Source: an uncultured Pelagibacteraceae bacterium
GTDB lineage: Bacteria; Pseudomonadota; Alphaproteobacteria; Pelagibacterales; Pelagibacteraceae
Length of the DNA: 64,000 bases
Direction of reading: 5' to 3'
Assembly: GCA_902634455.1 (NCBI GenBank)
Contig: CACPKQ010000001.1
Span: forward strand, 62,001 to 126,000
The notes beneath the pieces are model-generated. The model had not been told where the DNA came from. It saw only the letters and a list, made by a program, of their open reading frames with translations, and searched no databases. The position numbers and the translations under genes are program-made. Shown in pieces: positions 1 to 64,000 of this stretch; the stretch's first letter is position 1, and every line of letters starts with the position of its first letter.

Positions 1-362
1 AAATTTTTTTTCAGTTTATTAAATATAAAGGCATAAAAAATTATATTTATGACTATTAGGGCTATTCCTAGATATATTTGTAAATCTTTCGTAAGACTCG
101 CCGGATAAACAATCGGCATTAAGTAGTTTTGAATAAAACCTTCAGAATATGTTGTTAGATTAGCTTTATGTAAAAACCAATTTTCAAGATAAGTCAGAGG
201 ACATATGGAATTAGTTAATTCGATATAGGATCCCCAAATAAGAGCAGGAAAGTGGATAAAAATAATTTTTGTTGTAACAAAAAATAATAATGCACCAAAT
301 ACAACAAAGAGAATAAAAGCAAAATGAACAATTAATGTTAAATTTGCAGCCAGCTCATACAT
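1..362 (-). CDS. DUF2784 family membrane protein (3' end beyond window)
   Basis: Reading the minus strand from the ATG at 362 gives an open frame of 120 codons that runs off the left edge, so the C-terminus is missing. The N-terminus starts MYELAANLTLIVHFAFILF and has two hydrophobic segments, followed by CPLTYLENW and a YPASLT motif; this pattern is typical of DUF2784, a small inner-membrane family of unknown role. A further hydrophobic stretch precedes the edge. The gene lies 68 bases downstream of the autotransporter gene on the same strand. Family assignment rests on recognised motifs; no function is known to me. Confidence 0.8.
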   Translation of the reverse strand, partial: MYELAANLTLIVHFAFILFVVFGALLFFVTTKIIFIHFPALIWGSYIELTNSICPLTYLENWFLHKANLTTYSEGFIQNYLMPIVYPASLTKDLQIYLGIALIVINIIFYAFIFNKLKKN

Positions 363-430
363 TTTTTACCTTTACTAAAAACTTCTGTATAATAATCGGA
401 ATTATCAACTTTTGTTTTTTTATTTTTTCA

Positions 431-2566
431 TTAATAAGATTTATTTATAAATATATTTGAATTTTGATTATTGTTGTCTATATCAGCATCTATATTGAAC
501 TTTAAATCAAATCCATTAATACTTTTTACAATATTTATGCCAGTATTTAAATTTTCATTATAGTTTAAATGTAATGCAAATTTAAATTCATCAATTGGCA
601 CATATCCGAAAGATAAATAGAATTCATTACTGTGTCCCCTACCATTTGCTTTAAATCTTTCAAAATTAGTTACTATGGACCAACCTGATATTGAAGTTGT
701 ATCAAAACCGTAACCTATCCTATAATTATGTTTTGCCTTACTATCTGGAGTATATTTATAAATAGTACTTTGACTGTTTACATAATAGAACTCTGCATCA
801 GACGAAGGGCTTAAATCTGCAATATATTCTAATCGTCCATGATGATTTATTATTTTTTTGTCATTATGATGTTTGTCAGTTTTATCCAAAAGAACACCAA
901 TTGTAGCTAGTGCTGATTTAACTTTTTGTTTTTTGTAAATTAATGCATCTGCTAAACTATCACCTAATGTTGTTTTTTCTCGAAAAGCAGCAAGTTCCGT
1001 ATAACCTAAGTCAATTTTCATACTAGGATTTAGATTAACTTTTTCATCAATTAATCTTTTTCCTAAATTAATAGATCCAAATATTTGTTTTCCTTCTCTA
1101 TTACCTTTTAAAATATTTCCATAAGTTACTCTATGATGATGAATATCTAATAAGCTAATACCAATGATTCCATCAGCAAATGTATTATTATCTCTTAACT
1201 TTGTACTATACCTGGCTATGCTATAAGAGTCGGTATCTAATTTGGTTCCATTAGATCCAATATCAACATTGTCATTACCATACTGGAACACATAACCATA
1301 CATGGCATCTTTATCTTCCTTATTTATTCTGTCAGTTCCAATTGAAAAACCATAACTATGAATGTCTTTTGAAGAAGAGGTTACTGATTTTCCTTTACCA
1401 AAGCTTATTCTACCTTCGCTCCAATCAAACCAATCTTCTTCATTTAAATTTCCACTATTATTTTTTTTTAAACTTTTTAGACCTCTGAATAATCTTGATA
1501 CTTTTTTATTTGAGAAATCAATTTGAGCATTTAGATTTGATAAGTTATCTTTATTTTTATGTCTTCTTAACCACTCAATTCGATGAAAAACTGGAAGAGT
1601 ATTATGTTTTATAATACGTTTTGATAATTCTACATTAGCTTCTATAATTGCCTTTACATCACTAATACCCGACGGATCACTACATGTTATCGTACCAGCA
1701 CAAGACAAACTATATTCATAAACAACATTTGTTCCCGTACCAGAGCCACCATCTCCAGTTACATATAATTTTGTAAAGTTAGCTGTAAACTTAAATCCTC
1801 TCATATTTTCAGTTTGTGAGCTAATTGAAAAAGTTGTCGTGTTATGAGTAATTGCGCTTATATCCCAAGGTGTAGATAGAGTGTACTTATTAATATCATG
1901 TCCGTTGCTTCCACCCAGATACATTATAGTTCCATCTGAATTAAATTGTATATTTCTCATATCAGATTCTTCACCTGCAAAACTATTTGAACACACATTA
2001 TTTGTTGCACTCGAAATATCCCATGCTGTAGTTAAATCATATTGACCAACTACTGCAGCGCCTTCTTGAGAAATATACATACGAGTTCCATCGGATTTAA
2101 AAGCTAAGGCTCTTATTTGAACATCATCATCACAATCTCCAGTTACAATTTTTCTTGTGTCATAACTTATTGTGCTTGTGTCCCAAGCGGTTGTAAGGTT
2201 AAACTGTTGTACACCCACTTGACCTGACTCACTCCGTATCACATACATAACTTTTCCATCAGGTTTAAATTCTATTGCATGAGGTTTATCAAAATCACCT
2301 CCATGACCCTCTAGTTCAGTTCCTGAACCAATTTTAGTAGCAGTACTAATATCAAATGGAGTAGTTAAAGAATATTGCAAGATTACAGGGCTCGTATCAT
2401 CTGAAGCTACATACATTCTCGTGCCATCTGGTTTAAAAGTTATTCCTCTTAGATGAGCGGTGTCTGATGAAATATCTTTTGATTGTTTAAAGGTTATTGT
2501 TGCGTAAGCATTAGTTGTAAGAAATGAAACAAAAAAAATAAATATTATTAGAAATTTCTTATTCAT
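431..2566 (-). CDS. Autotransporter with propeller-like passenger domain
   Basis: A 711-residue surface protein. Residues 1-22 form a signal peptide (cleavage after AYA). Residues about 35-295 hold five degenerate repeats of roughly 45-55 residues, each built around FKPDGTRMYV followed by QYDLTTAWDIS; this spacing suggests beta-propeller blades. A helical, charged linker follows (about 300-370, with EWLRRHKNKDN). From about 400 to the C-terminus, alternating aromatic beta-strands resemble an autotransporter beta-barrel (PF03797-like). Known for the family: the barrel inserts in the outer membrane and displays or releases the passenger. Ligand and role are unknown. It is monocistronic or co-transcribed with the DUF2784 gene. 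Confidence 0.75.
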   Translation of the reverse strand: MNKKFLIIFIFFVSFLTTNAYATITFKQSKDISSDTAHLRGITFKPDGTRMYVASDDTSPVILQYSLTTPFDISTATKIGSGTELEGHGGDFDKPHAIEFKPDGKVMYVIRSESGQVGVQQFNLTTAWDTSTISYDTRKIVTGDCDDDVQIRALAFKSDGTRMYISQEGAAVVGQYDLTTAWDISSATNNVCSNSFAGEESDMRNIQFNSDGTIMYLGGSNGHDINKYTLSTPWDISAITHNTTTFSISSQTENMRGFKFTANFTKLYVTGDGGSGTGTNVVYEYSLSCAGTITCSDPSGISDVKAIIEANVELSKRIIKHNTLPVFHRIEWLRRHKNKDNLSNLNAQIDFSNKKVSRLFRGLKSLKKNNSGNLNEEDWFDWSEGRISFGKGKSVTSSSKDIHSYGFSIGTDRINKEDKDAMYGYVFQYGNDNVDIGSNGTKLDTDSYSIARYSTKLRDNNTFADGIIGISLLDIHHHRVTYGNILKGNREGKQIFGSINLGKRLIDEKVNLNPSMKIDLGYTELAAFREKTTLGDSLADALIYKKQKVKSALATIGVLLDKTDKHHNDKKIINHHGRLEYIADLSPSSDAEFYYVNSQSTIYKYTPDSKAKHNYRIGYGFDTTSISGWSIVTNFERFKANGRGHSNEFYLSFGYVPIDEFKFALHLNYNENLNTGINIVKSINGFDLKFNIDADIDNNNQNSNIFINKSY

Positions 2567-2614
2567 AAAAAAAATGGTATATAATAAGTTTTTTGTTCAT
2601 TAGCCAATATTGTA

Positions 2615-3685
2615 TTAAAGTTTTACGCCAGCACCTTTTAAAAATTTTGCATTTTCATCTAATGCCCATCTGGGGTTAGCTTGAAAATCTAAATTATCAA
2701 ATAATTTTAATTTATATTTCTCTAAACCAGCCATAGCAATCATAGCTGCGTTATCACTACAAAGATTAATATTTGGAAAAATAGTTTTAAAATTATTTTC
2801 TTCGCTTACCTCTATTAATTTGTTTCTTATGCCTTTGTTTGCAGCAACTCCTCCAGCTACAACAAAAGTATTTGTATTTTGTTTTTTTTTATTAAAATCT
2901 TGAAACGCAACTTTAGTTTTTTCATACAAAATTTCTTCGATTGTTTTTTGGAAAGATGCTGCTAAGTCAAATTTTTCTTGTTCAGTTTTTATATTTTTAA
3001 CTATTCTTAGTATTGCAGTTTTTAATCCCGCAAAAGAAAGATTGCATCCACCTTTTTTAATTATTGGTTTTGGAAGTTTAAATTTTTGAAAATCACCTTT
3101 TTTAGCAAATTCTTCAATTTTTGGTCCGCCCGGAAAATCAATCCCAAGGAGTTTTGCAGTTTTGTCATAAGCTTCTCCCAAAGCATCATCTATTGTTGTT
3201 CCTAATCTTTTATACTTTCCCAAGCCTTCAACACTTAGGTATTGTGTATGACCTCCAGATATTAATAATAACAAATAGGGATAATTTAATTTTGAATTAA
3301 GTTTTGGACTTAGTGCATGTCCTTCTAAATGATTAACTGCAATAAATGGTTTTTTTAAAGATAAAGCAAAAGCTTTTCCAAAATTTAGACCAACCGTTAA
3401 ACAAACAATCAGTCCAGGACCTGCGGTTGCAGCAACAGCATCTATTTCATTTAGTTTTATTTTACTTTCTTCTAGAGCTTTATTTGTAATTAAATCTATT
3501 TTTTCTAAATGTGATCTTGCTGCTAATTCAGGAACGACACCACCAAATTTTTTATGAATATCAAATTGACTGGACACAATGTTGGATAGTATTGTTGGTA
3601 TTTTATCCCCATTATCCCTTATAACAGCAACAGCAGTTTCGTCACAGCTAGACTCTATTCCAAGAATTATAGTTTTTTTTGTCAT
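2615..3685 (-). CDS. tsaD: tRNA N6-adenosine threonylcarbamoyltransferase TsaD
   Basis: TsaD (Gcp/YgjD) transfers the threonylcarbamoyl group from TC-AMP to A37 of ANN-decoding tRNAs, working with TsaB, TsaE and TsaC in the cytoplasm. The 356-residue length is usual. Visible are the N-terminal ASKHA phosphate loop (GIESSCDET), the metal-binding HxxxH (His119 and His123 in NHLEGHALSP), SGGHTQY, and the C-terminal VAGGVAANKGIR and CSDNAAMIA. It is divergent from hemC across 56 bases, an arrangement common in alphaproteobacteria. Nothing is abnormal. Confidence 0.97.
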   Translation of the reverse strand: MTKKTIILGIESSCDETAVAVIRDNGDKIPTILSNIVSSQFDIHKKFGGVVPELAARSHLEKIDLITNKALEESKIKLNEIDAVAATAGPGLIVCLTVGLNFGKAFALSLKKPFIAVNHLEGHALSPKLNSKLNYPYLLLLISGGHTQYLSVEGLGKYKRLGTTIDDALGEAYDKTAKLLGIDFPGGPKIEEFAKKGDFQKFKLPKPIIKKGGCNLSFAGLKTAILRIVKNIKTEQEKFDLAASFQKTIEEILYEKTKVAFQDFNKKKQNTNTFVVAGGVAANKGIRNKLIEVSEENNFKTIFPNINLCSDNAAMIAMAGLEKYKLKLFDNLDFQANPRWALDENAKFLKGAGVKL

Positions 3686-3741
3686 AAAAAAATTATTTAC
3701 TAATATAATTAAACCATAAGAATAAAATATAAATAAGATTT

Positions 3742-4653
3742 ATGAATAGAAAAAAAATTATTATTGGATCTAGAGCAAGCAAATTAGCTTTAGTTTATGC
3801 AGAAAGAGTTAAAAAAGAAATTACTCAGTTTTATTCAAATGAAATAGAAATAAAAAAAATATTAACCTCTGGTGATGAAAATCAAAAAGATAGACTTTCT
3901 GATATAGGAGGCAAAGGGTTATTTTCAAAAAAAATTGAAATTGAGTTATTAGAAAATAAAATTGATTTAGCAGTGCACGCACTTAAGGATATGCCCTCAA
4001 TAGAAACAGAAGGACTAACAACAAACTGTTTTTTAAAAAGAAATTTTCCAAATGAAATTTTGATTAGCAGAAATAATGTTAAATTTAACGAACTTACTTC
4101 TAATTCAGTAGTTGGAACTTGTTCATATAGAAGGGAGTATCAACTTAAGCAAAAAAGAAAAGATCTTATTTTTAAATTGGTCAGAGGAAATGTTGATACT
4201 AGAATAAAAAAATTAAATGAAGGATTATATGATGCTATTATTTTATCTAAAGCGGGAGTTGACTCTTTAAATTTAAGTAATTACATCACAGAAGAATTTT
4301 CAACAGAAGATATTATTCCAAGTGTAGGGCAAGGAGTTATAGCCATCCAATGTAGAACTAATGATATTGAGATGATTGAATTTTTAAAAAAAATTAATCA
4401 TGATGAAACATTTAATTGTGTTATTGCAGAAAGAGAAATTTTAAAAACTTTAGAAGGTGATTGTGAAACAGCAGTAGGTGCCATTTCATTTTTAGAAGGA
4501 AAAAAAATTACTTTAGCTGCAGAACTTTTTTCATTTGATGGAAAAGAAAGATATTTCTTTAAATCATCAAAAGAATTACATATGGCTAAAGAACTAGGTA
4601 GAAGTATAGGAAAAATTTTAAAGGATAAATCTAAAGGCAATTACAAAAAATAA
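3742..4653 (+). CDS. hemC: Porphobilinogen deaminase (hydroxymethylbilane synthase)
   Basis: HemC polymerises four porphobilinogen molecules into hydroxymethylbilane, in the tetrapyrrole branch leading to heme. Length is 303 residues. The N-terminal GSRASKLAL, the catalytic Asp83 in HALKDMPS, the arginine-rich SYRREYQL, and the dipyrromethane cofactor cysteine Cys241 in LEGDCETAVGA are all present. It starts a tight plus-strand run hemC-hemD-mscS-yggT-folD; only 2 bases separate it from hemD, which performs the next step. Cytosolic. Confidence 0.97.
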   Translation: MNRKKIIIGSRASKLALVYAERVKKEITQFYSNEIEIKKILTSGDENQKDRLSDIGGKGLFSKKIEIELLENKIDLAVHALKDMPSIETEGLTTNCFLKRNFPNEILISRNNVKFNELTSNSVVGTCSYRREYQLKQKRKDLIFKLVRGNVDTRIKKLNEGLYDAIILSKAGVDSLNLSNYITEEFSTEDIIPSVGQGVIAIQCRTNDIEMIEFLKKINHDETFNCVIAEREILKTLEGDCETAVGAISFLEGKKITLAAELFSFDGKERYFFKSSKELHMAKELGRSIGKILKDKSKGNYKK

Positions 4654-4655
4654 AA

Positions 4656-5354
4656 ATGCATATCTTACTGACTAGACCATTGGATGATTGTAAAGAACTA
4701 ATTTTAAAATTTAAGCAATTAGGTCATAAAGTTTCTCATCTTCCTGTTATAAAGGTAGAAAGTAAAAAATACGAAGAATTAAAATATGAAGAATTTAATG
4801 CAATAATTTTTACAAGTTCAAATGCAATAAGAAATTTAGATTTAAAAAAAATTAATAAAAAAATTTATTGTTTTTGTGTAGGTTCAGCAACAGAAAAAAT
4901 AGCAAAGGTCAATGGATTTCAAAATGTTTATACTGCAGATGGTAATGTAAACAATTTAAAAGAAATTATTTTACAAAATTTTACTAACAAAAATAAAAAA
5001 CTTTTATATGTAAGTGGGGAAATAATTTCATCAAATTTACAAAAGGATTTAATTTCAGAAGGTTATTTAGTAAAAAGATTAATAAATTATTCTGTTTTAC
5101 CTATCTTAAATTTAGATCTAAATTTTATAGAAGATTTAAAACTATCTTTACCTGAAATAGTTTTTGTTTATTCAGAAAATAGTGCAAAAAATTTACTTAA
5201 TTTAATTAAAAAATATGAATTAGTTGACTATTGGATGAATACTAACTTAATGTGCATTGGAGAAAAAACTTCTTTAGTTCTTAATGAAATAAAATGGAAA
5301 AAAATATTCCTTTTTAACCCTGGAGAAGAAGAATTTTTGCTATATAAAATTTAA
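4656..5354 (+). CDS. hemD: Uroporphyrinogen-III synthase
   Basis: HemD cyclises hydroxymethylbilane with inversion of ring D to give uroporphyrinogen III. The sequence is weakly conserved, as in all HemD proteins, but the start (MHILLTRPLDD), the motif FTSSNAI near residue 52 and a late ENSAKNLL segment fit the two-domain fold, and 232 residues is the usual size. The position directly after hemC strongly supports the call. The gene is very AT-rich with many Lys and Asn codons, like its neighbours. Confidence 0.93.
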   Translation: MHILLTRPLDDCKELILKFKQLGHKVSHLPVIKVESKKYEELKYEEFNAIIFTSSNAIRNLDLKKINKKIYCFCVGSATEKIAKVNGFQNVYTADGNVNNLKEIILQNFTNKNKKLLYVSGEIISSNLQKDLISEGYLVKRLINYSVLPILNLDLNFIEDLKLSLPEIVFVYSENSAKNLLNLIKKYELVDYWMNTNLMCIGEKTSLVLNEIKWKKIFLFNPGEEEFLLYKI

Positions 5355-5356
5355 AT

Positions 5357-6442
5357 ATGGAATTATATAATAATTTTAAGTCACTATTTGTTTCTGTGTG
5401 GAACAAAGGAATCCTTGGAGTAGATATTATTGAAATATTAATTGGTATTTTAATATTTTTTGTATTTTTAATCTTTAGAGGGCTAATTAGTAAATTAATT
5501 ATTAAGAGGTTAGAGGGAATTGCAAAAAAAACTACTAATAAATTTGATGATACCTTTGTTAAAGCAATGCAGGGACCTGCTAGATTTTTACCAGTAGTAA
5601 TAGGTTTTTTTATTGCAAGTTATTATGTAACCTTTTCAGAAGATGCTAGAGAATTAGTGGATACTATTAATAGAACCTTAATAACTATTTTTATTTTTTG
5701 GGTAATGCACCAAATTATTGAACCAATTTCTTACATATTAAGTGGACTAAATAAAATTTTAACTAGAGAGCTTATTGGATGGATAATTAAATCATTAAAA
5801 ATATTAATTTTTATTTTAGGTGTTGCAGCTGTTTTAGAACTTTGGGGAATAAAAATTGGTCCTATTATTGCAGGATTGGGTTTATTTGGTGTTGCTGTTG
5901 CTTTAGGTGCTCAAGATTTATTTAAAAACTTAATTTCAGGTATTTTAGTTTTAGTTGAAAAAAGATTTAAAATTGGTGATTGGATTTTAGTAGAAAACAT
6001 AATTGAAGGAATAGTTGAAAAAATTGGATTTAGATCAACTGCTATAAGAAAGTTTGATAAATCTTTAGCAATTATTCCAAACTTCCAGTTCGCTGAGAAT
6101 GCAGTAATTAATATAAGCGAAACAACAAGTTGGATTATAAGTTGGGTTATAAATTTGCAGTACGATACAACTGTAGATCAATTAAAAAAAGTTAGAGATG
6201 AAATTGAAAATTATATTAAGACACACGAAGATTATAAAGTTGAACACGGTTACGCAGTAAGAATTGATAAATTTTCAGATAGTTCTATTGATTTGTACAT
6301 TCGTTGTTTTACTAAAACTGATGACTGGGATGAATGGTTGGCAGTTAAAGAGAGGCTTGCAATTCAAATTAAACAAATAGTAGAAAAAAATGGTGCATCT
6401 TTTGCATTTCCTAGTCAGTCTATTTATGTTGAAAAAAAATGA
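5357..6442 (+). CDS. MscS-family mechanosensitive channel
   Basis: A small-conductance mechanosensitive channel homologue of 361 residues. Three hydrophobic segments at about 22-45, 70-90 and 100-135 precede the pore-lining helix (about 150-195), which contains GLGLFGVAVALGAQDL. The MscS beta-domain follows, with RFKIGDWI and IPNFQFAENAVINIS. These proteins open on membrane stretch and release solutes on osmotic downshift. It is 2 bases after hemD and overlaps yggT by 4 bases, so it is very likely co-transcribed. Its link to heme synthesis is only positional. Confidence 0.9.
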   Translation: MELYNNFKSLFVSVWNKGILGVDIIEILIGILIFFVFLIFRGLISKLIIKRLEGIAKKTTNKFDDTFVKAMQGPARFLPVVIGFFIASYYVTFSEDARELVDTINRTLITIFIFWVMHQIIEPISYILSGLNKILTRELIGWIIKSLKILIFILGVAAVLELWGIKIGPIIAGLGLFGVAVALGAQDLFKNLISGILVLVEKRFKIGDWILVENIIEGIVEKIGFRSTAIRKFDKSLAIIPNFQFAENAVINISETTSWIISWVINLQYDTTVDQLKKVRDEIENYIKTHEDYKVEHGYAVRIDKFSDSSIDLYIRCFTKTDDWDEWLAVKERLAIQIKQIVEKNGASFAFPSQSIYVEKK

Positions 6443-6729
6443 TTGCTATTTTTTATTTAGTTTTACAAATTCTTAAAATTTATTCCTATGTGGTAATTGC
6501 AAATGTAGTTATTAGCTGGCTGGTTGCTTTTAATATTTTAAATACTCAAAATAGATTTGTTTATTCGGTTTTGGATTTTACTTATAGATTAACAGAGCCT
6601 TTTCTAAGAAGGATCAGAGGTTTTTTGCCTAATTTAGGTGCTTTTGATATTTCACCTATCATTCTTCTTTTGTTGATATGGTTCATTGAAATGTGTATGA
6701 AGCTTTACGTTGCACCAATGATTTTTTAA
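6439..6729 (+). CDS. YggT family membrane protein
   Basis: A 96-residue integral membrane protein with two hydrophobic segments (about 3-33 and 68-92) around the conserved cytoplasmic segment YRLTEPFLRRIRGFLPNLG, which identifies the YggT family. The role is uncertain; homologues have been linked to osmotic stress and to membrane or division functions. The start codon overlaps the end of the mscS gene by 4 bases (ATGA), and folD follows after 3 bases. Confidence 0.9.
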   Translation: MIAIFYLVLQILKIYSYVVIANVVISWLVAFNILNTQNRFVYSVLDFTYRLTEPFLRRIRGFLPNLGAFDISPIILLLLIWFIEMCMKLYVAPMIF

Positions 6730-6732
6730 TTA

Positions 6733-7578
6733 ATGATATTGATAGACGGAAAAAAAATAGCACTAGAGCTTAGAGAAGAATTAAAGGAAGAAGTTTCTAA
6801 ATTAAAATTAAAATATAATAAAGTTCCAGGACTAACAGTAATTTTAATTGGAGAAGATCCACCAAGTCAGATTTATGTTCGAAATAAAGAAAAGTCAGCA
6901 AATGAGGTTGGTTTAAAATCAGAAGTAATTAGATACCCAGATTCTGTCGAAGAAAAAACAGTTTTAGATAAAATTGATGAACTTAATAAAGATGAGAGTG
7001 TTTCTGGGATTTTAGTTCAATTACCTTTGCCAAAACATATTGATAAACAAAAAGTCATCGAAACAATTTTACCAAGTAAAGATGTTGATGGGTTTCATCC
7101 TATGAATGTTGGCAATTTATCTTCTGGTTATGAAAGTTCAGTTCCATGTACTCCTCTTGGTTGTTATTTATTAATTAAAAAAATTGAACCAAATTTAAAT
7201 GGCAAAAAAGCAGTTGTAGTTGGAAGATCAAATTTAAACGGTAAGCCAATGACACAGCTTCTTTTAAAAGAAAATTGTACAGTTACAATTACACATTCTA
7301 AAACAAAAGACCTAAAAGGAGAGTGTTTAAAAGGAGATATTATTGTTGCTGCAGTTGGAATACCTGAACTTGTTAAAGGTGATTGGGTTAAAAAAGATGC
7401 AATAGTTATTGATGTTGGAATTAATAAAACCGATAAAGGAATTGTCGGAGATATTGCATTTGATGAAGTATCAAAAATTGCAAAAGCCTTAACACCTGTT
7501 CCAGGCGGTGTAGGACCAATGACCATCGCTTGTTTGCTTAAAAATACTATTGAATGTTTTAAAAGATCTCAGAAATAA
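6733..7578 (+). CDS. folD: Methylene-THF dehydrogenase/cyclohydrolase FolD
   Basis: FolD interconverts 5,10-methylene-THF and 10-formyl-THF (NADP-dependent dehydrogenase and cyclohydrolase), supplying one-carbon units. The 281 residues include YVRNKEKSA with Lys54 (matching catalytic Lys54 of E. coli), QLPLPKH, DVDGFHPMN, the Rossmann motif VVGRSNLNGKP, and the C-terminal PVPGGVGPMTI. It ends the hemC operon. The DMSP demethylase encoded later in this window transfers its methyl group to THF, so FolD belongs to the same one-carbon pool; that link is inferred. Confidence 0.97.
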   Translation: MILIDGKKIALELREELKEEVSKLKLKYNKVPGLTVILIGEDPPSQIYVRNKEKSANEVGLKSEVIRYPDSVEEKTVLDKIDELNKDESVSGILVQLPLPKHIDKQKVIETILPSKDVDGFHPMNVGNLSSGYESSVPCTPLGCYLLIKKIEPNLNGKKAVVVGRSNLNGKPMTQLLLKENCTVTITHSKTKDLKGECLKGDIIVAAVGIPELVKGDWVKKDAIVIDVGINKTDKGIVGDIAFDEVSKIAKALTPVPGGVGPMTIACLLKNTIECFKRSQK

Positions 7579-7579
7579 A

Positions 7580-7602
7580 CAAATCAAATTTTTATTGATT
7601 TC
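7580..7602. terminator. Inverted repeat between convergent folD and ybbP
   Basis: AAATCAA (7581-7587) and TTGATTT (7595-7601) form a 7-bp stem with a 7-base loop in the short convergent gap, and overlap the stop codon of the permease gene. It could act as a weak bidirectional terminator, but the stem is AT-rich and no clean T-run follows on either strand. Confidence 0.3.
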
Positions 7603-10129
7603 TAATAAGTGGATAAACTTTAGGGTTCAAATATTTTAAATTTGTTAACATAATCAAAATTAAAGTAACTATTCCAATACTTATTCCTAGATTGAAAAGT
7701 ACTTTCAAATCAAATTTCCACACTAATTCAAAAATGTTTTCCATTATAAATTTTGAGCCAACTACAGAAAAAAATGTTGCAATTAAAATTACTGAAAAGA
7801 AGATTAGTATAAATTCTATTATAGAAGATAATATTATTTCTTTTTTAGAAAATCCCAAAATTTTAAAAACTAGATTTTGATATTCTTTTACTTTACCCTG
7901 TACCATGATAGCACTAGAGATTACAATTAAACCTATAACAATAGTTACTGCAGATATAAGAGTTACAGCAACAAAAACTTTATTTAATACTGCAGTTACT
8001 TTATTTAAATAATCTGAAATTTTAATCATGGATAAGCTAGGTAATACCTCTAACATCTTTATTTCATCAAATTGATCTGTATTATTAAACTTAGCTGTTG
8101 CCAAATATTCATGAGGTAATTTTTTTGCAAACTGGGGGTTAAATAACATTGCAAAATTAATACTTAGATCACGATAATCTACTTCTCTAAAATTAATTAT
8201 TTCACCATCAATTTCACGACCGTATATATTCAATGTAAAAATGTCTCCCAATTCAATATTGAAATCATTTGCAACTTTTGCATCCAAAGATATTTGGAGC
8301 TGGTTTGGTTTTGTTAAATCCCACCATTCACCTTTTATAATTGGGTTATCTATAGGAGCGTTCTCAATCCAAGAAGATCTTCGCTCACTTCCAATTACCC
8401 AATAGCTGTCATTATCTGGTTGGATATAAGTATTTGGGTTTATTCCATTAATTTTTACAATCCCTGATGAAACTATTGGCACAATTTCAATGTTTGCGTT
8501 TGGATCCATATTTAGAACTCCTTGTTCAAATTTCTCCCTTTCTTCATTTTGAATTCCAACAAAGAAATAATCAGGAGCAATATCCGGTATAGATTTTGCA
8601 ATTTCTCTTTGAAAATTAGTTCCAACTAAAGCTAAGGTTAAAAGTAAAGTTACTCCTAAACCTAGGGACATAATTGTTATTGGTGTAATACTTTTAGTTT
8701 GAGTAATATTTTTAATTGACACATTTAAGGAGATATTTGAATTAGATTTAATTTTTTTAAGAAAAAATACAATAACTTTTGAAAGTAAGAAAAATACAAT
8801 TAAACAAACAAAAAATGCCCCAAAGTAGCCAAAACTGTAAGAAGGTCTTTCAGAACCTACTGTGAATAATAAAACTAAAATTGAAAGCAAAATAAAACTT
8901 AAAGCAATTGATCTTTTAGAATAATAAAACTGTAAGTTTTGAAATACATTTCTAAATAAGTTTGATGCTTTAACTTGATCAATTGAGTTGATTGTTGGAA
9001 TAGAAAAAATTATAAGAACTAAAAATCCCACTAAAAATATCTTTATAAAATTAACGATAGAGAATGCAGGATAAACATTTAAACCTAACCCATCAGATAA
9101 ATACCTATCAGCAATTGGAACGATTAAAAAACTAGAACAGTACGAAATCACCGTAACAACAAATAATAAGATTAATAGTTGTAAGTAATAAAGTATTTTA
9201 ATATTGCCCGAATAAAATCCAACCGCTTTTCTTACAGCAATCGACATATTGTTTTGATTGATAAATGATAGCAATGTATTTGCAATTCCAATTCCTGCAA
9301 TTAACATTGCACTTATTGATACAAGAGACAAAAATTGAGAAAAATTATTAATAATCCTTTTTAAACCACTTGCAGAATTTTCAGGATACCTAAGTTTAAC
9401 TTGTTGATCATCTTTAAATATATTTTCAATTTTTTTTTCAATTTTTTCAGGATTATCATTTGAATTAAATTTTACTTTATATTCATAGTTTAAAAAGCTT
9501 CCAATACCATTTAATTTTAATATCTCCAAAGTTTGCTTTCCTGCTAATGCCCAGTCACCAAATGCTACAAATCCACTTACATCAGGTACTGATTTTATAA
9601 TTCCAATGACAGTAAAATTTTGATCTTGAACTTTTACTTGTTCATTTATTTCTATATTTAAAGTTTTTGATAGACTTTCATTAATTAAAATAGTGTTTGA
9701 CTCTACTTGCATTCGTTTATAAGCCCCTTTGGGCTCATAAACAACTTCTCCATATAACGGGTAATTTTCATCAACAGTTTTAATTCTTGTAAATAATGAT
9801 TTATTTTTTTCTCTGCCTACCGTTGAAAGCATAGTGCTAAATTCAATCATTTGCGAAATTTTTGCAAATTCCTTAACTTTGTTAACTAAATCAAGATTTC
9901 CTTGATTACGATTATAATCTATTTCTAAATCTCCTCCCAAAAGAGCTTTAGCATTATTATTTAGTTCTTTTTTTAAACTATCTTCAATAGTGAAAATTGC
10001 ACTTAATATAAATAGACTAATAAATAAAGTAACAATAATACTTGATATTTTTTTATAATTTCTGCTTAGATCTTTTAGGGCATACTTAAAAATTAAATTA
10101 AATTCAGAATGATTATTTAATTTTTCCAT
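7592..10129 (-). CDS. ABC transporter permease, FtsX-like (YbbP type)
   Basis: An 845-residue inner-membrane permease. An N-terminal transmembrane segment (about 25-50) is followed by a periplasmic MacB-like domain (to about 265), three membrane helices forming a first FtsX domain (about 268-385), a second hydrophobic region, a second periplasmic domain (about 510-715), and a second FtsX domain at the C-terminus. This duplicated layout matches YbbP. Its start overlaps the ATPase gene by 17 bases, so the two form one exporter. Together with divergent tesA it recreates the ybbP-ybbA-tesA neighbourhood known in many proteobacteria. The substrate is unknown. Confidence 0.88.
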   Translation of the reverse strand: MEKLNNHSEFNLIFKYALKDLSRNYKKISSIIVTLFISLFILSAIFTIEDSLKKELNNNAKALLGGDLEIDYNRNQGNLDLVNKVKEFAKISQMIEFSTMLSTVGREKNKSLFTRIKTVDENYPLYGEVVYEPKGAYKRMQVESNTILINESLSKTLNIEINEQVKVQDQNFTVIGIIKSVPDVSGFVAFGDWALAGKQTLEILKLNGIGSFLNYEYKVKFNSNDNPEKIEKKIENIFKDDQQVKLRYPENSASGLKRIINNFSQFLSLVSISAMLIAGIGIANTLLSFINQNNMSIAVRKAVGFYSGNIKILYYLQLLILLFVVTVISYCSSFLIVPIADRYLSDGLGLNVYPAFSIVNFIKIFLVGFLVLIIFSIPTINSIDQVKASNLFRNVFQNLQFYYSKRSIALSFILLSILVLLFTVGSERPSYSFGYFGAFFVCLIVFFLLSKVIVFFLKKIKSNSNISLNVSIKNITQTKSITPITIMSLGLGVTLLLTLALVGTNFQREIAKSIPDIAPDYFFVGIQNEEREKFEQGVLNMDPNANIEIVPIVSSGIVKINGINPNTYIQPDNDSYWVIGSERRSSWIENAPIDNPIIKGEWWDLTKPNQLQISLDAKVANDFNIELGDIFTLNIYGREIDGEIINFREVDYRDLSINFAMLFNPQFAKKLPHEYLATAKFNNTDQFDEIKMLEVLPSLSMIKISDYLNKVTAVLNKVFVAVTLISAVTIVIGLIVISSAIMVQGKVKEYQNLVFKILGFSKKEIILSSIIEFILIFFSVILIATFFSVVGSKFIMENIFELVWKFDLKVLFNLGISIGIVTLILIMLTNLKYLNPKVYPLIRNQ

Positions 10130-10778
10130 CTTTAATTTTTATTTTTCGTTTAGCTTTATTTGCAAGTTTTGGATCATGGGTTACCATGATTAAAGAGGAG
10201 CCTTCTTCTTTTACATATTTAAATAATATATCAGAAATCATTAATGAGTTTTCAGTATCTAAGTTCCCAGTTGGTTCATCTGCTAGTATCAAATCTGGTT
10301 TCATAGCAATTGCTCTTGCAATCGCTACACGTTGTTGTTCTCCACCTGATAATTGACTTGGAAGATTATTAAAACGGTGCTTCAGACCAAATCGCTCTAA
10401 TAATAACTTTGCTTCCTTTTCAGGATTTTTAAATCTATTAAGTTCTAAAGTTAAGGCAACATTTTCAACAGCACTATAATTTGGAATTAAGTAAAAAGAC
10501 TGAAATATAATTCCAATGTTTTTTTTTCTAATTTCAGAGACCTCATCTTCATTTAAATTAGTTATCTCTTGCTCCTGAAAAATTATCTTGCCTGAAGTTG
10601 GACGCTCCAAACCTCCAATTAACATAATTAGGCTGGTTTTTCCTGAACCACTTTCACCAACTACGGAAACGGCTTCTTTTTTCTTAATTGTTAAATCTAT
10701 ATCCTTTAAAACACTGATATTATCTTTGCCAGTTTGGTATTTGAGATTTATTTTTTTTAATTTAAGTAGTGTACTCAT
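10113..10778 (-). CDS. ABC transporter ATP-binding protein (YbbA type)
   Basis: The ATPase partner of the adjacent FtsX-like permease. It has Walker A (GESGSGKTS), Q-loop (IFQSFYLIPNYSAVEN), signature (LSGGEQQRVAIARA), Walker B (DLILADEPTGNLDT) and the switch histidine (MVTHDP). A longer open frame begins at 10826, but the ATG at 10778 gives the normal N-terminus (MSTLLKLKKINL), about 221 residues, so I choose it. That ATG overlaps the divergent tesA ATG by two bases (CATG, 10776-10779), so its leader lies inside tesA. No Shine-Dalgarno sequence is visible. Confidence 0.92.
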   Translation of the reverse strand: MSTLLKLKKINLKYQTGKDNISVLKDIDLTIKKKEAVSVVGESGSGKTSLIMLIGGLERPTSGKIIFQEQEITNLNEDEVSEIRKKNIGIIFQSFYLIPNYSAVENVALTLELNRFKNPEKEAKLLLERFGLKHRFNNLPSQLSGGEQQRVAIARAIAMKPDLILADEPTGNLDTENSLMISDILFKYVKEEGSSLIMVTHDPKLANKAKRKIKIKDGKIK

Positions 10779-11385
10779 GAATAAAAGTTTATTTATAAAA
10801 ATTTTGATAATCTTTCTAGTGCACATAAAGGCAAGTGCAATAGAAAAGGTGCTATTATTTGGGGATAGTTTGATGGCAGGATATGGATTGCCAAAAGAAC
10901 ATCATTTATCTCTAGTTTTACAAAATAATCTTAAGGACGATGGATTAAATATTGAAGTTATCAATGGTAGTGTTTCAGGAAGTACTTCTTCAGGTGGTTT
11001 GAATAGAGCAGAGTGGACTTTATCAGAGCCTGGCATTGATTTAATTATTTTGGGCTTAGGGGCAAATGATATGCTTAGAGGAATTCAACCTCTTGAGACA
11101 GAAAAAAATTTAGAAGAGATCATTAATATAGCAACTAACAAACAAATCAAGATTGTTATAGCTGGCATGATTGCTCCAACATCTCACGGAATAACATATA
11201 AAAAACAGTTCGATGCAATATATCCAAAATTATCTAAAAAATACAATCTACCGTTAATTCCTTTTCTTCTCGAAGGAGTTGCGCTTGATCCAAGTTTAAA
11301 TCTTCAAGATGGCATTCATCCAAACAAAGAAGGCACAATTATTATTAGTGAAACTTTACAAAAAATTATTAATGAAAATCTATAA
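10777..11385 (+). CDS. tesA: GDSL esterase / lysophospholipase (TesA-like)
   Basis: A periplasmic SGNH hydrolase of 202 residues. Residues 1-21 form a signal peptide (cleavage after ASA). Block I is FGDSLMAGYGLP with nucleophile Ser31, block III is GANDMLRG, and block V is DGIHPNKEG with the catalytic Asp and His. Family members hydrolyse thioesters, lysophospholipids and arylesters. An upstream in-frame extension to 10588 exists but lies antisense to the ATPase gene and would bury the signal peptide, so the ATG at 10777 is preferred. It is divergent from ybbA, as in E. coli. Confidence 0.92.
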   Translation: MNKSLFIKILIIFLVHIKASAIEKVLLFGDSLMAGYGLPKEHHLSLVLQNNLKDDGLNIEVINGSVSGSTSSGGLNRAEWTLSEPGIDLIILGLGANDMLRGIQPLETEKNLEEIINIATNKQIKIVIAGMIAPTSHGITYKKQFDAIYPKLSKKYNLPLIPFLLEGVALDPSLNLQDGIHPNKEGTIIISETLQKIINENL

Positions 11386-11470
11386 GGATATTAATTTTTA
11401 ATTTTTTCCATTAAATATAATCCATCAGGGTTTAAAAAGAAAATTTTTCTCATCAATAGAATTAAATATT
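11386..11470. other. Convergent gap between tesA and argG
   Basis: An 85-base AT-rich spacer between two convergent genes. The segment at 11434-11451 (AAAAAGAAAATTTTTCTC) is nearly self-complementary and flanked by A/T runs, so it could be a weak bidirectional terminator. No open frame or RNA gene is visible. Confidence 0.3.
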
Positions 11471-12664
11471 TTATCTAAGTTTTTTTTTATGAAAATTAAT
11501 AAATCTTTCTACATTCGATTTATTGAATGTTTTATTTTCCTCAAATGATACTTTTTTTATCGAATATGCATTACTTTTAGTTGCTCTAGATTGGATAGTA
11601 ACATTACCTTTATAAAGTTTAAGTTTAACAGATCCATTTACTTTGTTTCTGTTTAGGTCAACAATTTTTTGAAGTTTAAATCTTTCTTTAGAGTACCAAT
11701 AACCGTTATAAATTAGTTCAGCATATTTTGACATGATAGAATCTTTTTTATGCATTGTTTCTTTATCAAGTGTTACAGACTCAATTGCTCTATGAGCGTT
11801 TATCAATAGTGTACCACCTGGAGTTTCATAAACTCCTCTAGACTTTATTCCAATAAATCTATTTTCTACTAAATCAACTCTACCAATTCCATTTTTTCCT
11901 GCTAATTGGTTAAGTTTTTCTAAAAGTTTAGATGGAGATAGTTTTTTTCCATTGATTCCAATTGGATCACTATTTTTAAAATTAATTGTTATAAGTTTTG
12001 TTTTATTTGGAGCTTTTTCGGGAGAAATTGTTCTTTGAAAGATAAATTCAGGTGCTGGTTTTTTTGGATTTTCTAAAACTTTTCCCTCTGTTGATGTATG
12101 AAACAAATTATCATCAACTGAAAATGGTGGTGCGCCTTTTTTATCTTTTGGAATAAGTATTTTATTTTTTTTTGCATAATTAATTAGATCAGTTCTAGAT
12201 TTAAGTTTCCAAATTCTCCAAGGAGCTATTATTTTTATTTTTGGTCCAAAATAATGATATCCAAGTTCAAATCTTACTTGATCATTTCCTTTACCTGTAG
12301 ATCCATGGGAAACTGCATAAGCTTTAAATTTTTTAGCAATTCTAATTTGATCTTTTGCAATCAAAGGTCTTGCGATAGAAGTTCCTAATAAATAAACACC
12401 TTCATAAATTGCATGCCCTCTTATCATTGGATAAACATAATCTTTTACAAAAATATCTTTTAAATTTTTTATTATAATTTTTTTTACACCGAGTTTTTTT
12501 GCATTTTTAATTATTTTTTTTTTATCAATTTTTTGACCAATGTCTGCTGTATAAGTAATTACTTCAGCTTTATATTTATCTTGTAACCATTTTAAAATTA
12601 TAGAAGTGTCAAGTCCGCCAGAATAAGCTAAAATAATTTTTTTTTTAGTTAGCTTATTTTTCAT
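11471..12664 (-). CDS. argG: Argininosuccinate synthase
   Basis: ArgG condenses citrulline and aspartate with ATP to argininosuccinate, the penultimate step of arginine synthesis. The protein has 397 residues, close to the usual 400. The N-terminal PP-loop AYSGGLDTSIILKWL binds ATP, SHGSTGKGNDQVRFE binds citrulline/aspartate, and VENRFIGIKSRGVYETPGG is typical of the family. Lysine is unusually frequent, consistent with the AT-rich genome. Its start overlaps the upstream oxygenase-like gene by 11 bases, suggesting co-transcription. argH is not in this window. Confidence 0.97.
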   Translation of the reverse strand: MKNKLTKKKIILAYSGGLDTSIILKWLQDKYKAEVITYTADIGQKIDKKKIIKNAKKLGVKKIIIKNLKDIFVKDYVYPMIRGHAIYEGVYLLGTSIARPLIAKDQIRIAKKFKAYAVSHGSTGKGNDQVRFELGYHYFGPKIKIIAPWRIWKLKSRTDLINYAKKNKILIPKDKKGAPPFSVDDNLFHTSTEGKVLENPKKPAPEFIFQRTISPEKAPNKTKLITINFKNSDPIGINGKKLSPSKLLEKLNQLAGKNGIGRVDLVENRFIGIKSRGVYETPGGTLLINAHRAIESVTLDKETMHKKDSIMSKYAELIYNGYWYSKERFKLQKIVDLNRNKVNGSVKLKLYKGNVTIQSRATKSNAYSIKKVSFEENKTFNKSNVERFINFHKKKLR

Positions 12665-13322
12665 TTAAAAGATCAATCGTTGAATTTGCGGAAATAATAA
12701 TTCTATTTTTGTCACCTTTGTAAGGATGAGATCCATGCAGAAGATAGCTTGGCCAAACTAATAATTTTCCTTCCTCAGCTTTAAAAACATGTGTATCCTT
12801 TCTCAGATATTCTGCTCCAAAGTCAGTTTTCCAAGATCCGCCATAAGGCCTTAAAAAATATGTTGATCCATTTGTTATTGAAGAATCTTCTCCTATTTGA
12901 ACATAATAAACACATGACCAACTATAACCATCATGATTGTGTGGAAATACTACACCTTCTTTATTATATCTTATAAACCAAGATTCATTAATATTAACAG
13001 TATACTTTTGATTGTCATTGAAACTATCTATTGATTTCTTATTAGCTATTTTACACATTGAAAGAATAGATTTTCCAATAAATCTAAAAAGTTCTTTTAA
13101 ATTTTTGTTATCTTCATTATGTAAATCATATTTACTTTGATAAAGATTATAGTTTCCCACATAATCTTTTTCATTTAATTGTGCATTTCCTTCTGGAAAT
13201 TTTTTTTCATAAGTATTGAAAAATTTTATTAAATCATCTTTGATTTTGTTGTGTTCGTAATTAATGAACTCTCCAATATAAAGTGGCCATAAATTATAAA
13301 TTTTTTCTGAATTATCTTTCAT
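12654..13322 (-). CDS. Putative 2OG-Fe(II) oxygenase (TIGR02466-like)
   Basis: A 222-residue protein with a double-stranded beta-helix signature. The probable iron ligands are in FPHNHDGYSWSCVYYV (about 126-141) and WPSYLLHGSHPY (about 190-201), followed by a KNRIIISAN segment with the arginine expected to bind 2-oxoglutarate. This matches the TIGR02466 group of putative 2OG-Fe(II) oxygenases, often found in marine bacteria and phages, whose substrate is unknown. It overlaps argG by 11 bases and probably shares its transcript; no functional link to arginine is established. Confidence 0.75.
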   Translation of the reverse strand: MKDNSEKIYNLWPLYIGEFINYEHNKIKDDLIKFFNTYEKKFPEGNAQLNEKDYVGNYNLYQSKYDLHNEDNKNLKELFRFIGKSILSMCKIANKKSIDSFNDNQKYTVNINESWFIRYNKEGVVFPHNHDGYSWSCVYYVQIGEDSSITNGSTYFLRPYGGSWKTDFGAEYLRKDTHVFKAEEGKLLVWPSYLLHGSHPYKGDKNRIIISANSTIDLLNEK

Positions 13323-13340
13323 TTTTAATAATATTAAAAA

Positions 13341-13841
13341 TTATGAACAATTTTTTTTTGCAGCAGTATAAGCTTTTGTAAATCCCATTAAGGAATAATG
13401 ATCAATTGTTTGAGATCCAGATTGATTATATCCAGTAATCATTATTCTCGATCCTTTTTTCATAGTTTTTATCATTTTTTTTTCTATTTTATTTTCGGCT
13501 ATCCAAGCAAATCCATCTTTTGCTATATTAAATTTATATTTATGCTTTCCCGATTTTGCTCTGATTGTATTTTGAGTGTTGTATTCATAACCTGATGTAG
13601 CGCTTATTTCATCATTAATTTTATCATTTGGTCTAAAACTTACAAATAATCTTGCTTCTCTTGTAAGTCCTTTAGGTGACTGTAGAACTGGTTTAGATTG
13701 AGCAAAACAAATTTTTTCTGAATTGCTAATTAAAAGCATTGCTTCCCAATCTTTAAATTTTCCAATTTTTTTTAAATTTTCTGCATTAGCAAAAGATGTA
13801 GAAAAAATTAATAATAATAATATTTTTTTTATTAAGGACAT
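13341..13841 (-). CDS. IalB-like (invasion-associated locus B) periplasmic protein
   Basis: A 166-residue secreted protein. Residues 1-20 are a signal peptide ending SFANA. The mature part contains the family pattern FKDWEAMLL, then a cysteine (EKICFAQSKPV), REARLFVSFRP, and a C-terminal KGSRIMITGYNQSGSQT with LMGFTKAYTAAKKNCS. This matches the invasion-associated locus B family, which is widespread in free-living alphaproteobacteria despite its name; its molecular function is not known. The gene overlaps the aldo/keto reductase start-proximal neighbour by 10 bases. Confidence 0.8.
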   Translation of the reverse strand: MSLIKKILLLLIFSTSFANAENLKKIGKFKDWEAMLLISNSEKICFAQSKPVLQSPKGLTREARLFVSFRPNDKINDEISATSGYEYNTQNTIRAKSGKHKYKFNIAKDGFAWIAENKIEKKMIKTMKKGSRIMITGYNQSGSQTIDHYSLMGFTKAYTAAKKNCS

Positions 13842-14869
13842 GGGTTTGTAATTAATTTGTGTACATCGTTAATTTCATTTAAAATTTCATTTGTTAATTT
13901 TACGTTTACACTTTCTATATTAGTTTTCAACTGTGCTATTGTTGTTGATCCTACTATTACAGATGTCATAAAACTTTGAATTTCACAAAATTTAATACTC
14001 ATTTGTGCAAAATCTAAGTTATAATTTTTAGCAATTTGGTAGTATTCTTCAATAGCTTTTGAGGCATTATTAGTTTTATATCTTGAAAAATAATCTCCAA
14101 ATAATTCCATTCTTGATCCTTTAGGCATTTTACTGTTTCTATATTTTCCAGATAAATATCCAAAAGCCAGAGGTGAGTAAGCTAATAGTCCACTTAATTC
14201 TCTAATTGAAATTTCTGCTAAACCTATTTCGTATGTTCTGTTCAGTAAATTATAGGGGTTTTGAACCGACATAACTCTTGGTAAACTTTGATTATTTGAT
14301 ATTTCTATAAATTTAGATAATCCCCAAGCAGTTTCATTTGATAAACCTATATATCTTATTTTTCCTTCGCGAACTAAAACATCAAGTGAATTTAAGATTT
14401 CTGCAAAATTATTCCATTCTTTACTATCTTTATGTTCATAGCCCAACTTTCCAAAAAAATTTGTGTTTCGTTCTGGCCAGTGAAGTTGATATAAGTCAAT
14501 ATAATCAGTTTTTAATCTTTTTAGACTTTCTTCTACTGCAACATTAATATTTTTTTTACCATACTGATTTTTTCCTTCTCTGATCCAAGAAAGCCCAGGT
14601 CCAGAAATTTTTGTTGCAAGAATTATTTTATCTCTTTTTTTTTTAAGACTAAACCAATTTCCAATTATTTCTTCTGTTTTGCCATATGTTTCTTTTTTTG
14701 CAGGTATAGCGTAAAGTTCTGCTGTATCAAAAAAATTTACTCCTTTTTCAAAGGCATAATTCATTTGTTCAAAAGCCTCTTCTTCAGAATTTTGTTCTCC
14801 CCAAGTCATAGTGCCCAAACAAATAGTACTTACTTTAAGATCTGTATTTCCTAGTTTTTTATAATTCAT
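13832..14869 (-). CDS. NADP-dependent aldo/keto reductase (Tas-like)
   Basis: A 345-residue cytosolic oxidoreductase with a TIM-barrel signature. The start MNYKKLGNTDLKVSTICLG is canonical. The catalytic tetrad is visible: Asp and Tyr in FFDTAELYAIP (about 47-57), Lys in ILATKISG, and His in YQLHWPERNT. The C-terminal VIVGSTTIAQLKTNI binds the cofactor. The ELYAIP and HWPERN segments favour the Tas/YajO-type group. The physiological substrate cannot be told from sequence. Confidence 0.9.
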   Translation of the reverse strand: MNYKKLGNTDLKVSTICLGTMTWGEQNSEEEAFEQMNYAFEKGVNFFDTAELYAIPAKKETYGKTEEIIGNWFSLKKKRDKIILATKISGPGLSWIREGKNQYGKKNINVAVEESLKRLKTDYIDLYQLHWPERNTNFFGKLGYEHKDSKEWNNFAEILNSLDVLVREGKIRYIGLSNETAWGLSKFIEISNNQSLPRVMSVQNPYNLLNRTYEIGLAEISIRELSGLLAYSPLAFGYLSGKYRNSKMPKGSRMELFGDYFSRYKTNNASKAIEEYYQIAKNYNLDFAQMSIKFCEIQSFMTSVIVGSTTIAQLKTNIESVNVKLTNEILNEINDVHKLITNPCP

Positions 14870-14942
14870 TTCAATATTAAATATTTTTTTATGCTATTTA
14901 TGATACCTTGAATTAATAGTAAAAGGCTATTATATAAATGTT

Positions 14943-15704
14943 ATGGAATTTAATAAGGAAAATATTTTAAATAAAGTAAAAGCAGCTCAGCAAACAACTG
15001 TTGTAATGGATGAAGGCTTAAGAGCCTACATGTTAAAGGTTTATAACTATATGGCTACAGGAGTTTTGCTAACAGGAATTATAGCACTTATTTCATTTAA
15101 AATGTCAGTTGTTGCAGATGCAAGTGGAGCTATTGTAGGATTTACAAGTTTTGGAAATGCACTTTTTTTTTCAGGACTTAAATGGATAGTGATGTTAGCG
15201 CCTCTAGGAATAGTTTTTTATATGAGTTTTGGGATTAATAAAATGAGTTCAGCAAAAGCTCAGACTGTTTTTTGGATTTTTGCTGCTTTAATGGGTCTTT
15301 CATTATCTTGGATATTATTAGTATACACAGGCGTTAGTGTTGCAAGAGTGTTTTTTATTACTTCTGCTACATTTGGCACAATGAGCATTTATGGCTATAC
15401 AACAAAAAGAGATTTAACAAAACTTGGTTCATTTTTATTTATGGGTTTAATAGGAATAATCATTGCATCATTAGTTAATATTTTTTTAAAATCTTCAATG
15501 ATGTATTTTGTTATTTCAATTCTGGGGGTATTAATATTTGTAGGACTTACCGCATATGATACCCAAAAAATAAAAAATATGTATTCTGCTTCAGATAGTG
15601 GAGAGTTAATTGGTAAAAAAGCTATAATGGGTGCTTTAACTTTATACTTAGATTTTATTAACTTATTTATAATGCTTTTAAGACTTTTTGGTCAAAGAAG
15701 ATAA
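14943..15704 (+). CDS. Bax inhibitor-1/YccA family membrane protein
   Basis: A 253-residue inner-membrane protein with seven hydrophobic segments between about residue 30 and 245. The loop GYTTKRDLTKLGSFLFMGLI and the late GLTAYDTQKIKNMY are signatures of the BI-1/YbhL/YccA family. Bacterial members have been described as calcium-leak channels or as regulators of FtsH; which applies here is unknown. The gene is divergent from the aldo/keto reductase gene across 73 bases and convergent with the DUF2794 gene, 8 bases away. Confidence 0.9.
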   Translation: MEFNKENILNKVKAAQQTTVVMDEGLRAYMLKVYNYMATGVLLTGIIALISFKMSVVADASGAIVGFTSFGNALFFSGLKWIVMLAPLGIVFYMSFGINKMSSAKAQTVFWIFAALMGLSLSWILLVYTGVSVARVFFITSATFGTMSIYGYTTKRDLTKLGSFLFMGLIGIIIASLVNIFLKSSMMYFVISILGVLIFVGLTAYDTQKIKNMYSASDSGELIGKKAIMGALTLYLDFINLFIMLLRLFGQRR

Positions 15705-15712
15705 TTTAAATT

Positions 15713-16051
15713 TTATAATTTTTTCCAATCAGTACTAATTATTAAATTTTTTAAATTGTAAGAATTTTTAATAATTTTACCACCAGAATCTGTAATAAAA
15801 TATTTTAAATTTTTATTAATTGGTTTGAAGCTTTTACAGATTTTGTACATAGCTCCTTCCGAAGAATTTTTAAAGACACTAAAACCAATGTGTTTACTTG
15901 AAATGTTTAATCCATAATCTTTCCATGAGCCCTGAGATACCATCTGCGCATATAGATCTAAAATAATTTTTAATTCTTTTTTTTCAAAAAAACTTTTTTG
16001 TTTTTTTTCAGAATTTGAATTATTTATTATTAATTTTATGTTTTTATTCAT
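15713..16051 (-). CDS. DUF2794 domain protein
   Basis: A small soluble protein of 112 residues. The central segment FEKKELKIILDLYAQMVSQG, then GSWKDYGLN, FSVFKNSSEGAMYKICKSF and a C-terminal GKIIKNSYNLKNLI match DUF2794, a family largely restricted to alphaproteobacteria. No biochemical function is known. The start overlaps the yciB gene by 8 bases, so the two are probably translated from one message. Confidence 0.82.
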   Translation of the reverse strand: MNKNIKLIINNSNSEKKQKSFFEKKELKIILDLYAQMVSQGSWKDYGLNISSKHIGFSVFKNSSEGAMYKICKSFKPINKNLKYFITDSGGKIIKNSYNLKNLIISTDWKKL

Positions 16052-16595
16052 TTATTTTGTATTTGTTTATTAGTGAAATTTGAAAAGCAGTGAAAATAAA
16101 TGTTATTGGTAACATTCCCCAAACTTTAAAATTTACCCAAAACTCCTCAGACTGTGTTCTCCAAATAATTTCATTTAAAATTGCTAGTCCAAAAAAGAAA
16201 AACATCCATCTATTGTTTAAAATTTTCCAACCTTCATCATTTAAAGGTAAAGATTTTCCTAGTATTTTTTTTAAAACAGGTTCATTTGTAAAGTATTTTC
16301 CAAAGAATAATGCTAGAGCAAACAAAATATTAATTATGGTAGGCTTCATATAAATAAACATTGGATTATCAAAATAAATAGTTAACCCACCAAACAGCGA
16401 TATTAAAATACCACTTAATAGTGGAATATAAGGAACTTTTCTTTCTAAAATCCATACAAATAGAACTGAAATTATTGTTGCTATAATTAGTGGTGGTATA
16501 GCTATTTTTAAATTTTTATCGCTTGTATAATAAAAATAAAAAAATACAACTAGGGGTCCGATATCAGTGACAAATTTTGTAAAAGATTTATTCAC
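16044..16595 (-). CDS. yciB: Septation protein A homologue (YciB/IspZ)
   Basis: A 183-residue polytopic membrane protein with five or six hydrophobic segments. The early FVTDIGPLVVFFYFYYTSD, the central KPTIINILFALALFFGKYF, and the later ILNEIIWRTQSEEFWVNFK and WGMLPITFIFTAFQ identify the YciB/IspZ family. In other bacteria the protein affects cell-envelope integrity and septation; the mechanism is unclear. It heads a two-gene minus-strand unit with the DUF2794 gene and is divergent from hspQ across 76 bases. Confidence 0.88.
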   Translation of the reverse strand: MNKSFTKFVTDIGPLVVFFYFYYTSDKNLKIAIPPLIIATIISVLFVWILERKVPYIPLLSGILISLFGGLTIYFDNPMFIYMKPTIINILFALALFFGKYFTNEPVLKKILGKSLPLNDEGWKILNNRWMFFFFGLAILNEIIWRTQSEEFWVNFKVWGMLPITFIFTAFQISLINKYKINE

Positions 16596-16671
16596 TGCTA
16601 CATATTAACAGATTAAAGAAACTTTCATATTTTTTTATTGATTTTTTTAAACAAATATCCATATTTAAGTT

Positions 16672-16992
16672 GTGAGTATTCAAAAAGCAAAATTCTCAAT
16701 AGGTGATGTAGTAAAGCATAAGCACTTTGATTTTAGAGGAGTGATTTATGATGTAGATTTTGAATTTAATAATTCAGAGGAGTGGTATGAATCTATACCT
16801 AAAAATGTGAGACCAAAAAAAAATCAACCCTTCTATCATCTTTTAGCAGAAAATGATGAAGTAACCTATGAAGCTTATGTGTCAGAACAAAATCTTTTAG
16901 TAGATGATTCTGACGAGCCAATTAAACACCCTTTAATAAATGAAATTTTTTCAGGAAAAAAAGGATCTACTTACTTTAAGCCATCTAACTAG
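16672..16992 (+). CDS. hspQ: HspQ / YccV-like protein (GTG start)
   Basis: A 106-residue protein with the YccV-like fold: KFSIGDVVKHKHFDFRGVI, EWYESIP, QPFYHLLAE and YVSEQNLL are family signatures. In E. coli HspQ binds hemimethylated oriC DNA and also acts as a specificity enhancer of Lon; which role applies here is not known. The start codon is GTG; no in-frame ATG lies near it upstream. Followed by the structured intergenic region before ccmC. Confidence 0.88.
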   Translation: MSIQKAKFSIGDVVKHKHFDFRGVIYDVDFEFNNSEEWYESIPKNVRPKKNQPFYHLLAENDEVTYEAYVSEQNLLVDDSDEPIKHPLINEIFSGKKGSTYFKPSN

Positions 16993-17056
16993 CTTCTAGT
17001 CATTATTTAAACACAATTATTTCAAAACTTAGACACAACAAACTAATATATTAAAT

Positions 17057-17126
17057 ATTATTCTGATCAAGGGTACTACTGTTTCCCTTATTTATCTCCC
17101 TCAAAAGTATTCTTGATCGGAATAAT
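17057..17126 (+). ncRNA. Long imperfect hairpin between hspQ and ccmC; possible RNA element
   Basis: Positions 17057-17071 pair with 17112-17126 over 15 bp with one G-U (TATTCTGATCAAG against CTTGATCGGAATA). The 40-base loop contains a second possible hairpin (AAGGG 17069-17073 with CCCTT 17085-17089) that competes with the top of the outer stem. TTTTT and a long A-run follow the right arm. It lies in the longest gene gap of the window (183 bases). It could be a small RNA, a leader of the ccm operon, an hspQ terminator or a protein-binding site. I do not recognise a known family. Confidence 0.45.
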
Positions 17127-17175
17127 TTTTAAAAAAAAATCTAAAATATAATTATTTAATATATATAGTTTCAAT

Positions 17176-17883
17176 ATGTTAAATTTTTTTGAACCAAATA
17201 GAATTTTTGCCATAACATCTAAAGCCCCAAAATATGTTTTTTTTATTTTTATTTTAGTACTGATTATTGGATTGGTCGAGGCTTTAGTTATTTCTCCCGA
17301 AGATTATATCCAAAGTCATTCGGTAAGAATAATGTATGTTCATGTTCCTGCAGCATGGATATCAATAGGGATTTTTTCAATAATTTCAATTTTATCATTT
17401 GGAATTTTATTATTAAAAATAAAAAATTTTTCATTAGTTGCAAAAAGTTTGGCTCCGTCTGGTTTAGTATTTAATATTATTGCTTTGGTTACAGGCTCTA
17501 TATGGGGGAAGCCAACCTGGGGGACTTGGTGGGCTTGGGATGCAAGGATTACTTCTATGTTAATTTTACTTTTATTTTATTTAATTTATATTTTGGCATG
17601 GAGAATTTTTGAAAATACAAATCAAGTTAATAAGATTACATCTTTTATAGCAATATTAGGGCTAATAAATGTGCCAATAATTAAATTTTCAGTTGATTGG
17701 TGGTCAACATTACATCAGCCTGCTTCGATTAATCTACTATCTGAAACTTCAATTCATTCATCTATGCTGATTCCTTTATCAATAATGACTGCGGCATTTA
17801 CTCTTTTTGCACTTTTAATATTTTTGATGAAATATAATACAGAACTGATAAAAATTAAAAATAAAGGACTTGATAGATTATGA
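17176..17883 (+). CDS. ccmC: Heme ABC transporter/handling permease CcmC
   Basis: CcmC loads heme onto the chaperone CcmE during cytochrome c maturation in the inner membrane. The 235-residue protein has six hydrophobic segments. The tryptophan-rich WWD motif (GTWWAWDARITSMLI) is at about 117-131, and the two external heme-ligand histidines are seen in MYVHVPAAW and STLHQPASI. It starts a six-gene run ccmC-D-E-F-G-H and overlaps ccmD by 4 bases. ccmA and ccmB, usually upstream, are not here. Confidence 0.96.
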   Translation: MLNFFEPNRIFAITSKAPKYVFFIFILVLIIGLVEALVISPEDYIQSHSVRIMYVHVPAAWISIGIFSIISILSFGILLLKIKNFSLVAKSLAPSGLVFNIIALVTGSIWGKPTWGTWWAWDARITSMLILLLFYLIYILAWRIFENTNQVNKITSFIAILGLINVPIIKFSVDWWSTLHQPASINLLSETSIHSSMLIPLSIMTAAFTLFALLIFLMKYNTELIKIKNKGLDRL

Positions 17884-18113
17884 TTAACGAAATTATTTCA
17901 ATGAATGGTTATGGAGCGTATGTTTGGTCTGCTTTTTCTTTTACATTGATTAGTTTTGCAGTTTTATACACAGTAATTAAAATACAGCTGGTTAAAGAAC
18001 AAAGAAAAATTAAACAAAAATTTGCTATATTAAATTACAAAAAAATTAAAATTGCCAAAACACAAAATATATATAGAGAAATATTAGATAATACTTCTAT
18101 TTCCAAAATTTAA
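17880..18113 (+). CDS. ccmD: Heme exporter protein CcmD
   Basis: A small protein of 77 residues with one transmembrane helix (about 12-34) and a positively charged cytoplasmic tail, the usual CcmD layout. The [12 protein letters not shown] start is characteristic. CcmD helps release holo-CcmE from the CcmABC complex. The tail is longer than in many homologues and ends with a polar segment of no known role. It overlaps ccmC by 4 bases. Confidence 0.88.
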
Positions 18114-18124
18114 CTTTAAAATTA

Positions 18125-18544
18125 ATGTATGGTAAAAAAGTTAAGTTAAGAGCAATTTTTTTATTATTTTCTATTGTTATAGTTATTTTAGCAGTTTTTT
18201 TAGTTTTAAAAACTTTAGAAGAGGATGTTGTTTACTTCATTTCACCAACTGAAATAAAAAATCTTCCAGAAATAAATACTAAAAAAATAAGAATAGGTGG
18301 AATGGTAAAAAAAGATTCAATCAAGACAACTTCTGATCAAATTAATTTCATAATTACTGATTTTAAAAGTGAAATTAATGTAAGTTTTTCGGGATCGGTT
18401 CCAAATTTATTTGCTGAAGAAAAAGGAGTAGTTGCGGAAGGTTTTTTAAAAGATCGCAATTATTTTGATGCTACTAAAATTTTAGCAAAACATGATGAGA
18501 ATTATATGCCTCCAGAGGTAAAAGAATCATTACAGGCTAAATAA
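18125..18544 (+). CDS. ccmE: Periplasmic heme chaperone CcmE
   Basis: CcmE binds heme covalently and delivers it to the CcmF/H ligation step. The 139-residue protein has an N-terminal membrane anchor (about 9-30), an OB-fold domain with [11 protein letters not shown] and [19 protein letters not shown], and the C-terminal HxxxY motif: the heme-binding His and Tyr are in [12 protein letters not shown]. The gene ends directly against ccmF with no spacer. Confidence 0.96.
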
Positions 18545-20419
18545 ATGTTGTTAAGTCAATTGGGATTTTATTCACTAATATTAGGTTTGTTATTATCTTT
18601 TATTTTATTAATTTTTTCATATAAAAACCTTTTCACAAAAGATATTAATTTAAAAAAAAATATATATTATATTTCTTTTCTTCAATTTTTTTTAGTTATA
18701 CAAAGTTTTTTTTGTTTAATTTATAGCTTTATAGTTTCTGATTTTTCTAATGAAACTGTTTATAATAATTCACATACAACAAAACCTTTTTTTTATAAAA
18801 TTTCTGGTACATGGGGCAATCATGAAGGCAGTTTATTACTTTGGTTACTAGTATTAACTTTATTTATATTTTTATTTTTAATTTTTTCTAAGGAACAGCC
18901 AAAAAAGTATAGATTGTTAACTTTACTATTTCAGCAAATTATAATTATAGGTTTTTTCTTATTTGTATTGTTTGCCTCTAATCCATTTAATTATTTGTTT
19001 CCAATTCCAAAAGAAGGTTTAGGTTTAAATCCTATTTTGCAAGATCCTGCTCTAGCAATTCATCCACCAATTTTATATTTAGGTTATGTAGGATCTTCAA
19101 TAATTTTTTCCTCATCACTTTCGGCACTAATATGTAAAAATGTAAATAGTAATTGGGCGAGACATATTAAATTGTGGATTTTTTTATCTTGGACATTTTT
19201 GACACTAGGAATCATGATTGGATCTATATGGGCATATTATGAGTTAGGATGGGGAGGTTTTTGGTTTTGGGACCCAGTTGAAAATATATCCCTTATGCCG
19301 TGGCTTTGTTTAACAGCACTTTTACACACAATTGTTGTTTTAGAAAAAAGACAAGTTTTAAAATTGTGGACATTAATATTATCTATTGCAACATTTACTT
19401 TTAGTATGACTGGAACTTTTTTAGTTCGATCAGGAATTTTAAATTCAGTTCATACATTTGCAAATGATCCAACAAGAGGATTGTTTATTTTAATATTTTT
19501 GTTCGTATTAATTTTACTTTCTTTGCTAATTTTGTTTTTGTATCAACCTAAAACTTCAAATTTACAAAAAAAATTTTTTTTTCTAAGTAAAGAAACTTCA
19601 ATTCTGGTTAATAATTGGTTTATGATATATTTTTTATCAGTAATTTTTATTGGAACCACTTATCCAATTTTTTTAGAAGTTTTGACTAATGCAAAAATTT
19701 CTGTTGGACCTCCCTTTTATCAGAAATTATTACTTCCTTTTCTAATTTTTTTTTTAATATTTATGTCCTTTGGCCCAAATTTAAAATGGATTAAAAGTAG
19801 TTTTAAAAAAATTAAATTTAAACAAATATTTCCTTTTATAATTTCTATCATTATTTCTTATTTAATAATTATAAAAACAAATTCAGAACATTTATTTTCA
19901 ACAATCTTATTTGTTAGTGCATTTTATTTGTTTTTTACTGCCTCAAGAGATTTAATAAAAAAGGAAAATCATCTATCACAAAAAATTTCTCATTTTGGAT
20001 TTAGTTTATTAGTTTTAGCTATTTTACTAAACTCAGTTTTTGCAGATGAATTTTCTGCAAACATGAAAATTGGTGAAGAAATTAAATTTAAAAATAGTTT
20101 TATAAAATTTAAAAAAATAGAAACATATGAAGAAAAAAATTATAAATCTATAGTTGCAGATTTTGAAATTGAAGATAAAAAAAAAATTATAAATTTAAAA
20201 CCTGAAATTAGAATTTATAATCAACCCAATATCTTGACAAGCGAGGCAGATATAAAGGTATCTTTTTTTTCGGATAAATTTTTAGTTATGAACCTTTTAA
20301 AAGATGATGATTTTTTTAATGTTAGATATCAAATTAAACCATTTATGCTTTGGATTTGGATTTCAGGTTTACTTTTAGCGATAGGTGGTTTTTTGGGATT
20401 AATTCGAAAATTTAAATGA
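18545..20419 (+). CDS. ccmF: Cytochrome c heme lyase subunit CcmF
   Basis: CcmF takes heme from CcmE and attaches it to apocytochrome c. The 624-residue polytopic protein carries the WWD domain (ELGWGGFWFWDPVENISLMP, about 234-253), the preceding GTWGNHEGSLLLW with a conserved His, and ILQDPALAIHPPILYLGYVG. A large periplasmic domain lies near the C-terminus (about 490-595), followed by a last helix. Length is normal. It overlaps ccmG by 4 bases. Confidence 0.96.
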   Translation: MLLSQLGFYSLILGLLLSFILLIFSYKNLFTKDINLKKNIYYISFLQFFLVIQSFFCLIYSFIVSDFSNETVYNNSHTTKPFFYKISGTWGNHEGSLLLWLLVLTLFIFLFLIFSKEQPKKYRLLTLLFQQIIIIGFFLFVLFASNPFNYLFPIPKEGLGLNPILQDPALAIHPPILYLGYVGSSIIFSSSLSALICKNVNSNWARHIKLWIFLSWTFLTLGIMIGSIWAYYELGWGGFWFWDPVENISLMPWLCLTALLHTIVVLEKRQVLKLWTLILSIATFTFSMTGTFLVRSGILNSVHTFANDPTRGLFILIFLFVLILLSLLILFLYQPKTSNLQKKFFFLSKETSILVNNWFMIYFLSVIFIGTTYPIFLEVLTNAKISVGPPFYQKLLLPFLIFFLIFMSFGPNLKWIKSSFKKIKFKQIFPFIISIIISYLIIIKTNSEHLFSTILFVSAFYLFFTASRDLIKKENHLSQKISHFGFSLLVLAILLNSVFADEFSANMKIGEEIKFKNSFIKFKKIETYEEKNYKSIVADFEIEDKKKIINLKPEIRIYNQPNILTSEADIKVSFFSDKFLVMNLLKDDDFFNVRYQIKPFMLWIWISGLLLAIGGFLGLIRKFK

Positions 20420-20937
20420 AAAAAAATATTATATATTTAACAACAAGTTTGTTTGCTGCTTTTATTTTTATTTTATTTTATATTGGTCTTGAAAAACCAA
20501 ACACATATATACCCAACCAAAATAATAAAAAGATAATTCAATTTTCTGGCGAAGATTTATTTACAGGATTAAAAATTAATTCTAACGATATAATTTCAAA
20601 AAATAAATTTATAATCATTAATATTTGGGCATCGTGGTGTTTACCTTGTAGATCAGAACATACAAATCTTATGGATTTAAAAAATATTTATAATGTCACT
20701 TTAATTGGTCTCAATTATAAAGATAAATCTTTAAATGCTAAAAAATTTATAAATGAACTTGGTAATCCCTTTGAAAATATTTTAACAGATCCAAATGGAA
20801 TTATATCAATTGAAATTGGAGCTTATGGTATTCCTGAAACATTTATTATTAATTCAGAAAGCAAAATTATAAAAAAATTTATAGGACCATTAACTAAGAG
20901 AAATATTAAAGAAATTAGTGAAATAATAAAACAATGA
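20416..20937 (+). CDS. ccmG: Thiol:disulfide interchange protein CcmG/DsbE
   Basis: A membrane-anchored periplasmic thioredoxin of 173 residues that keeps apocytochrome heme-binding cysteines reduced. One N-terminal helix (about 7-25) is followed by the active site NIWASWCLPCRSEH (CxxC at about 76-79) and the cis-proline loop GIPETFIIN. It overlaps both ccmF and ccmH by 4 bases. Identification is firm from motif and context. Confidence 0.94.
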   Translation: MKKNIIYLTTSLFAAFIFILFYIGLEKPNTYIPNQNNKKIIQFSGEDLFTGLKINSNDIISKNKFIIINIWASWCLPCRSEHTNLMDLKNIYNVTLIGLNYKDKSLNAKKFINELGNPFENILTDPNGIISIEIGAYGIPETFIINSESKIIKKFIGPLTKRNIKEISEIIKQ

Positions 20938-21302
20938 AATATTGTAAATTTTTTTTAATTATAATTTTTTTTATTTTAATTTTAGAAGAAAGTTTAAAAG
21001 CAAATAATAACATTTTATTAGTTGATAAAATTTCTAAAAATTTAAGGTGTTTAATTTGTCAAGGACAGTCTATTTATGACTCTCAATCAGATTTTGCAAT
21101 TAGTATGAAATTATTAATTAAAAAAAAAATTAATGAAGGTCAATCCGAAAAACAAATATATGATTTACTAAAAAGTAAATATGGAGCATGGATTGTTTAT
21201 GATCCCGAAATAAATGAAAAAACTCTAGTATTATGGATATTTCCATTGATTTTATTTATTTTTGGAGGAATCTTGATTATAAGAAAAGTGTTTATAAATT
21301 AA
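20934..21302 (+). CDS. ccmH: Cytochrome c maturation protein CcmH
   Basis: A 122-residue periplasmic thiol protein with a signal or anchor sequence at 1-23, the redox motif LRCLICQGQSI (LRCxxC), the helical segment DSQSDFAISMK, and a C-terminal hydrophobic anchor (about 98-118). It corresponds to the N-terminal (CcmH/CcmL) module; the TPR module CcmI is not encoded next to it. It ends the ccm run. Confidence 0.94.
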   Translation: MKYCKFFLIIIFFILILEESLKANNNILLVDKISKNLRCLICQGQSIYDSQSDFAISMKLLIKKKINEGQSEKQIYDLLKSKYGAWIVYDPEINEKTLVLWIFPLILFIFGGILIIRKVFIN

Positions 21303-21311
21303 TTTATATTA

Positions 21312-21329
21312 AATAAACTTAAGTTTATT
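21312..21329. promoter_or_regulatory. 18-bp perfect palindrome upstream of the PagL-like gene
   Basis: AATAAACTT followed directly by AAGTTTATT forms a perfect 18-bp palindrome ending 10 bases before the ATG at 21340. It could be an operator for a dimeric regulator or part of the ccmH 3' end. In DNA this AT-rich, one such palindrome per window could arise by chance, so support is weak. Confidence 0.25.
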
Positions 21330-21339
21330 AGATTAATAA

Positions 21340-21855
21340 ATGAAAAAAATTATAGCTATTGTAATATTTATTTTACCCCTTGTATTTATTTTTCCGGTAA
21401 AAAGTAATGAGGTAAAAAAAAATCCAAGTGATCATGAGTTTAGTTTTTATACTGGCATGTTTGATTTTAGTGATGATGGTCAAAGAGCAGCTTTATTTGG
21501 AATACAACATCAAAATGAAAATTTAACAAGAAATAGTTTTTTGGGAACAATTTCACCTATTACTGGATTTATTTTAACTGAAAATAATGCCCAATATTTT
21601 TATAGTGGCATACAAGCGCAGTATAAAATAGGTAAACTTAATGTAGTTCCAAGTTTTACCCCAGGTTTATATGGAAAAGGAAATGGTAAAGATCTAGGTC
21701 ATATTGTTGAATTTAAAAGTGAAGTTCAATTATCTTTTGATTTATTTTCTAATAGTGAACTAGGTTTTTCTTATAATCATATTTCTAATGCAAGTTTAGG
21801 TAAAAAAAATCCTGGAGCGAACAGTTACATGTTCAATTTTATTAAACAGTTTTAA
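21340..21855 (+). CDS. Lipid A 3-O-deacylase family outer-membrane protein (PagL-like)
   Basis: A 171-residue protein with a signal peptide (about 1-22) and a predicted eight-strand beta-barrel ending in Phe, typical of outer-membrane proteins. The motif NHISNASLGKKNPGANS near the C-terminus matches the PagL/acyloxyacyl hydrolase family, with the catalytic His and Ser (HxS). PagL removes the 3-O acyl chain of lipid A. At the position where Pseudomonas PagL has the catalytic Glu (14 residues after the His) there is Asn, so activity is uncertain. Alignment is from memory. Confidence 0.78.
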   Translation: MKKIIAIVIFILPLVFIFPVKSNEVKKNPSDHEFSFYTGMFDFSDDGQRAALFGIQHQNENLTRNSFLGTISPITGFILTENNAQYFYSGIQAQYKIGKLNVVPSFTPGLYGKGNGKDLGHIVEFKSEVQLSFDLFSNSELGFSYNHISNASLGKKNPGANSYMFNFIKQF

Positions 21856-21866
21856 TAAAATATATT

Positions 21867-23021
21867 ATGAATCTTCAGAATTGTTATAATTTTGATGATT
21901 TTAGAAAATTAGCAAAAAAAAAATTACCATCACCAATTTTTCATTATATTGATGGAGCTGCAGATGATGAAATTACATATCGTAGAAATACATCTTCTTT
22001 TAATGATGTTGATTTAGTTCCCAATATATTAAAAGGAGTTGAGAATGTAGATCTGTCAACTACAATATTTGATAAAAAAATTGACCTTCCTTTTTATTGT
22101 GCACCAACAGCTTTGCAAAGACTTTTTCATTATGATGGAGAAAGAGCAGTAGGAAAAGCGGCACAAAAATTTAATACTATGTTTGGTGTTTCATCTTTAG
22201 CAACTGTAAGTGTTGAAGAAATAAGTTCATTAATTAATACTCCTAAAATGTTTCAATTTTATTTTCATAAAGACAGAGGTTTAAATGATGCAGTAATGGA
22301 AAGAGTTAAAGCAGCTAAATTCGATGTTATGGCATTAACGGTTGATACTATAACTGGTGGTAATAGAGAAAGAGATTTAAGAACTGGCTTTACATCTCCT
22401 CCAAAACTTACTCTATCTAGTTTCCTTAGTTTTGCTTTAAAACCTATGTGGGGGATTAATTATTTAACCAAAGGAAAGTTTGAATTACCTAATTTACAGG
22501 ATCATGTAGATGAAGGTACTAATATATCCACTTCAATTGGAAATTATTTTTCTACAATGCTTGATCAATCTATGAGTTGGAATGATGCTGAAAAACTTTG
22601 TTCTCAATGGGGAGGACACTTTGCATTAAAAGGAGTTATGTCAGTTGAAGATGCAAAGCGTGCAGTAGATATTGGATGTACAGGCATTATGGTATCAAAT
22701 CATGGAGGAAGGCAATTAGATGGATCAAGAGCACCTTTCGATCAACTAGCAGAAATTGTTGACGCTGTTGGAGATAAAATTGATGTAATTTGTGAAGGCG
22801 GCATCCAGAGAGGAACTCACATGCTAAAAGCATTATCAATTGGTGCCAAAGCATGTTCAGGTGGGAGGTTATACCTTTATGCACTAGCAGCTGCTGGACA
22901 GGAGGGTGTGGAAAGAGCTTTAAATCAATATCGTGCCGAATTAGAAAGAGGTATGAAACTTATGGGATGCACAAAAATAAGTGATTTGAACAGAAATAAT
23001 TTAAGATTTAGAAACAAATGA
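21867..23021 (+). CDS. FMN-dependent alpha-hydroxy-acid oxidase/dehydrogenase, paralogue 1
   Basis: A 384-residue member of the LldD/glycolate oxidase/mandelate dehydrogenase family, which oxidises L-2-hydroxy acids to 2-oxo acids using FMN. Visible are the active-site Tyr in FHYIDGAADDE, PTALQRLFHYDGE, QFYFHKDRGL, Asp in LTVDTITGGNRERD, Lys in ALKGVMSVEDA, and the His/Arg pair in SNHGGRQLDGSRAPFDQLAE. The residue homologous to the glycolate-oxidase active-site Trp appears to be Leu (SSLATVS), favouring lactate-like substrates over glycolate. It overlaps paralogue 2 by 4 bases. Exact substrate unknown. Confidence 0.9.
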   Translation: MNLQNCYNFDDFRKLAKKKLPSPIFHYIDGAADDEITYRRNTSSFNDVDLVPNILKGVENVDLSTTIFDKKIDLPFYCAPTALQRLFHYDGERAVGKAAQKFNTMFGVSSLATVSVEEISSLINTPKMFQFYFHKDRGLNDAVMERVKAAKFDVMALTVDTITGGNRERDLRTGFTSPPKLTLSSFLSFALKPMWGINYLTKGKFELPNLQDHVDEGTNISTSIGNYFSTMLDQSMSWNDAEKLCSQWGGHFALKGVMSVEDAKRAVDIGCTGIMVSNHGGRQLDGSRAPFDQLAEIVDAVGDKIDVICEGGIQRGTHMLKALSIGAKACSGGRLYLYALAAAGQEGVERALNQYRAELERGMKLMGCTKISDLNRNNLRFRNK

Positions 23022-24169
23022 ATTTAAACGATTGTCATAATTTTGATGATTTTAGAATATTAGCAAAAAAAAAATTACCATCACCGATATTTCATTATAT
23101 TGATGGAGGATCTGATGATGAAGTTACGTTAAACAGAAATACTGATGCTTTTAATGATTATGACTTAATTCCAAACGTTTTAAACGATGTATCAAATATA
23201 GATATGTCTACAACAGTTCTTGGAGAAAAAATTGATTTTCCATTATTTCCTTCTGCTACTGCGATGCATAGACTTTATCATCATGAAGGAGAAAGAGCTT
23301 CAGCAAGAGCAGTTGAAAAAATGGGCACAATTTTTGGAACATCAACAATGTCTACTGTTAGCATTGAGGAGATTGGACAAATAAATAGAGGTCCAAAATC
23401 GTTTCAACTTTATATTCATAAAGATAGAGGACTTACAGATAATTTAATTGAAAGATGTAAAAAAGCTGGTTTTACTAGTATGTGTTTAACCGTAGATACT
23501 GTGGTAGCTGGCAACAGAGAAAGAGATAGAAGAACAGGATTTACAACACCTCCAAAACTAACTCTAAGTAGCTTGTTAAGTTTTGCACTACATCCAGCAT
23601 GGACCATCAATAATTTAATTCACGAAAAATTTAAATTAGCAAATATTGTTCACATGACTCAAAAGGGAACTAGTATAGATAAATCAGTTATTGATTATAT
23701 AAATGAACAATTTGATCCTAATATGAACTGGAAAGATGCAGAGTATTGTGTAAAAAAATGGGATGGAGCATTTGCATTGAAAGGAGTTATGTCAGTTGAA
23801 GATGCAAAAAAAGCAATCGATATTGGATGTTCAGCTGTAATAATTTCTAATCATGGTGGAAGGCAATTAGATGGTTCAAGAGCACCTTTTGATCAACTGG
23901 CAGAAATTGTTGATGCCGTTGGAGATAAAATCGAGGTAATACTTGATGGAGGAGTTAGAAGAGGAACACATGTACTCAAAGCTTTATGTTTGGGTGCAAA
24001 AGCATGCAGCTTTGGTAAAGGCTATTTATTTGCTTTGGCAGCCGGAGGGCAGAAAGGTGTAGAAAAAATTTTAGAAAAAATGAAATCAGAAATTAATCGT
24101 GATATGAAACTAATGGGTTGTAAAAAACTTAGTGAGTTAAATAATTCAAAATTAATTTATAGAAAATAA
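23018..24169 (+). CDS. FMN-dependent alpha-hydroxy-acid oxidase/dehydrogenase, paralogue 2
   Basis: A 383-residue tandem paralogue of the preceding gene, collinear over its full length. The catalytic Tyr (FHYIDGGSDDE), Lys (ALKGVMSVEDA) and His/Arg (SNHGGRQLDGSR) are kept. It differs in the flavin-binding region: SATAMHRL replaces PTALQRL, and FGKGYLFAL replaces the usual GR-type phosphate loop. The start, ATG at 23018, overlaps the upstream stop (ATGA), implying translational coupling. A duplication followed by divergence is the simplest reading; the two may form different substrate specificities or a hetero-oligomer. Confidence 0.9.
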   Translation: MNLNDCHNFDDFRILAKKKLPSPIFHYIDGGSDDEVTLNRNTDAFNDYDLIPNVLNDVSNIDMSTTVLGEKIDFPLFPSATAMHRLYHHEGERASARAVEKMGTIFGTSTMSTVSIEEIGQINRGPKSFQLYIHKDRGLTDNLIERCKKAGFTSMCLTVDTVVAGNRERDRRTGFTTPPKLTLSSLLSFALHPAWTINNLIHEKFKLANIVHMTQKGTSIDKSVIDYINEQFDPNMNWKDAEYCVKKWDGAFALKGVMSVEDAKKAIDIGCSAVIISNHGGRQLDGSRAPFDQLAEIVDAVGDKIEVILDGGVRRGTHVLKALCLGAKACSFGKGYLFALAAGGQKGVEKILEKMKSEINRDMKLMGCKKLSELNNSKLIYRK

Positions 24170-24170
24170 C

Positions 24171-25334
24171 ATGAAGCTAGCAAAAAATCTTGAAAGACTG
24201 GGAACTGAAACTGCTTTCAAAATATTAGCTGAGGCCAAGCAATTAGAAGCACAAGGAAAAAAAATAATTCACCTGAGCTTAGGTCAGCCTGATTTTAAAT
24301 CTCCAAAACATGTAGTAGATGCAACAAAAAAAGCATTAGATGAAGGCCATCATGGATATGTTCTGCCAAATGGAATAATTGAATGCAGGCAAGCTGTTAC
24401 TAGAAAAATTAAAAAACTTTACAATGCAGATATTGACCCTGAAAGAGTTATTGTTATGCCTGGTGGAAAACCAACAATGTATTATGCCATCACATTATTT
24501 GGTGAACCAGGCGCAGAAATTATCTATCCAGATCCAGGTTTTCCAATATATGAATCAATGATTAATTATACTGGTGCAAAAGCAGTTCCAATTAATATGC
24601 TCGAGAATAAGGATTTTTCAATTGATCCAAAAAAAATATTATCGTTAATTAATCAAAATACTCGATTATTAATATTAAATAATCCAAATAATCCTACTGG
24701 AGCATTTACAGAAAAAGATAAGATAGATAAGTTAGCAGAAGGTTTAAAAAAATTTCCAAATGTTGCAATTTTAAGTGATGAAATTTATAGCAGACAAATT
24801 TTTGATGAAAAAAAAATGCCAACTTTTTTCGATTATCCTTATTTATATGATAGATTAATTGTTCTTGATGGATGGAGTAAAGCTTATTCAATGACTGGCT
24901 GGCGTTTAGGATGGGCTGTGTGGCCTGAAAAACTTTTAGAACATGTTATTAAATTCTGTGTAAATAATCATTCATGTGTAAATGCAGCTATTCAATATGG
25001 AGCTATTGCAGCCCTAGATGGTCCTGATGACCCAATAAATTTTATGATGGAAAAATTTACCAAAAGAAGAAAATTAATTTTTGATGGATTAAATAGTATT
25101 AAAGGAATTGAGTGTAGTTTACCTGGCGGGGCATTTTATGCTTTTCCAAATATTATAGGAACCGGAATGAATGGAAAAGAATTTGCAAAAAAATGTCTTC
25201 ATGAAGCAGGAGTTGCAATAGTTCCGGGAACATCATTTGGTAAAAAAGCTGTAAATTATGTAAGATTTAGTTATGCAGCTTCCGAAGAGAATATTTCTCA
25301 AGCACTAGAAAATATTAATAAAATGCTAAGTTAA
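24171..25334 (+). CDS. PLP-dependent aminotransferase, class I (AspC-like)
   Basis: A 387-residue fold-type I aminotransferase. Motifs in order are SLGQPDFKSPKHV (about 36-48), NNPNNPTGAF, SDEIYSRQIF, the PLP-binding lysine in DGWSKAYSMTGWRLGW, and the C-terminal substrate-binding Arg in YVRFSYAASEEN. It follows the two 2-hydroxy-acid oxidase genes by 1 base, so it may aminate or de-aminate the 2-oxo acid they make (for example pyruvate or glyoxylate). That pathway link is inferred; the substrate is not readable from sequence. Confidence 0.9.
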   Translation: MKLAKNLERLGTETAFKILAEAKQLEAQGKKIIHLSLGQPDFKSPKHVVDATKKALDEGHHGYVLPNGIIECRQAVTRKIKKLYNADIDPERVIVMPGGKPTMYYAITLFGEPGAEIIYPDPGFPIYESMINYTGAKAVPINMLENKDFSIDPKKILSLINQNTRLLILNNPNNPTGAFTEKDKIDKLAEGLKKFPNVAILSDEIYSRQIFDEKKMPTFFDYPYLYDRLIVLDGWSKAYSMTGWRLGWAVWPEKLLEHVIKFCVNNHSCVNAAIQYGAIAALDGPDDPINFMMEKFTKRRKLIFDGLNSIKGIECSLPGGAFYAFPNIIGTGMNGKEFAKKCLHEAGVAIVPGTSFGKKAVNYVRFSYAASEENISQALENINKMLS

Positions 25335-25354
25335 TATAGTATATTTTACTATAT
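25334..25354 (+). terminator. Inverted repeat at end of aminotransferase gene
   Basis: ATATAGTA (25334-25341) and TACTATAT (25347-25354) form an 8-bp stem with a 5-base loop, followed by AATTTTTATA. It lies between the stop codon of the aminotransferase gene and the next start at 25377. It may be a weak terminator or an operator. All but two of the pairs are A-T, so support is limited. Confidence 0.3.
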
Positions 25355-25376
25355 AATTTTTATATTATTTTAACAA

Positions 25377-26750
25377 ATGAACGAACAAGTACAAAAAGAA
25401 TTAAAGAAAATATTTAATGGTAGATTCTCAACTTCAGAGTCTACAAGGGCAAATTATGCTCGTGGTGAAGATACTTATGATCCTATTTTATCTCAGGCAG
25501 TAGTTTTTCCAGAAACGAATCAAGAAGTTTCAAAAATATTAAAATTATGCAATGAACATAAAGTTCCAGTTGTTCCATTTGGCACAGGAACATCTTTGGA
25601 AGGCAATGTAGTAGGTAATGAAAATGGCATTACAATTTCTTTAGAAAAAATGAATAAAGTGCTTAGTGTTAATGCAGGTGATTTTGATTGTAGAGTTCAA
25701 GCCAATGTAACTAGAAAACAACTAAACGAATATTTAAGAGAAGACGGTGTTTTTTTCCCAATTGATCCAGGTGCTGATGCTGCGCTTGGTGGAATGGCAG
25801 CAACTTCCGCTTCAGGAACTATGGCGGTAAAATACGGAACAATGCGTACGATAGTAACAGGATTAACAGTTGTTTTAGCTAACGGAGAAATTATTAAAAC
25901 AGGAGGTAGAGCAAAAAAATCTTCCGCAGGATATAATCTAACAAATTTATTTATTGGTTCTGAAGGAACATTAGGAATTATAACTGAGGTACAATTAAGG
26001 TTATCTCCAATTCCAGAAAATATTATGAGTGCAGTGTGTTATTTTCCCGATCTAGATTCAGCCGTTTTAACATCCCAAGAAGTAATTCAATATGGGGTTA
26101 ATATTGCAAGAATTGAAATGTTAAATAAAGATCAAATGGAAATAAGTATTAAATATTCAAAATTAGAAAATATTAAAGCTTCACCAACTCTTTTTTTTGA
26201 ATTTCACGGAAGTGAGGAGTTAAATAAAGAAGCAATAAAAATTGTTGAAGAATTATCAAAAAATAATGGAGGTGGTAATTTTCAGTGGGCGGAATCAATT
26301 GAAGAAAGAAACAAGTTATGGAAGGCACGACATGATGTTTATTATTCAGTTAAAGCCCTAGGTAATAATATGAAAGTATATTCTACAGATATATGTGTTC
26401 CAATTTCAAAACTTGTAGAATGTGTTTCTTGGGCTGAAAAGCACGTTAAAGAAAATGGTTTAATAGCACCAATGGTTGGTCATGTTGGGGATGGTAATTT
26501 TCACTCTATTATTTTGTATGATCCTAAAGATAAAGAAAAACAAAAACTAATAAGAGATTATAGTGATAAACTTATTCAAAAAGCTTTAGAACTAGAAGGT
26601 ACAATAACAGGAGAACATGGAATTGGTTTGCAAAAAAAACATTATTTATTAAAACAGCATCCGGACAGCTTGCCAGCAATGAAATCAATTAAAAGAAGTA
26701 TGGATCCAAACAATATAATGAATCCTGGAAAAGTTTTTGATCTAAATTAA
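25377..26750 (+). CDS. FAD-linked 2-hydroxy-acid dehydrogenase (GlcD/Dld family)
   Basis: A 457-residue flavoprotein of the FAD-binding PCMH/type-4 family that includes GlcD and D-lactate dehydrogenase (cytochrome). The FAD-binding half has PFGTGTSLEGNV, GADAALGGMAATSASGT and GSEGTLGIITEVQL; the C-terminal half has GHVGDGNFHSII (metal/substrate His) and TGEHGIGLQKKHYL. It probably oxidises a D-2-hydroxy acid (D-lactate or glycolate) and passes electrons to the respiratory chain. glcE and glcF partners are not adjacent, which favours a single-subunit D-lactate dehydrogenase type. Confidence 0.87.
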   Translation: MNEQVQKELKKIFNGRFSTSESTRANYARGEDTYDPILSQAVVFPETNQEVSKILKLCNEHKVPVVPFGTGTSLEGNVVGNENGITISLEKMNKVLSVNAGDFDCRVQANVTRKQLNEYLREDGVFFPIDPGADAALGGMAATSASGTMAVKYGTMRTIVTGLTVVLANGEIIKTGGRAKKSSAGYNLTNLFIGSEGTLGIITEVQLRLSPIPENIMSAVCYFPDLDSAVLTSQEVIQYGVNIARIEMLNKDQMEISIKYSKLENIKASPTLFFEFHGSEELNKEAIKIVEELSKNNGGGNFQWAESIEERNKLWKARHDVYYSVKALGNNMKVYSTDICVPISKLVECVSWAEKHVKENGLIAPMVGHVGDGNFHSIILYDPKDKEKQKLIRDYSDKLIQKALELEGTITGEHGIGLQKKHYLLKQHPDSLPAMKSIKRSMDPNNIMNPGKVFDLN

Positions 26751-26830
26751 AATATACAATCCATAATTGTATTTATGTTCAAAGTGGGCATATTTTTTAA
26801 GACTCTTGCTGAGTTATATGCTTAAATAAT

Positions 26831-26848
26831 CTTAGTTAATTAACTAAG
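26831..26848. promoter_or_regulatory. 18-bp perfect palindrome before dctP; candidate operator
   Basis: CTTAGTTAATTAACTAAG is a perfect palindrome immediately before a strong Shine-Dalgarno sequence (GAGGGG, 26848-26853) and the dctP ATG at 26859. The position overlaps where a regulator would block transcription or translation of the TRAP operon, and GntR-type regulators often use short AT-rich palindromes. No regulator gene is adjacent. As RNA it could also form a hairpin next to the ribosome site. Confidence 0.4.
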
Positions 26849-26858
26849 AGGGGAAAAA

Positions 26859-28007
26859 ATGATTAAAGAAAAAAAATCAAAAAAGGTAAGTAAATTACCT
26901 TCAAGACGTAAGTTCTTTAAAGCTGCTGCTGCTACAGGTGTTGCTGCAGTTGCATTAGCTTCATGCGATCAACAAAAAGCATCAGGTCCAGCAGTAGTAA
27001 AGGATAGAATAGAAGTTTCTATGGTTGCTACTTGGGGAAGAGATTTTCCAGGTCTAGGTACTGGCGCACAAAGATTTGCAGAAAGAATAGGCGAAATGAG
27101 TGATGGACGTATACAAGTTACTTATTATGCTTCCGGGGAAAGAGTAAAAGCATTTGACTCATTTGATGAAGTTGCATCAGGTAACTCACAAATGTACCAT
27201 GCCGCAGACTACTACTGGGTTAAAAAACACCCAGCTTTTGGATACTTTACAGCAAGTCCATTTGGTCTTACTTACTCTGAATTTAACGCTTGGATACACT
27301 TTGGTGGAGGGCAAGAGCTTTGGGATAAATTAACAGATGATTATGGAACTCAAAGTTTTATAGCTGGTAACACAGGTGTACAAATGGGTGGTTGGTTTAA
27401 CAAAAAAATTGAATCAGCTAACGACTTAAAAGGTTTAAAAATGCGTATGCCTGGTTTAGGAGGGCAAGTTATTGGAAAACTTGGAGCATCTCCAGTTTCA
27501 CTTCCTGGAGGACAAATTTATGAAAACCTTGTTTCAGGAGCAATTGATGCAACTGAATGGGTAGGTCCTTGGAATGATGAAGCTATGAAGTTCCATGAAG
27601 CTGCTAAATACTATTACTATCCTGGTATGCACGAACCTGGTTCTGCATTAGCATGTGGTGTGAATAAATCATGGTTTACAACTTTATCAAAATCAGACCA
27701 ATTGCTAATCAAAACTGCTTGTGCTTGGGCAGATGAACTAACAATGGCTGAGTATAATGCAAAAAATGGTGCAGCATTAGCTCGTTTAATAAACGATCAC
27801 GGTGTTCAATTAGAGAAGTTCAACGATGAAGTTTACGACGCCTTTGCTCAAGGAGCAAAAGAAGTTTATGCAGAAGTTGAGGCACATAGTGAGCTAGCTG
27901 CTAAAACTCATGCAAGTTTTTTAAAAGCTCGTAAAGAGATTGGTTCTTGGACTAACTTGTCAGACTCACCATACATTAGTCAAAGAAACAGAGCTTTAGG
28001 AATATAA
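26859..28007 (+). CDS. dctP: TRAP transporter substrate-binding protein (DctP/TakP type)
   Basis: A 382-residue solute receptor. The N-terminus carries a twin-arginine motif (SRRKFFKAAAATG, Arg16-Arg17) and a lipobox LASC with Cys36, suggesting Tat export and lipid anchoring. The binding domain has LKGLKMRMPGLGGQVI, SLPGGQIYENLVSGAIDATE and WVGPWNDEAMKFHEAAKYYY, motifs of the TakP/2-oxo-monocarboxylate group in which an Arg binds the carboxylate. A likely ligand is lactate, pyruvate or a related acid (inferred from subfamily and neighbours). A strong Shine-Dalgarno and a terminator right after the gene point to high expression relative to the permease genes. Confidence 0.9.
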   Translation: MIKEKKSKKVSKLPSRRKFFKAAAATGVAAVALASCDQQKASGPAVVKDRIEVSMVATWGRDFPGLGTGAQRFAERIGEMSDGRIQVTYYASGERVKAFDSFDEVASGNSQMYHAADYYWVKKHPAFGYFTASPFGLTYSEFNAWIHFGGGQELWDKLTDDYGTQSFIAGNTGVQMGGWFNKKIESANDLKGLKMRMPGLGGQVIGKLGASPVSLPGGQIYENLVSGAIDATEWVGPWNDEAMKFHEAAKYYYYPGMHEPGSALACGVNKSWFTTLSKSDQLLIKTACAWADELTMAEYNAKNGAALARLINDHGVQLEKFNDEVYDAFAQGAKEVYAEVEAHSELAAKTHASFLKARKEIGSWTNLSDSPYISQRNRALGI

Positions 28008-28040
28008 TAATACTTAAAGTTTGAGTAAATTTTAAAAATT

Positions 28041-28069
28041 AAGGGGCCCTTTTAAAGGGCCCTTTTTTT
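28041..28069 (+). terminator. Rho-independent terminator between dctP and dctQ
   Basis: AAGGGGCCC (28041-28049) pairs with GGGCCCTTT (28057-28065) in a GC-rich 9-bp stem that can extend by two A-T pairs over the 7-base loop, followed by an unbroken run of seven T (28063-28069). This is the clearest terminator in the window. Its place inside the TRAP operon suggests partial termination, giving more binding protein than permease. Confidence 0.85.
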
Positions 28070-28098
28070 GATAAAATCCACAAAAAAGTTTTTGGTTT

Positions 28099-29070
28099 AT
28101 GTTTACAAAAGATAATTTACCGATATCAATTAGAATATTTAGTTATTCAATATTGGCTTTTACTTTAGTTTTTTTAATCAATAACGTTTTAACAGTTTGG
28201 CTTGATTGGCCTGGTATTAAAAAATTATTTTCACAATTTGGGTTATTTGGATTTAGAAGATTAAGTACACCTCTAGAAGTTCTATCGCTAACTCTTGCTT
28301 TTATACAATTACTTTTTTATTTTATATCAATATTATTAGTATATTTTTATGTTCGAAAATCTATAGAACAAACTTTAGAAACTGACGCAGAAATTCTTAC
28401 TAAAATTGCAGGTTATATTATTAGATCATCATTCTGGGCAGTTTTAATTTTAGGCATTGTAGATTTTATAATTTCATTTATGGTTGTTGAAAAATTATTT
28501 AATGAAACTATAAAATTTAAATTAGTTAATCCATCATTTAGAATTACATTTATTCATTTTCCTTTAGTATTAATTTCATTTATAATTGGATATTTTACTA
28601 GATCAGTAGGTTTTATTTGGTTAGCAGTTCTTGTTGTTGGTAGCGAATTTGCAATTGTTTTATCTAGATTTATATTTAATTATGAACAAGCTTTTCAAGG
28701 AGATTTAGTTCGTTTTTGGTATGCCGCACTTTATCTTTTTGCCAGCGCATATGCTTTAATGCACGAAGGCCATGTTCGAGTTGATGTTTTGTATACTGGT
28801 TTTAGTGAAAAAAGAAAAGCGTGGACGAACTCAATTGGATCTTTGGTATTAGGAATTCCACTTTGTCTTATAATTATATTTTTAGGAATGGGTGGTAAAG
28901 CGAGCATTATTAATGGTCCTGCTCTTTCCTTCGAAATTACTCAGCAAGGTTCCAATGGATTGTATTTGCTATACTTAATGGCAATTTATTTGGCTGTATT
29001 TGCTGTAAGTATGCTAATCCAGTTTACCAGTTATTTTATGAGTAGCAGTCATAAAATTTTAAATAATTAA
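28099..29070 (+). CDS. dctQ: TRAP transporter small permease DctQ, N-terminally extended
   Basis: A 323-residue membrane protein. The DctQ core lies in the C-terminal half (about 165-315): SRFIFNYEQAFQGDLVRFWY followed by LMHEGHVRVDVLYTGFSEKR is the family signature. The first 160 residues hold extra hydrophobic segments (about 10-34, 62-85, 108-131), so the protein is almost twice the usual DctQ size. DctQ pairs with DctM in sodium-driven uptake using the DctP receptor. It is 3 bases from dctM. Confidence 0.87.
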   Translation: MFTKDNLPISIRIFSYSILAFTLVFLINNVLTVWLDWPGIKKLFSQFGLFGFRRLSTPLEVLSLTLAFIQLLFYFISILLVYFYVRKSIEQTLETDAEILTKIAGYIIRSSFWAVLILGIVDFIISFMVVEKLFNETIKFKLVNPSFRITFIHFPLVLISFIIGYFTRSVGFIWLAVLVVGSEFAIVLSRFIFNYEQAFQGDLVRFWYAALYLFASAYALMHEGHVRVDVLYTGFSEKRKAWTNSIGSLVLGIPLCLIIIFLGMGGKASIINGPALSFEITQQGSNGLYLLYLMAIYLAVFAVSMLIQFTSYFMSSSHKILNN

Positions 29071-29073
29071 ATT

Positions 29074-31725
29074 ATGGAACATTTTTTTTTAGCTTTACTT
29101 GTATTAATAATGATAGCGACATTAGCATCAGGTTTTCCAGTAGCTTTTGCATTACCCGGCTCAGCCATTATTTCAATAGGTCTTGCAGCTTTTGTTGGTT
29201 ATTTATTTGCAGGAGACCCGAGTGCTTATTTTGCTACAGATGGACCAATAGAATGGTTGACAGCAGGTATTACGAATTTTAGGAGCAACTATTGGGATGT
29301 AGAAACTGATACTTTAATTGCAATACCACTGTTTATTTTTATGGGTATTATGTTGCAAAAATCTAAAATAGCAGAGGATCTTTTAGTTACAATGGGGCAG
29401 TTATTTGGCCCTATTCCTGGAGGACTGGGTATTTCAGTAATTTTTGTTGGAGCTTTACTAGCAGCAACAACAGGCATTGTTGGAGCAACAGTAATTGCAA
29501 TGGGTTTAATTTCATTGCCCACAATGTTGAATAATAATTATGAGAAAAGTCTTGCTAGCGGAATTGTATGTTCATCTGGAACACTTGGTCAAATAATTCC
29601 TCCATCAATTGTTTTAATTATTATTGCTGATCAATTGGCTAGTGCCGCTGATGTAGCAAATACAATGAGACAGTCAGATTATAAATTATTTACTGGTGAG
29701 TTTAATATGCCTGGTGCATTTAGAGTGGGATCAACTAGCGCTGGAGATATGTTTCTTGGAGCACTATTACCCGGATTAGTACTGGTTGGTTTGTATATGA
29801 TATATGTATTTATATACGCAAGAATAAATCCTAAAGCAGCCCCTCCCGTTCCATTTGAAGGTCAATTCAATTTTAAATTTTTGACAAAAGTTATTATGGT
29901 AATAATTCCTCCACTCGCATTAATTTTTGCAGTTCTTGGATCTATATTAATGGGTATAGCAACCGTAAATCAGGCTGGTTCTATTGGTGCAATTGGAGCG
30001 ACTATGATGGCAGGTTATCGTCTTCATCAAGGTAAAAAAGACGAATACTATCCATTATTAATAGCCATTCTATCAATAATTCCTATTTTTATACTTGCAA
30101 AAAATTATAACTTAAATGTTAAAGCTTTAGAAACTAGAGACTTCACTGCAATTCTTTTTGCAGGTTTTTTTACTATAACATTTTTAATTGGTATTATTTG
30201 GAGTTTCTGGAGAACTTATAAGGTTGATAATGTTTTAAAAGAGGTTGTTACAGAAACTTGTGTAACTACATCCATGGTTTTTATAATTCTTTTAGGGGCA
30301 GCAATGTTAACTTCAGGTTTTAGAGCTTTTGGAGGTGAAGAATTGGTAAGAGATTTTCTACAAGATTTACCAGGAGGATTTTGGATTCAGTTTATTTTTG
30401 TAATGGCAGTAATTTTTCTATTAGGTTTTTTTCTAGATTTTATAGAAATTGCTGTAGTTGTTGTTCCTATTATAGCTCCAATACTGCTAGCAGAAACTGG
30501 AGCTAACGTAAGTGCTATTTGGTTGGGTGTAATGATTGGTATGAACTTACAAACTTCTTTCTTAACTCCCCCATTTGGTTTTGCACTTTTTTATTTAAAA
30601 GGAGTTGCACCTAAATTTATTACAACCTTAAATATTTGGAAAGGTGTTGTTCCTTTTATAATATTACAATTAATAGGACTTGGAATTGTAGGTTTTTATC
30701 CAACTTTAGTAAATTACCTACCTGCGAGAACATACTTAACTTCTCATGTAGCTCCGCCTCCAAAGAATCCTAAGCTTCAACATTGTTTACAAGAATACAA
30801 GTTTGCTATTTACAATAATGAAGAGCAAAAAATTAAAAATGCTATTACAGATTTTCAAAAGCTCATTCCTTCCAACCTTCCCAAAGATAAAAAAGTCATT
30901 TTCGAAGCACATTTTGAAAATGCATTAGAAACTTTTGCATTAGTTAAAAATTTACAAAAAACCGAAGAAGAATATAACTTATTTGCTAAAGATTATAGAG
31001 ATCTTCATTTTAGTTCAAGAAAGAAACAAAAAAAAATAATAAAAATAGAAAAGAAAATAAAAAAATTAGAGGCTGAAATTAGAAATTTATACCAAGGACA
31101 AACCGCTGCAAAAAATAAAATTAATTTGAAAATTGAAAATTACAAATTAGAAATTGATGAATTAACCAAAGCAATTCCTAAAGAATGGAAAGAACGAAAT
31201 AAAGAATTTAAAATTATTCATAAATCTAAAAATATTCAAACAAATAAATATAGAAAAAATGTTGATCAAGCATATGAAAACTTAAATCAAATTGCAATAT
31301 TCATCCAAGATCATGAAGAATTGGAAAAACTATCAACAGATGTAAATAAATTAAAAACTAAAATAAATGAAAAAGATTATAAAAATTCAATATCAATAAG
31401 TGAAGATCTTTTGAAAAAAATTCGAAAAATTTCAGGAACTGAAGAACTTGCCATTAGATTTGATGACTTAAAATCTTTACTTAATAGTAGTGAATTAGAT
31501 TCAGAAAAAATAGTAGATCAAAGTTCAAAAACATTTAATTTATATAATAAAGAAATTAAATGGAGAAGCGATGCTAATGAAAATTTACTTTCGAAACTGA
31601 TGAAATATAATTTAGTTATCAAAGACAATATTGGTTTGCGACTTCAATCTAAATTAACTAAAGATCAGGCAAAATATGTTGCAAGCTGTAACTCTATTCA
31701 TCGTGATATATCTTTAAATTTCTAA
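29074..31725 (+). CDS. dctM: TRAP transporter large permease DctM with long C-terminal extension
   Basis: Residues 1 to about 555 form the multi-span transport subunit, with ASGFPVAFALPGSAIISIGL, FIFMGIMLQKSKIAEDLL, SSGTLGQIIPPSIVLIIIAD and the late FLTPPFGFALFYLKGVAP typical of DctM. Residues about 558-883 are an added hydrophilic region rich in Lys, Glu and Asn with heptad-like stretches, such as IKIEKKIKKLEAEIRNLY, predicted coiled coil. It ends in-frame without any sign of frameshift. Typical DctM proteins have about 430-620 residues. The extension should be cytoplasmic or periplasmic depending on helix count; its function is unknown. Confidence 0.9.
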   Translation: MEHFFLALLVLIMIATLASGFPVAFALPGSAIISIGLAAFVGYLFAGDPSAYFATDGPIEWLTAGITNFRSNYWDVETDTLIAIPLFIFMGIMLQKSKIAEDLLVTMGQLFGPIPGGLGISVIFVGALLAATTGIVGATVIAMGLISLPTMLNNNYEKSLASGIVCSSGTLGQIIPPSIVLIIIADQLASAADVANTMRQSDYKLFTGEFNMPGAFRVGSTSAGDMFLGALLPGLVLVGLYMIYVFIYARINPKAAPPVPFEGQFNFKFLTKVIMVIIPPLALIFAVLGSILMGIATVNQAGSIGAIGATMMAGYRLHQGKKDEYYPLLIAILSIIPIFILAKNYNLNVKALETRDFTAILFAGFFTITFLIGIIWSFWRTYKVDNVLKEVVTETCVTTSMVFIILLGAAMLTSGFRAFGGEELVRDFLQDLPGGFWIQFIFVMAVIFLLGFFLDFIEIAVVVVPIIAPILLAETGANVSAIWLGVMIGMNLQTSFLTPPFGFALFYLKGVAPKFITTLNIWKGVVPFIILQLIGLGIVGFYPTLVNYLPARTYLTSHVAPPPKNPKLQHCLQEYKFAIYNNEEQKIKNAITDFQKLIPSNLPKDKKVIFEAHFENALETFALVKNLQKTEEEYNLFAKDYRDLHFSSRKKQKKIIKIEKKIKKLEAEIRNLYQGQTAAKNKINLKIENYKLEIDELTKAIPKEWKERNKEFKIIHKSKNIQTNKYRKNVDQAYENLNQIAIFIQDHEELEKLSTDVNKLKTKINEKDYKNSISISEDLLKKIRKISGTEELAIRFDDLKSLLNSSELDSEKIVDQSSKTFNLYNKEIKWRSDANENLLSKLMKYNLVIKDNIGLRLQSKLTKDQAKYVASCNSIHRDISLNF

Positions 31726-31734
31726 TTTAGATAA

Positions 31735-32952
31735 ATGGACAAAAATATTTTACCGATTAAAAAAGCGGTCTTAATATTTTTTGTATTTGCGTGTGGATAT
31801 TTTATATCTGCACTTTTAAGAGCAATTACTGCAACTTTATCACCATTATTGACTTTAGAATTTAATTTAAGTGCGGGTGACCTAGGATTATTAGCTGGTG
31901 GTTATTTTTTGGGATTTGCATCTATGCAAATACCTCTTGGGTATTTACTTGACAGGCACGGTCCAAAAAAAGTTGTTTCGTCATTTTTGTTAATTGCAAT
32001 TATTGGTACGGTAGCATTTGCTTTGGCTCAAAGCTTTTCTGGTTTACTTATATCTAGAATTTTAATTGGAGTTGGTGTCAGTGCTTGCTTAATGGGACCT
32101 TTAACTGGTTACAGAATTTGGTTTGCAGATGAATATCAACAAAGAGCTAACGCATGGATGCTGATGGTGCTTTCAATGGGTTTTGTTTTTTCAACTTTGC
32201 CTGTTCAACTTTTATTACCAGTTATTGGATGGAGATGGATATTTGGTTTCATAGCAATATTAGTATTTTTTGTAATAATTCTAACACTGTTTTTTATACC
32301 TTCATGGAAAACTGAAGTTAATAACAATTATGAAAATAATACTGGATCTTTATCTGATGTTTGGAAAAATAAATTTTTTAGAAGCACAATTCCTCTTGGT
32401 TTATTTAATTATGGTGGAATGGTAGCAATTCAAACTTTATGGGCTGGACCTTGGATGATCAGGGTTGCGGATTACGCCCCAATAAAAAGTGCAACTGGGC
32501 TTTTTTGGATTAATACAACAATGTTGGTAGCTTTTTTTATTTTTGGTTACATTTTACCTAAAATTACAAAACTTGGTTTTGATACAATGAGAATAATAAA
32601 ATTTGGATTACCAATTAGTTATTTATCTTTACTCGCTATTATTATTTTAGGTGAAAATGCAGGTGCAATACATTTTACGATTTATTTACTAACTTCAATT
32701 GTACTAACTCTTACACAGCCTGCTGTGGCCTTATCTTTTCCAACTAATTTGGCAGGGAAATCACTTACATCATTTAATTTACTTATTTTTGTAGGTACTT
32801 TTATAATGCAGTGGGGTATTGGTTTGATTATTGATCTATCTCAATTTTTTGGAAAAGGAGAAATTCAAAGTTTTCAAATTTCTTTTTTTGTTTATTTAAT
32901 AATATGTATTTTTAGTTATTTATATTTTTTGCTAAATAATAGAAATGAATAA
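31735..32952 (+). CDS. Major facilitator superfamily transporter
   Basis: A 405-residue protein with twelve hydrophobic segments. The loop 2-3 motif A is clear (GYLLDRHGPKKV, about 68-79), preceded by LSAGDLGLLAGGYFLGFASM, and helix 4 has SRILIGVGVSACLMGPLTGY. It follows dctM by 9 bases and overlaps the hydrolase gene by 8, so it is probably part of the same transcript. The substrate cannot be assigned; an organic-acid role would suit the neighbours but is inference. Confidence 0.88.
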   Translation: MDKNILPIKKAVLIFFVFACGYFISALLRAITATLSPLLTLEFNLSAGDLGLLAGGYFLGFASMQIPLGYLLDRHGPKKVVSSFLLIAIIGTVAFALAQSFSGLLISRILIGVGVSACLMGPLTGYRIWFADEYQQRANAWMLMVLSMGFVFSTLPVQLLLPVIGWRWIFGFIAILVFFVIILTLFFIPSWKTEVNNNYENNTGSLSDVWKNKFFRSTIPLGLFNYGGMVAIQTLWAGPWMIRVADYAPIKSATGLFWINTTMLVAFFIFGYILPKITKLGFDTMRIIKFGLPISYLSLLAIIILGENAGAIHFTIYLLTSIVLTLTQPAVALSFPTNLAGKSLTSFNLLIFVGTFIMQWGIGLIIDLSQFFGKGEIQSFQISFFVYLIICIFSYLYFLLNNRNE

Positions 32953-33751
32953 TATTTATATTAAATCATTTTTGTTATTACTTGTAATCTATATTGGTAT
33001 CACAATTGTTATTTATTTTTATCAAAGAAAACTTTTGTATCATCCAGATTTTAACAGTCATGTAACTGGATATGGATTAAATGAAAAATTTGAAACTATT
33101 AATTTTAAAACTTCTGATAATTTTACATTAAAAGGGTGGTTTCATTTAAAAAATCTTAAAAAAAAAACAATACTTTTTTTTCATGGGAATGCAGGCAGTT
33201 TAGATAATAGAATAGAAAAACTTAACGCTCTAAGTAAACTTGACATAAATATATTAATAATTGCATGGCGAGGATATAGTTCTAATCCAGGAAAACCAAC
33301 TGAGACTGGTTTATATAAGGATGCAGAAGCTTCTATAGAATGGTTAATTTCCAAAGGAATATCTAAAGATAATATTATTTTGTATGGTGAATCTTTAGGT
33401 ACTGCTGTTGCAATTCACAGCGGTCAATTTAATAAATTTGCGGGAATTATCTTAGAGGCACCTTTTACTTCAATGATTGATATGGGAAAAAAATACTACC
33501 CTATTTTTCCAGTTGGGTTTCTTCTTAAAGATAAATTTGAAAGTAAAAATAAAATTAAAAATTTAATTTCTCCGATTTTAGTTATGCATGGTAAAAAAGA
33601 TAATATTGTACCATTTTATATGGGAGAAAATATTTTTAAATTAGCAAAAAATCCAAAATTTAAATATTTTACTGATAATGATGATCATATGATGGATTTT
33701 ACTCCTGATTTAGTTAAATCTATTGAAAAATTTATAAAAAGTTTAAATTAA
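32945..33751 (+). CDS. Alpha/beta hydrolase (BEM46/ABHD13-like)
   Basis: A 268-residue hydrolase with an N-terminal membrane anchor (about 6-25). The oxyanion region is LFFHGNAGSLDNR, the nucleophile elbow GESLGTAVAI, the acid VMHGKKDNIVPF, and the base DDHMMDF. This order fits the BEM46/ABHD13-like group, membrane-attached hydrolases of unknown substrate. The gene overlaps the MFS transporter gene by 8 bases. Confidence 0.85.
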   Translation: MNNIYIKSFLLLLVIYIGITIVIYFYQRKLLYHPDFNSHVTGYGLNEKFETINFKTSDNFTLKGWFHLKNLKKKTILFFHGNAGSLDNRIEKLNALSKLDINILIIAWRGYSSNPGKPTETGLYKDAEASIEWLISKGISKDNIILYGESLGTAVAIHSGQFNKFAGIILEAPFTSMIDMGKKYYPIFPVGFLLKDKFESKNKIKNLISPILVMHGKKDNIVPFYMGENIFKLAKNPKFKYFTDNDDHMMDFTPDLVKSIEKFIKSLN

Positions 33752-33803
33752 GTCACAATTTAAACAAATAGTCTTCTAAATTTTAAAATATAAAAATTTT
33801 TTT

Positions 33804-34361
33804 ATGAAAAAATTTTTATATTTGTTTATTTTGTTTTTTTTTACACATGCTCTAGCAGAAGTTGAAGATATTAATTTCAGTAATTATTTTTATATTGGCA
33901 AAATGGAATCTTATGACAAGGATTTTACATTATATTTCAAAACTAGAGGAAAAGCTGTTTTAGCAAGAGGAGAAAACTACAATTATATTACAGATTATCC
34001 ACAAGACCTTTATATTTATGATCATAAAACAAAAAAAGATTTTCCTTTAATTTCTTACGAATGGTTTCCAAGAAAAGCTAAAACAATACTAAGAAGCTAT
34101 GATTTTCCAGTATTTCCAGAGGATTTTGCTTACTATCTTTTAAGTGATAACAACACATTGATAATGATAAGTGCCATGAAAAATATAAATAAGAATCTAC
34201 AATTTGATATAAAAAAAAAAAAATTAAAAGCTTACGACAACAAAGGAAAAATGGATTTTATTATTTCTACTTATGCAAAAAAATGTGGATATAAAAATCT
34301 AGAAGCAAAATATAGTTGTAATTTATACAAGCCTTTAATTTCAAATAATTTAATTAACTAA
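33804..34361 (+). CDS. Secreted protein of unknown function
   Basis: A 185-residue protein that I do not recognise. Residues 1-18 are a signal peptide (cleavage near HALA). The mature part is mixed polar and aromatic, with a run of Lys near residues 136-141 and two cysteines close to the C-terminus (KKCGYKN and KYSCNLY) that could form a disulfide. It lies 52 bases after the hydrolase gene and overlaps the convergent ftsY gene by 8 bases. It is probably a periplasmic protein restricted to SAR11-like bacteria. Confidence 0.7.
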   Translation: MKKFLYLFILFFFTHALAEVEDINFSNYFYIGKMESYDKDFTLYFKTRGKAVLARGENYNYITDYPQDLYIYDHKTKKDFPLISYEWFPRKAKTILRSYDFPVFPEDFAYYLLSDNNTLIMISAMKNINKNLQFDIKKKKLKAYDNKGKMDFIISTYAKKCGYKNLEAKYSCNLYKPLISNNLIN

Positions 34362-35271
34362 CTGTAATAAAAGCTTCCGCAAATTGTTCTGCTTTAAATA
34401 TTTGTAAGTCATCTTCTTTTTCACCTAGTCCTAAAGCAATAATTGGCAACTTATATTTTTTTGCAATTGCAATCAGAATTCCTCCTTTTGCAGTACCATC
34501 TAGTTTGGTCATAATTAATCCTGTAATTGGAATTATGTCATTAAATTCTTCAACTTGATTAATTACATTCTGTCCAGAAGTTGCATCTAAAACTAATAAT
34601 ACTTCATGAGGAGCATTTGGATCAACTTTCTTTGTTACATTTGCAATTTTTTTATATTCTTCCATTAAATTTTTTTTATTTTGTAATCTTCCTGCTGTGT
34701 CGATTAAAACATGTGTAAATTTATTTTTTATTGCATGATCTACAGCTTTATAAGCAACAGAAGCAGGATCAGAACCCTGTGAAGATTTGATTATTTCAGC
34801 ACCTATTTTCTTAGCCCAATTTTCTAATTGCTCAATCGCTGCAGCTCTAAAAGTATCTGATGCTGAAAAAATAACTTTATTGCCACTAGAATTTAATATT
34901 TTTCCTATTTTCCCTATTGTAGTAGTTTTTCCAACTCCATTGACTCCCGAAACAAGAATAGTATTTAAATCATTTTTATTTTTAAAAAAATTTTCATTTT
35001 CTAATGGAGACATTAAATCAATTATATAATTTCTAAGAATTGAATTTACTTCATCAATTTTACTTTTGTTTGGGTCAATCTTTTTTTGGGCAATTATATT
35101 CCTAATTTCCTCAGATGCAGAAACACCCACATCAGATTGAATTAAAAAGTCTTCAATTTCATCTAATGTTTTATCATCTATTTCTTTTTTTATAATTATT
35201 TCCTTGAGTCCAGAAGTAAAAGTAGATGCACTTTTTTTGAATCCAATTTTAAATTTTTCAAAAATACCCAT
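34354..35271 (-). CDS. ftsY: Signal recognition particle receptor FtsY
   Basis: FtsY is the membrane receptor for the SRP, a GTPase that docks Ffh-bound ribosomes at the translocon. The 305-residue protein has only a short N-terminus before the NG domain, without the long acidic region of E. coli FtsY. Motifs are GVNGVGKTTTIGKIG (G1), SDTFRAAAIEQL, LIDTAGRLQNKKNL (G3), TKLDGTAKGG (G4) and ALGLGEKEDDLQIF. Its partner gene ffh is about 1 kb away on the other strand. It overlaps dapF by 1 base. Confidence 0.97.
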   Translation of the reverse strand: MGIFEKFKIGFKKSASTFTSGLKEIIIKKEIDDKTLDEIEDFLIQSDVGVSASEEIRNIIAQKKIDPNKSKIDEVNSILRNYIIDLMSPLENENFFKNKNDLNTILVSGVNGVGKTTTIGKIGKILNSSGNKVIFSASDTFRAAAIEQLENWAKKIGAEIIKSSQGSDPASVAYKAVDHAIKNKFTHVLIDTAGRLQNKKNLMEEYKKIANVTKKVDPNAPHEVLLVLDATSGQNVINQVEEFNDIIPITGLIMTKLDGTAKGGILIAIAKKYKLPIIALGLGEKEDDLQIFKAEQFAEAFITVS

Positions 35272-36095
35272 TAAATTTTTATATCAATTTGGTTTATATT
35301 TGAAACAGGTCCGCTCATTGATATATTTTCTTTTTCATCTATGGAAATTGATAGTTTACCCATTTCAAATTCTATATCTGTTTTGTTATTTATTTTGCCA
35401 TTTATTTTTGCAGAATAAGCAGTTGCGCAAGCTGCAGTGCCACAAGCTTTTGTTAGTCCAGCACCTCTTTCCCAAACTTTAACTTTAATATGATTTTTAT
35501 TAATTATTTTTGCTAAAGTAACATTACATTTTTCAGTAAATAATTTGTCATTTTCAATTTCTGGACCAATTTTTTCTAAATTAAAATCTTCTATATTATT
35601 AATAAAAAAAACAACATGTGGATTTCCGACATTTACTGCAGTACCTCCAAAATATTCTTTTTTGTTTTTATCAATAATTTTATAATTTAAATTATTTGTA
35701 TTTAATTTTTTTAATAAAGGAATTTCATTCCATTTAGTTTTTGCTGTACCTATTTTTGTTTCTACTAATTTTTCTCCTAAAACTTTTGATTCTAAATTTC
35801 CAGTTTCAGTTTCTAGTGTAATTTTATTTTTTTTCATTTCTCTTGATAATAAATAAGCCACACATCTGGTTCCATTTCCACATGCACCTGAAGTACTTCC
35901 ATCTGAATTATAAAATTCTAGACTAGCGTCAATTTTTAAATTTTTTTTTACAAATATAAGTTGATCGCAACCAATAAAATTTCTATCACATATTTTTTTA
36001 ATTTGATCTTTAGTTAACTTAATTTGATTTTGTCTCTGATCAATAATTACAAAATCATTTCCTAAACCATCCATTTTATAAGCTTTGAATTCCAT
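35271..36095 (-). CDS. dapF: Diaminopimelate epimerase
   Basis: DapF converts LL- to meso-diaminopimelate for lysine and peptidoglycan synthesis. The 274-residue protein has both catalytic cysteines: Cys72 in SGACGNGTRC and Cys218 in KACGTAACA. The N-terminal MDGLGNDFVIID and NVGNPHVVFF are also typical. It precedes ftsY on the minus strand, an arrangement seen in other alphaproteobacteria. Confidence 0.97.
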   Translation of the reverse strand: MEFKAYKMDGLGNDFVIIDQRQNQIKLTKDQIKKICDRNFIGCDQLIFVKKNLKIDASLEFYNSDGSTSGACGNGTRCVAYLLSREMKKNKITLETETGNLESKVLGEKLVETKIGTAKTKWNEIPLLKKLNTNNLNYKIIDKNKKEYFGGTAVNVGNPHVVFFINNIEDFNLEKIGPEIENDKLFTEKCNVTLAKIINKNHIKVKVWERGAGLTKACGTAACATAYSAKINGKINNKTDIEFEMGKLSISIDEKENISMSGPVSNINQIDIKI

Positions 36096-36119
36096 ATATT
36101 TAAATACTTAACTTATTTA

Positions 36120-36145
36120 TTGACTTTTTGAACCTCTATTATAAT
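36120..36145 (+). promoter_or_regulatory. Candidate promoter for the ffh leader
   Basis: TTGACT (36120-36125) and a perfect TATAAT (36140-36145) lie just before the structured leader of ffh. The spacing of 14 bases is shorter than the usual 16-18, so the -35 match may be fortuitous; the -10 box is the better part. Transcription from here would begin near 36152. Confidence 0.4.
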
Positions 36146-36234
36146 TTGTTGCCGTTTCCGCAAAAAACAGCATTTTGCGGTGTCTTTGGCAACAAAGAGA
36201 TCGACACCAGTCTGCGAGGGTTCGCCCACTGGTG
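36145..36234 (+). ncRNA. Two-hairpin structured leader upstream of ffh
   Basis: This segment is much richer in GC than its surroundings. Hairpin A: TTTGTTGCC (36145-36153) pairs with GGCAACAAA (36188-36196), and inside it CCGCAAAA (36158-36165) pairs with TTTTGCGG (36173-36180). Hairpin B: CACCAGT (36205-36211) pairs with ACTGGTG (36228-36234), capped by GGG-TTCG-CCC. Ffh starts 22 bases later. It could be a cis-regulatory leader or a small RNA. It lacks the conserved SRP RNA core (GGAAGCAG-type loop), so I do not call it SRP RNA. Confidence 0.5.
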
Positions 36235-36255
36235 CAATAGCTGTTGGACGAAATT

Positions 36256-37614
36256 ATGTTTGAAAATTTGACAAATAAATTTGAAGAAGTTTTTTCTTCT
36301 CTAAAAAAAGCACCATCACTTGATGAAAAACAAGTTGATGAAGGTCTAAAGGGTATTAGGCAAGCCCTTTTAGAGGCAGATGTTTCACTTAATGTTGCTA
36401 AAGATTTTATTGAAAACGTTAAGCCAAAAGCTTTAGGTCAGGAAATAATTAGATCTACTTCGCCGGGTCAAATGGTCATAAAAATAGTTTATGATGAATT
36501 AGTAAAATTACTTGGTGAAAAAAATGAAGATATAAATTTAAATGCTGTTCCACCTGTTCCAATGATGTTAGTTGGGCTCCAGGGCTCTGGTAAAACAACT
36601 ACAACTGCAAAATTAGCAAAATTTCTAGAAAAAAATAAAAAAAAGAAAATTATGATGGCAAGTCTTGACGTTTATAGACCTGCAGCCCAAGAACAACTCA
36701 AATCTCTTGGAGAACAAAATAGTATTTTAACATTGCCAATTATTGAAGGACAATTACCAGACGATATTTGTAGAAGAGCAATTAGTGCAGCAAATCTTAA
36801 TGGTGCAGATATAATTTTATTTGATACAGCGGGAAGAACCCAAATTGATCTCCAAATGATGAGTGAGATTAAAGAGATAGAAAATATAATTAAACCATCA
36901 GAAATATTTCTTGTTGCAGATTCTTTAACAGGACAAGTAGCTGCTGAAGTAGCAAAAGAATTTAAAAATACAGTTAATCTTACAGGCATCGTTCTGACAA
37001 GAGCTGACGGAGATGCAAGAGGTGGAGCTGCAGTCAGTATGAAATATATTTCAAATGTTCCTATTAAATTTTTAGGTATTGGAGAAAAAATTGAAAACTT
37101 AGAAGTTTTTCATCCAGATAGAATTGCAAATAGAATTCTAGGAATGGGAGATGTTGTGTCTCTTGTTGAAAAAGCATCTCAAGATTTAAGTGAAGAAAAT
37201 TTAAAGAAAACAGAAGAAAATCTGAAAAAAGGTAGTTTTTCTATGGAAGACTATTTAACTCAGTTAAGGCAAATGAAAAAAATGGGTGGAATTGAAGGAA
37301 TTATGTCTTTTCTTCCTGGGGTTTCAAAAATAAAATCTCAAATGGATAAAGCTGGCTTAGATGAATCAATTATTTCTCAAAATGAAGCTATAATTTTATC
37401 AATGACAAAAAAAGAAAGAGATAACCCAAAAATTATTAATGGGTCTAGAAGAAAGAGAATTGCTAATGGCTCTGGTACTGATGTGGCCACTATCAATAAA
37501 TTGTTAAAACAATTTAAAATGATGTCTGAAATGATGAAAAAGATGTCAAAAGGAGACTTGAAAGGTATGACTGATAAAGGAGTACCTCCAGAGCTTTTTA
37601 ATCAACTAAAATAA
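36256..37614 (+). CDS. ffh: Signal recognition particle protein Ffh
   Basis: Ffh is the SRP GTPase that binds signal sequences as they leave the ribosome. An open frame begins at a TTG at 36244, but the ATG at 36256 gives the canonical N-terminus (MFENLTNKFEEVF), so I choose it (452 residues). The N domain is followed by GLQGSGKTTTTAKLAKF (G1), DTAGRTQIDLQMM (G3), TRADGDARGG (G4) and a Met-rich M domain from about 325. It heads the long array ffh-rpsP-trmD-rplS and has an RNA-like leader. Confidence 0.97.
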   Translation: MFENLTNKFEEVFSSLKKAPSLDEKQVDEGLKGIRQALLEADVSLNVAKDFIENVKPKALGQEIIRSTSPGQMVIKIVYDELVKLLGEKNEDINLNAVPPVPMMLVGLQGSGKTTTTAKLAKFLEKNKKKKIMMASLDVYRPAAQEQLKSLGEQNSILTLPIIEGQLPDDICRRAISAANLNGADIILFDTAGRTQIDLQMMSEIKEIENIIKPSEIFLVADSLTGQVAAEVAKEFKNTVNLTGIVLTRADGDARGGAAVSMKYISNVPIKFLGIGEKIENLEVFHPDRIANRILGMGDVVSLVEKASQDLSEENLKKTEENLKKGSFSMEDYLTQLRQMKKMGGIEGIMSFLPGVSKIKSQMDKAGLDESIISQNEAIILSMTKKERDNPKIINGSRRKRIANGSGTDVATINKLLKQFKMMSEMMKKMSKGDLKGMTDKGVPPELFNQLK

Positions 37615-37632
37615 TAATAAAAAGGAGAATAA

Positions 37633-38151
37633 ATGTTAAAACTTAGATTATCTATGGGAGGAACAAAAAAAAGACCCGTATATAAAATTGTAGTAGCAGA
37701 TAGTAGATTTGCAAGAGATGGCAGGTTTATTGAAAAACTTGGTTTTTTTAATCCTTTGCTACCAAAAGAAAAAAAAGAAAGAGTAAGATTAGAAGAAGAA
37801 AGAATAAAATATTGGTTAAGCCAAGGTGCACAACCAACGACAAGAGTTGCAAGAATACTTGGTGAAAATAAAATGATGGAAATGCCAGCAAAAGGAAATA
37901 ATCCACAAAAAGCTATACCAAAAAAAGATAGAAAAAAAGAGGAAAAAGAAACAAAAAGTGCTGAATCTGGAGAGGCTCCAAAAGCAGAAGAGAAAAAAGC
38001 TGAGGCTCCAAAAGCAGAAGAGAAAAAAGCTGAGGCTCCAAAAGCAGAAGAGAAAAAAGCTGAGGCTCCAAAAGCAGAAGAGAAAAAAGCTGAGGCTCCA
38101 AAAGCAGAAGAGAAAAAAGCTGAGGCTCCAAAAGCAGAAGAGAAAAAATAA
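37633..38151 (+). CDS. rpsP: Ribosomal protein bS16 with repeat tail
   Basis: The first 85 or so residues are ordinary bS16 ([47 protein letters not shown]). The rest, to residue 172, is a Lys/Glu/Ala/Pro-rich tail ending in six copies of [10 protein letters not shown], the last one cut short by the stop codon. The tail is encoded by a perfect 30-bp repeat. A good Shine-Dalgarno (AAGGAG) precedes the ATG. The usual next gene, rimM, is absent; trmD follows after 2 bases. Confidence 0.95.
37972..38148 (+). repeat. Perfect 30-bp tandem repeat inside rpsP
   Basis: A 30-bp unit beginning GAGGCTCCAAAAGCAGAAGA occurs five times without a single difference (starts 37972, 38002, 38032, 38062, 38092), followed by a sixth copy of 27 bases (38122-38148) that runs into the stop codon. 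Complete identity at third codon positions points to recent expansion or ongoing slippage/recombination. It encodes the charged tail of bS16. It is not a CRISPR: the units are directly adjacent with no spacers. Confidence 0.97.
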
Positions 38152-38153
38152 TA

Positions 38154-38840
38154 ATGTTTTTAGCTAGAATATTTACACTCTATCCTGAATTTTATCCTGG
38201 ATTTTTAAACAAAGGTCTTTACGGAAAAGCTTTGTCTAAAAATATTTGGGATTTAGAAATTGTAAATATTAGAGATTTTGCAAAAGATAAACATAAAACT
38301 GTAGATGACACACCTTACGGTGGTGGATCAGGAATGTTAATTAGACCTGATATTTTAGCAAATTCATTAGATAAAAAAATAAAATCAACTGAAAAAAATA
38401 TTTATTTAAGTCCTAAAGGAAAGTTATTTGATCAAAATATGGCAAAAAAACTTTCAAGAGAGAAAACAATAAATTTAATTTGTGGTCATTTTGAAGGAGT
38501 TGACCAAAGGTTGATTGAGTCCAGAGATATAGAAGAAATAAGTATTGGGGATTTTATTTTATCTGGTGGAGAGACTGCATCGTTTATAGTTTTGGACTCT
38601 ATTTTGAGATTAATCCCTGGTATAATTGGAAACAACAAATCGATATCAGAAGAAAGTTTTGAAAATAATTTATTGGAATATCCTCAGTATACAAAACCTC
38701 AAATATGGGAAAAAAAGGGCATTCCAGAAGTACTTTTATCAGGAGATCATGCTAAAATTAAAGACTGGCGTTTATCTCAATCAGAGGCTATAACACGCGA
38801 CCGAAGACCAGATTTATGGCAAAAATATAAAAAGGATTAA
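38154..38840 (+). CDS. trmD: tRNA (guanine37-N1)-methyltransferase TrmD
   Basis: TrmD methylates N1 of G37 in tRNAs reading CNN/CGG-type codons and prevents +1 frameshifts. The 228-residue protein has the N-terminal [55 protein letters not shown] (trefoil-knot AdoMet site) and the C-terminal [12 protein letters not shown]. It sits directly between rpsP and rplS, where most bacteria have rimM before it. Confidence 0.97.
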
Positions 38841-38841
38841 T

Positions 38842-39384
38842 TTGATAAATTTAAATATGAAAACAATTGATGATATAAATCGAGCAAACCTAAAAAAAAT
38901 TATTGCTGAAAAAAAACTACCAGAGTTTTTTACAGGAGATATTGTAAAAGTAGGTGTAAGAATTACCGAAGGTAAAAGAGATAGAATTCAATATTTTGAA
39001 GGAGTATGTATTGCAAAAAAGAATAGAGATTTAAATTCATCATTTACCGTAAGAAAAATTTCTTTTGGCGAGGGTGTTGAAAGAACTTTTGCATTGTATA
39101 GTCCAATTGTAGACTCAATAAAAGTTATAAGATCTGGAAAAGTCAAAAAAGCAAAGCTTTATTATTTGAGGGATAGAACTGGAAAATCTGCAAGAATAGC
39201 AGAAAAAATTAAGAAAAAAATTGGTGTAGATGTAAATGTAAAACCAGATGAAGTCACACAAGAAAATGTTGCACCGCCTATTAAAGAAAATATAGATGTA
39301 GTAAAAGAAGAATCTAAAGATTCAACTAAATTAGAAACCAAACAAAAAGACCAAAAAAAAGAAATTACCAAAGAGAAAAAATAA
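38842..39384 (+). CDS. rplS: Ribosomal protein bL19 with charged tail
   Basis: bL19 lies at the 30S-50S interface. The core (about 1-125) has [48 protein letters not shown] and [15 protein letters not shown]. About 55 further residues rich in Lys, Glu, Asp and Thr extend the C-terminus. The start is either TTG at 38842, which has AGGA 6 bases upstream, or ATG at 38857, which has none; I keep the TTG because of that site, but the ATG is possible. Confidence 0.94.
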
Positions 39385-39395
39385 TTTTTTTCTAA

Positions 39396-40799
39396 ATGCC
39401 TCAGACAATTTATGATAAAATTTGGATTGAACATCTTGTTCATGAACAAGAGGATGGTACTTCACTTCTTTTTGTAGATAGACACTTAATTCATGAAGTT
39501 ACAAGTCCACAAGCATTTGAAGGATTAAGAAATTCAAGAAGAAAAGTAAGGCAACCCAAACTAACTTTAGCAGTTGCAGACCACAACGTTCCTACAACTG
39601 ACAGATCTAAAGGTATAGATGATGAAGAATCAAAAATACAAGTAGACACTTTAGATAAAAATTGTAAGGATTTTGGAGTTCAATTATTTGGAATGAACGA
39701 CAAAAGGCAAGGAATAGTGCATATAATTGGACCAGAGCAAGGTTTTACACAGCCAGGGACAGTTATTGTATGTGGAGATAGTCATACTGCAACGCATGGT
39801 GCGTTTGGAGCATTAGCTTTTGGAATTGGAACTTCAGAGGTTGAACATGTTCTAGCTACTCAAACTTTAGTTCAAAAGAAATCAAAAAACTTTAGAATAA
39901 ATGTAAATGGAGAATTGGCACTAGGTGTAACTTCAAAAGATGTAATTTTACAAATAATTGGAAAAATAGGAACTGCAGGAGGAACGGGGTATGTCATAGA
40001 ATATGCTGGAAATTTAATTTCATCACTTAGTGTCGAGCAAAGAATGACAATTTGTAATATGACAATCGAAGGAGGGGCTAGAGCTGGATTAATTCAACCA
40101 GATCAAAAAATATTTAATTATTTAAAAAATAAACCTATGTCACCTAAAAATGAAAAATGGGAAAACGCATTAGAACATTGGAGTAAACTTAGCACAGACC
40201 ATGGCGCAAATTTTGATAAAGAAATTAATTTGGAAGGCAAAGAAATTAAGCCAATGGTCACATGGGGAACATCCCCTCAAGACGTTGTTACGATTGATGG
40301 AAAGGTTCCTAATCCAGAGCAAGAAAATGATCAGGACAAAAGAAATTCAATAGAAAGATCGCTAAAATATATGGGATTAAAGCCAAATACTAATATTAAG
40401 GATATAAAAATTGACAAAGTTTTTATTGGTAGTTGCACCAATGGAAGAATTGAAGATTTAAGAGATGCTGCAAAAATTTTGAAAGATAAAAAGATAGCAA
40501 GTCACGTTGGTGCAATTGTTGTGCCAGGGTCAGGTTTAGTTAAAGAACAAGCAGAACAAGAAGGATTAGATAAAATTTTTATAAATTCTGGATTTGAGTG
40601 GCGAGAACCAGGCTGTTCAATGTGTCTTGCTATGAATGCGGATAAATTAAAACCAGAGGAAAGATGTGCTTCCACTTCAAATAGAAACTTTGAGGGTCGT
40701 CAAGGCAGAGGAGGCAGAACACATTTGGTTAGTCCAGGAATGGCCGCAGCTGCAGCTATATCTGGAAATTTAGAGGATGTAAGAAAATATAACAATTAA
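39396..40799 (+). CDS. leuC: 3-isopropylmalate dehydratase large subunit
   Basis: With LeuD it isomerises 2- to 3-isopropylmalate in leucine synthesis, using a [4Fe-4S] cluster. The 467-residue protein has [20 protein letters not shown], the [20 protein letters not shown] block, and the cluster cysteines in [12 protein letters not shown] and [11 protein letters not shown]. It is adjacent to leuD with no spacer. Placement of the leu genes after rplS is common in alphaproteobacteria. Confidence 0.97.
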
Positions 40800-41405
40800 A
40801 TGAATAAATTTACAAAATTAAAAAGTATTCCAGCATATTTACCAATTGTAAATATTGACACAGATATGATTATCCCAAAACAATTTTTAAAAACAATTAA
40901 AAGAACTGGTCTTGGAAAAAATCTTTTTTTTGAAATGAGATATAATAGTGATGGAAAGCAAATTAGTGATTTTATATTAAATCAAGAACCATATAATAAA
41001 TCTAAAATATTAATTACAGGGAAAAACTTTGGATGTGGATCTTCAAGGGAACATGCTCCATGGGCTCTTTTAGATTTTGGAATAACATGCGTTATAAGTT
41101 CGAGTTTTGCGGATATTTTTTATAACAATTGTTTTAAAAATGGAATTTTACCTATTTCAATTTCAGAAGAAAAAATAAAAGAAATTTCTGAATATGCCAA
41201 AAGAAAAGAGGAAATATTAATTAATTTAACTGAACAAAAAATTATTTTTGGTAATAAAGAAATAAAGTTTGATGTAGATGCATTTAAAAAAAAATGCTTA
41301 ATTGAAGGTTTAGATGACATTGCTTTGTCTTTAGAAAAATCAGATAAAATTACCGCATATGAAAATGAAATAAAACTAACAAAACCTTGGATTTTTAATG
41401 ATTAA
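40800..41405 (+). CDS. leuD: 3-isopropylmalate dehydratase small subunit
   Basis: The swivelling-domain partner of LeuC, 201 residues. [41 protein letters not shown] and [19 protein letters not shown] are typical and include the substrate-binding Ser/Arg loop. It overlaps leuB by 8 bases, indicating translational coupling within leuCDB. Confidence 0.97.
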
Positions 41406-42504
41406 AGTAAAAAAAAGAAAATTTTTATTATTGCCTGGAGATGGTGTTGGACCCGAAGTTGTTGGAGAAGTTAAAAAAATTATAGAATGGTTTAATTCTA
41501 ATAAATCATTAGATTTTGAAATAGAAGAAGGTTTGGCTGGTGGAGCATCTTATGACAAGTATGGAACTCCAATTACAGATGAAGTTTTTTATAAAGCTTT
41601 AGAGTCAGAAGCAGTTATTCTTGGTGCTGTAGGAGGGCCAAAATGGGATAATTTGGAATTTTCAAAAAAACCAGAAAGAGCATTACTAAAATTAAGGAAA
41701 GAATTGAAATTATTTGCAAACTTAAGGCCTGCGATATGTTTTAAACAATTAGTAGATGCTTCTACTTTAAAACCTGAAATTGTTTCAGGACTAGATATTA
41801 TGATTGTAAGAGAACTTACCGGTGGAATATATTTTGGGGAACCAAGGGGTATTGAGCCGATTGATAACGGAGAAAGAAAAGGCATCAATACTCACACTTA
41901 TACAAGTAGTGAAATTATTAGAGTAGCTAGAGTAGCTTTTGATTTAGCAAAAAAAAGATTGAATAAAGTAACTTCATGTGAAAAATCGAATGTAATGGAA
42001 GCAGGACAGCTTTGGAAAGAAGAGGTTCAGTCTCTGCATGAAAAGGAATATAAAGATGTCGAACTTAATCATATGCTGGCGGATAATTGTGCTATGCAAT
42101 TATTAAGAAACCCAAAACAATTTGATGTTATAGTTACTGATAATTTATTTGGAGATATATTGTCTGATCAAGCTTCTATGCTTACAGGATCTCTAGGTTT
42201 ATTACCCTCTGCTTCCTTAGGGGCAAAAAATAAAGATGGTAAAATGAGAGCAATGTATGAACCTATCCATGGCTCGGCACCAGATATTGCCGGAAAAGGA
42301 ATTGCTAATCCAATAGCTACAATTTTAAGTTTTGCTATGGCGCTGAGATTTTCTTTAAATTTAGATAAAGAAGCGGATGTTTTAGAAAAAGCAGTTCAAG
42401 AAGTGCTAAATGATGGATTAAGAACTAAAGATATAGCATCAAAAGGAAGCAAAGAAGTATCCACAACACAAATGGGAGACGCAATTATTTCAAAATTGAA
42501 ATAA
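41398..42504 (+). CDS. leuB: 3-isopropylmalate dehydrogenase
   Basis: LeuB oxidatively decarboxylates 3-isopropylmalate with NAD. The 368-residue protein has [44 protein letters not shown] and the metal-binding [16 protein letters not shown], then [20 protein letters not shown]. It is followed after 26 bases by dmdC rather than by asd, which often comes next in other alphaproteobacteria. Confidence 0.97.
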
Positions 42505-42530
42505 TTATTTAATTATCCTAAGATATCAAC

Positions 42531-44294
42531 ATGCCAACTTATACTGCACCTTTAGAAGATATGATGTTTCTTTATGAAAAATTAAGAAACAATAAGCATT
42601 ACAATGAGTTGGAAAAATATAAAGATATATCATCTGATTTAGTAAAAGACATTTTACAAGAGGCTGCAAAAATTAATCAAAATATCATTCTTCCTTTGGC
42701 TAAAGCTGGCGATGAGAATCCAGCTATATTTGAAAATGGCATCGTTAGAACACCTCCAGGTTATAAAGAGGCTTATAGTAAATTTATAGAGGATGGTTGG
42801 CAATCGTTATCATGTGACCCTAAGTATGGAGGACAAGGAATGCCTAAAACAGTGAGTGCTTTTTTTGATGAGATGCTATCTTCATCAAGTCTTGCTTTTA
42901 AGCTTTATACTGAATTAAGTATAGGAGCATATAACTGTATACATCGACATGCATCAGATACTGTAAAAGATAAATTTTTACCTAAAATAGTAGAAGGAAA
43001 GTGGAGCGGCACAATGTGTTTGACAGAACCAGTGTGTGGAACCGATCTAGGTTTATTAAAAACTAAAGCTGTAGAGCAGTCAGATGGAACTTTTAAGATA
43101 AGTGGACAAAAAATATTTATTACTTCAGGAGATCATGATCTTACAGAAAATATTATTCATCTAGTTATTGCTAGAGCTTCTGACTCGCCCTCTGGCACAA
43201 AAGGAATAAGTTTGTTTTTAGTACCTAAATTTATAGTTAATGACGATGGATCAATTGGTTCAAGAAATGGAATATCTACAGGTTCTATAGAAAGCAAAAT
43301 GGGAATCAAGGGATCGGCAACCTGTGTGTTGAACTTTGATAATGCTGTTGGGTATATGATCGGTCCAAAAAATAAAGGATTAAATTCAATGTTTACTATG
43401 ATGAATTTAGAAAGAATAGTTGTTGGAATTCAAGGTTTAGGAATTTCTGAAATCGCTTACCAAAATTCTTTAAATTATTCAAAAGAAAGAAAACAAGGAA
43501 AAAGCAATAGTAATAAATCAAATAACGGATCAGATTTTATAATAGAACATGCCGATATTAGAAAATCATTATTAAATATGAAATCAATTATTGAGGGAGA
43601 AAGAGCTTTATGTTTTTGGTTGTCACAGCAAACTGAAGTAAGCCTTTATCACAAAGATGACAAAACCAGACAAGAGGCTTCAGACTTAGTGTCTTTAATG
43701 ACTCCAGTAGTTAAATCTCTTTTTACGGATATGGGAATGGAAATAACCAGCGATGCTATGCAAATATTTGGAGGATATGGTTATACTAAAGATCAAGGAA
43801 TTGAGCAGCTATATAGAGATAACAGAATAACTCCGATTTATGAAGGCACAAATTCTGTTCAAGCAATTGATTTAGTATTTAGAAAGTTAGTAAATAAAAA
43901 TGGAAACGTAATAGATAGATATATCTCATTGATAAAAGAAGAGACGGAAATAAATGATGATAAAATTAAACCGTTTATTGAAAAACTAGGTAAAAATATA
44001 GAAATATTAGTAAAATTTACTGAATGGATAAAAGAAAAAATGAAAAATTCAAAAGATGATGTTGGTGCTGCATGCAATGATTATCTAAAGGTGCTTGGCT
44101 TGATAGCCATTGCTCATTCATGGGTTAAAGTTTTAGAGGTTAGCTTTAAAGATTATGAAAAAAATAAAAAATTTTATGAAGAAAAAATTCAAACAGCAAA
44201 TTTTTTCTTTAAAAGAGTTCTTCCAAGAATAGAAAGTTATTATTTGACTGCAACTAGTGGAAGTAATTATATTATGGATTTTAAATTTAACTAG
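42531..44294 (+). CDS. dmdC: 3-methylmercaptopropionyl-CoA dehydrogenase
   Basis: A 587-residue acyl-CoA dehydrogenase that should oxidise methylmercaptopropionyl-CoA to methylthioacryloyl-CoA in DMSP demethylation. Visible are LTEPVCGTDLGLLKTKA (FAD/substrate), KIFITSGDHDL, SKMGIKGSATCVLNFD, and the catalytic Glu in RITPIYEGTNSVQAIDL. The long C-terminal domain and total length fit the DmdC subfamily. Placement next to dmdB and dmdA supports the specific name; by sequence alone it could be another long acyl-CoA dehydrogenase. Confidence 0.88.
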   Translation: MPTYTAPLEDMMFLYEKLRNNKHYNELEKYKDISSDLVKDILQEAAKINQNIILPLAKAGDENPAIFENGIVRTPPGYKEAYSKFIEDGWQSLSCDPKYGGQGMPKTVSAFFDEMLSSSSLAFKLYTELSIGAYNCIHRHASDTVKDKFLPKIVEGKWSGTMCLTEPVCGTDLGLLKTKAVEQSDGTFKISGQKIFITSGDHDLTENIIHLVIARASDSPSGTKGISLFLVPKFIVNDDGSIGSRNGISTGSIESKMGIKGSATCVLNFDNAVGYMIGPKNKGLNSMFTMMNLERIVVGIQGLGISEIAYQNSLNYSKERKQGKSNSNKSNNGSDFIIEHADIRKSLLNMKSIIEGERALCFWLSQQTEVSLYHKDDKTRQEASDLVSLMTPVVKSLFTDMGMEITSDAMQIFGGYGYTKDQGIEQLYRDNRITPIYEGTNSVQAIDLVFRKLVNKNGNVIDRYISLIKEETEINDDKIKPFIEKLGKNIEILVKFTEWIKEKMKNSKDDVGAACNDYLKVLGLIAIAHSWVKVLEVSFKDYEKNKKFYEEKIQTANFFFKRVLPRIESYYLTATSGSNYIMDFKFN

Positions 44295-44295
44295 T

Positions 44296-45918
44296 ATGAA
44301 TCATTACGATACAAATTTAGATAAAAACAAGGCAAATTTTGTTCCATTAACACCTCTATCTTTTTTACAGAGAGCAAAAGATATTTATCCAAACTATGAA
44401 GCAATAGTTTATGAGGATAGAAAATATACATGGAATGAGGTTTACAAAAGATGTATTAAATTCGCAAGCGCATTAGAAAAAATTGGTATTGGAAAAGGAG
44501 ATACAGTTTCATTTCTAGCTTTTAATACCCCAGAAATTTTTGAGGCACACTATTCTGTTCCAATGACTGGTGGAGTATTAAATACAATAAATATTAGATT
44601 AGATGCAAAAACTATCGCCTACATTTTAGAACATAGTGAAGCTAAGGTTTTAGTTGTAGATAGACAACTTCACATAGAGGTTAAAAAAGCATTAAGCACA
44701 ATAAAAAGAAAAATTATCGTTATAGATATAAATGATAAATATGCTGATCAAGCAAAATTAGAAAAAATTGGCGATTTAGAGTATGAGGAATTTTTAAATA
44801 CAGGTGATGAAAACTATCTTTGGAAAATGCCAGAGGACGAGTGGCAAGCAATTTCATTAAGTTATACTTCAGGAACAACAGGAAATCCAAAGGGAGTTGT
44901 TTACCATCATAGAGGATCATATTTAATGTCAACAGGTAGTGCAGCAGCCTGGAATATGCCAAATAGATTAAATTTTTTAACTGTTGTACCTATGTTTCAT
45001 TGTAATGGATGGTGTTATCCTTGGACAGTTCCTATGCTTAATGGAAAAACAATTTGTCTAAGAAACATAGATATAAAAAAAATTTTTGAATTAATTGATA
45101 AATATAATGTAAGTCATTTTGGTGGTGCACCAATAGTGCTTAATATGATTACAGGAGCATCTGAAAGTGAACGTAAAAAACTAAAAAAAAAAGTTTATGT
45201 ATTAACTGCTGGAGCTCCACCACCAAGTATAATTTTTAAAAAAATGAAAAGTCTTGGTTTTGAAGTAATGCACGTTTATGGTTTAACTGAAACTTATGGA
45301 CACGTAACCCAGTGTGCATGGAATGAAGAGTGGAACGAACTAGAAGAGGAAAAACAGAATGAGATTAAAGCAAGACAAGGAGTAAGATATCCTAATACAG
45401 AAGGTGTAACAATTATGGATCCGGAAACTATGAAGGAAGTTCCAAGAGATGGAAAAACAATTGGAGAAATAATGATTAGAGGAAATGTAGTTATGAAGGG
45501 CTATTTTAAAGATAAAGAAGCTACCAACAAAGCAATGAAAGATGGATGGTTTCACACTGGAGATTTAGCCGTTATGTATCCAGATGGGTATATAAAAATT
45601 CAAGATAGATCTAAAGATATAATTATTTCTGGAGGAGAAAATATATCATCGATTGAAATAGAAAATACATTAGCAAAACATCCTTCCGTATCTATAGCAG
45701 CAGTAGTAGCAAAACCTGATGAAAAATGGGGAGAAGTTCCTTGTGCATTTATTGAAAAAGTTAAAGATAAAAATGTTACTGAAAAAGAATTAATAGATTT
45801 TTGTAAAGAAACACTGGCAGGCTTTAAAGTACCAAAAAAAATTGAATTTTGTGAATTACCAAAAACATCAACAGGAAAAATTCAAAAATTTGAGCTAAGA
45901 AAAAAGGCTAAAGAATAA
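44296..45918 (+). CDS. dmdB: 3-methylmercaptopropionyl-CoA ligase
   Basis: A 540-residue AMP-forming acyl-CoA synthetase that activates methylmercaptopropionate with ATP and CoA. The phosphate loop is [19 protein letters not shown], followed by [33 protein letters not shown] and the catalytic lysine in [14 protein letters not shown]. An open frame extends upstream to 44257 inside dmdC, but the ATG at 44296, 1 base after the dmdC stop, gives the normal start ([11 protein letters not shown]). Specific function is assigned from its place between dmdC and dmdA. Confidence 0.88.
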
Positions 45919-45932
45919 TAAATTTTAAATTT

Positions 45933-47042
45933 ATGAAAATTTATTCTATAGCTAAATCAAGAAGAATTAGAAGTACACCTTATACTTCAAGAATCGAAAA
46001 ACAAGGCGTAACTGCATATACATCTTATAATCATATGCTTTTGCCCGCAGCATTTGGTTCACTAGAAGAATCCTATCATCATTTAAAAGAAAATGTTCAA
46101 GTTTGGGATGTAGCTGGTGAGAGGCAAGTCGAAATTTCAGGAAAAGATTCTGCAAAATTAGTTCAATTAATGACATGCAGAGATCTTTCAAAATCAAAAG
46201 TGGGAAGGTGCTACTATTGCCCAATAATTGATGATAACGCAGGTTTAATAAATGATCCAGTTATACTAAAACTTGACGAACAACGTTGGTGGGTTTCAAT
46301 AGCTGATTCAGATGTTATTTTATTTGCCAAAGGTTTAGCGATCGGAAATAAATTTGATGTTAAAATATTTGAACCAGATGTAAATATAATAGCAGTTCAG
46401 GGGCCCAAATCTTTTAAACTTATGGAAAAAATATTTGGAAAAAAAATTACAGAAATGAAATTTTTTGGTTTTGATTATTTTGAATTTACTGGTGCAAAAC
46501 ACTTAATTGCAAAATCAGGTTGGTCAAAACAAGGCGGATACGAAATTTATGTAGAAAGCACTAAATCTGGCCTTGCTTTATATGATAAATTATTTGAAGT
46601 TGGAAAAGAATTTGATGTGAAACCTGGATGTCCAAATTTAATTGAAAGAATTGAAAGCGGCCTTCTATCGTATGGTAATGATATTGATAATAATGACAAT
46701 CCACTTGAATGTGGGTTAGATAAATATGTTAATTTAGACACTAATGTAAATTTTCTTGGCAAAGAAAAACTTAAAGAAGTAAAAAAAAATGGCATTATAA
46801 AAAAATTAATGGGAGTAATAATTGATGCAAAAGAGATAAACGTTTCAAAATCTATTGATCTTATTAATGAAAAAAATTTAAAAATAGGTGAACTAAGATC
46901 AGGAGTTTACTCGCCACATTTTAAAAAAGTAATAGGAATAGCGATGTTCAATAAGCCTCATTTTGTAATTTCTCAAACATTTAAAATATCAATAAATGAT
47001 AGTATTTTTGAGGGAAAAGTTTGCGATTTACCTTTCATTTAG
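45933..47042 (+). CDS. dmdA: Dimethylsulfoniopropionate demethylase
   Basis: DmdA transfers a methyl group from DMSP to tetrahydrofolate, giving methylmercaptopropionate. It is a 369-residue member of the GcvT/aminomethyltransferase fold. The N-terminal [40 protein letters not shown] and [19 protein letters not shown] distinguish it from glycine-cleavage T protein, as does the neighbourhood with dmdB and dmdC. SAR11 DmdA is biochemically and structurally characterised in the literature. The methyl product feeds the one-carbon pool that includes FolD, encoded in the same window. Confidence 0.93.
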
Positions 47043-47057
47043 TATAACTAATTCATC

Positions 47058-48062
47058 ATGAATATAGCAATAGTAGGAGCAACAGGAAATGTTGGAAGGA
47101 AAATTATAGAAGTTTTAGAAAAAAAAAATTTTCCCGTAGATGAGATACATTTCGTTGCATCTTCGAAAAGTGCAGGAAAAAAATTAAAATTTAAAGGAAA
47201 AGATATTGTTGTTGAAAATTTAGAAACTTTTGATTTTTCAAAAGGTAAAATTACTTTTTTTTCAGCAGGAGGAAAAATTTCAGAAAAATATGCTCCTATA
47301 GCTGCTAAACATTCAATAGTTATAGATAATTCAAGCCACTTTAGAATGGATCCAAATGTTCCTCTAATTGTGCCTCAAGTTAATTCAAAAGATTTAAATA
47401 GTGTAAAAAAAAATATAATTGCTAACCCAAATTGTTCAACTGCACAACTTGTTATAGTTTTAAAACCTTTGCATGATTTATTTAAAATAAAAAGAGTTGT
47501 GATTTCAACATACCAATCAACATCTGGAGCTGGAAAAGCTCCAATGGATGAATTGCTAGAACAAACAAAACTTTCATTAGAAAATAAAAAAATAAATTCT
47601 AAACATTTTACAAAACAAATTGCTTTTAATGCAATTCCTCATATAGATCAATTTGTAGATGAGGGGTACACCAAAGAAGAATTAAAAATGATTAATGAAA
47701 CTAAAAAGATTCTAGATAACAAAATAGAATTAACAGCAACATGCGTAAGAATTCCAGTTATGGTTTCTCATTCTGAGTCTTTAAATATAGAATTTGAAAA
47801 ACCATTTAATTTAGAAAAAATCCGTGAAGCTTTAAATAATGCAGATGGATGTAAAGTTATTGATGAGAGAAAAGATGGTGGATATATTACTCCTGTTGAA
47901 GCTGAAGGTAAAAATGAAACTTTTATTTCTAGAATTAGAAATGATCCTAGTAAAAAAAGTACACTTAATCTATGGTGTGTATCAGATAACTTGCTAAGAG
48001 GTGCGGCCTTGAATGCTGTAGAAATAGCGGAAGCATATTTAAAAACAAATAATGAAAGATAA
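47058..48062 (+). CDS. asd: Aspartate-semialdehyde dehydrogenase
   Basis: Asd reduces aspartyl phosphate to aspartate semialdehyde for lysine, threonine and methionine synthesis. The 334-residue protein has the NADP-binding VGATGNVGRKIIEVL, catalytic Cys in NPNCSTAQLV, STYQSTSGAGKAPMDEL, and the active-site His in RIPVMVSHSESLNIEF. Its end overlaps the sdhC start by 11 bases. Confidence 0.97.
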   Translation: MNIAIVGATGNVGRKIIEVLEKKNFPVDEIHFVASSKSAGKKLKFKGKDIVVENLETFDFSKGKITFFSAGGKISEKYAPIAAKHSIVIDNSSHFRMDPNVPLIVPQVNSKDLNSVKKNIIANPNCSTAQLVIVLKPLHDLFKIKRVVISTYQSTSGAGKAPMDELLEQTKLSLENKKINSKHFTKQIAFNAIPHIDQFVDEGYTKEELKMINETKKILDNKIELTATCVRIPVMVSHSESLNIEFEKPFNLEKIREALNNADGCKVIDERKDGGYITPVEAEGKNETFISRIRNDPSKKSTLNLWCVSDNLLRGAALNAVEIAEAYLKTNNER

Positions 48063-48435
48063 TAATCCTCTATCTCCACATATTCAAATTTATAACTGGC
48101 ACATATCATCTCTTGTTTCAATTTCTCATCGGATTACAGGCGTAATTAATATAGTTTTATTAACTATAATATGTTTATGGATTGCTTCATTATTATTAGG
48201 AAAAACTAATTATGGGTTGATCCAAAACTTTTTAGATTCTTTTTTAGGTAAGTTTATAATTATTGGTACCGTTTGGTCATTTAGTTTTCAAATATTAAGT
48301 GAGATAAGACATTTATTTTGGGATATGGGCTATGGTTTTGATTTAAAAATATCTAAAATAACTGGATTGTTAGTAATTATTGGTTCATTTGTATTAACAA
48401 TATTAATTTATGTTATTGGAAGGCAAATAATCTAA
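48052..48435 (+). CDS. sdhC: Succinate dehydrogenase cytochrome b subunit SdhC
   Basis: A membrane anchor of complex II, 127 residues with three hydrophobic segments. PLSPHIQIYNWHISSLVSIS and HRITG are typical, and the quinone-site Ser23 and Arg27 (Ser27 and Arg31 in E. coli) are kept, as is IRHLFWDMGYG. However, the residue aligning with the heme b ligand His84 of E. coli is Gln80 (SFSFQILSEIRH), codon CAA at 48289-48291. See also SdhD. The protein is therefore named by homology although heme binding is doubtful. Confidence 0.93.
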   Translation: MKDNNPLSPHIQIYNWHISSLVSISHRITGVINIVLLTIICLWIASLLLGKTNYGLIQNFLDSFLGKFIIIGTVWSFSFQILSEIRHLFWDMGYGFDLKISKITGLLVIIGSFVLTILIYVIGRQII

Positions 48436-48764
48436 TGATGGTAGCAACAAAAAAATGGATATTTTTAAAAATTAGCTCAATAATTTTAACTCCACTATTG
48501 TTATGGTTTTCAATAAATTTAGTATTTATATATGATAAAGATTTTGTAGATATATTAGCATTTTTTACTTCACAACCATCAAAGTTGATCTTTTCAATTT
48601 TAATTGTTGTAGCTTATTTTTACTCAGCTTTAAGTATTAGTGAAATATTTGAGGATTATGTACATAATGAAAAAATTAAAAATGTCGCAAACAGACTTCT
48701 ATTTTTATTTGCTATAATAATGCCCATATTAACAATAACTATAATTTATAAATTAAGTTTATGA
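48435..48764 (+). CDS. sdhD: Succinate dehydrogenase membrane anchor SdhD
   Basis: The second membrane anchor of complex II, 109 residues with three hydrophobic segments (about 12-33, 51-70, 86-106). The quinone-site Asp74 and Tyr75 ([11 protein letters not shown]) align with Asp82 and Tyr83 of E. coli SdhD. The axial heme ligand His71 of E. coli, 11 residues before that Asp, is Tyr63 here (codon TAC, 48621-48623). The only histidine of the protein is His77. It overlaps sdhC by 1 base and sdhA by 4. Confidence 0.9.
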
Positions 48765-50536
48765 GATCATATAAAATAATTGATCATGAATATGATGTAA
48801 TTGTTTTGGGTGCAGGAGGATCAGGATTAAGAGCAGCAGTTGGACTAAGTGAAGCTGGTTTAAAAACCGCATGCATATCTAAAGTTTTTCCTACTAGAAG
48901 TCATACCTCCGCAGCACAAGGAGGAATTTCAGCTGCATTAGGAAACATGGGTCAAGATGATTGGCGTTGGCACATGTATGATACGGTTAAGGGATCTGAT
49001 TGGTTGGGCGATCAAGATTGTATAGAATATTTGTGTAAAGAGGCACCTAGAGCTGTTTTAGAACTTGAAAAATATGGAGTTCCTTTTAGTAGAACAAATG
49101 ATGGTAAAATTTACCAAAGACCTTTTGGTGGGATGACGAAAAATTACGGTAATGAGCCTGTACAAAGAACTTGTGCAGCTGCGGATAGAACAGGTCATGC
49201 AATACTTCACACTTTGTACGGCCAAGCTTTAAAACATAATACAGAATTTTTTATTGAATACTTTGCATTAGATTTATTGATGAAAAATGGAGAGTGCAAA
49301 GGTTTGATAGCTTGGAATCTAAATGATGGAACAATTCATAGATTTAGAGCTCATATTACAATTATTGCTACTGGAGGATATGGAAAGATTTATTATTCAG
49401 CTACATCAGCTCACACATGCACAGGTGATGGTAATGGTATGGTTTTAAGAGCTGGTCTGCCTTTACAAGATATGGAATTTGTACAATTTCATCCAACAGG
49501 AATTTATGGCCATGGAACTTTAATATCAGAAGGAGTTAGAGGTGAAGGAGGATTTTTAGTAAATTCAAATAATGAAAGATTTATGGAGCATTATGCTCCG
49601 AAAGCAAAAGATCTAGCATCTAGAGATGTGGTAAGCAGATCAATAGCAATTGAAATTAAAGAAGGAAGAGGAGTTGGCAAAGATAAAGATCACGTTCATC
49701 TTCATTTAGATCATCTAGATCCAAAAGTTATTGAAGAAAGATTGCCTGGTATTTCTGAGTCGTCTAAATTATTTGCTAATGTTGATGTAACAAAAGAACC
49801 TATACCTGTTGTACCGACTGTCCATTATAATATGGGAGGAATACCAACAAATTATAAAGCTGAGGTTCTTACAGTTAATGGTTCAGAAAAAACGGTTCCT
49901 GGATTGATGGCAATTGGTGAGGCTGCCTGTGTATCGGTACATGGCGCGAATAGACTTGGTTCTAATTCTTTAATTGATCTTGTAGTTTTTGGAAGGGCTG
50001 CAGCAAAAAGAGCTTCTGAACTTGTTAAAACTGGAACTCCACATGAAGAAATATCTAAAACAGAAACTGATAAATGTTTAGAAAGGTTTGATAGATTAAG
50101 AAATGGAAATGGAACAAATAAAACTGCAGATTTAAGATTAGCAATGCAAAAAACTATGCAATCTAAGTGTGCTGTATTCAGAACTGAAAAAACTTTAAAA
50201 GAAGGAGTTGAGGAAATAAGAAAACCTTTTGCAGGTATAGAATCCATATCAGTAAAAGATAAGTCTTTGATATTTAATACAGATTTGGTTGAAACATTAG
50301 AGTTTGATAATTTAATTAGACAAGCAATAACCACTATAGATTCAGCATATTATCGAAAAGAAAGTAGAGGTGCTCATGCTCGAGAAGATTTTCCAAAAAG
50401 GAATGATGAAAAATTTATGCAACATACATTATCTTGGTGCGAAGGATCTAAAACAAAGATAGAGTATAGACCAGTACAAAGATTGACTTTAACAAATGAG
50501 GTACAATATTTTCCGCCTCAAGAAAGAGTTTACTAA
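48761..50536 (+). CDS. sdhA: Succinate dehydrogenase flavoprotein subunit
   Basis: SdhA oxidises succinate to fumarate using covalently bound FAD. The 591-residue protein has the dinucleotide fold ([20 protein letters not shown]), the FAD-attachment His in [15 protein letters not shown], the substrate loop [20 protein letters not shown], and the catalytic Arg/His in SRDVVSRSI and [34 protein letters not shown] is conserved. It joins sdhB with a 1-base overlap. Confidence 0.98.
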
Positions 50537-51309
50537 TGGTTCAAATTAATTTACCTCAAAACTCAAAAATAATAAAAGGCAAATACTATAAGGATCAAAC
50601 AGGTTCAAAAAATATTAGAAAAGTTAATGTTTACAGATGGAATCCATCAACTGGCGAAAATCCTAGAATAGACACATATGAAGTTGATATGGATAATTGC
50701 CCTTCAAAAGTTTTAGATATACTTAACAAAATTAAAAATGAAATAGATCCTTCATTAGCTTATAGGAGATCTTGTTCTCATGGGGTTTGTGGATCTTGTG
50801 CAATGAATATGGATGGAAAAAATGGATTAGCATGTACAAAACCACATTCGGAAATTAAGGGTGATATTAATATTTATCCTTTACCACATTTAAAAGTTCT
50901 AAAAGATCTTATAGGTGATTTAAGTACTTTATATAAACAATATGAATCAATTGAACCATGGCTTAAAAGTTCAAAAAAAGATGATAGTAAAGAAAACATA
51001 CAATCAATAGAAGATAGAGAAAAATTAGATGGTCTTTATGAGTGTATAATGTGTGCCTGTTGCTCAACTTCATGCCCAAGTTATTGGTGGAATGGAGAAA
51101 AATACTTAGGTCCAGCAGTGTTGCTTCAAGCTTACCGTTGGATTGTTGATAGTAGAGATGAAGAAAAAAAAGAAAGACTAAAAAAAGTTGCTGATGAGCT
51201 AAAGTTATATAGATGTCATACTATTATGAATTGTACAAACGCATGTCCAAAAGATTTGAATCCTGCAAAAGCTATTGCAGAAATCAAAAAAATGTTGGTT
51301 ACAAGCTAA
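50536..51309 (+). CDS. sdhB: Succinate dehydrogenase iron-sulfur subunit
   Basis: SdhB carries the three iron-sulfur clusters that pass electrons to quinone. The 257-residue protein shows the [2Fe-2S] ligands in [18 protein letters not shown], and the [4Fe-4S]/[3Fe-4S] ligands in [17 protein letters not shown] and [18 protein letters not shown]. The quinone-site Pro and Trp residues (CPSYWW) and the His in CHTIMNC are kept. It is the last gene of a 15-kb same-strand array and converges on mmsA with a 7-base gap. Confidence 0.98.
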
Positions 51310-51316
51310 AATTATT

Positions 51317-52810
51317 TTATGATAAAACAGGAATAGTAAATTCTGGTCCCGCATTATCTTCTGTCCAAGTTACTGTAGCAGTTTTGAGTTTTGTATAAAA
51401 TCTTACTCCATCTGGTCCGTGTATTGAATGATCTCCAAACAATGAACGTTTCCAACCACCAAAACTATGATAGGCTACTGGCACAGGTATAGGTACATTT
51501 ACACCTATCATTCCGATCTTAGCATTTTCAGTAAAATGTTTAGCTATATTTCCACTTCTAGTAAAAACAGCTGCTCCATTTCCTAATTCATGTTCATTTA
51601 CTAAAGTTAAAGCTTCATCATATGTTTTGGTTGTCATCATGCTTAAAACTGGTCCAAATATTTCTTCCTTATAAATTTTCATATTTGGTTTAACATCTTC
51701 AAAAATTGTTGGTCCAACAAAATAACCATCTTCGTAGCCCTGAAGTTTAAAATTTCTTCCGTCGGCAACTAATTTTGCCCCTTCTTTTTCTCCAGTGTTT
51801 ATATATCCTAAAACTTTTTCATAATGAGCCTTGTTATTAAGTGGTCCAAAATCAGTTTTTTCATCAGTGTAAGGACCAACATTAAGCTTTTCAGTTTTTT
51901 CAAGTAATTTATTTTTCATTTTTTCTTTAGTTTTTTCACCAACACAAACTGCTACAGAAATAGCCATACATCTTTCCCCAGCAGATCCAAAAGCAGAACC
52001 AATAATTGCGTCAGTTGTTTTTTCAACATCTGCATCAGGCATTATAACCATATGATTTTTTGCTCCACCAAGTGCCTGAACTCTCTTATTATTTTTTGTT
52101 CCTGTATGGTAAACATATTCAGCAATAGGAGTCGATCCAACGAAACTAATTGCTTGAATATTTTTATCTTCAAGGATAGCATCAACTGCTTCCTTATCAC
52201 CATTTACAACATTTAGAACGCCAGGTGGTATACCTGCTTCTATTGCAAGCTCAGCAAGTTTTAATGGGCAACTTGGATCTTTTTCTGAAGGTTTTAGAAT
52301 AAAGGTATTTCCACATGCTATTGCTACTGGAAACATCCACATAGGAACCATTGCAGGAAAATTGAAAGGTGTAATTCCTGCACAAACACCCAAAGGTTGA
52401 CGTAAAGTATGTGAATCTACATTTGTACCAACGCTTGTTGAATGTTCTCCTTTTAGGGCGCTTGTAATGCCTGTTGCATATTCAATAACTTCAATACCTC
52501 TCTGTATAGAACCTTTAGAATCCGGAATCGTTTTGCCATGTTGTTTTGAAACTAATTCTGCTAATTCATTCATATTTTTAACTACTAAACTTTTATATTT
52601 TTCTAAAATTCTTGATCTACTGATTGGTGTGGTTTTAGACCATTTTAAATATGCTTTTGATGCGCTATTAACCGCTAATTTTACAGTATCTTTACTTGCT
52701 AATTCAACTTCAGCAATTTGTTGTCCTATTGCAGGGTTAAAAATTGGACCAGTTCTTGAACTGGAAACACTATAAATTTTTCCGTCTATAAAATGACTTA
52801 TTTTTTCCAT
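51317..52810 (-). CDS. mmsA: Methylmalonate-semialdehyde dehydrogenase (CoA-acylating)
   Basis: A 497-residue aldehyde dehydrogenase that converts methylmalonate or malonate semialdehyde to propionyl- or acetyl-CoA. The N-terminal HFIDGKIYSVSSSRTGPIFN, PFNFPAMVPMWMFPVAIACG, LGGAKNHMVIMPDAD, and the catalytic Cys in GSAGERCMAISVAV define the MmsA group; typical aldehyde dehydrogenases have a Glu-containing ELGGK motif instead of ALGGAKNH. It is on the minus strand between two TCA operons and is divergent from mdh across 124 bases. Possible roles are valine, inositol or propionate/3-carbon metabolism. Confidence 0.93.
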   Translation of the reverse strand: MEKISHFIDGKIYSVSSSRTGPIFNPAIGQQIAEVELASKDTVKLAVNSASKAYLKWSKTTPISRSRILEKYKSLVVKNMNELAELVSKQHGKTIPDSKGSIQRGIEVIEYATGITSALKGEHSTSVGTNVDSHTLRQPLGVCAGITPFNFPAMVPMWMFPVAIACGNTFILKPSEKDPSCPLKLAELAIEAGIPPGVLNVVNGDKEAVDAILEDKNIQAISFVGSTPIAEYVYHTGTKNNKRVQALGGAKNHMVIMPDADVEKTTDAIIGSAFGSAGERCMAISVAVCVGEKTKEKMKNKLLEKTEKLNVGPYTDEKTDFGPLNNKAHYEKVLGYINTGEKEGAKLVADGRNFKLQGYEDGYFVGPTIFEDVKPNMKIYKEEIFGPVLSMMTTKTYDEALTLVNEHELGNGAAVFTRSGNIAKHFTENAKIGMIGVNVPIPVPVAYHSFGGWKRSLFGDHSIHGPDGVRFYTKLKTATVTWTEDNAGPEFTIPVLS

Positions 52811-53900
<1,090 letters not shown>

Positions 53901-55061
53901 ATGAACATTCACGAACATCAGGCCAAACAAATACTAAAAAAATATGGGGTGAAAGTTCCAAATGGTATTTTTGGGTTTACAGTAGATGAAGTCATCACAA
54001 AAGCAAAATCTTTAAAAACAAATAAATATGTGCTTAAGGCTCAAATTCACTCAGGAGGTAGAGGCAAAGCAGGAGGTGTAAAAATCCTAAATAATATAGA
54101 TGAATTAAATAAAGAAGCAAAAGAATTGTTGGGAAAAGTGCTTTTTACAAATCAAACTGGAATTCAAGGAAAAAAAGTAAATAGATTGTATGTGGAAGAG
54201 TCATCAAATATTGAAAAAGAATTTTATTTGTCTTGTTTGGTTGATAGATCTAGCTCAAAAATTGCATTTATTTCAAGCGATCAGGGAGGAATGGATATAG
54301 AAGAGGTGGCTAAAGAAAAACCAGAAAAAATAATTACCACAAAGGTTGATTTTGAAAAAGAGATTTCAAATGAAAATTGTGAAAAAATTATAAAAGTTTT
54401 TAAATTAAATGATAGTTTAAAGACAGAAGCAATAGATTTAATTAAATCGATCTACAGATTATTTTTAGATTTAGATGTTAGTTTAATAGAAATAAATCCT
54501 TTAATATTAACCAAGGAAAATAAAATTGTTTGTTTAGATGCAAAAGTAAATTTTGACGAAAATGCATTGTTTAAGCATCCAGATATTTTAAAGTTAAGAG
54601 ATCTTAGCGAAGAAAATTTGACTGAAATAGAAGCAAGCAAACATGATTTAGCATATATTAAATTAGACGGTAGTATAGGCTGCATGGTAAATGGAGCAGG
54701 TCTGGCTATGGCTACTATGGATATAATAAAACTTTATGGAGAAGAGCCTGCAAATTTTTTGGATGTAGGCGGGGGAGCATCCAAGGAAAAAGTTTCTGCT
54801 GCATTTAAAATTATTTTGTCAGATAAAAATGTTAAAGGAATTTTGATTAATATATTTGGAGGAATAATGAGATGTGATGTGTTAGCCCAGGGAGTGGTTG
54901 ATGCAGCAAAAGAAATAAAAATTAATGTACCTTTAGTTGTTAGGTTAGCTGGAACTAACTATGAAGAAGGTAAAAAAATATTGGATAGTTCAAATTTAAA
55001 AATTATTTCAGCAACCGACTTATCAAATGCTGCAAAAGAGATTGTAAAGGCAATAAAATAA
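53901..55061 (+). CDS. sucC: Succinyl-CoA synthetase beta subunit
   Basis: The nucleotide-binding ATP-grasp subunit, 386 residues, that with SucD interconverts succinyl-CoA and succinate. [20 protein letters not shown] is the standard start; [46 protein letters not shown] and [14 protein letters not shown] follow. [17 protein letters not shown] lies at the SucD interface. One base separates it from sucD. Confidence 0.98.
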
Positions 55062-55062
55062 A

Positions 55063-55938
55063 ATGTCAGTATTAGTTAATAAAAATACCAGGCTTATTTG
55101 TCAAGGTTTTACAGGAGCACATGGAACTTTTCATTCAGAGCAGGCGATTAAATATGGAACAAATTTAGTTGGTGGTGTAACTCCAAAAAAAGGTGGTCAA
55201 GTACATTTAGAAAGACCTGTTTTTAATAGTGTTAAAGAAGCAAAAGAAGCCACAGATGCGAATGCAACAATGATTTATGTGCCCGCTAAATTTGCTGCTT
55301 CAGCAATTATTGAAGCAATTGATTCATCAATAGAACTAATTGTTTGTATAACCGAAGGTATACCTGTGCTTGATATGTTAAGGGTTAAAAAAAGTTTAGC
55401 TAATTCAAAATCGAGATTAATTGGCCCAAACTGTCCAGGAATAATAACGCCTGAGGAATGTAAAATTGGAATTATGCCAGGTAGTATTCATAAAAAAGGT
55501 TCGGTAGGAATAGTTTCAAGATCAGGAACACTTACATACGAAGCGGTAGAACAAACAACGAAATGTGGTTTAGGACAATCAACTTGTGTAGGAATAGGAG
55601 GAGATCCAATTAATGGTACAAATTTTATAGATTGTTTGGATTTATTTTTAAATGATGAAGAAACCGAGTCAATTTTAATGATAGGTGAAATAGGAGGTTC
55701 TGCAGAAGAGGAAGCTTCTGAGTTTGTAAAAAAACATAAAATAAAAAAACCTATAGTAGGATTTATAGCTGGTGTTACAGCTCCTAAAGGTAAAAGGATG
55801 GGACATGCTGGGGCTATAATTTCAGGCGGAAAAGGAGGAGCAACTCAAAAAATTAAAACTATGGAAGAAGCTGGAATTACTGTGGTAAAATCACCTGCCG
55901 AGATGGGAAAAACACTATTGAATAAATTGTCACTTTAA
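55063..55938 (+). CDS. sucD: Succinyl-CoA synthetase alpha subunit
   Basis: The CoA-binding subunit, 291 residues, with the phosphohistidine. [73 protein letters not shown] and the active-site His in [18 protein letters not shown] are all present. It is followed by a 37-base gap and sucA. Confidence 0.98.
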
Positions 55939-55975
55939 AATTAGCTTTTCAAATATTATAATACTATTTTAATTA

Positions 55976-58873
55976 ATGTCTTCTTCAAAAAATTTTGAAA
56001 TTGCCAAAGGATCCTTTTTAAGTAAATCAAATAGTGTTTTTATTGAAGAAATGTATTTAAGATTTCTTGAAAAAGATCCTTCACTGCCAGCAAGTTGGAA
56101 AAGTTATTTTATAACTCTTGGAGAAGAAACAGATGCAGTAGTTAAAGAAATTGAAGGTCCAACTTGGAAACCAAATAAAAAAAAAATTAATATTCAAGAA
56201 TATAGTGAAAATTTTAAAGAAGATCAGATTGATAATGGCAATAATGAAGAAAATAAAGAAAATTTTGAAAAATCTAAATCAGATACAATAAAAGCAATAG
56301 CATTAATCAGAGCCTACAGGATAAGAGGACATTTAATAGCAAATTTGGATCCTCTTGGAATGATGGAAAGAAAATATTTACATGATCTTAACCCTGAAGA
56401 TCATGGTTTTAAAAAAAAGGATTATGATAAAAAAATATATTTGCATTCATATATGGATAGAGGCTACGCATCGATAAATGAAATAATTTCATTTTTAAAA
56501 AAAATTTATTGTTCAACTATAGGAGTTGAATATATGCATATTTCTGATCCGATAGAAAAAACATGGTTTAGAGATCGAATGGAACAAGAGGAAAATCAAC
56601 TTCAATTTACTAAAAATGGAAAAAAAGCGATATTAAATAAATTAATTCAAGCAGAAGGGTTTGAAAAATTTTTAGCATTGAAGTTTGTGGGAACAAAAAG
56701 GTTTGGTCTAGATGGAGCAGAATCTTTGATACCTGCACTTGAGCAAATAATTAAAAGAGGAGGTCAGCTTGGAGTTAAAGAAATAAAAATAGGAATGCCA
56801 CATCGTGGAAGATTAAATGTTTTAGCTAATGTTTTACAAAAATCTTATAAAAGAATATTTAATGAGTTTGCTGGTGAGTTTTCAAGTATACCAGATGATT
56901 CTACAGGTGACGTTAAATATCATTTGGGAGCTTCATCAAATAGAGATTTTGATGGTAACTCTGTTCACGTAAGTTTAACAGATAATCCTTCACATTTAGA
57001 GGCTGTAGATCCAGTTGTTCTTGGGCAAACTAGAGCTAAACAGTTTTTTCATAATGATTTAAAAAGAAATAAAGTAATACCAATATTAATCCATGGAGAT
57101 GCTGCATTTGCTGGACAAGGTGTTGTTGCAGAGTGTTTTGCTATGTCAGGTTTACCAGGTCACAATACAGGTGGAACTATTCACATAATTGTAAATAATC
57201 AAATTGGATTTACTACGAGCCCAAGATTTGCAAGATCAAGTCCCTATCCTTCAGATTTAGGAAAAGTAGTTGATGCTCCAATTTTACACTGCAACGGTGA
57301 CGATCCCGAGTCAGTTGTTCATTGTGCAAAGATTGCTATCGAGTTTAGACAAAAATTTAATAAAGATGTTGTTATTGATATGATTTGTTATCGTAGGTTT
57401 GGCCATAATGAAGGTGATGAACCATCATTTACACAGCCTTTGATGTATAAAAAAATTAGACAGCATCCAACAACACTTAATGTTTACGGAAATAAACTAA
57501 TTGAGGGTACAACTCTTAGCAAAGAAGAATTTAATAATATGAAAATAAATTTCAAAAAACTACTCGAAGAACAATATAAAACCGCAAAAGATTATAAGCC
57601 TAAAATAGAATGGTATGAAGGAACTTGGTCAAGATATAAGCCTGAAAAAGGAAAAGATAGAAGAGGAAGAAGCGGTGTAGATTTAAGTAAAGTTGAAAAA
57701 ATTTCAGAAAAAATTAATAATATTCCTTCTGAAATTCATATACATAAAACAATTTCCAAAATTTTAGAACTCAGAAAGCAGTCAATTGTAAATAAAAAAG
57801 GAATAGATTGGTCAACAGCAGAGGCATTAGCTTGGGGTACACTTCTCGAAGAAGGATTTCCTGTTAGGCTGGTAGGTCAAGACTCTGGAAGAGGGACTTT
57901 TAGCCAAAGACATTCTGTTTTAAGAAATCAGATAGATAATTCAAGATATATTCCTTTAAATCATATTTCAAAAAATCAAAAAAAATTTGAGGTGGTAGAT
58001 AGTCTATTGTCTGAACTTGCTGTTTTAGGTTTTGAGTATGGTTATAGTTTGGTTGAACCAAGTACATTAACTATTTGGGAAGCTCAATTTGGTGATTTTG
58101 CTAATGGAGCTCAAGTAATTATAGATCAATTTATTGCATCAGGTGAGAGAAAATGGTCTAGAGCAAGCGGGCTTGTAATGCTTTTACCTCATGGTTATGA
58201 GGGACAGGGTCCAGAACATTCATCAGGAAGATTAGAAAGGTTTCTTCAATTATGTGCGCAAGATAATATACAAGTTATGAATTGTACTACACCAGCTAAC
58301 TACTTTCATGCTTTGAGGCGTCAAATTCACAGAGGTTTTAGAAAACCACTAGTTATTATGACACCCAAATCATTATTAAGAAATAAAAATTGTGTATCTA
58401 ATTTAGAAGATTTTGGAAAGAAAAATTCTTTTCATAGAGTGCTTTGGGATCATGCTATTGATCCGAAAGAGAACAGTTTCATAAAACTTAAAAAAAGTGA
58501 TAAAATAAGAAAAGTAATTTTGTGTTCAGGTAAAGTTTATTTTGATCTATTAATAGCCAGAGAAAAATTAAAAAAGGACGATGTGGTAATGTTTAGGATA
58601 GAACAGCTTTATCCATTTCCAATTAAACCATTAGTTAAGGAAATTAAAAAATACGCAAAAAATGCAAAATTTTACTGGTGTCAAGAAGAACCCAAGAATA
58701 TGGGGGCATGGTTTTCAGTAAGGGATTATATTCAATGGACTTTAAATTATATTGGAGCTAATAATAATGAAATTAATTATATTGGGCGAGGTATAGCGGC
58801 ATCTCCAGCAACAGGTTATGCAAAAAGGCACATGGCTCAACAAAATGAAATTATAGAAAATGTTTTTAGTTAA
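55976..58873 (+). CDS. sucA: 2-oxoglutarate dehydrogenase E1
   Basis: The thiamine diphosphate-dependent E1 of the 2-oxoglutarate dehydrogenase complex, 965 residues. The N-terminal [20 protein letters not shown] is the E2-contact segment; [16 protein letters not shown], the ThDP site [20 protein letters not shown] to VNNQIGFTT, and the C-terminal [35 protein letters not shown] are typical. A low-complexity linker lies near 65-105. It is 2 bases from sucB. Confidence 0.97.
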
Positions 58874-58875
58874 AT

Positions 58876-60174
58876 ATGAGTGAAAAAATTTTAGTTCCGG
58901 TTTTAGGTGAAAGTGTTAACGAGGCATCGATTGCAAAATGGCTAAAAAAAAAGGGTGAAAAAGTAAATGCTGACGAACCTATAGTTGAACTAGAAACTGA
59001 CAAAGTAAATTTAGAAGTACCCTCACCTTTGCATGGTGTGATTAGCGAAATAAATTACAAAGAAGGAGATACTGTTGAAGTTGGAGCAGTTTTAGGAAGT
59101 GTTACACCAACAAAAGAAGAAATAGTTAAAATAGAAAAAATAAAACCAACAGCTGCAAAAGTTAAAAAAAAAGATGATGAAGAATTAAAAAAACAAGAGC
59201 CAAAAATTTTTGAAGAAAAGGAAAAAGAATCTGAAGAAAAACCATTGGTTTTACAAAATCAAGAAGAGCCTTTAGTTTTAACTGACGAAGTTTCAGAAAA
59301 AAAAAACTTCCCCAATGAAAATGTTTTATCTCCAGCAGTAAGAAAAATTGTTAAAGAAAATAAAATAAATCTAGAAACTGTTGATGGAACTGGAAAAGAT
59401 GGTCGAATATTAAAGGGTGATCTTATGAGTCTAATGGATACCACTCCAGAAACATCAGAAAGAAAGATTAAATATGGTCAAGAAGAAAGAATTAAAATGA
59501 CTAGGTTGAGGCAAACAATTGCAAAAAGACTGAAACAAGCCCAAGAAAATGCTGCAATGTTAACTACTTTTAATGAAGTTGATATGACAAGTGTTATTTC
59601 AATGAGAAAAGAAAATCAGGATGATTTTCAAAGTAGATTTGGAATTAAACTCGGTTTTATGTCTTTTTTTGTTAAAGCATGTGTATTAGGTCTAAAATCA
59701 TTCCCGGCAATAAATGCAGAAATTGAAGGTGAAGATATAATATATAAAAATTATTATAATGTCAGTTTTGCAGTTGGAACAAATAAAGGTTTAGTTGTTC
59801 CTGTTTTAAAAAATGCTGATGAAATGTCTTTTGCTGAAATTGAAAAAAACATTAAATCTGTTTCAGATAAAGCTAGAGATGGCAAATTAACAATAGAAGA
59901 TTTACAGGGAGGAACATTTACAATTAGTAATGGTGGAGTTTATGGTTCAATGTTATCTACCCCTATTTTAAATCCTCCTCAATCAGGTGTTTTAGGAATG
60001 CATAATATTGTTGAAAGAGCAGCAGTAGTAAATGGAGAAATTAAAATTAGACCAATAATGTTTTTGGCTTTATCTTATGATCATAGAATAATTGATGGAA
60101 AAGAAGCTGTTTCATTTTTAAAATTAGTAAAAGAGCTTCTAGAAGATCCAAGAAGACTATTTTTAAATATTTAA
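58876..60174 (+). CDS. sucB: Dihydrolipoamide succinyltransferase E2
   Basis: The E2 core of the 2-oxoglutarate dehydrogenase complex, 432 residues. One lipoyl domain (1-77) with the lipoylated Lys in [14 protein letters not shown]; a charged Lys/Glu linker (about 85-140); a peripheral subunit-binding domain ([29 protein letters not shown]); and the catalytic domain with [16 protein letters not shown]. It ends directly against lpd. Confidence 0.97.
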
Positions 60175-61575
60175 ATGTCAGAAAAATTTCAAACAGTTGT
60201 AATTGGTGGAGGACCTGGAGGATATGTTTGTGCCATTAGATTGTCTCAGCTTGGAATAAAAACCGCATGTATAGAGTCGAGAGGTACTTTGGGCGGAACA
60301 TGTTTAAATATTGGATGTATTCCTTCAAAAAGTTTGCTCAATTTATCTGAATCTTATAGTAGATCAAAAAATTTTAGCAAAATTGGTATTGAAATAAGTG
60401 AAATTAAACTAAATCTTGAAAAAATGATGCAGAACAAAAATAAGGCTGTAACAGTATTAACTAAGGGTGTTGAATTTCTTTTTAAAAAAAATAAAGTTTC
60501 ATATTTTAAAGGTATCGGAAAATTTAAAACAAAAAATCAAATTGCAGTAATAGATAATAATAAAAATGAGTTAATAATTGAGGCAGAAAATGTTGTAATT
60601 TGTACCGGTTCAGAACCTATTTCTTTGCCAGGAGTTAATTTTGATGAAGAAAATATAATTTCTTCAACAGGAGCTCTTTCTCTAAAATCTGTTCCAAAAA
60701 AAATGGTGATAGTTGGAGGAGGTTACATTGGACTAGAAATGGGTTCAGTGTGGTCAAGGCTTGGATCTGAAGTTCACGTCATCGAGTTTTTGGATCATAT
60801 AACACCTGGAATGGATAAAGAAATTTCAAATGAATTTATGAAAATACTAAAAAAACAAGGAATAAATTTTCATCTTCAAACAAAAGTTGAGTCAATAATT
60901 AAGTCAAAAAATAATGTTTCTATAAATATTTTGGACAATAAAAAAAATAAAAAAAAAATTGAATGCAACGTAGTTTTAGTATCAGTGGGGAGAAAGCCTT
61001 ATACCAAAAATTTAAATCTAAATAAAGTTGGTATTGAAGTTGATAAAAAAGGCAGAGTGAAAGTGGGCAAAAATTTTCAAACAAACATTCCCAATATTTA
61101 TGCAATTGGTGATGTTATTGAGGGCCCTATGTTAGCACATAAAGCCGAAGAAGAAGGTATTGCAGTAGCAGAATTAATTGCTGGTCAATCGGGACATGTA
61201 AATTATAATGTTATTCCAGGTGTTATATACACCACCCCGGAAGTGGCTAGTATAGGAAAAACTGAAGAAGAATTAAAAAAAAATAATCATTCATACAAAG
61301 TTGGAAAATTTCCATTTATGGCTAACTCAAGAGCAAAAGCAATAGATGAACCAGAAGGATTCGTCAAAATATTGGCTGATAGTAAAACTGACAAAGTTTT
61401 AGGAGTTCATATTATAGGACCTCATGCTGGCGAAATGATTGCTGAAATGGCAATTGCAATGGAATTTGGAGCTAGTTCAGAAGATATAGCAAGAACGTGC
61501 CATGCACATCCTACTTTTTCAGAAGCTATAAAAGAAGCAGCATTATCTGTAGATAAAAGGCCAATACATTCATAA
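60175..61575 (+). CDS. lpd: Dihydrolipoamide dehydrogenase E3
   Basis: The FAD-dependent E3 that reoxidises dihydrolipoamide with NAD, 466 residues. VVIGGGPGGYVCAIRLSQLG binds FAD; the redox disulfide is in GGTCLNIGCIPSKSLLNLSE; IVGGGYIGLEMGSVW binds NAD; the C-terminal HAHPTFSEAIKEAAL carries the catalytic His-Glu pair. As it sits in the sucAB operon it serves at least that complex; it may also serve pyruvate dehydrogenase and glycine cleavage. Confidence 0.97.
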   Translation: MSEKFQTVVIGGGPGGYVCAIRLSQLGIKTACIESRGTLGGTCLNIGCIPSKSLLNLSESYSRSKNFSKIGIEISEIKLNLEKMMQNKNKAVTVLTKGVEFLFKKNKVSYFKGIGKFKTKNQIAVIDNNKNELIIEAENVVICTGSEPISLPGVNFDEENIISSTGALSLKSVPKKMVIVGGGYIGLEMGSVWSRLGSEVHVIEFLDHITPGMDKEISNEFMKILKKQGINFHLQTKVESIIKSKNNVSINILDNKKNKKKIECNVVLVSVGRKPYTKNLNLNKVGIEVDKKGRVKVGKNFQTNIPNIYAIGDVIEGPMLAHKAEEEGIAVAELIAGQSGHVNYNVIPGVIYTTPEVASIGKTEEELKKNNHSYKVGKFPFMANSRAKAIDEPEGFVKILADSKTDKVLGVHIIGPHAGEMIAEMAIAMEFGASSEDIARTCHAHPTFSEAIKEAALSVDKRPIHS

Positions 61576-61596
61576 TATATTTTCATTAAAAAAAAT

Positions 61597-63558
61597 ATGA
61601 AAGTACCAGTTTTAGTTCCAAATATTTTTGATTATCCATTTACTTATGAAACAGATATGGAATTAAAATTAGGAGAATATGTATTGGTTCCATTTGGTAA
61701 ATCAAAAATGACAGGTGTTGTTTGGGACCATTTTGAAAAAACCCAAAAAAAAAAATTCTTAATAAAAAAAATATTTAAAAAATTGAATATTCAACCTTTA
61801 AATAAAAAAACAATAAAGTTTATGAATTGGTTTTCGGAATATAATTTAATTCCAAAAGGAATGGCTCTGAAACTACATTTGCTTAGTAGTGAAGCGGTGG
61901 AAAATTTCCAAAAAAAAGAATACGAACTTTATAGTAAATTAATAAACCATGAAAAAATTATTCTTACCAAAGATCAACAAAGGGTATCTGAGGAACTTTT
62001 ACGACAAAGTGAAAAATTTAGGGTTCATTTACTCCAAGGAACCACTGGTTCTGGAAAAACAATTGTATATTTTAATGCAATCAAAAAAAAAATAGATCTT
62101 GGATATCAGGGATTAATTTTATTACCTGAAATTGGTTTAACATCTGAATTTGAAAAAAAATTTCAAGAATATTTTGGATTTAATCCAGCTATTTGGCATT
62201 CAGGAATATCAAAAAAAAGAAAAAAAATTATTTGGAGTGGTTTAGCATCAAAAAAAATCAAAGTTGTTATTGGTGCTCGTTCAGCACTATTTCTTCCATT
62301 TAAAAAACTTGGAATAATAATAGTTGATGAGGAACACGATCAGTCTTTCAAACAGGATGAGGGAGTTATTTATAATGCAAGAGATATGGCTATATCTAGA
62401 GCCTATTTTGAAAACATTCCAATAAATCTTATAACCGCAGTTCCTTCAATAGAATCATACGCAAATATTAAAAAAGAAAAATATTCTTTATCAAGATTAA
62501 TTCATAGATATCAAAATGCAAAACTTCCCTCACATGAAATTATTAATTTACAAAAGTATAAACTTTCCAATCAATCTTGGATTTCTTCTAAAACATATGA
62601 AAAAGTTAAATATCATTTGCAACGAGGAGATCAGATACTTTTTTTTCTTAACAGAAGAGGATTTTCTCCATATGTTTTATGCAAAAATTGTTTAAAAGTT
62701 TATTCCTGTCCAAATTGTTCAATTAATTTAGTTTATCATAAAAATAAAAAAAATCTTTTATGTCATTATTGTGGCTTTAAAACTATTTTAAAAAGAGAAT
62801 GCGAAAGAAATATAAGTGGAAGTTGTCAATTTGTATTTAGTGGACCAGGAGTAGAGAGAATTCAAGAAGAAGTGAATAAATTATTTCCTACATATAAATC
62901 TATAATATTTTCAAGTGATACAATGAATAAAAAATCTTCTTCCGAAATTTTAAAAAAAATTTTTAATAATGAAATTAAAATTTTAATTGGTACTCAGCTT
63001 ATTTCTAAAGGTTTTCACTTTCCAAAATTAAATTGTATTGTCGTATTAGATATTGATTTTTCATCTTTGGGTCATGATTTAAGGGGAGGGGAAAAAAATC
63101 TGCAACTTTACCATCAGTTGTCAGGTAGAGCAGGTAGAACAGGAAGCCCTTCAACTGTATATTTTCAAACATATAATTTAAATCAAGAAGCTATATCTCA
63201 AATAACAAACGAAGATCCATTTAATTTTTTAGATCAAGAATTAAATTTAAGAAAAAAAAACAATCTACCTCCTTATGAAAGATTTGTTTCTTTAATTCTT
63301 ACATCTCCAAATGAAAAAAAATTAGAATCTGAAGCAATAAGATTAAGAGATTATTTGTTTAAAAAGTTAAATGGTAGAATTTTAGGACCAGTAAATGCAT
63401 CAATCTATAGAATAAAAAAACAATATAGAAATAGATTGCTTATCAGATCTAAAAAAACACCGAAAATTCAAAAATCACTTACTTTAGCTTTGAAAGATTT
63501 TAAATTAGGTTCAGGAATAAAACTGACAGTTGATGTTGATCCAATAAGCTTTAATTAG
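61597..63558 (+). CDS. priA: Primosomal replication protein PriA
   Basis: PriA restarts stalled replication forks by binding forked DNA and loading the replisome. The 653-residue protein has an N-terminal DNA-binding region (about 1-110), Walker A LLQGTTGSGKTIVYF, DEEH box IIVDEEHDQSFKQDEG, and helicase motifs V/VI (GTQLISKGFHFPKL, HQLSGRAGRTGSPS). The zinc region has CKNC (362-365), CPNC (371-374) and CHYC (389-392), but the fourth pair is Cys402-x7-Cys410, not CxxC. It precedes atpH, as in several alphaproteobacteria. Confidence 0.95.
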   Translation: MKVPVLVPNIFDYPFTYETDMELKLGEYVLVPFGKSKMTGVVWDHFEKTQKKKFLIKKIFKKLNIQPLNKKTIKFMNWFSEYNLIPKGMALKLHLLSSEAVENFQKKEYELYSKLINHEKIILTKDQQRVSEELLRQSEKFRVHLLQGTTGSGKTIVYFNAIKKKIDLGYQGLILLPEIGLTSEFEKKFQEYFGFNPAIWHSGISKKRKKIIWSGLASKKIKVVIGARSALFLPFKKLGIIIVDEEHDQSFKQDEGVIYNARDMAISRAYFENIPINLITAVPSIESYANIKKEKYSLSRLIHRYQNAKLPSHEIINLQKYKLSNQSWISSKTYEKVKYHLQRGDQILFFLNRRGFSPYVLCKNCLKVYSCPNCSINLVYHKNKKNLLCHYCGFKTILKRECERNISGSCQFVFSGPGVERIQEEVNKLFPTYKSIIFSSDTMNKKSSSEILKKIFNNEIKILIGTQLISKGFHFPKLNCIVVLDIDFSSLGHDLRGGEKNLQLYHQLSGRAGRTGSPSTVYFQTYNLNQEAISQITNEDPFNFLDQELNLRKKNNLPPYERFVSLILTSPNEKKLESEAIRLRDYLFKKLNGRILGPVNASIYRIKKQYRNRLLIRSKKTPKIQKSLTLALKDFKLGSGIKLTVDVDPISFN

Positions 63559-63588
63559 TGTTGTAAAAATATCTATTTATGCCATTCT

Positions 63589-63605
63589 GTCGCTTGAAGA
63601 GCGAC
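63589..63605 (+). other. Small hairpin in the atpH leader
   Basis: GTCGCT (63589-63594) and AGCGAC (63600-63605) form a 6-bp, GC-rich stem with a 5-base loop in the 107-base gap before atpH. No T-run follows, so it is not an ordinary terminator of priA. It may be a leader structure of the ATP synthase operon. A Shine-Dalgarno-like AAGGG (63654-63658) precedes atpH. Confidence 0.35.
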
Positions 63606-63665
63606 TACTGTTATGCTAATTAAATTCAACTTTTTTAAATCTTCTTAAGTAATAAGGGTATTAAA

Positions 63666-64000
63666 TTGAGCGAAAAAAATAATTTTTCAGTAACAGTTGT
63701 AAACAGCTATTCTCAGGCATTGTATGAGTTAGCTACAGAAAATAAATCAATAGATTTAATTGAGACACAGGTTAATGCCGTTATAGAACTTATTACACAA
63801 AGTTCAGATTTTAGACTTTTAATTAAAGATCCAACGCATACAAAAGATACTCAAATAAATGTAGTTAATTTAATTGCCGAAAAATTTGAATTTAATGAAT
63901 TATTAAAAAAATTTATGAATTTTTTAATTATCAAAAGAAGGTTCTTTAATATTAAAAAAATACTTAAGGATTTTTTGGTTATTTGTTCAAATAAACGTGG
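63666..64000 (+). CDS. atpH: ATP synthase F1 delta subunit (3' end beyond window)
   Basis: The frame from TTG at 63666 is open to the right edge (111 codons plus two bases), so the C-terminus is missing. The N-terminus, reading SVTVVNSYSQALYELATENK, and then SSDFRLLIKDPTHTKDTQ and FMNFLIIKRRFFNIKKIL, match the delta (OSCP-like) subunit that links F1 to the peripheral stalk. AAGGG lies 7 bases before the TTG, and no ATG fits, so TTG is chosen. Genes atpAGDC would be expected next. Confidence 0.9.
   Translation, partial: MSEKNNFSVTVVNSYSQALYELATENKSIDLIETQVNAVIELITQSSDFRLLIKDPTHTKDTQINVVNLIAEKFEFNELLKKFMNFLIIKRRFFNIKKILKDFLVICSNKR

What the first reader, a model, noticed from the sequence alone, without database searches (positions are those of the whole stretch)
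48052..48764. SdhC and SdhD both lack the heme b ligands of complex II
In E. coli complex II, heme b is held by SdhC His84 and SdhD His71. Here the aligned residues are Gln80 in SdhC (seven residues before the conserved RH pair) and Tyr63 in SdhD (eleven before the DY pair). The alignment is anchored by conserved motifs on both sides, and quinone-site residues (SdhC Ser23/Arg27, SdhD Asp74/Tyr75, SdhB Pro/Trp/Trp/His) are kept. SdhD has no other histidine except His77, beyond the membrane helix. This predicts a working succinate:quinone reductase without heme b, or with unusual ligation. It could be an iron-saving change in an ocean bacterium; that motive is inference.
Basis: partly seen in the sequence, partly recalled or inferred. 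Interest (0 to 1): 0.72.

Follow-up and report, generated by a model that had tools for sequence, protein, structure and literature searches.

The report
Ocean bacterium's heme-less complex II
In the SAR11 ocean bacterium read here and most of its close relatives examined, the respiratory enzyme complex II has lost both histidines that normally hold its heme, and it is predicted to work without that heme, likely held together by a new charged pair in the heme's place.

Summary
SdhC Gln80 and SdhD Tyr63 sit where E. coli has the heme b ligands His84 and His71. The window lies in a SAR11 (Pelagibacteraceae) genus in which 52 of 56 genomes read lack both ligands. Relatives form a graded series: some sister genera keep both His, others mostly keep SdhC His only, and two of three genera read in the order's other family have SdhC Tyr with SdhD His. 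On the sdh tree one clade carries SdhD His71 loss, SdhC Gly88->Glu and SdhD Arg20->Lys together; inside it both ligand columns drift while quinone-site residues stay fixed. SdhD has no alternative conserved histidine. Ferrochelatase remains. Best reading: a quinone-reducing complex II without heme b, a heme propionate contact likely replaced by SdhC Glu84-SdhD Lys12, the mirror image of the Glu/Arg pair in heme-free yeast complex II (PMC13066397). Heme absence is predicted, not measured. Iron saving is weakly supported: genomes matching brackish/freshwater SAR11 keep the ligands, but so do two marine lineages seen here (SAR116; one of HIMB59's recalled size).

The parts
48052..48435 (+). sdhC, large membrane anchor subunit, 127 aa
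   Evidence: TIGR02970 119.6 bits over cut-off 52.3
48289..48291 (+). Gln80 codon at the column of heme ligand E. coli SdhC His84
   Evidence: alignment with E. coli SdhC; DNA
48301..48303 (+). Glu84 codon (E. coli Gly88): proposed stand-in for a heme propionate
   Evidence: Glu in 107 of 107 clade rows, Gly in 19 of 19 rows with both His; the contact is inferred
48435..48764 (+). sdhD, small membrane anchor subunit, 109 aa
   Evidence: TIGR02968 45.8 bits over cut-off 41.8; model pLDDT 93.3
48468..48470 (+). Lys12 codon (E. coli SdhD Arg20, a propionate contact): proposed partner of SdhC Glu84
   Evidence: Lys in 105, Arg in 2 of 107 clade rows; E. coli role from PMC3290573
48621..48623 (+). 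Tyr63 codon at the column of heme ligand E. coli SdhD His71
   Evidence: constant offset of 8 in the structural alignment
48633..48635 (+). Ser67 codon (E. coli SdhD Gly75), remodelled pocket
   Evidence: Ser/Thr/Asn in 107 of 107 clade rows, Gly in 32 of 32 other readable rows; but Ser in two of three g141 genomes that keep both His
48761..50536 (+). sdhA, flavoprotein subunit
   Evidence: TIGR01816 941.8 bits; RSHT motif kept
50536..51309 (+). sdhB, iron-sulfur subunit with all three cluster motifs
   Evidence: PRK05950 359.1 bits; motifs

Best explanation
The SdhC and SdhD subunits encoded here lack both histidines that hold heme b in E. coli complex II, and the enzyme is predicted to assemble and reduce ubiquinone without heme b. 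Shown: Gln80 and Tyr63 replace the two ligands; the window genus and sisters g8 and g9 share a remodelled pocket (SdhC Gly88->Glu, SdhD Arg20->Lys, SdhD Gly75->Ser/Thr, E. coli numbering) in one clade of the sdh tree; Fe-S and quinone-site residues are kept. Inferred: electrons go FAD -> three Fe-S clusters -> ubiquinone, as in E. coli, where heme is off the direct path. Inferred: the heme's job of tying SdhC to SdhD is taken over by direct contacts, above all SdhC Glu84 with SdhD Lys12 in place of the distal heme propionate, the pseudo-twofold mirror of the Sdh4 Glu112-Sdh3 Arg97 pair of heme-free yeast complex II. Inferred from the tree: the SdhD His was lost first, with the pocket change, and the SdhC His was then lost more than once.
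For: Ligand columns. One clade (124 rows, SH-aLRT 99) with SdhC Glu88; 124 rows: Gln/Phe 75, His/Phe 27, Gln/Tyr 17, Gln/His 2, His/Asn 1, Gln/Asn 1, Phe/Phe 1. Both ligand columns change 11 times inside the clade against once outside on similar branch length, while SdhC Ser23, Arg27, Asp91 and SdhD Asp74, Tyr75 change 0 times. No SdhD column is His in 30% or more of 107 clade rows. E. coli without heme b keeps roughly half the activity and grows on succinate (PMC3290573). Yeast complex II with Tyr at the SdhD column and His kept at the SdhC column shows no heme by cryo-EM, with Glu112 in place of a Gly replacing a propionate contact (PMC13066397). In E. coli, SdhD Arg20 and SdhC Arg31 hold the two propionates at pseudo-symmetric places.
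Against: No spectrum or structure. SdhC His26 (E. coli His30) is kept in 104 of 107 rows, and the title of a paper cited in PMC13066397 says E. coli axial-ligand mutants retain heme. Two distinct rows regain or keep SdhD His with Gln in SdhC, and three g1 genomes have SdhC His with SdhD Phe. Two of three g141 genomes have Ser at SdhD 75 with both His kept, so that change is not tied to loss. The Glu84-Lys12 contact was not modelled in a complex. One alphaproteobacterium (L315) has Glu at both columns with both His kept.
Confidence: 0.8

Rival explanations
1. Heme b is still bound but ligated differently, for example by SdhC His26 (E. coli His30) alone or with SdhD Tyr63.
For: His26 is kept in 104 of 107 clade rows; E. 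coli His30 lies about 3.5 A from the heme (PMC3290573); a cited title says E. coli axial-ligand mutants retain heme.
Against: His26 is also kept in all 33 rows outside the clade, so its conservation needs no new role; it is Thr in three clade rows; the ligand columns drift as if unconstrained; the heme-pocket glycines are filled by Glu and Ser/Thr; yeast with Tyr in SdhD has no heme.
Confidence: 0.15
2. Iron scarcity in the open ocean drove the loss, rather than relaxed need for heme in a streamlined genome. This concerns the cause, not the mechanism.
For: Genomes matching brackish/freshwater subclade III strains keep both His (PMC6018831, PMC10030771 passages); sister genera of the marine side lost one or both.
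Against: One event only; a SAR116 record and the genome of HIMB59's recalled size keep both His; one of ten irons saved per complex; partial losses elsewhere go with small genomes, 5 of 5 at 2.0 Mb or less.
Confidence: 0.25
3. Misalignment, pseudogene or assembly artefact.
For: SdhD finds no complex II chain in the PDB by single-sequence search, so its alignment needs support.
Against: A family profile aligns gap-free with E. coli SdhD; structural alignment with constant offset; the residues recur in many genomes and named single-cell genomes; frames are open.
Confidence: 0.01

Closest known systems
Saccharomyces cerevisiae complex II (heme-free, cryo-EM 9QDL/9QDM, PMC13066397)
   Same: Type-C-like anchor, Tyr at the SdhD ligand column, quinone site kept, a Glu at a Gly four residues after a ligand column.
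   Different: Yeast keeps the SdhC-type His and has the Glu in the SdhD-type subunit; here both His are gone and the Glu is in SdhC. Heme absence is measured only in yeast.
E. coli SdhCDAB and its heme-free laboratory variant (PMC3290573; Tran et al. 2007 cited there)
   Same: Same subunits, order and quinone-site residues; a heme-free form works.
   Different: Wild-type E. coli has both His, Gly88, Arg20, Gly75; the variant was made in the laboratory.
Tetrahymena and Perkinsus complex II (heme-less, named in PMC13066397)
   Same: Natural complex II without heme in the membrane domain.
   Different: Described there as divergent; not compared here.
E. coli fumarate reductase FrdABCD
   Same: Membrane complex II relative without heme (PMC3290573).
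   Different: A separate subfamily; the window proteins pass the SdhC/SdhD equivalog models.

Membership tests
Succinate:ubiquinone oxidoreductase (complex II), SdhCDAB | four subunits named by curated models | tested here: met
   all four above NCBIfam cut-offs
Succinate:ubiquinone oxidoreductase (complex II), SdhCDAB | three Fe-S cluster Cys motifs and quinone-site residues | tested here: met
Succinate:ubiquinone oxidoreductase (complex II), SdhCDAB | succinate:quinone activity | not testable with these tools
   no assay
Type C complex II (two anchor subunits, one bis-ligated heme B) | two three-helix anchor subunits of the SdhC/SdhD fold | tested here: met
Type C complex II (two anchor subunits, one bis-ligated heme B) | one His ligand from each anchor subunit | tested here: not met
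   Gln80 and Tyr63
Type C complex II (two anchor subunits, one bis-ligated heme B) | heme b present | not testable with these tools
   needs spectra or structure
Heme-free yeast-type complex II | Tyr at the SdhD ligand column | tested here: met
   Tyr63 in the window; Phe is commoner in the clade
Heme-free yeast-type complex II | Glu for Gly at SdhD column 75 (Sdh4 Glu112) | tested here: not met
   Ser67 here; the Glu is at the SdhC column 88 instead
Heme-free yeast-type complex II | heme absent in the structure | not testable with these tools
   no structure of the SAR11 enzyme

The most novel reading that the evidence does not exclude
Complex II sheds its heme by a repeatable, mirror-symmetric route: a Glu at the glycine four residues after one ligand reaches the arginine or lysine of the partner subunit and takes over from a heme propionate. 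Yeast did it through its SdhD-type subunit (Glu112-Arg97), SAR11 through SdhC (Glu84-Lys12), so the heme is a removable staple and much of the SAR11 group respires without it.
Probability: 0.4. Interest if true: 0.78.

Novelty: new variant of a known kind. Interest (0 to 1): 0.63.

Why it matters
What heme b does in complex II is an open question. A 2020 structure paper calls bis-His ligation conserved throughout all complex IIs (PMC7447783, passage). SAR11 offers a natural series (both His, one His, none) within one order that includes cultured strains, so heme's role in stability, rate and ROS could be tested by comparison. It also touches the iron budget of a dominant ocean heterotroph. In ten paper searches no listed title or abstract start reports this in SAR11; the library holds open-licence papers only.

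Tried and rejected
Rejected: misalignment or artefact. Rejected: SdhC His87 as ligand; it aligns with E. coli His91, a propionate contact, and is also kept in rows with both His. Not settled: SdhC His26 as ligand. Rejected: loss of heme supply; ferrochelatase matches in 40 of 41 genomes (39 over the family's cut-off), the window's own assembly included.

Led nowhere or weak: single-sequence PDB search with SdhD; independent-pairs test of the Glu signature (4 supported pairs, on average 1.8 for, 0 against, cannot reach significance); DNA-pattern counts (Gln pattern in 275 of 398 genomes of the family; His pattern in 103 of 398), which include chance hits and were used only to find exceptions (G197, G223, G568); SdhC structural ranges, which are not gap-free and do not place residue 80. 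COX1 was not found in the window's own 81%-complete assembly. Sdh_cyt was not found in 21 of 198 genomes of the order; not followed, most are incomplete. The alignment of G278 SdhD is unstable: the ligand column reads Val and Gly.

Row drops: L036 (SdhD cut), L270 and L271 were left out of the tree; identical sequences were merged (158 rows from 177 loci). Class survey: 80 of the 123 genomes outside the order with matches were read, the 30 strongest and mostly weaker ones, plus 22 picked mainly as weak matches or small genomes; L160 was dropped from the tests for a gap.

Full report
1. The genes. The window holds an sdhCDAB operon on the + strand, sdhC 48052-48435, sdhD 48435-48764, sdhA 48761-50536, sdhB 50536-51309, all four named by NCBIfam models above cut-off. 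It follows a semialdehyde dehydrogenase gene (47058-48062) and a GCV_T-domain gene that looks like dmdA (that name is recalled; Pfam). Only one pair of Sdh_cyt proteins is in the 1.09-Mb, 81%-complete assembly.

3. Who has it. In the window's order 104 genomes were read by genus code, SdhC/SdhD state. Window genus g1, 56 genomes: Gln/Phe 42, Gln/Tyr 10, Gln/His 1, His/Phe 3. g8, 18: His/Phe 13, Gln/Phe 5. g9, 3: His/Phe 1, Gln/Phe 2. g5 (2), g6 (2), g7 (4), g141 (3): His/His in each. Other family: g3, 2 His/His and 1 with SdhD cut off; g2 (10) and g4 (3): Tyr/His. The sample is not random: it holds best-scoring loci plus chosen ones. Contig lengths agree with LSUCC0530 (1.16 Mbp, closed, in PMC6018831) in g6 and, by lengths that I recall, with HTCC1062 and HTCC7211 in g1, IMCC9063 in g7 and HIMB114 in g5. 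So the ligand-less group would be the marine subclade I/II side, and the brackish and freshwater subclade III keeps both. The window's dmdA-like gene fits, as IIIa and LD12 genomes lack dmdA (PMC10030771, passage).

4. History. A quick ML tree of SdhC+SdhD+partial SdhA with ligand and pocket columns left out (158 rows, SH-aLRT only, 43 open forks) puts all 124 rows with SdhC Glu88 in one clade (99); the three g141 rows (His/His) join next to it (97). In the first version (107 such rows plus the window), SdhC 88 is Glu in 107 of 107 and Gly in 19 of 19 His/His rows; SdhD 75 is Ser/Thr/Asn in 107 of 107 and Gly in 32 of 32 other readable rows; SdhD 20 is Lys 105, Arg 2. Against a strict reading, two of three g141 genomes have Ser at SdhD 75 with both His kept. 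Inside the clade the minimum number of changes is 6 at SdhC 84 and 5 at SdhD 71; outside it is 1 at SdhC 84, and the SdhD loss lies at the stem. Branch lengths are 12.85 inside and 12.19 outside, so 11 of 12 changes inside gives p 0.0066 if changes are independent. Of 27 SdhC/SdhD columns that change at most once outside, four change five or more times inside: SdhC 72, 80, 88 and SdhD 63; two of the four are the ligand columns. SdhC Ser23, Arg27, Asp91 and SdhD Asp74, Tyr75 change 0 times; SdhC His26 changes twice and His87 once, inside. This is what loss of heme under a kept quinone reductase should look like.

5. No other ligand in sight. In 107 clade rows no SdhD column is His in 30% or more. 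SdhC has such columns at 10, 17, 26 and 87; 10, 26 and 87 are also His throughout the 33 rows outside the clade. His26 (E. coli His30) remains the one candidate for odd ligation; it is Thr in three clade rows.

6. How it would work. In E. coli, heme is off the path from FS3 to quinone; a heme-free variant is active and supports growth on succinate, and complete heme loss costs roughly half the activity (PMC3290573, passages and section 3). Its propionates are held by SdhD Arg20 with SdhC His91 and SdhB His207 (distal) and by SdhC Arg31 with SdhD Gln78 (proximal); Arg20 and Arg31 are equivalent along the pseudo-twofold axis. In yeast, where cryo-EM shows no heme, Sdh4 has Tyr108 at the ligand column, and Glu112, which replaces a Gly, bonds Sdh3 Arg97 in place of a propionate; two further pairs and one Tyr-His bond help (PMC13066397, passages and part of section 7). 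Glu112 is four residues after the ligand column. In SAR11 the Glu is four residues after the ligand column of SdhC, and the Arg20 equivalent is Lys12. By the same symmetry, Glu84 and Lys12 would stand in for the distal propionate. This contact is inferred; it was not modelled as a complex.

7. Beyond SAR11. Of 80 other alphaproteobacterial genomes read, 73 have both His, 3 are Tyr/His, 1 His/Tyr, 1 lost both (G278), 1 had SdhC cut and 1 gave no SdhC call. Of 22 more, picked mainly as weak or small, 20 have both His, one is Phe/His, one Tyr/His. Glu at column 88 or 75 is seen in 9 of 13 rows with a lost ligand (four of the nine are SAR11, one event) and in 1 of 100 rows with both His; on independent pairs this is not significant. 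Of the 80, the five read as lost are all 2.0 Mb or smaller, against 25 of 73 with both (p 0.007; biased sample).

8. Motive. Heme is still made as far as ferrochelatase shows: a match in 40 of 41 genomes, 39 over the cut-off, the window's own assembly included; a heme-copper oxidase gene in 38 of 41, not in the window's own incomplete assembly. Iron saving would spare one of ten irons per complex. Habitat fits loosely (section 3), but SAR116 record L247 and the genome of HIMB59's recalled length keep both His. Relaxed need for heme in a streamlined genome explains the data as well.

9. Literature. Seen as passages only: PMC4013037, PMC8879329, PMC5069961, PMC10030771, PMC6018831, PMC2864753, PMC7447783; passages plus sections: PMC3290573 and PMC13066397 (7, first part). 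The iron-limitation study of Pelagibacter (PMC2864753) does not use the words succinate dehydrogenase or sdh in its main text. Verdict: a real, clade-wide variant of complex II, probably heme-free, unmeasured.

Noticed in passing
G004, G009, G025, G030, G189, G197: In six genomes of the window's genus the COX1 match is clearly weaker (E about 1e-137 to 1e-140, open frame 573-627 aa) than in the others (E about 1e-164 to 1e-166, 543-548 aa), which suggests two kinds of terminal oxidase in one genus.
   Followed up: no
G370, G371, G374: Ferrochelatase in three genomes of the window's genus scores much lower (about 265 bits against about 362-377) and looks like a divergent form.
   Followed up: no
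L015, L017, L021, L023, L026, L064-L069, L153, L154: In genera g2 and g4 of the other SAR11 family SdhC has Tyr at the heme ligand column while SdhD keeps His: a separate, partial loss.
   Followed up: partly
L156 (G297), L157 (G343), L162 (G321), L319 (G657), L310 (G842): Other alphaproteobacteria with Tyr or Phe for the SdhC ligand carry Glu at SdhD column 75, the place of yeast Sdh4 Glu112.
   Followed up: partly
L144 (G350) and L300 (G681), same genus g129: One genome has SdhD Tyr at the ligand column, the other His, so the ligand varies within a genus.
   Followed up: no
L284 (G223), L286 (G568), L287 (G197); L152 (G110), L227: Exceptions inside the Glu88 clade: SdhC His with SdhD Phe, or SdhC Gln with SdhD His.
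   Followed up: partly
window 48052-48062: The sdhC start overlaps the end of the semialdehyde dehydrogenase gene by 11 bases; the sdhC/D, D/A and A/B borders overlap too.
   Followed up: no
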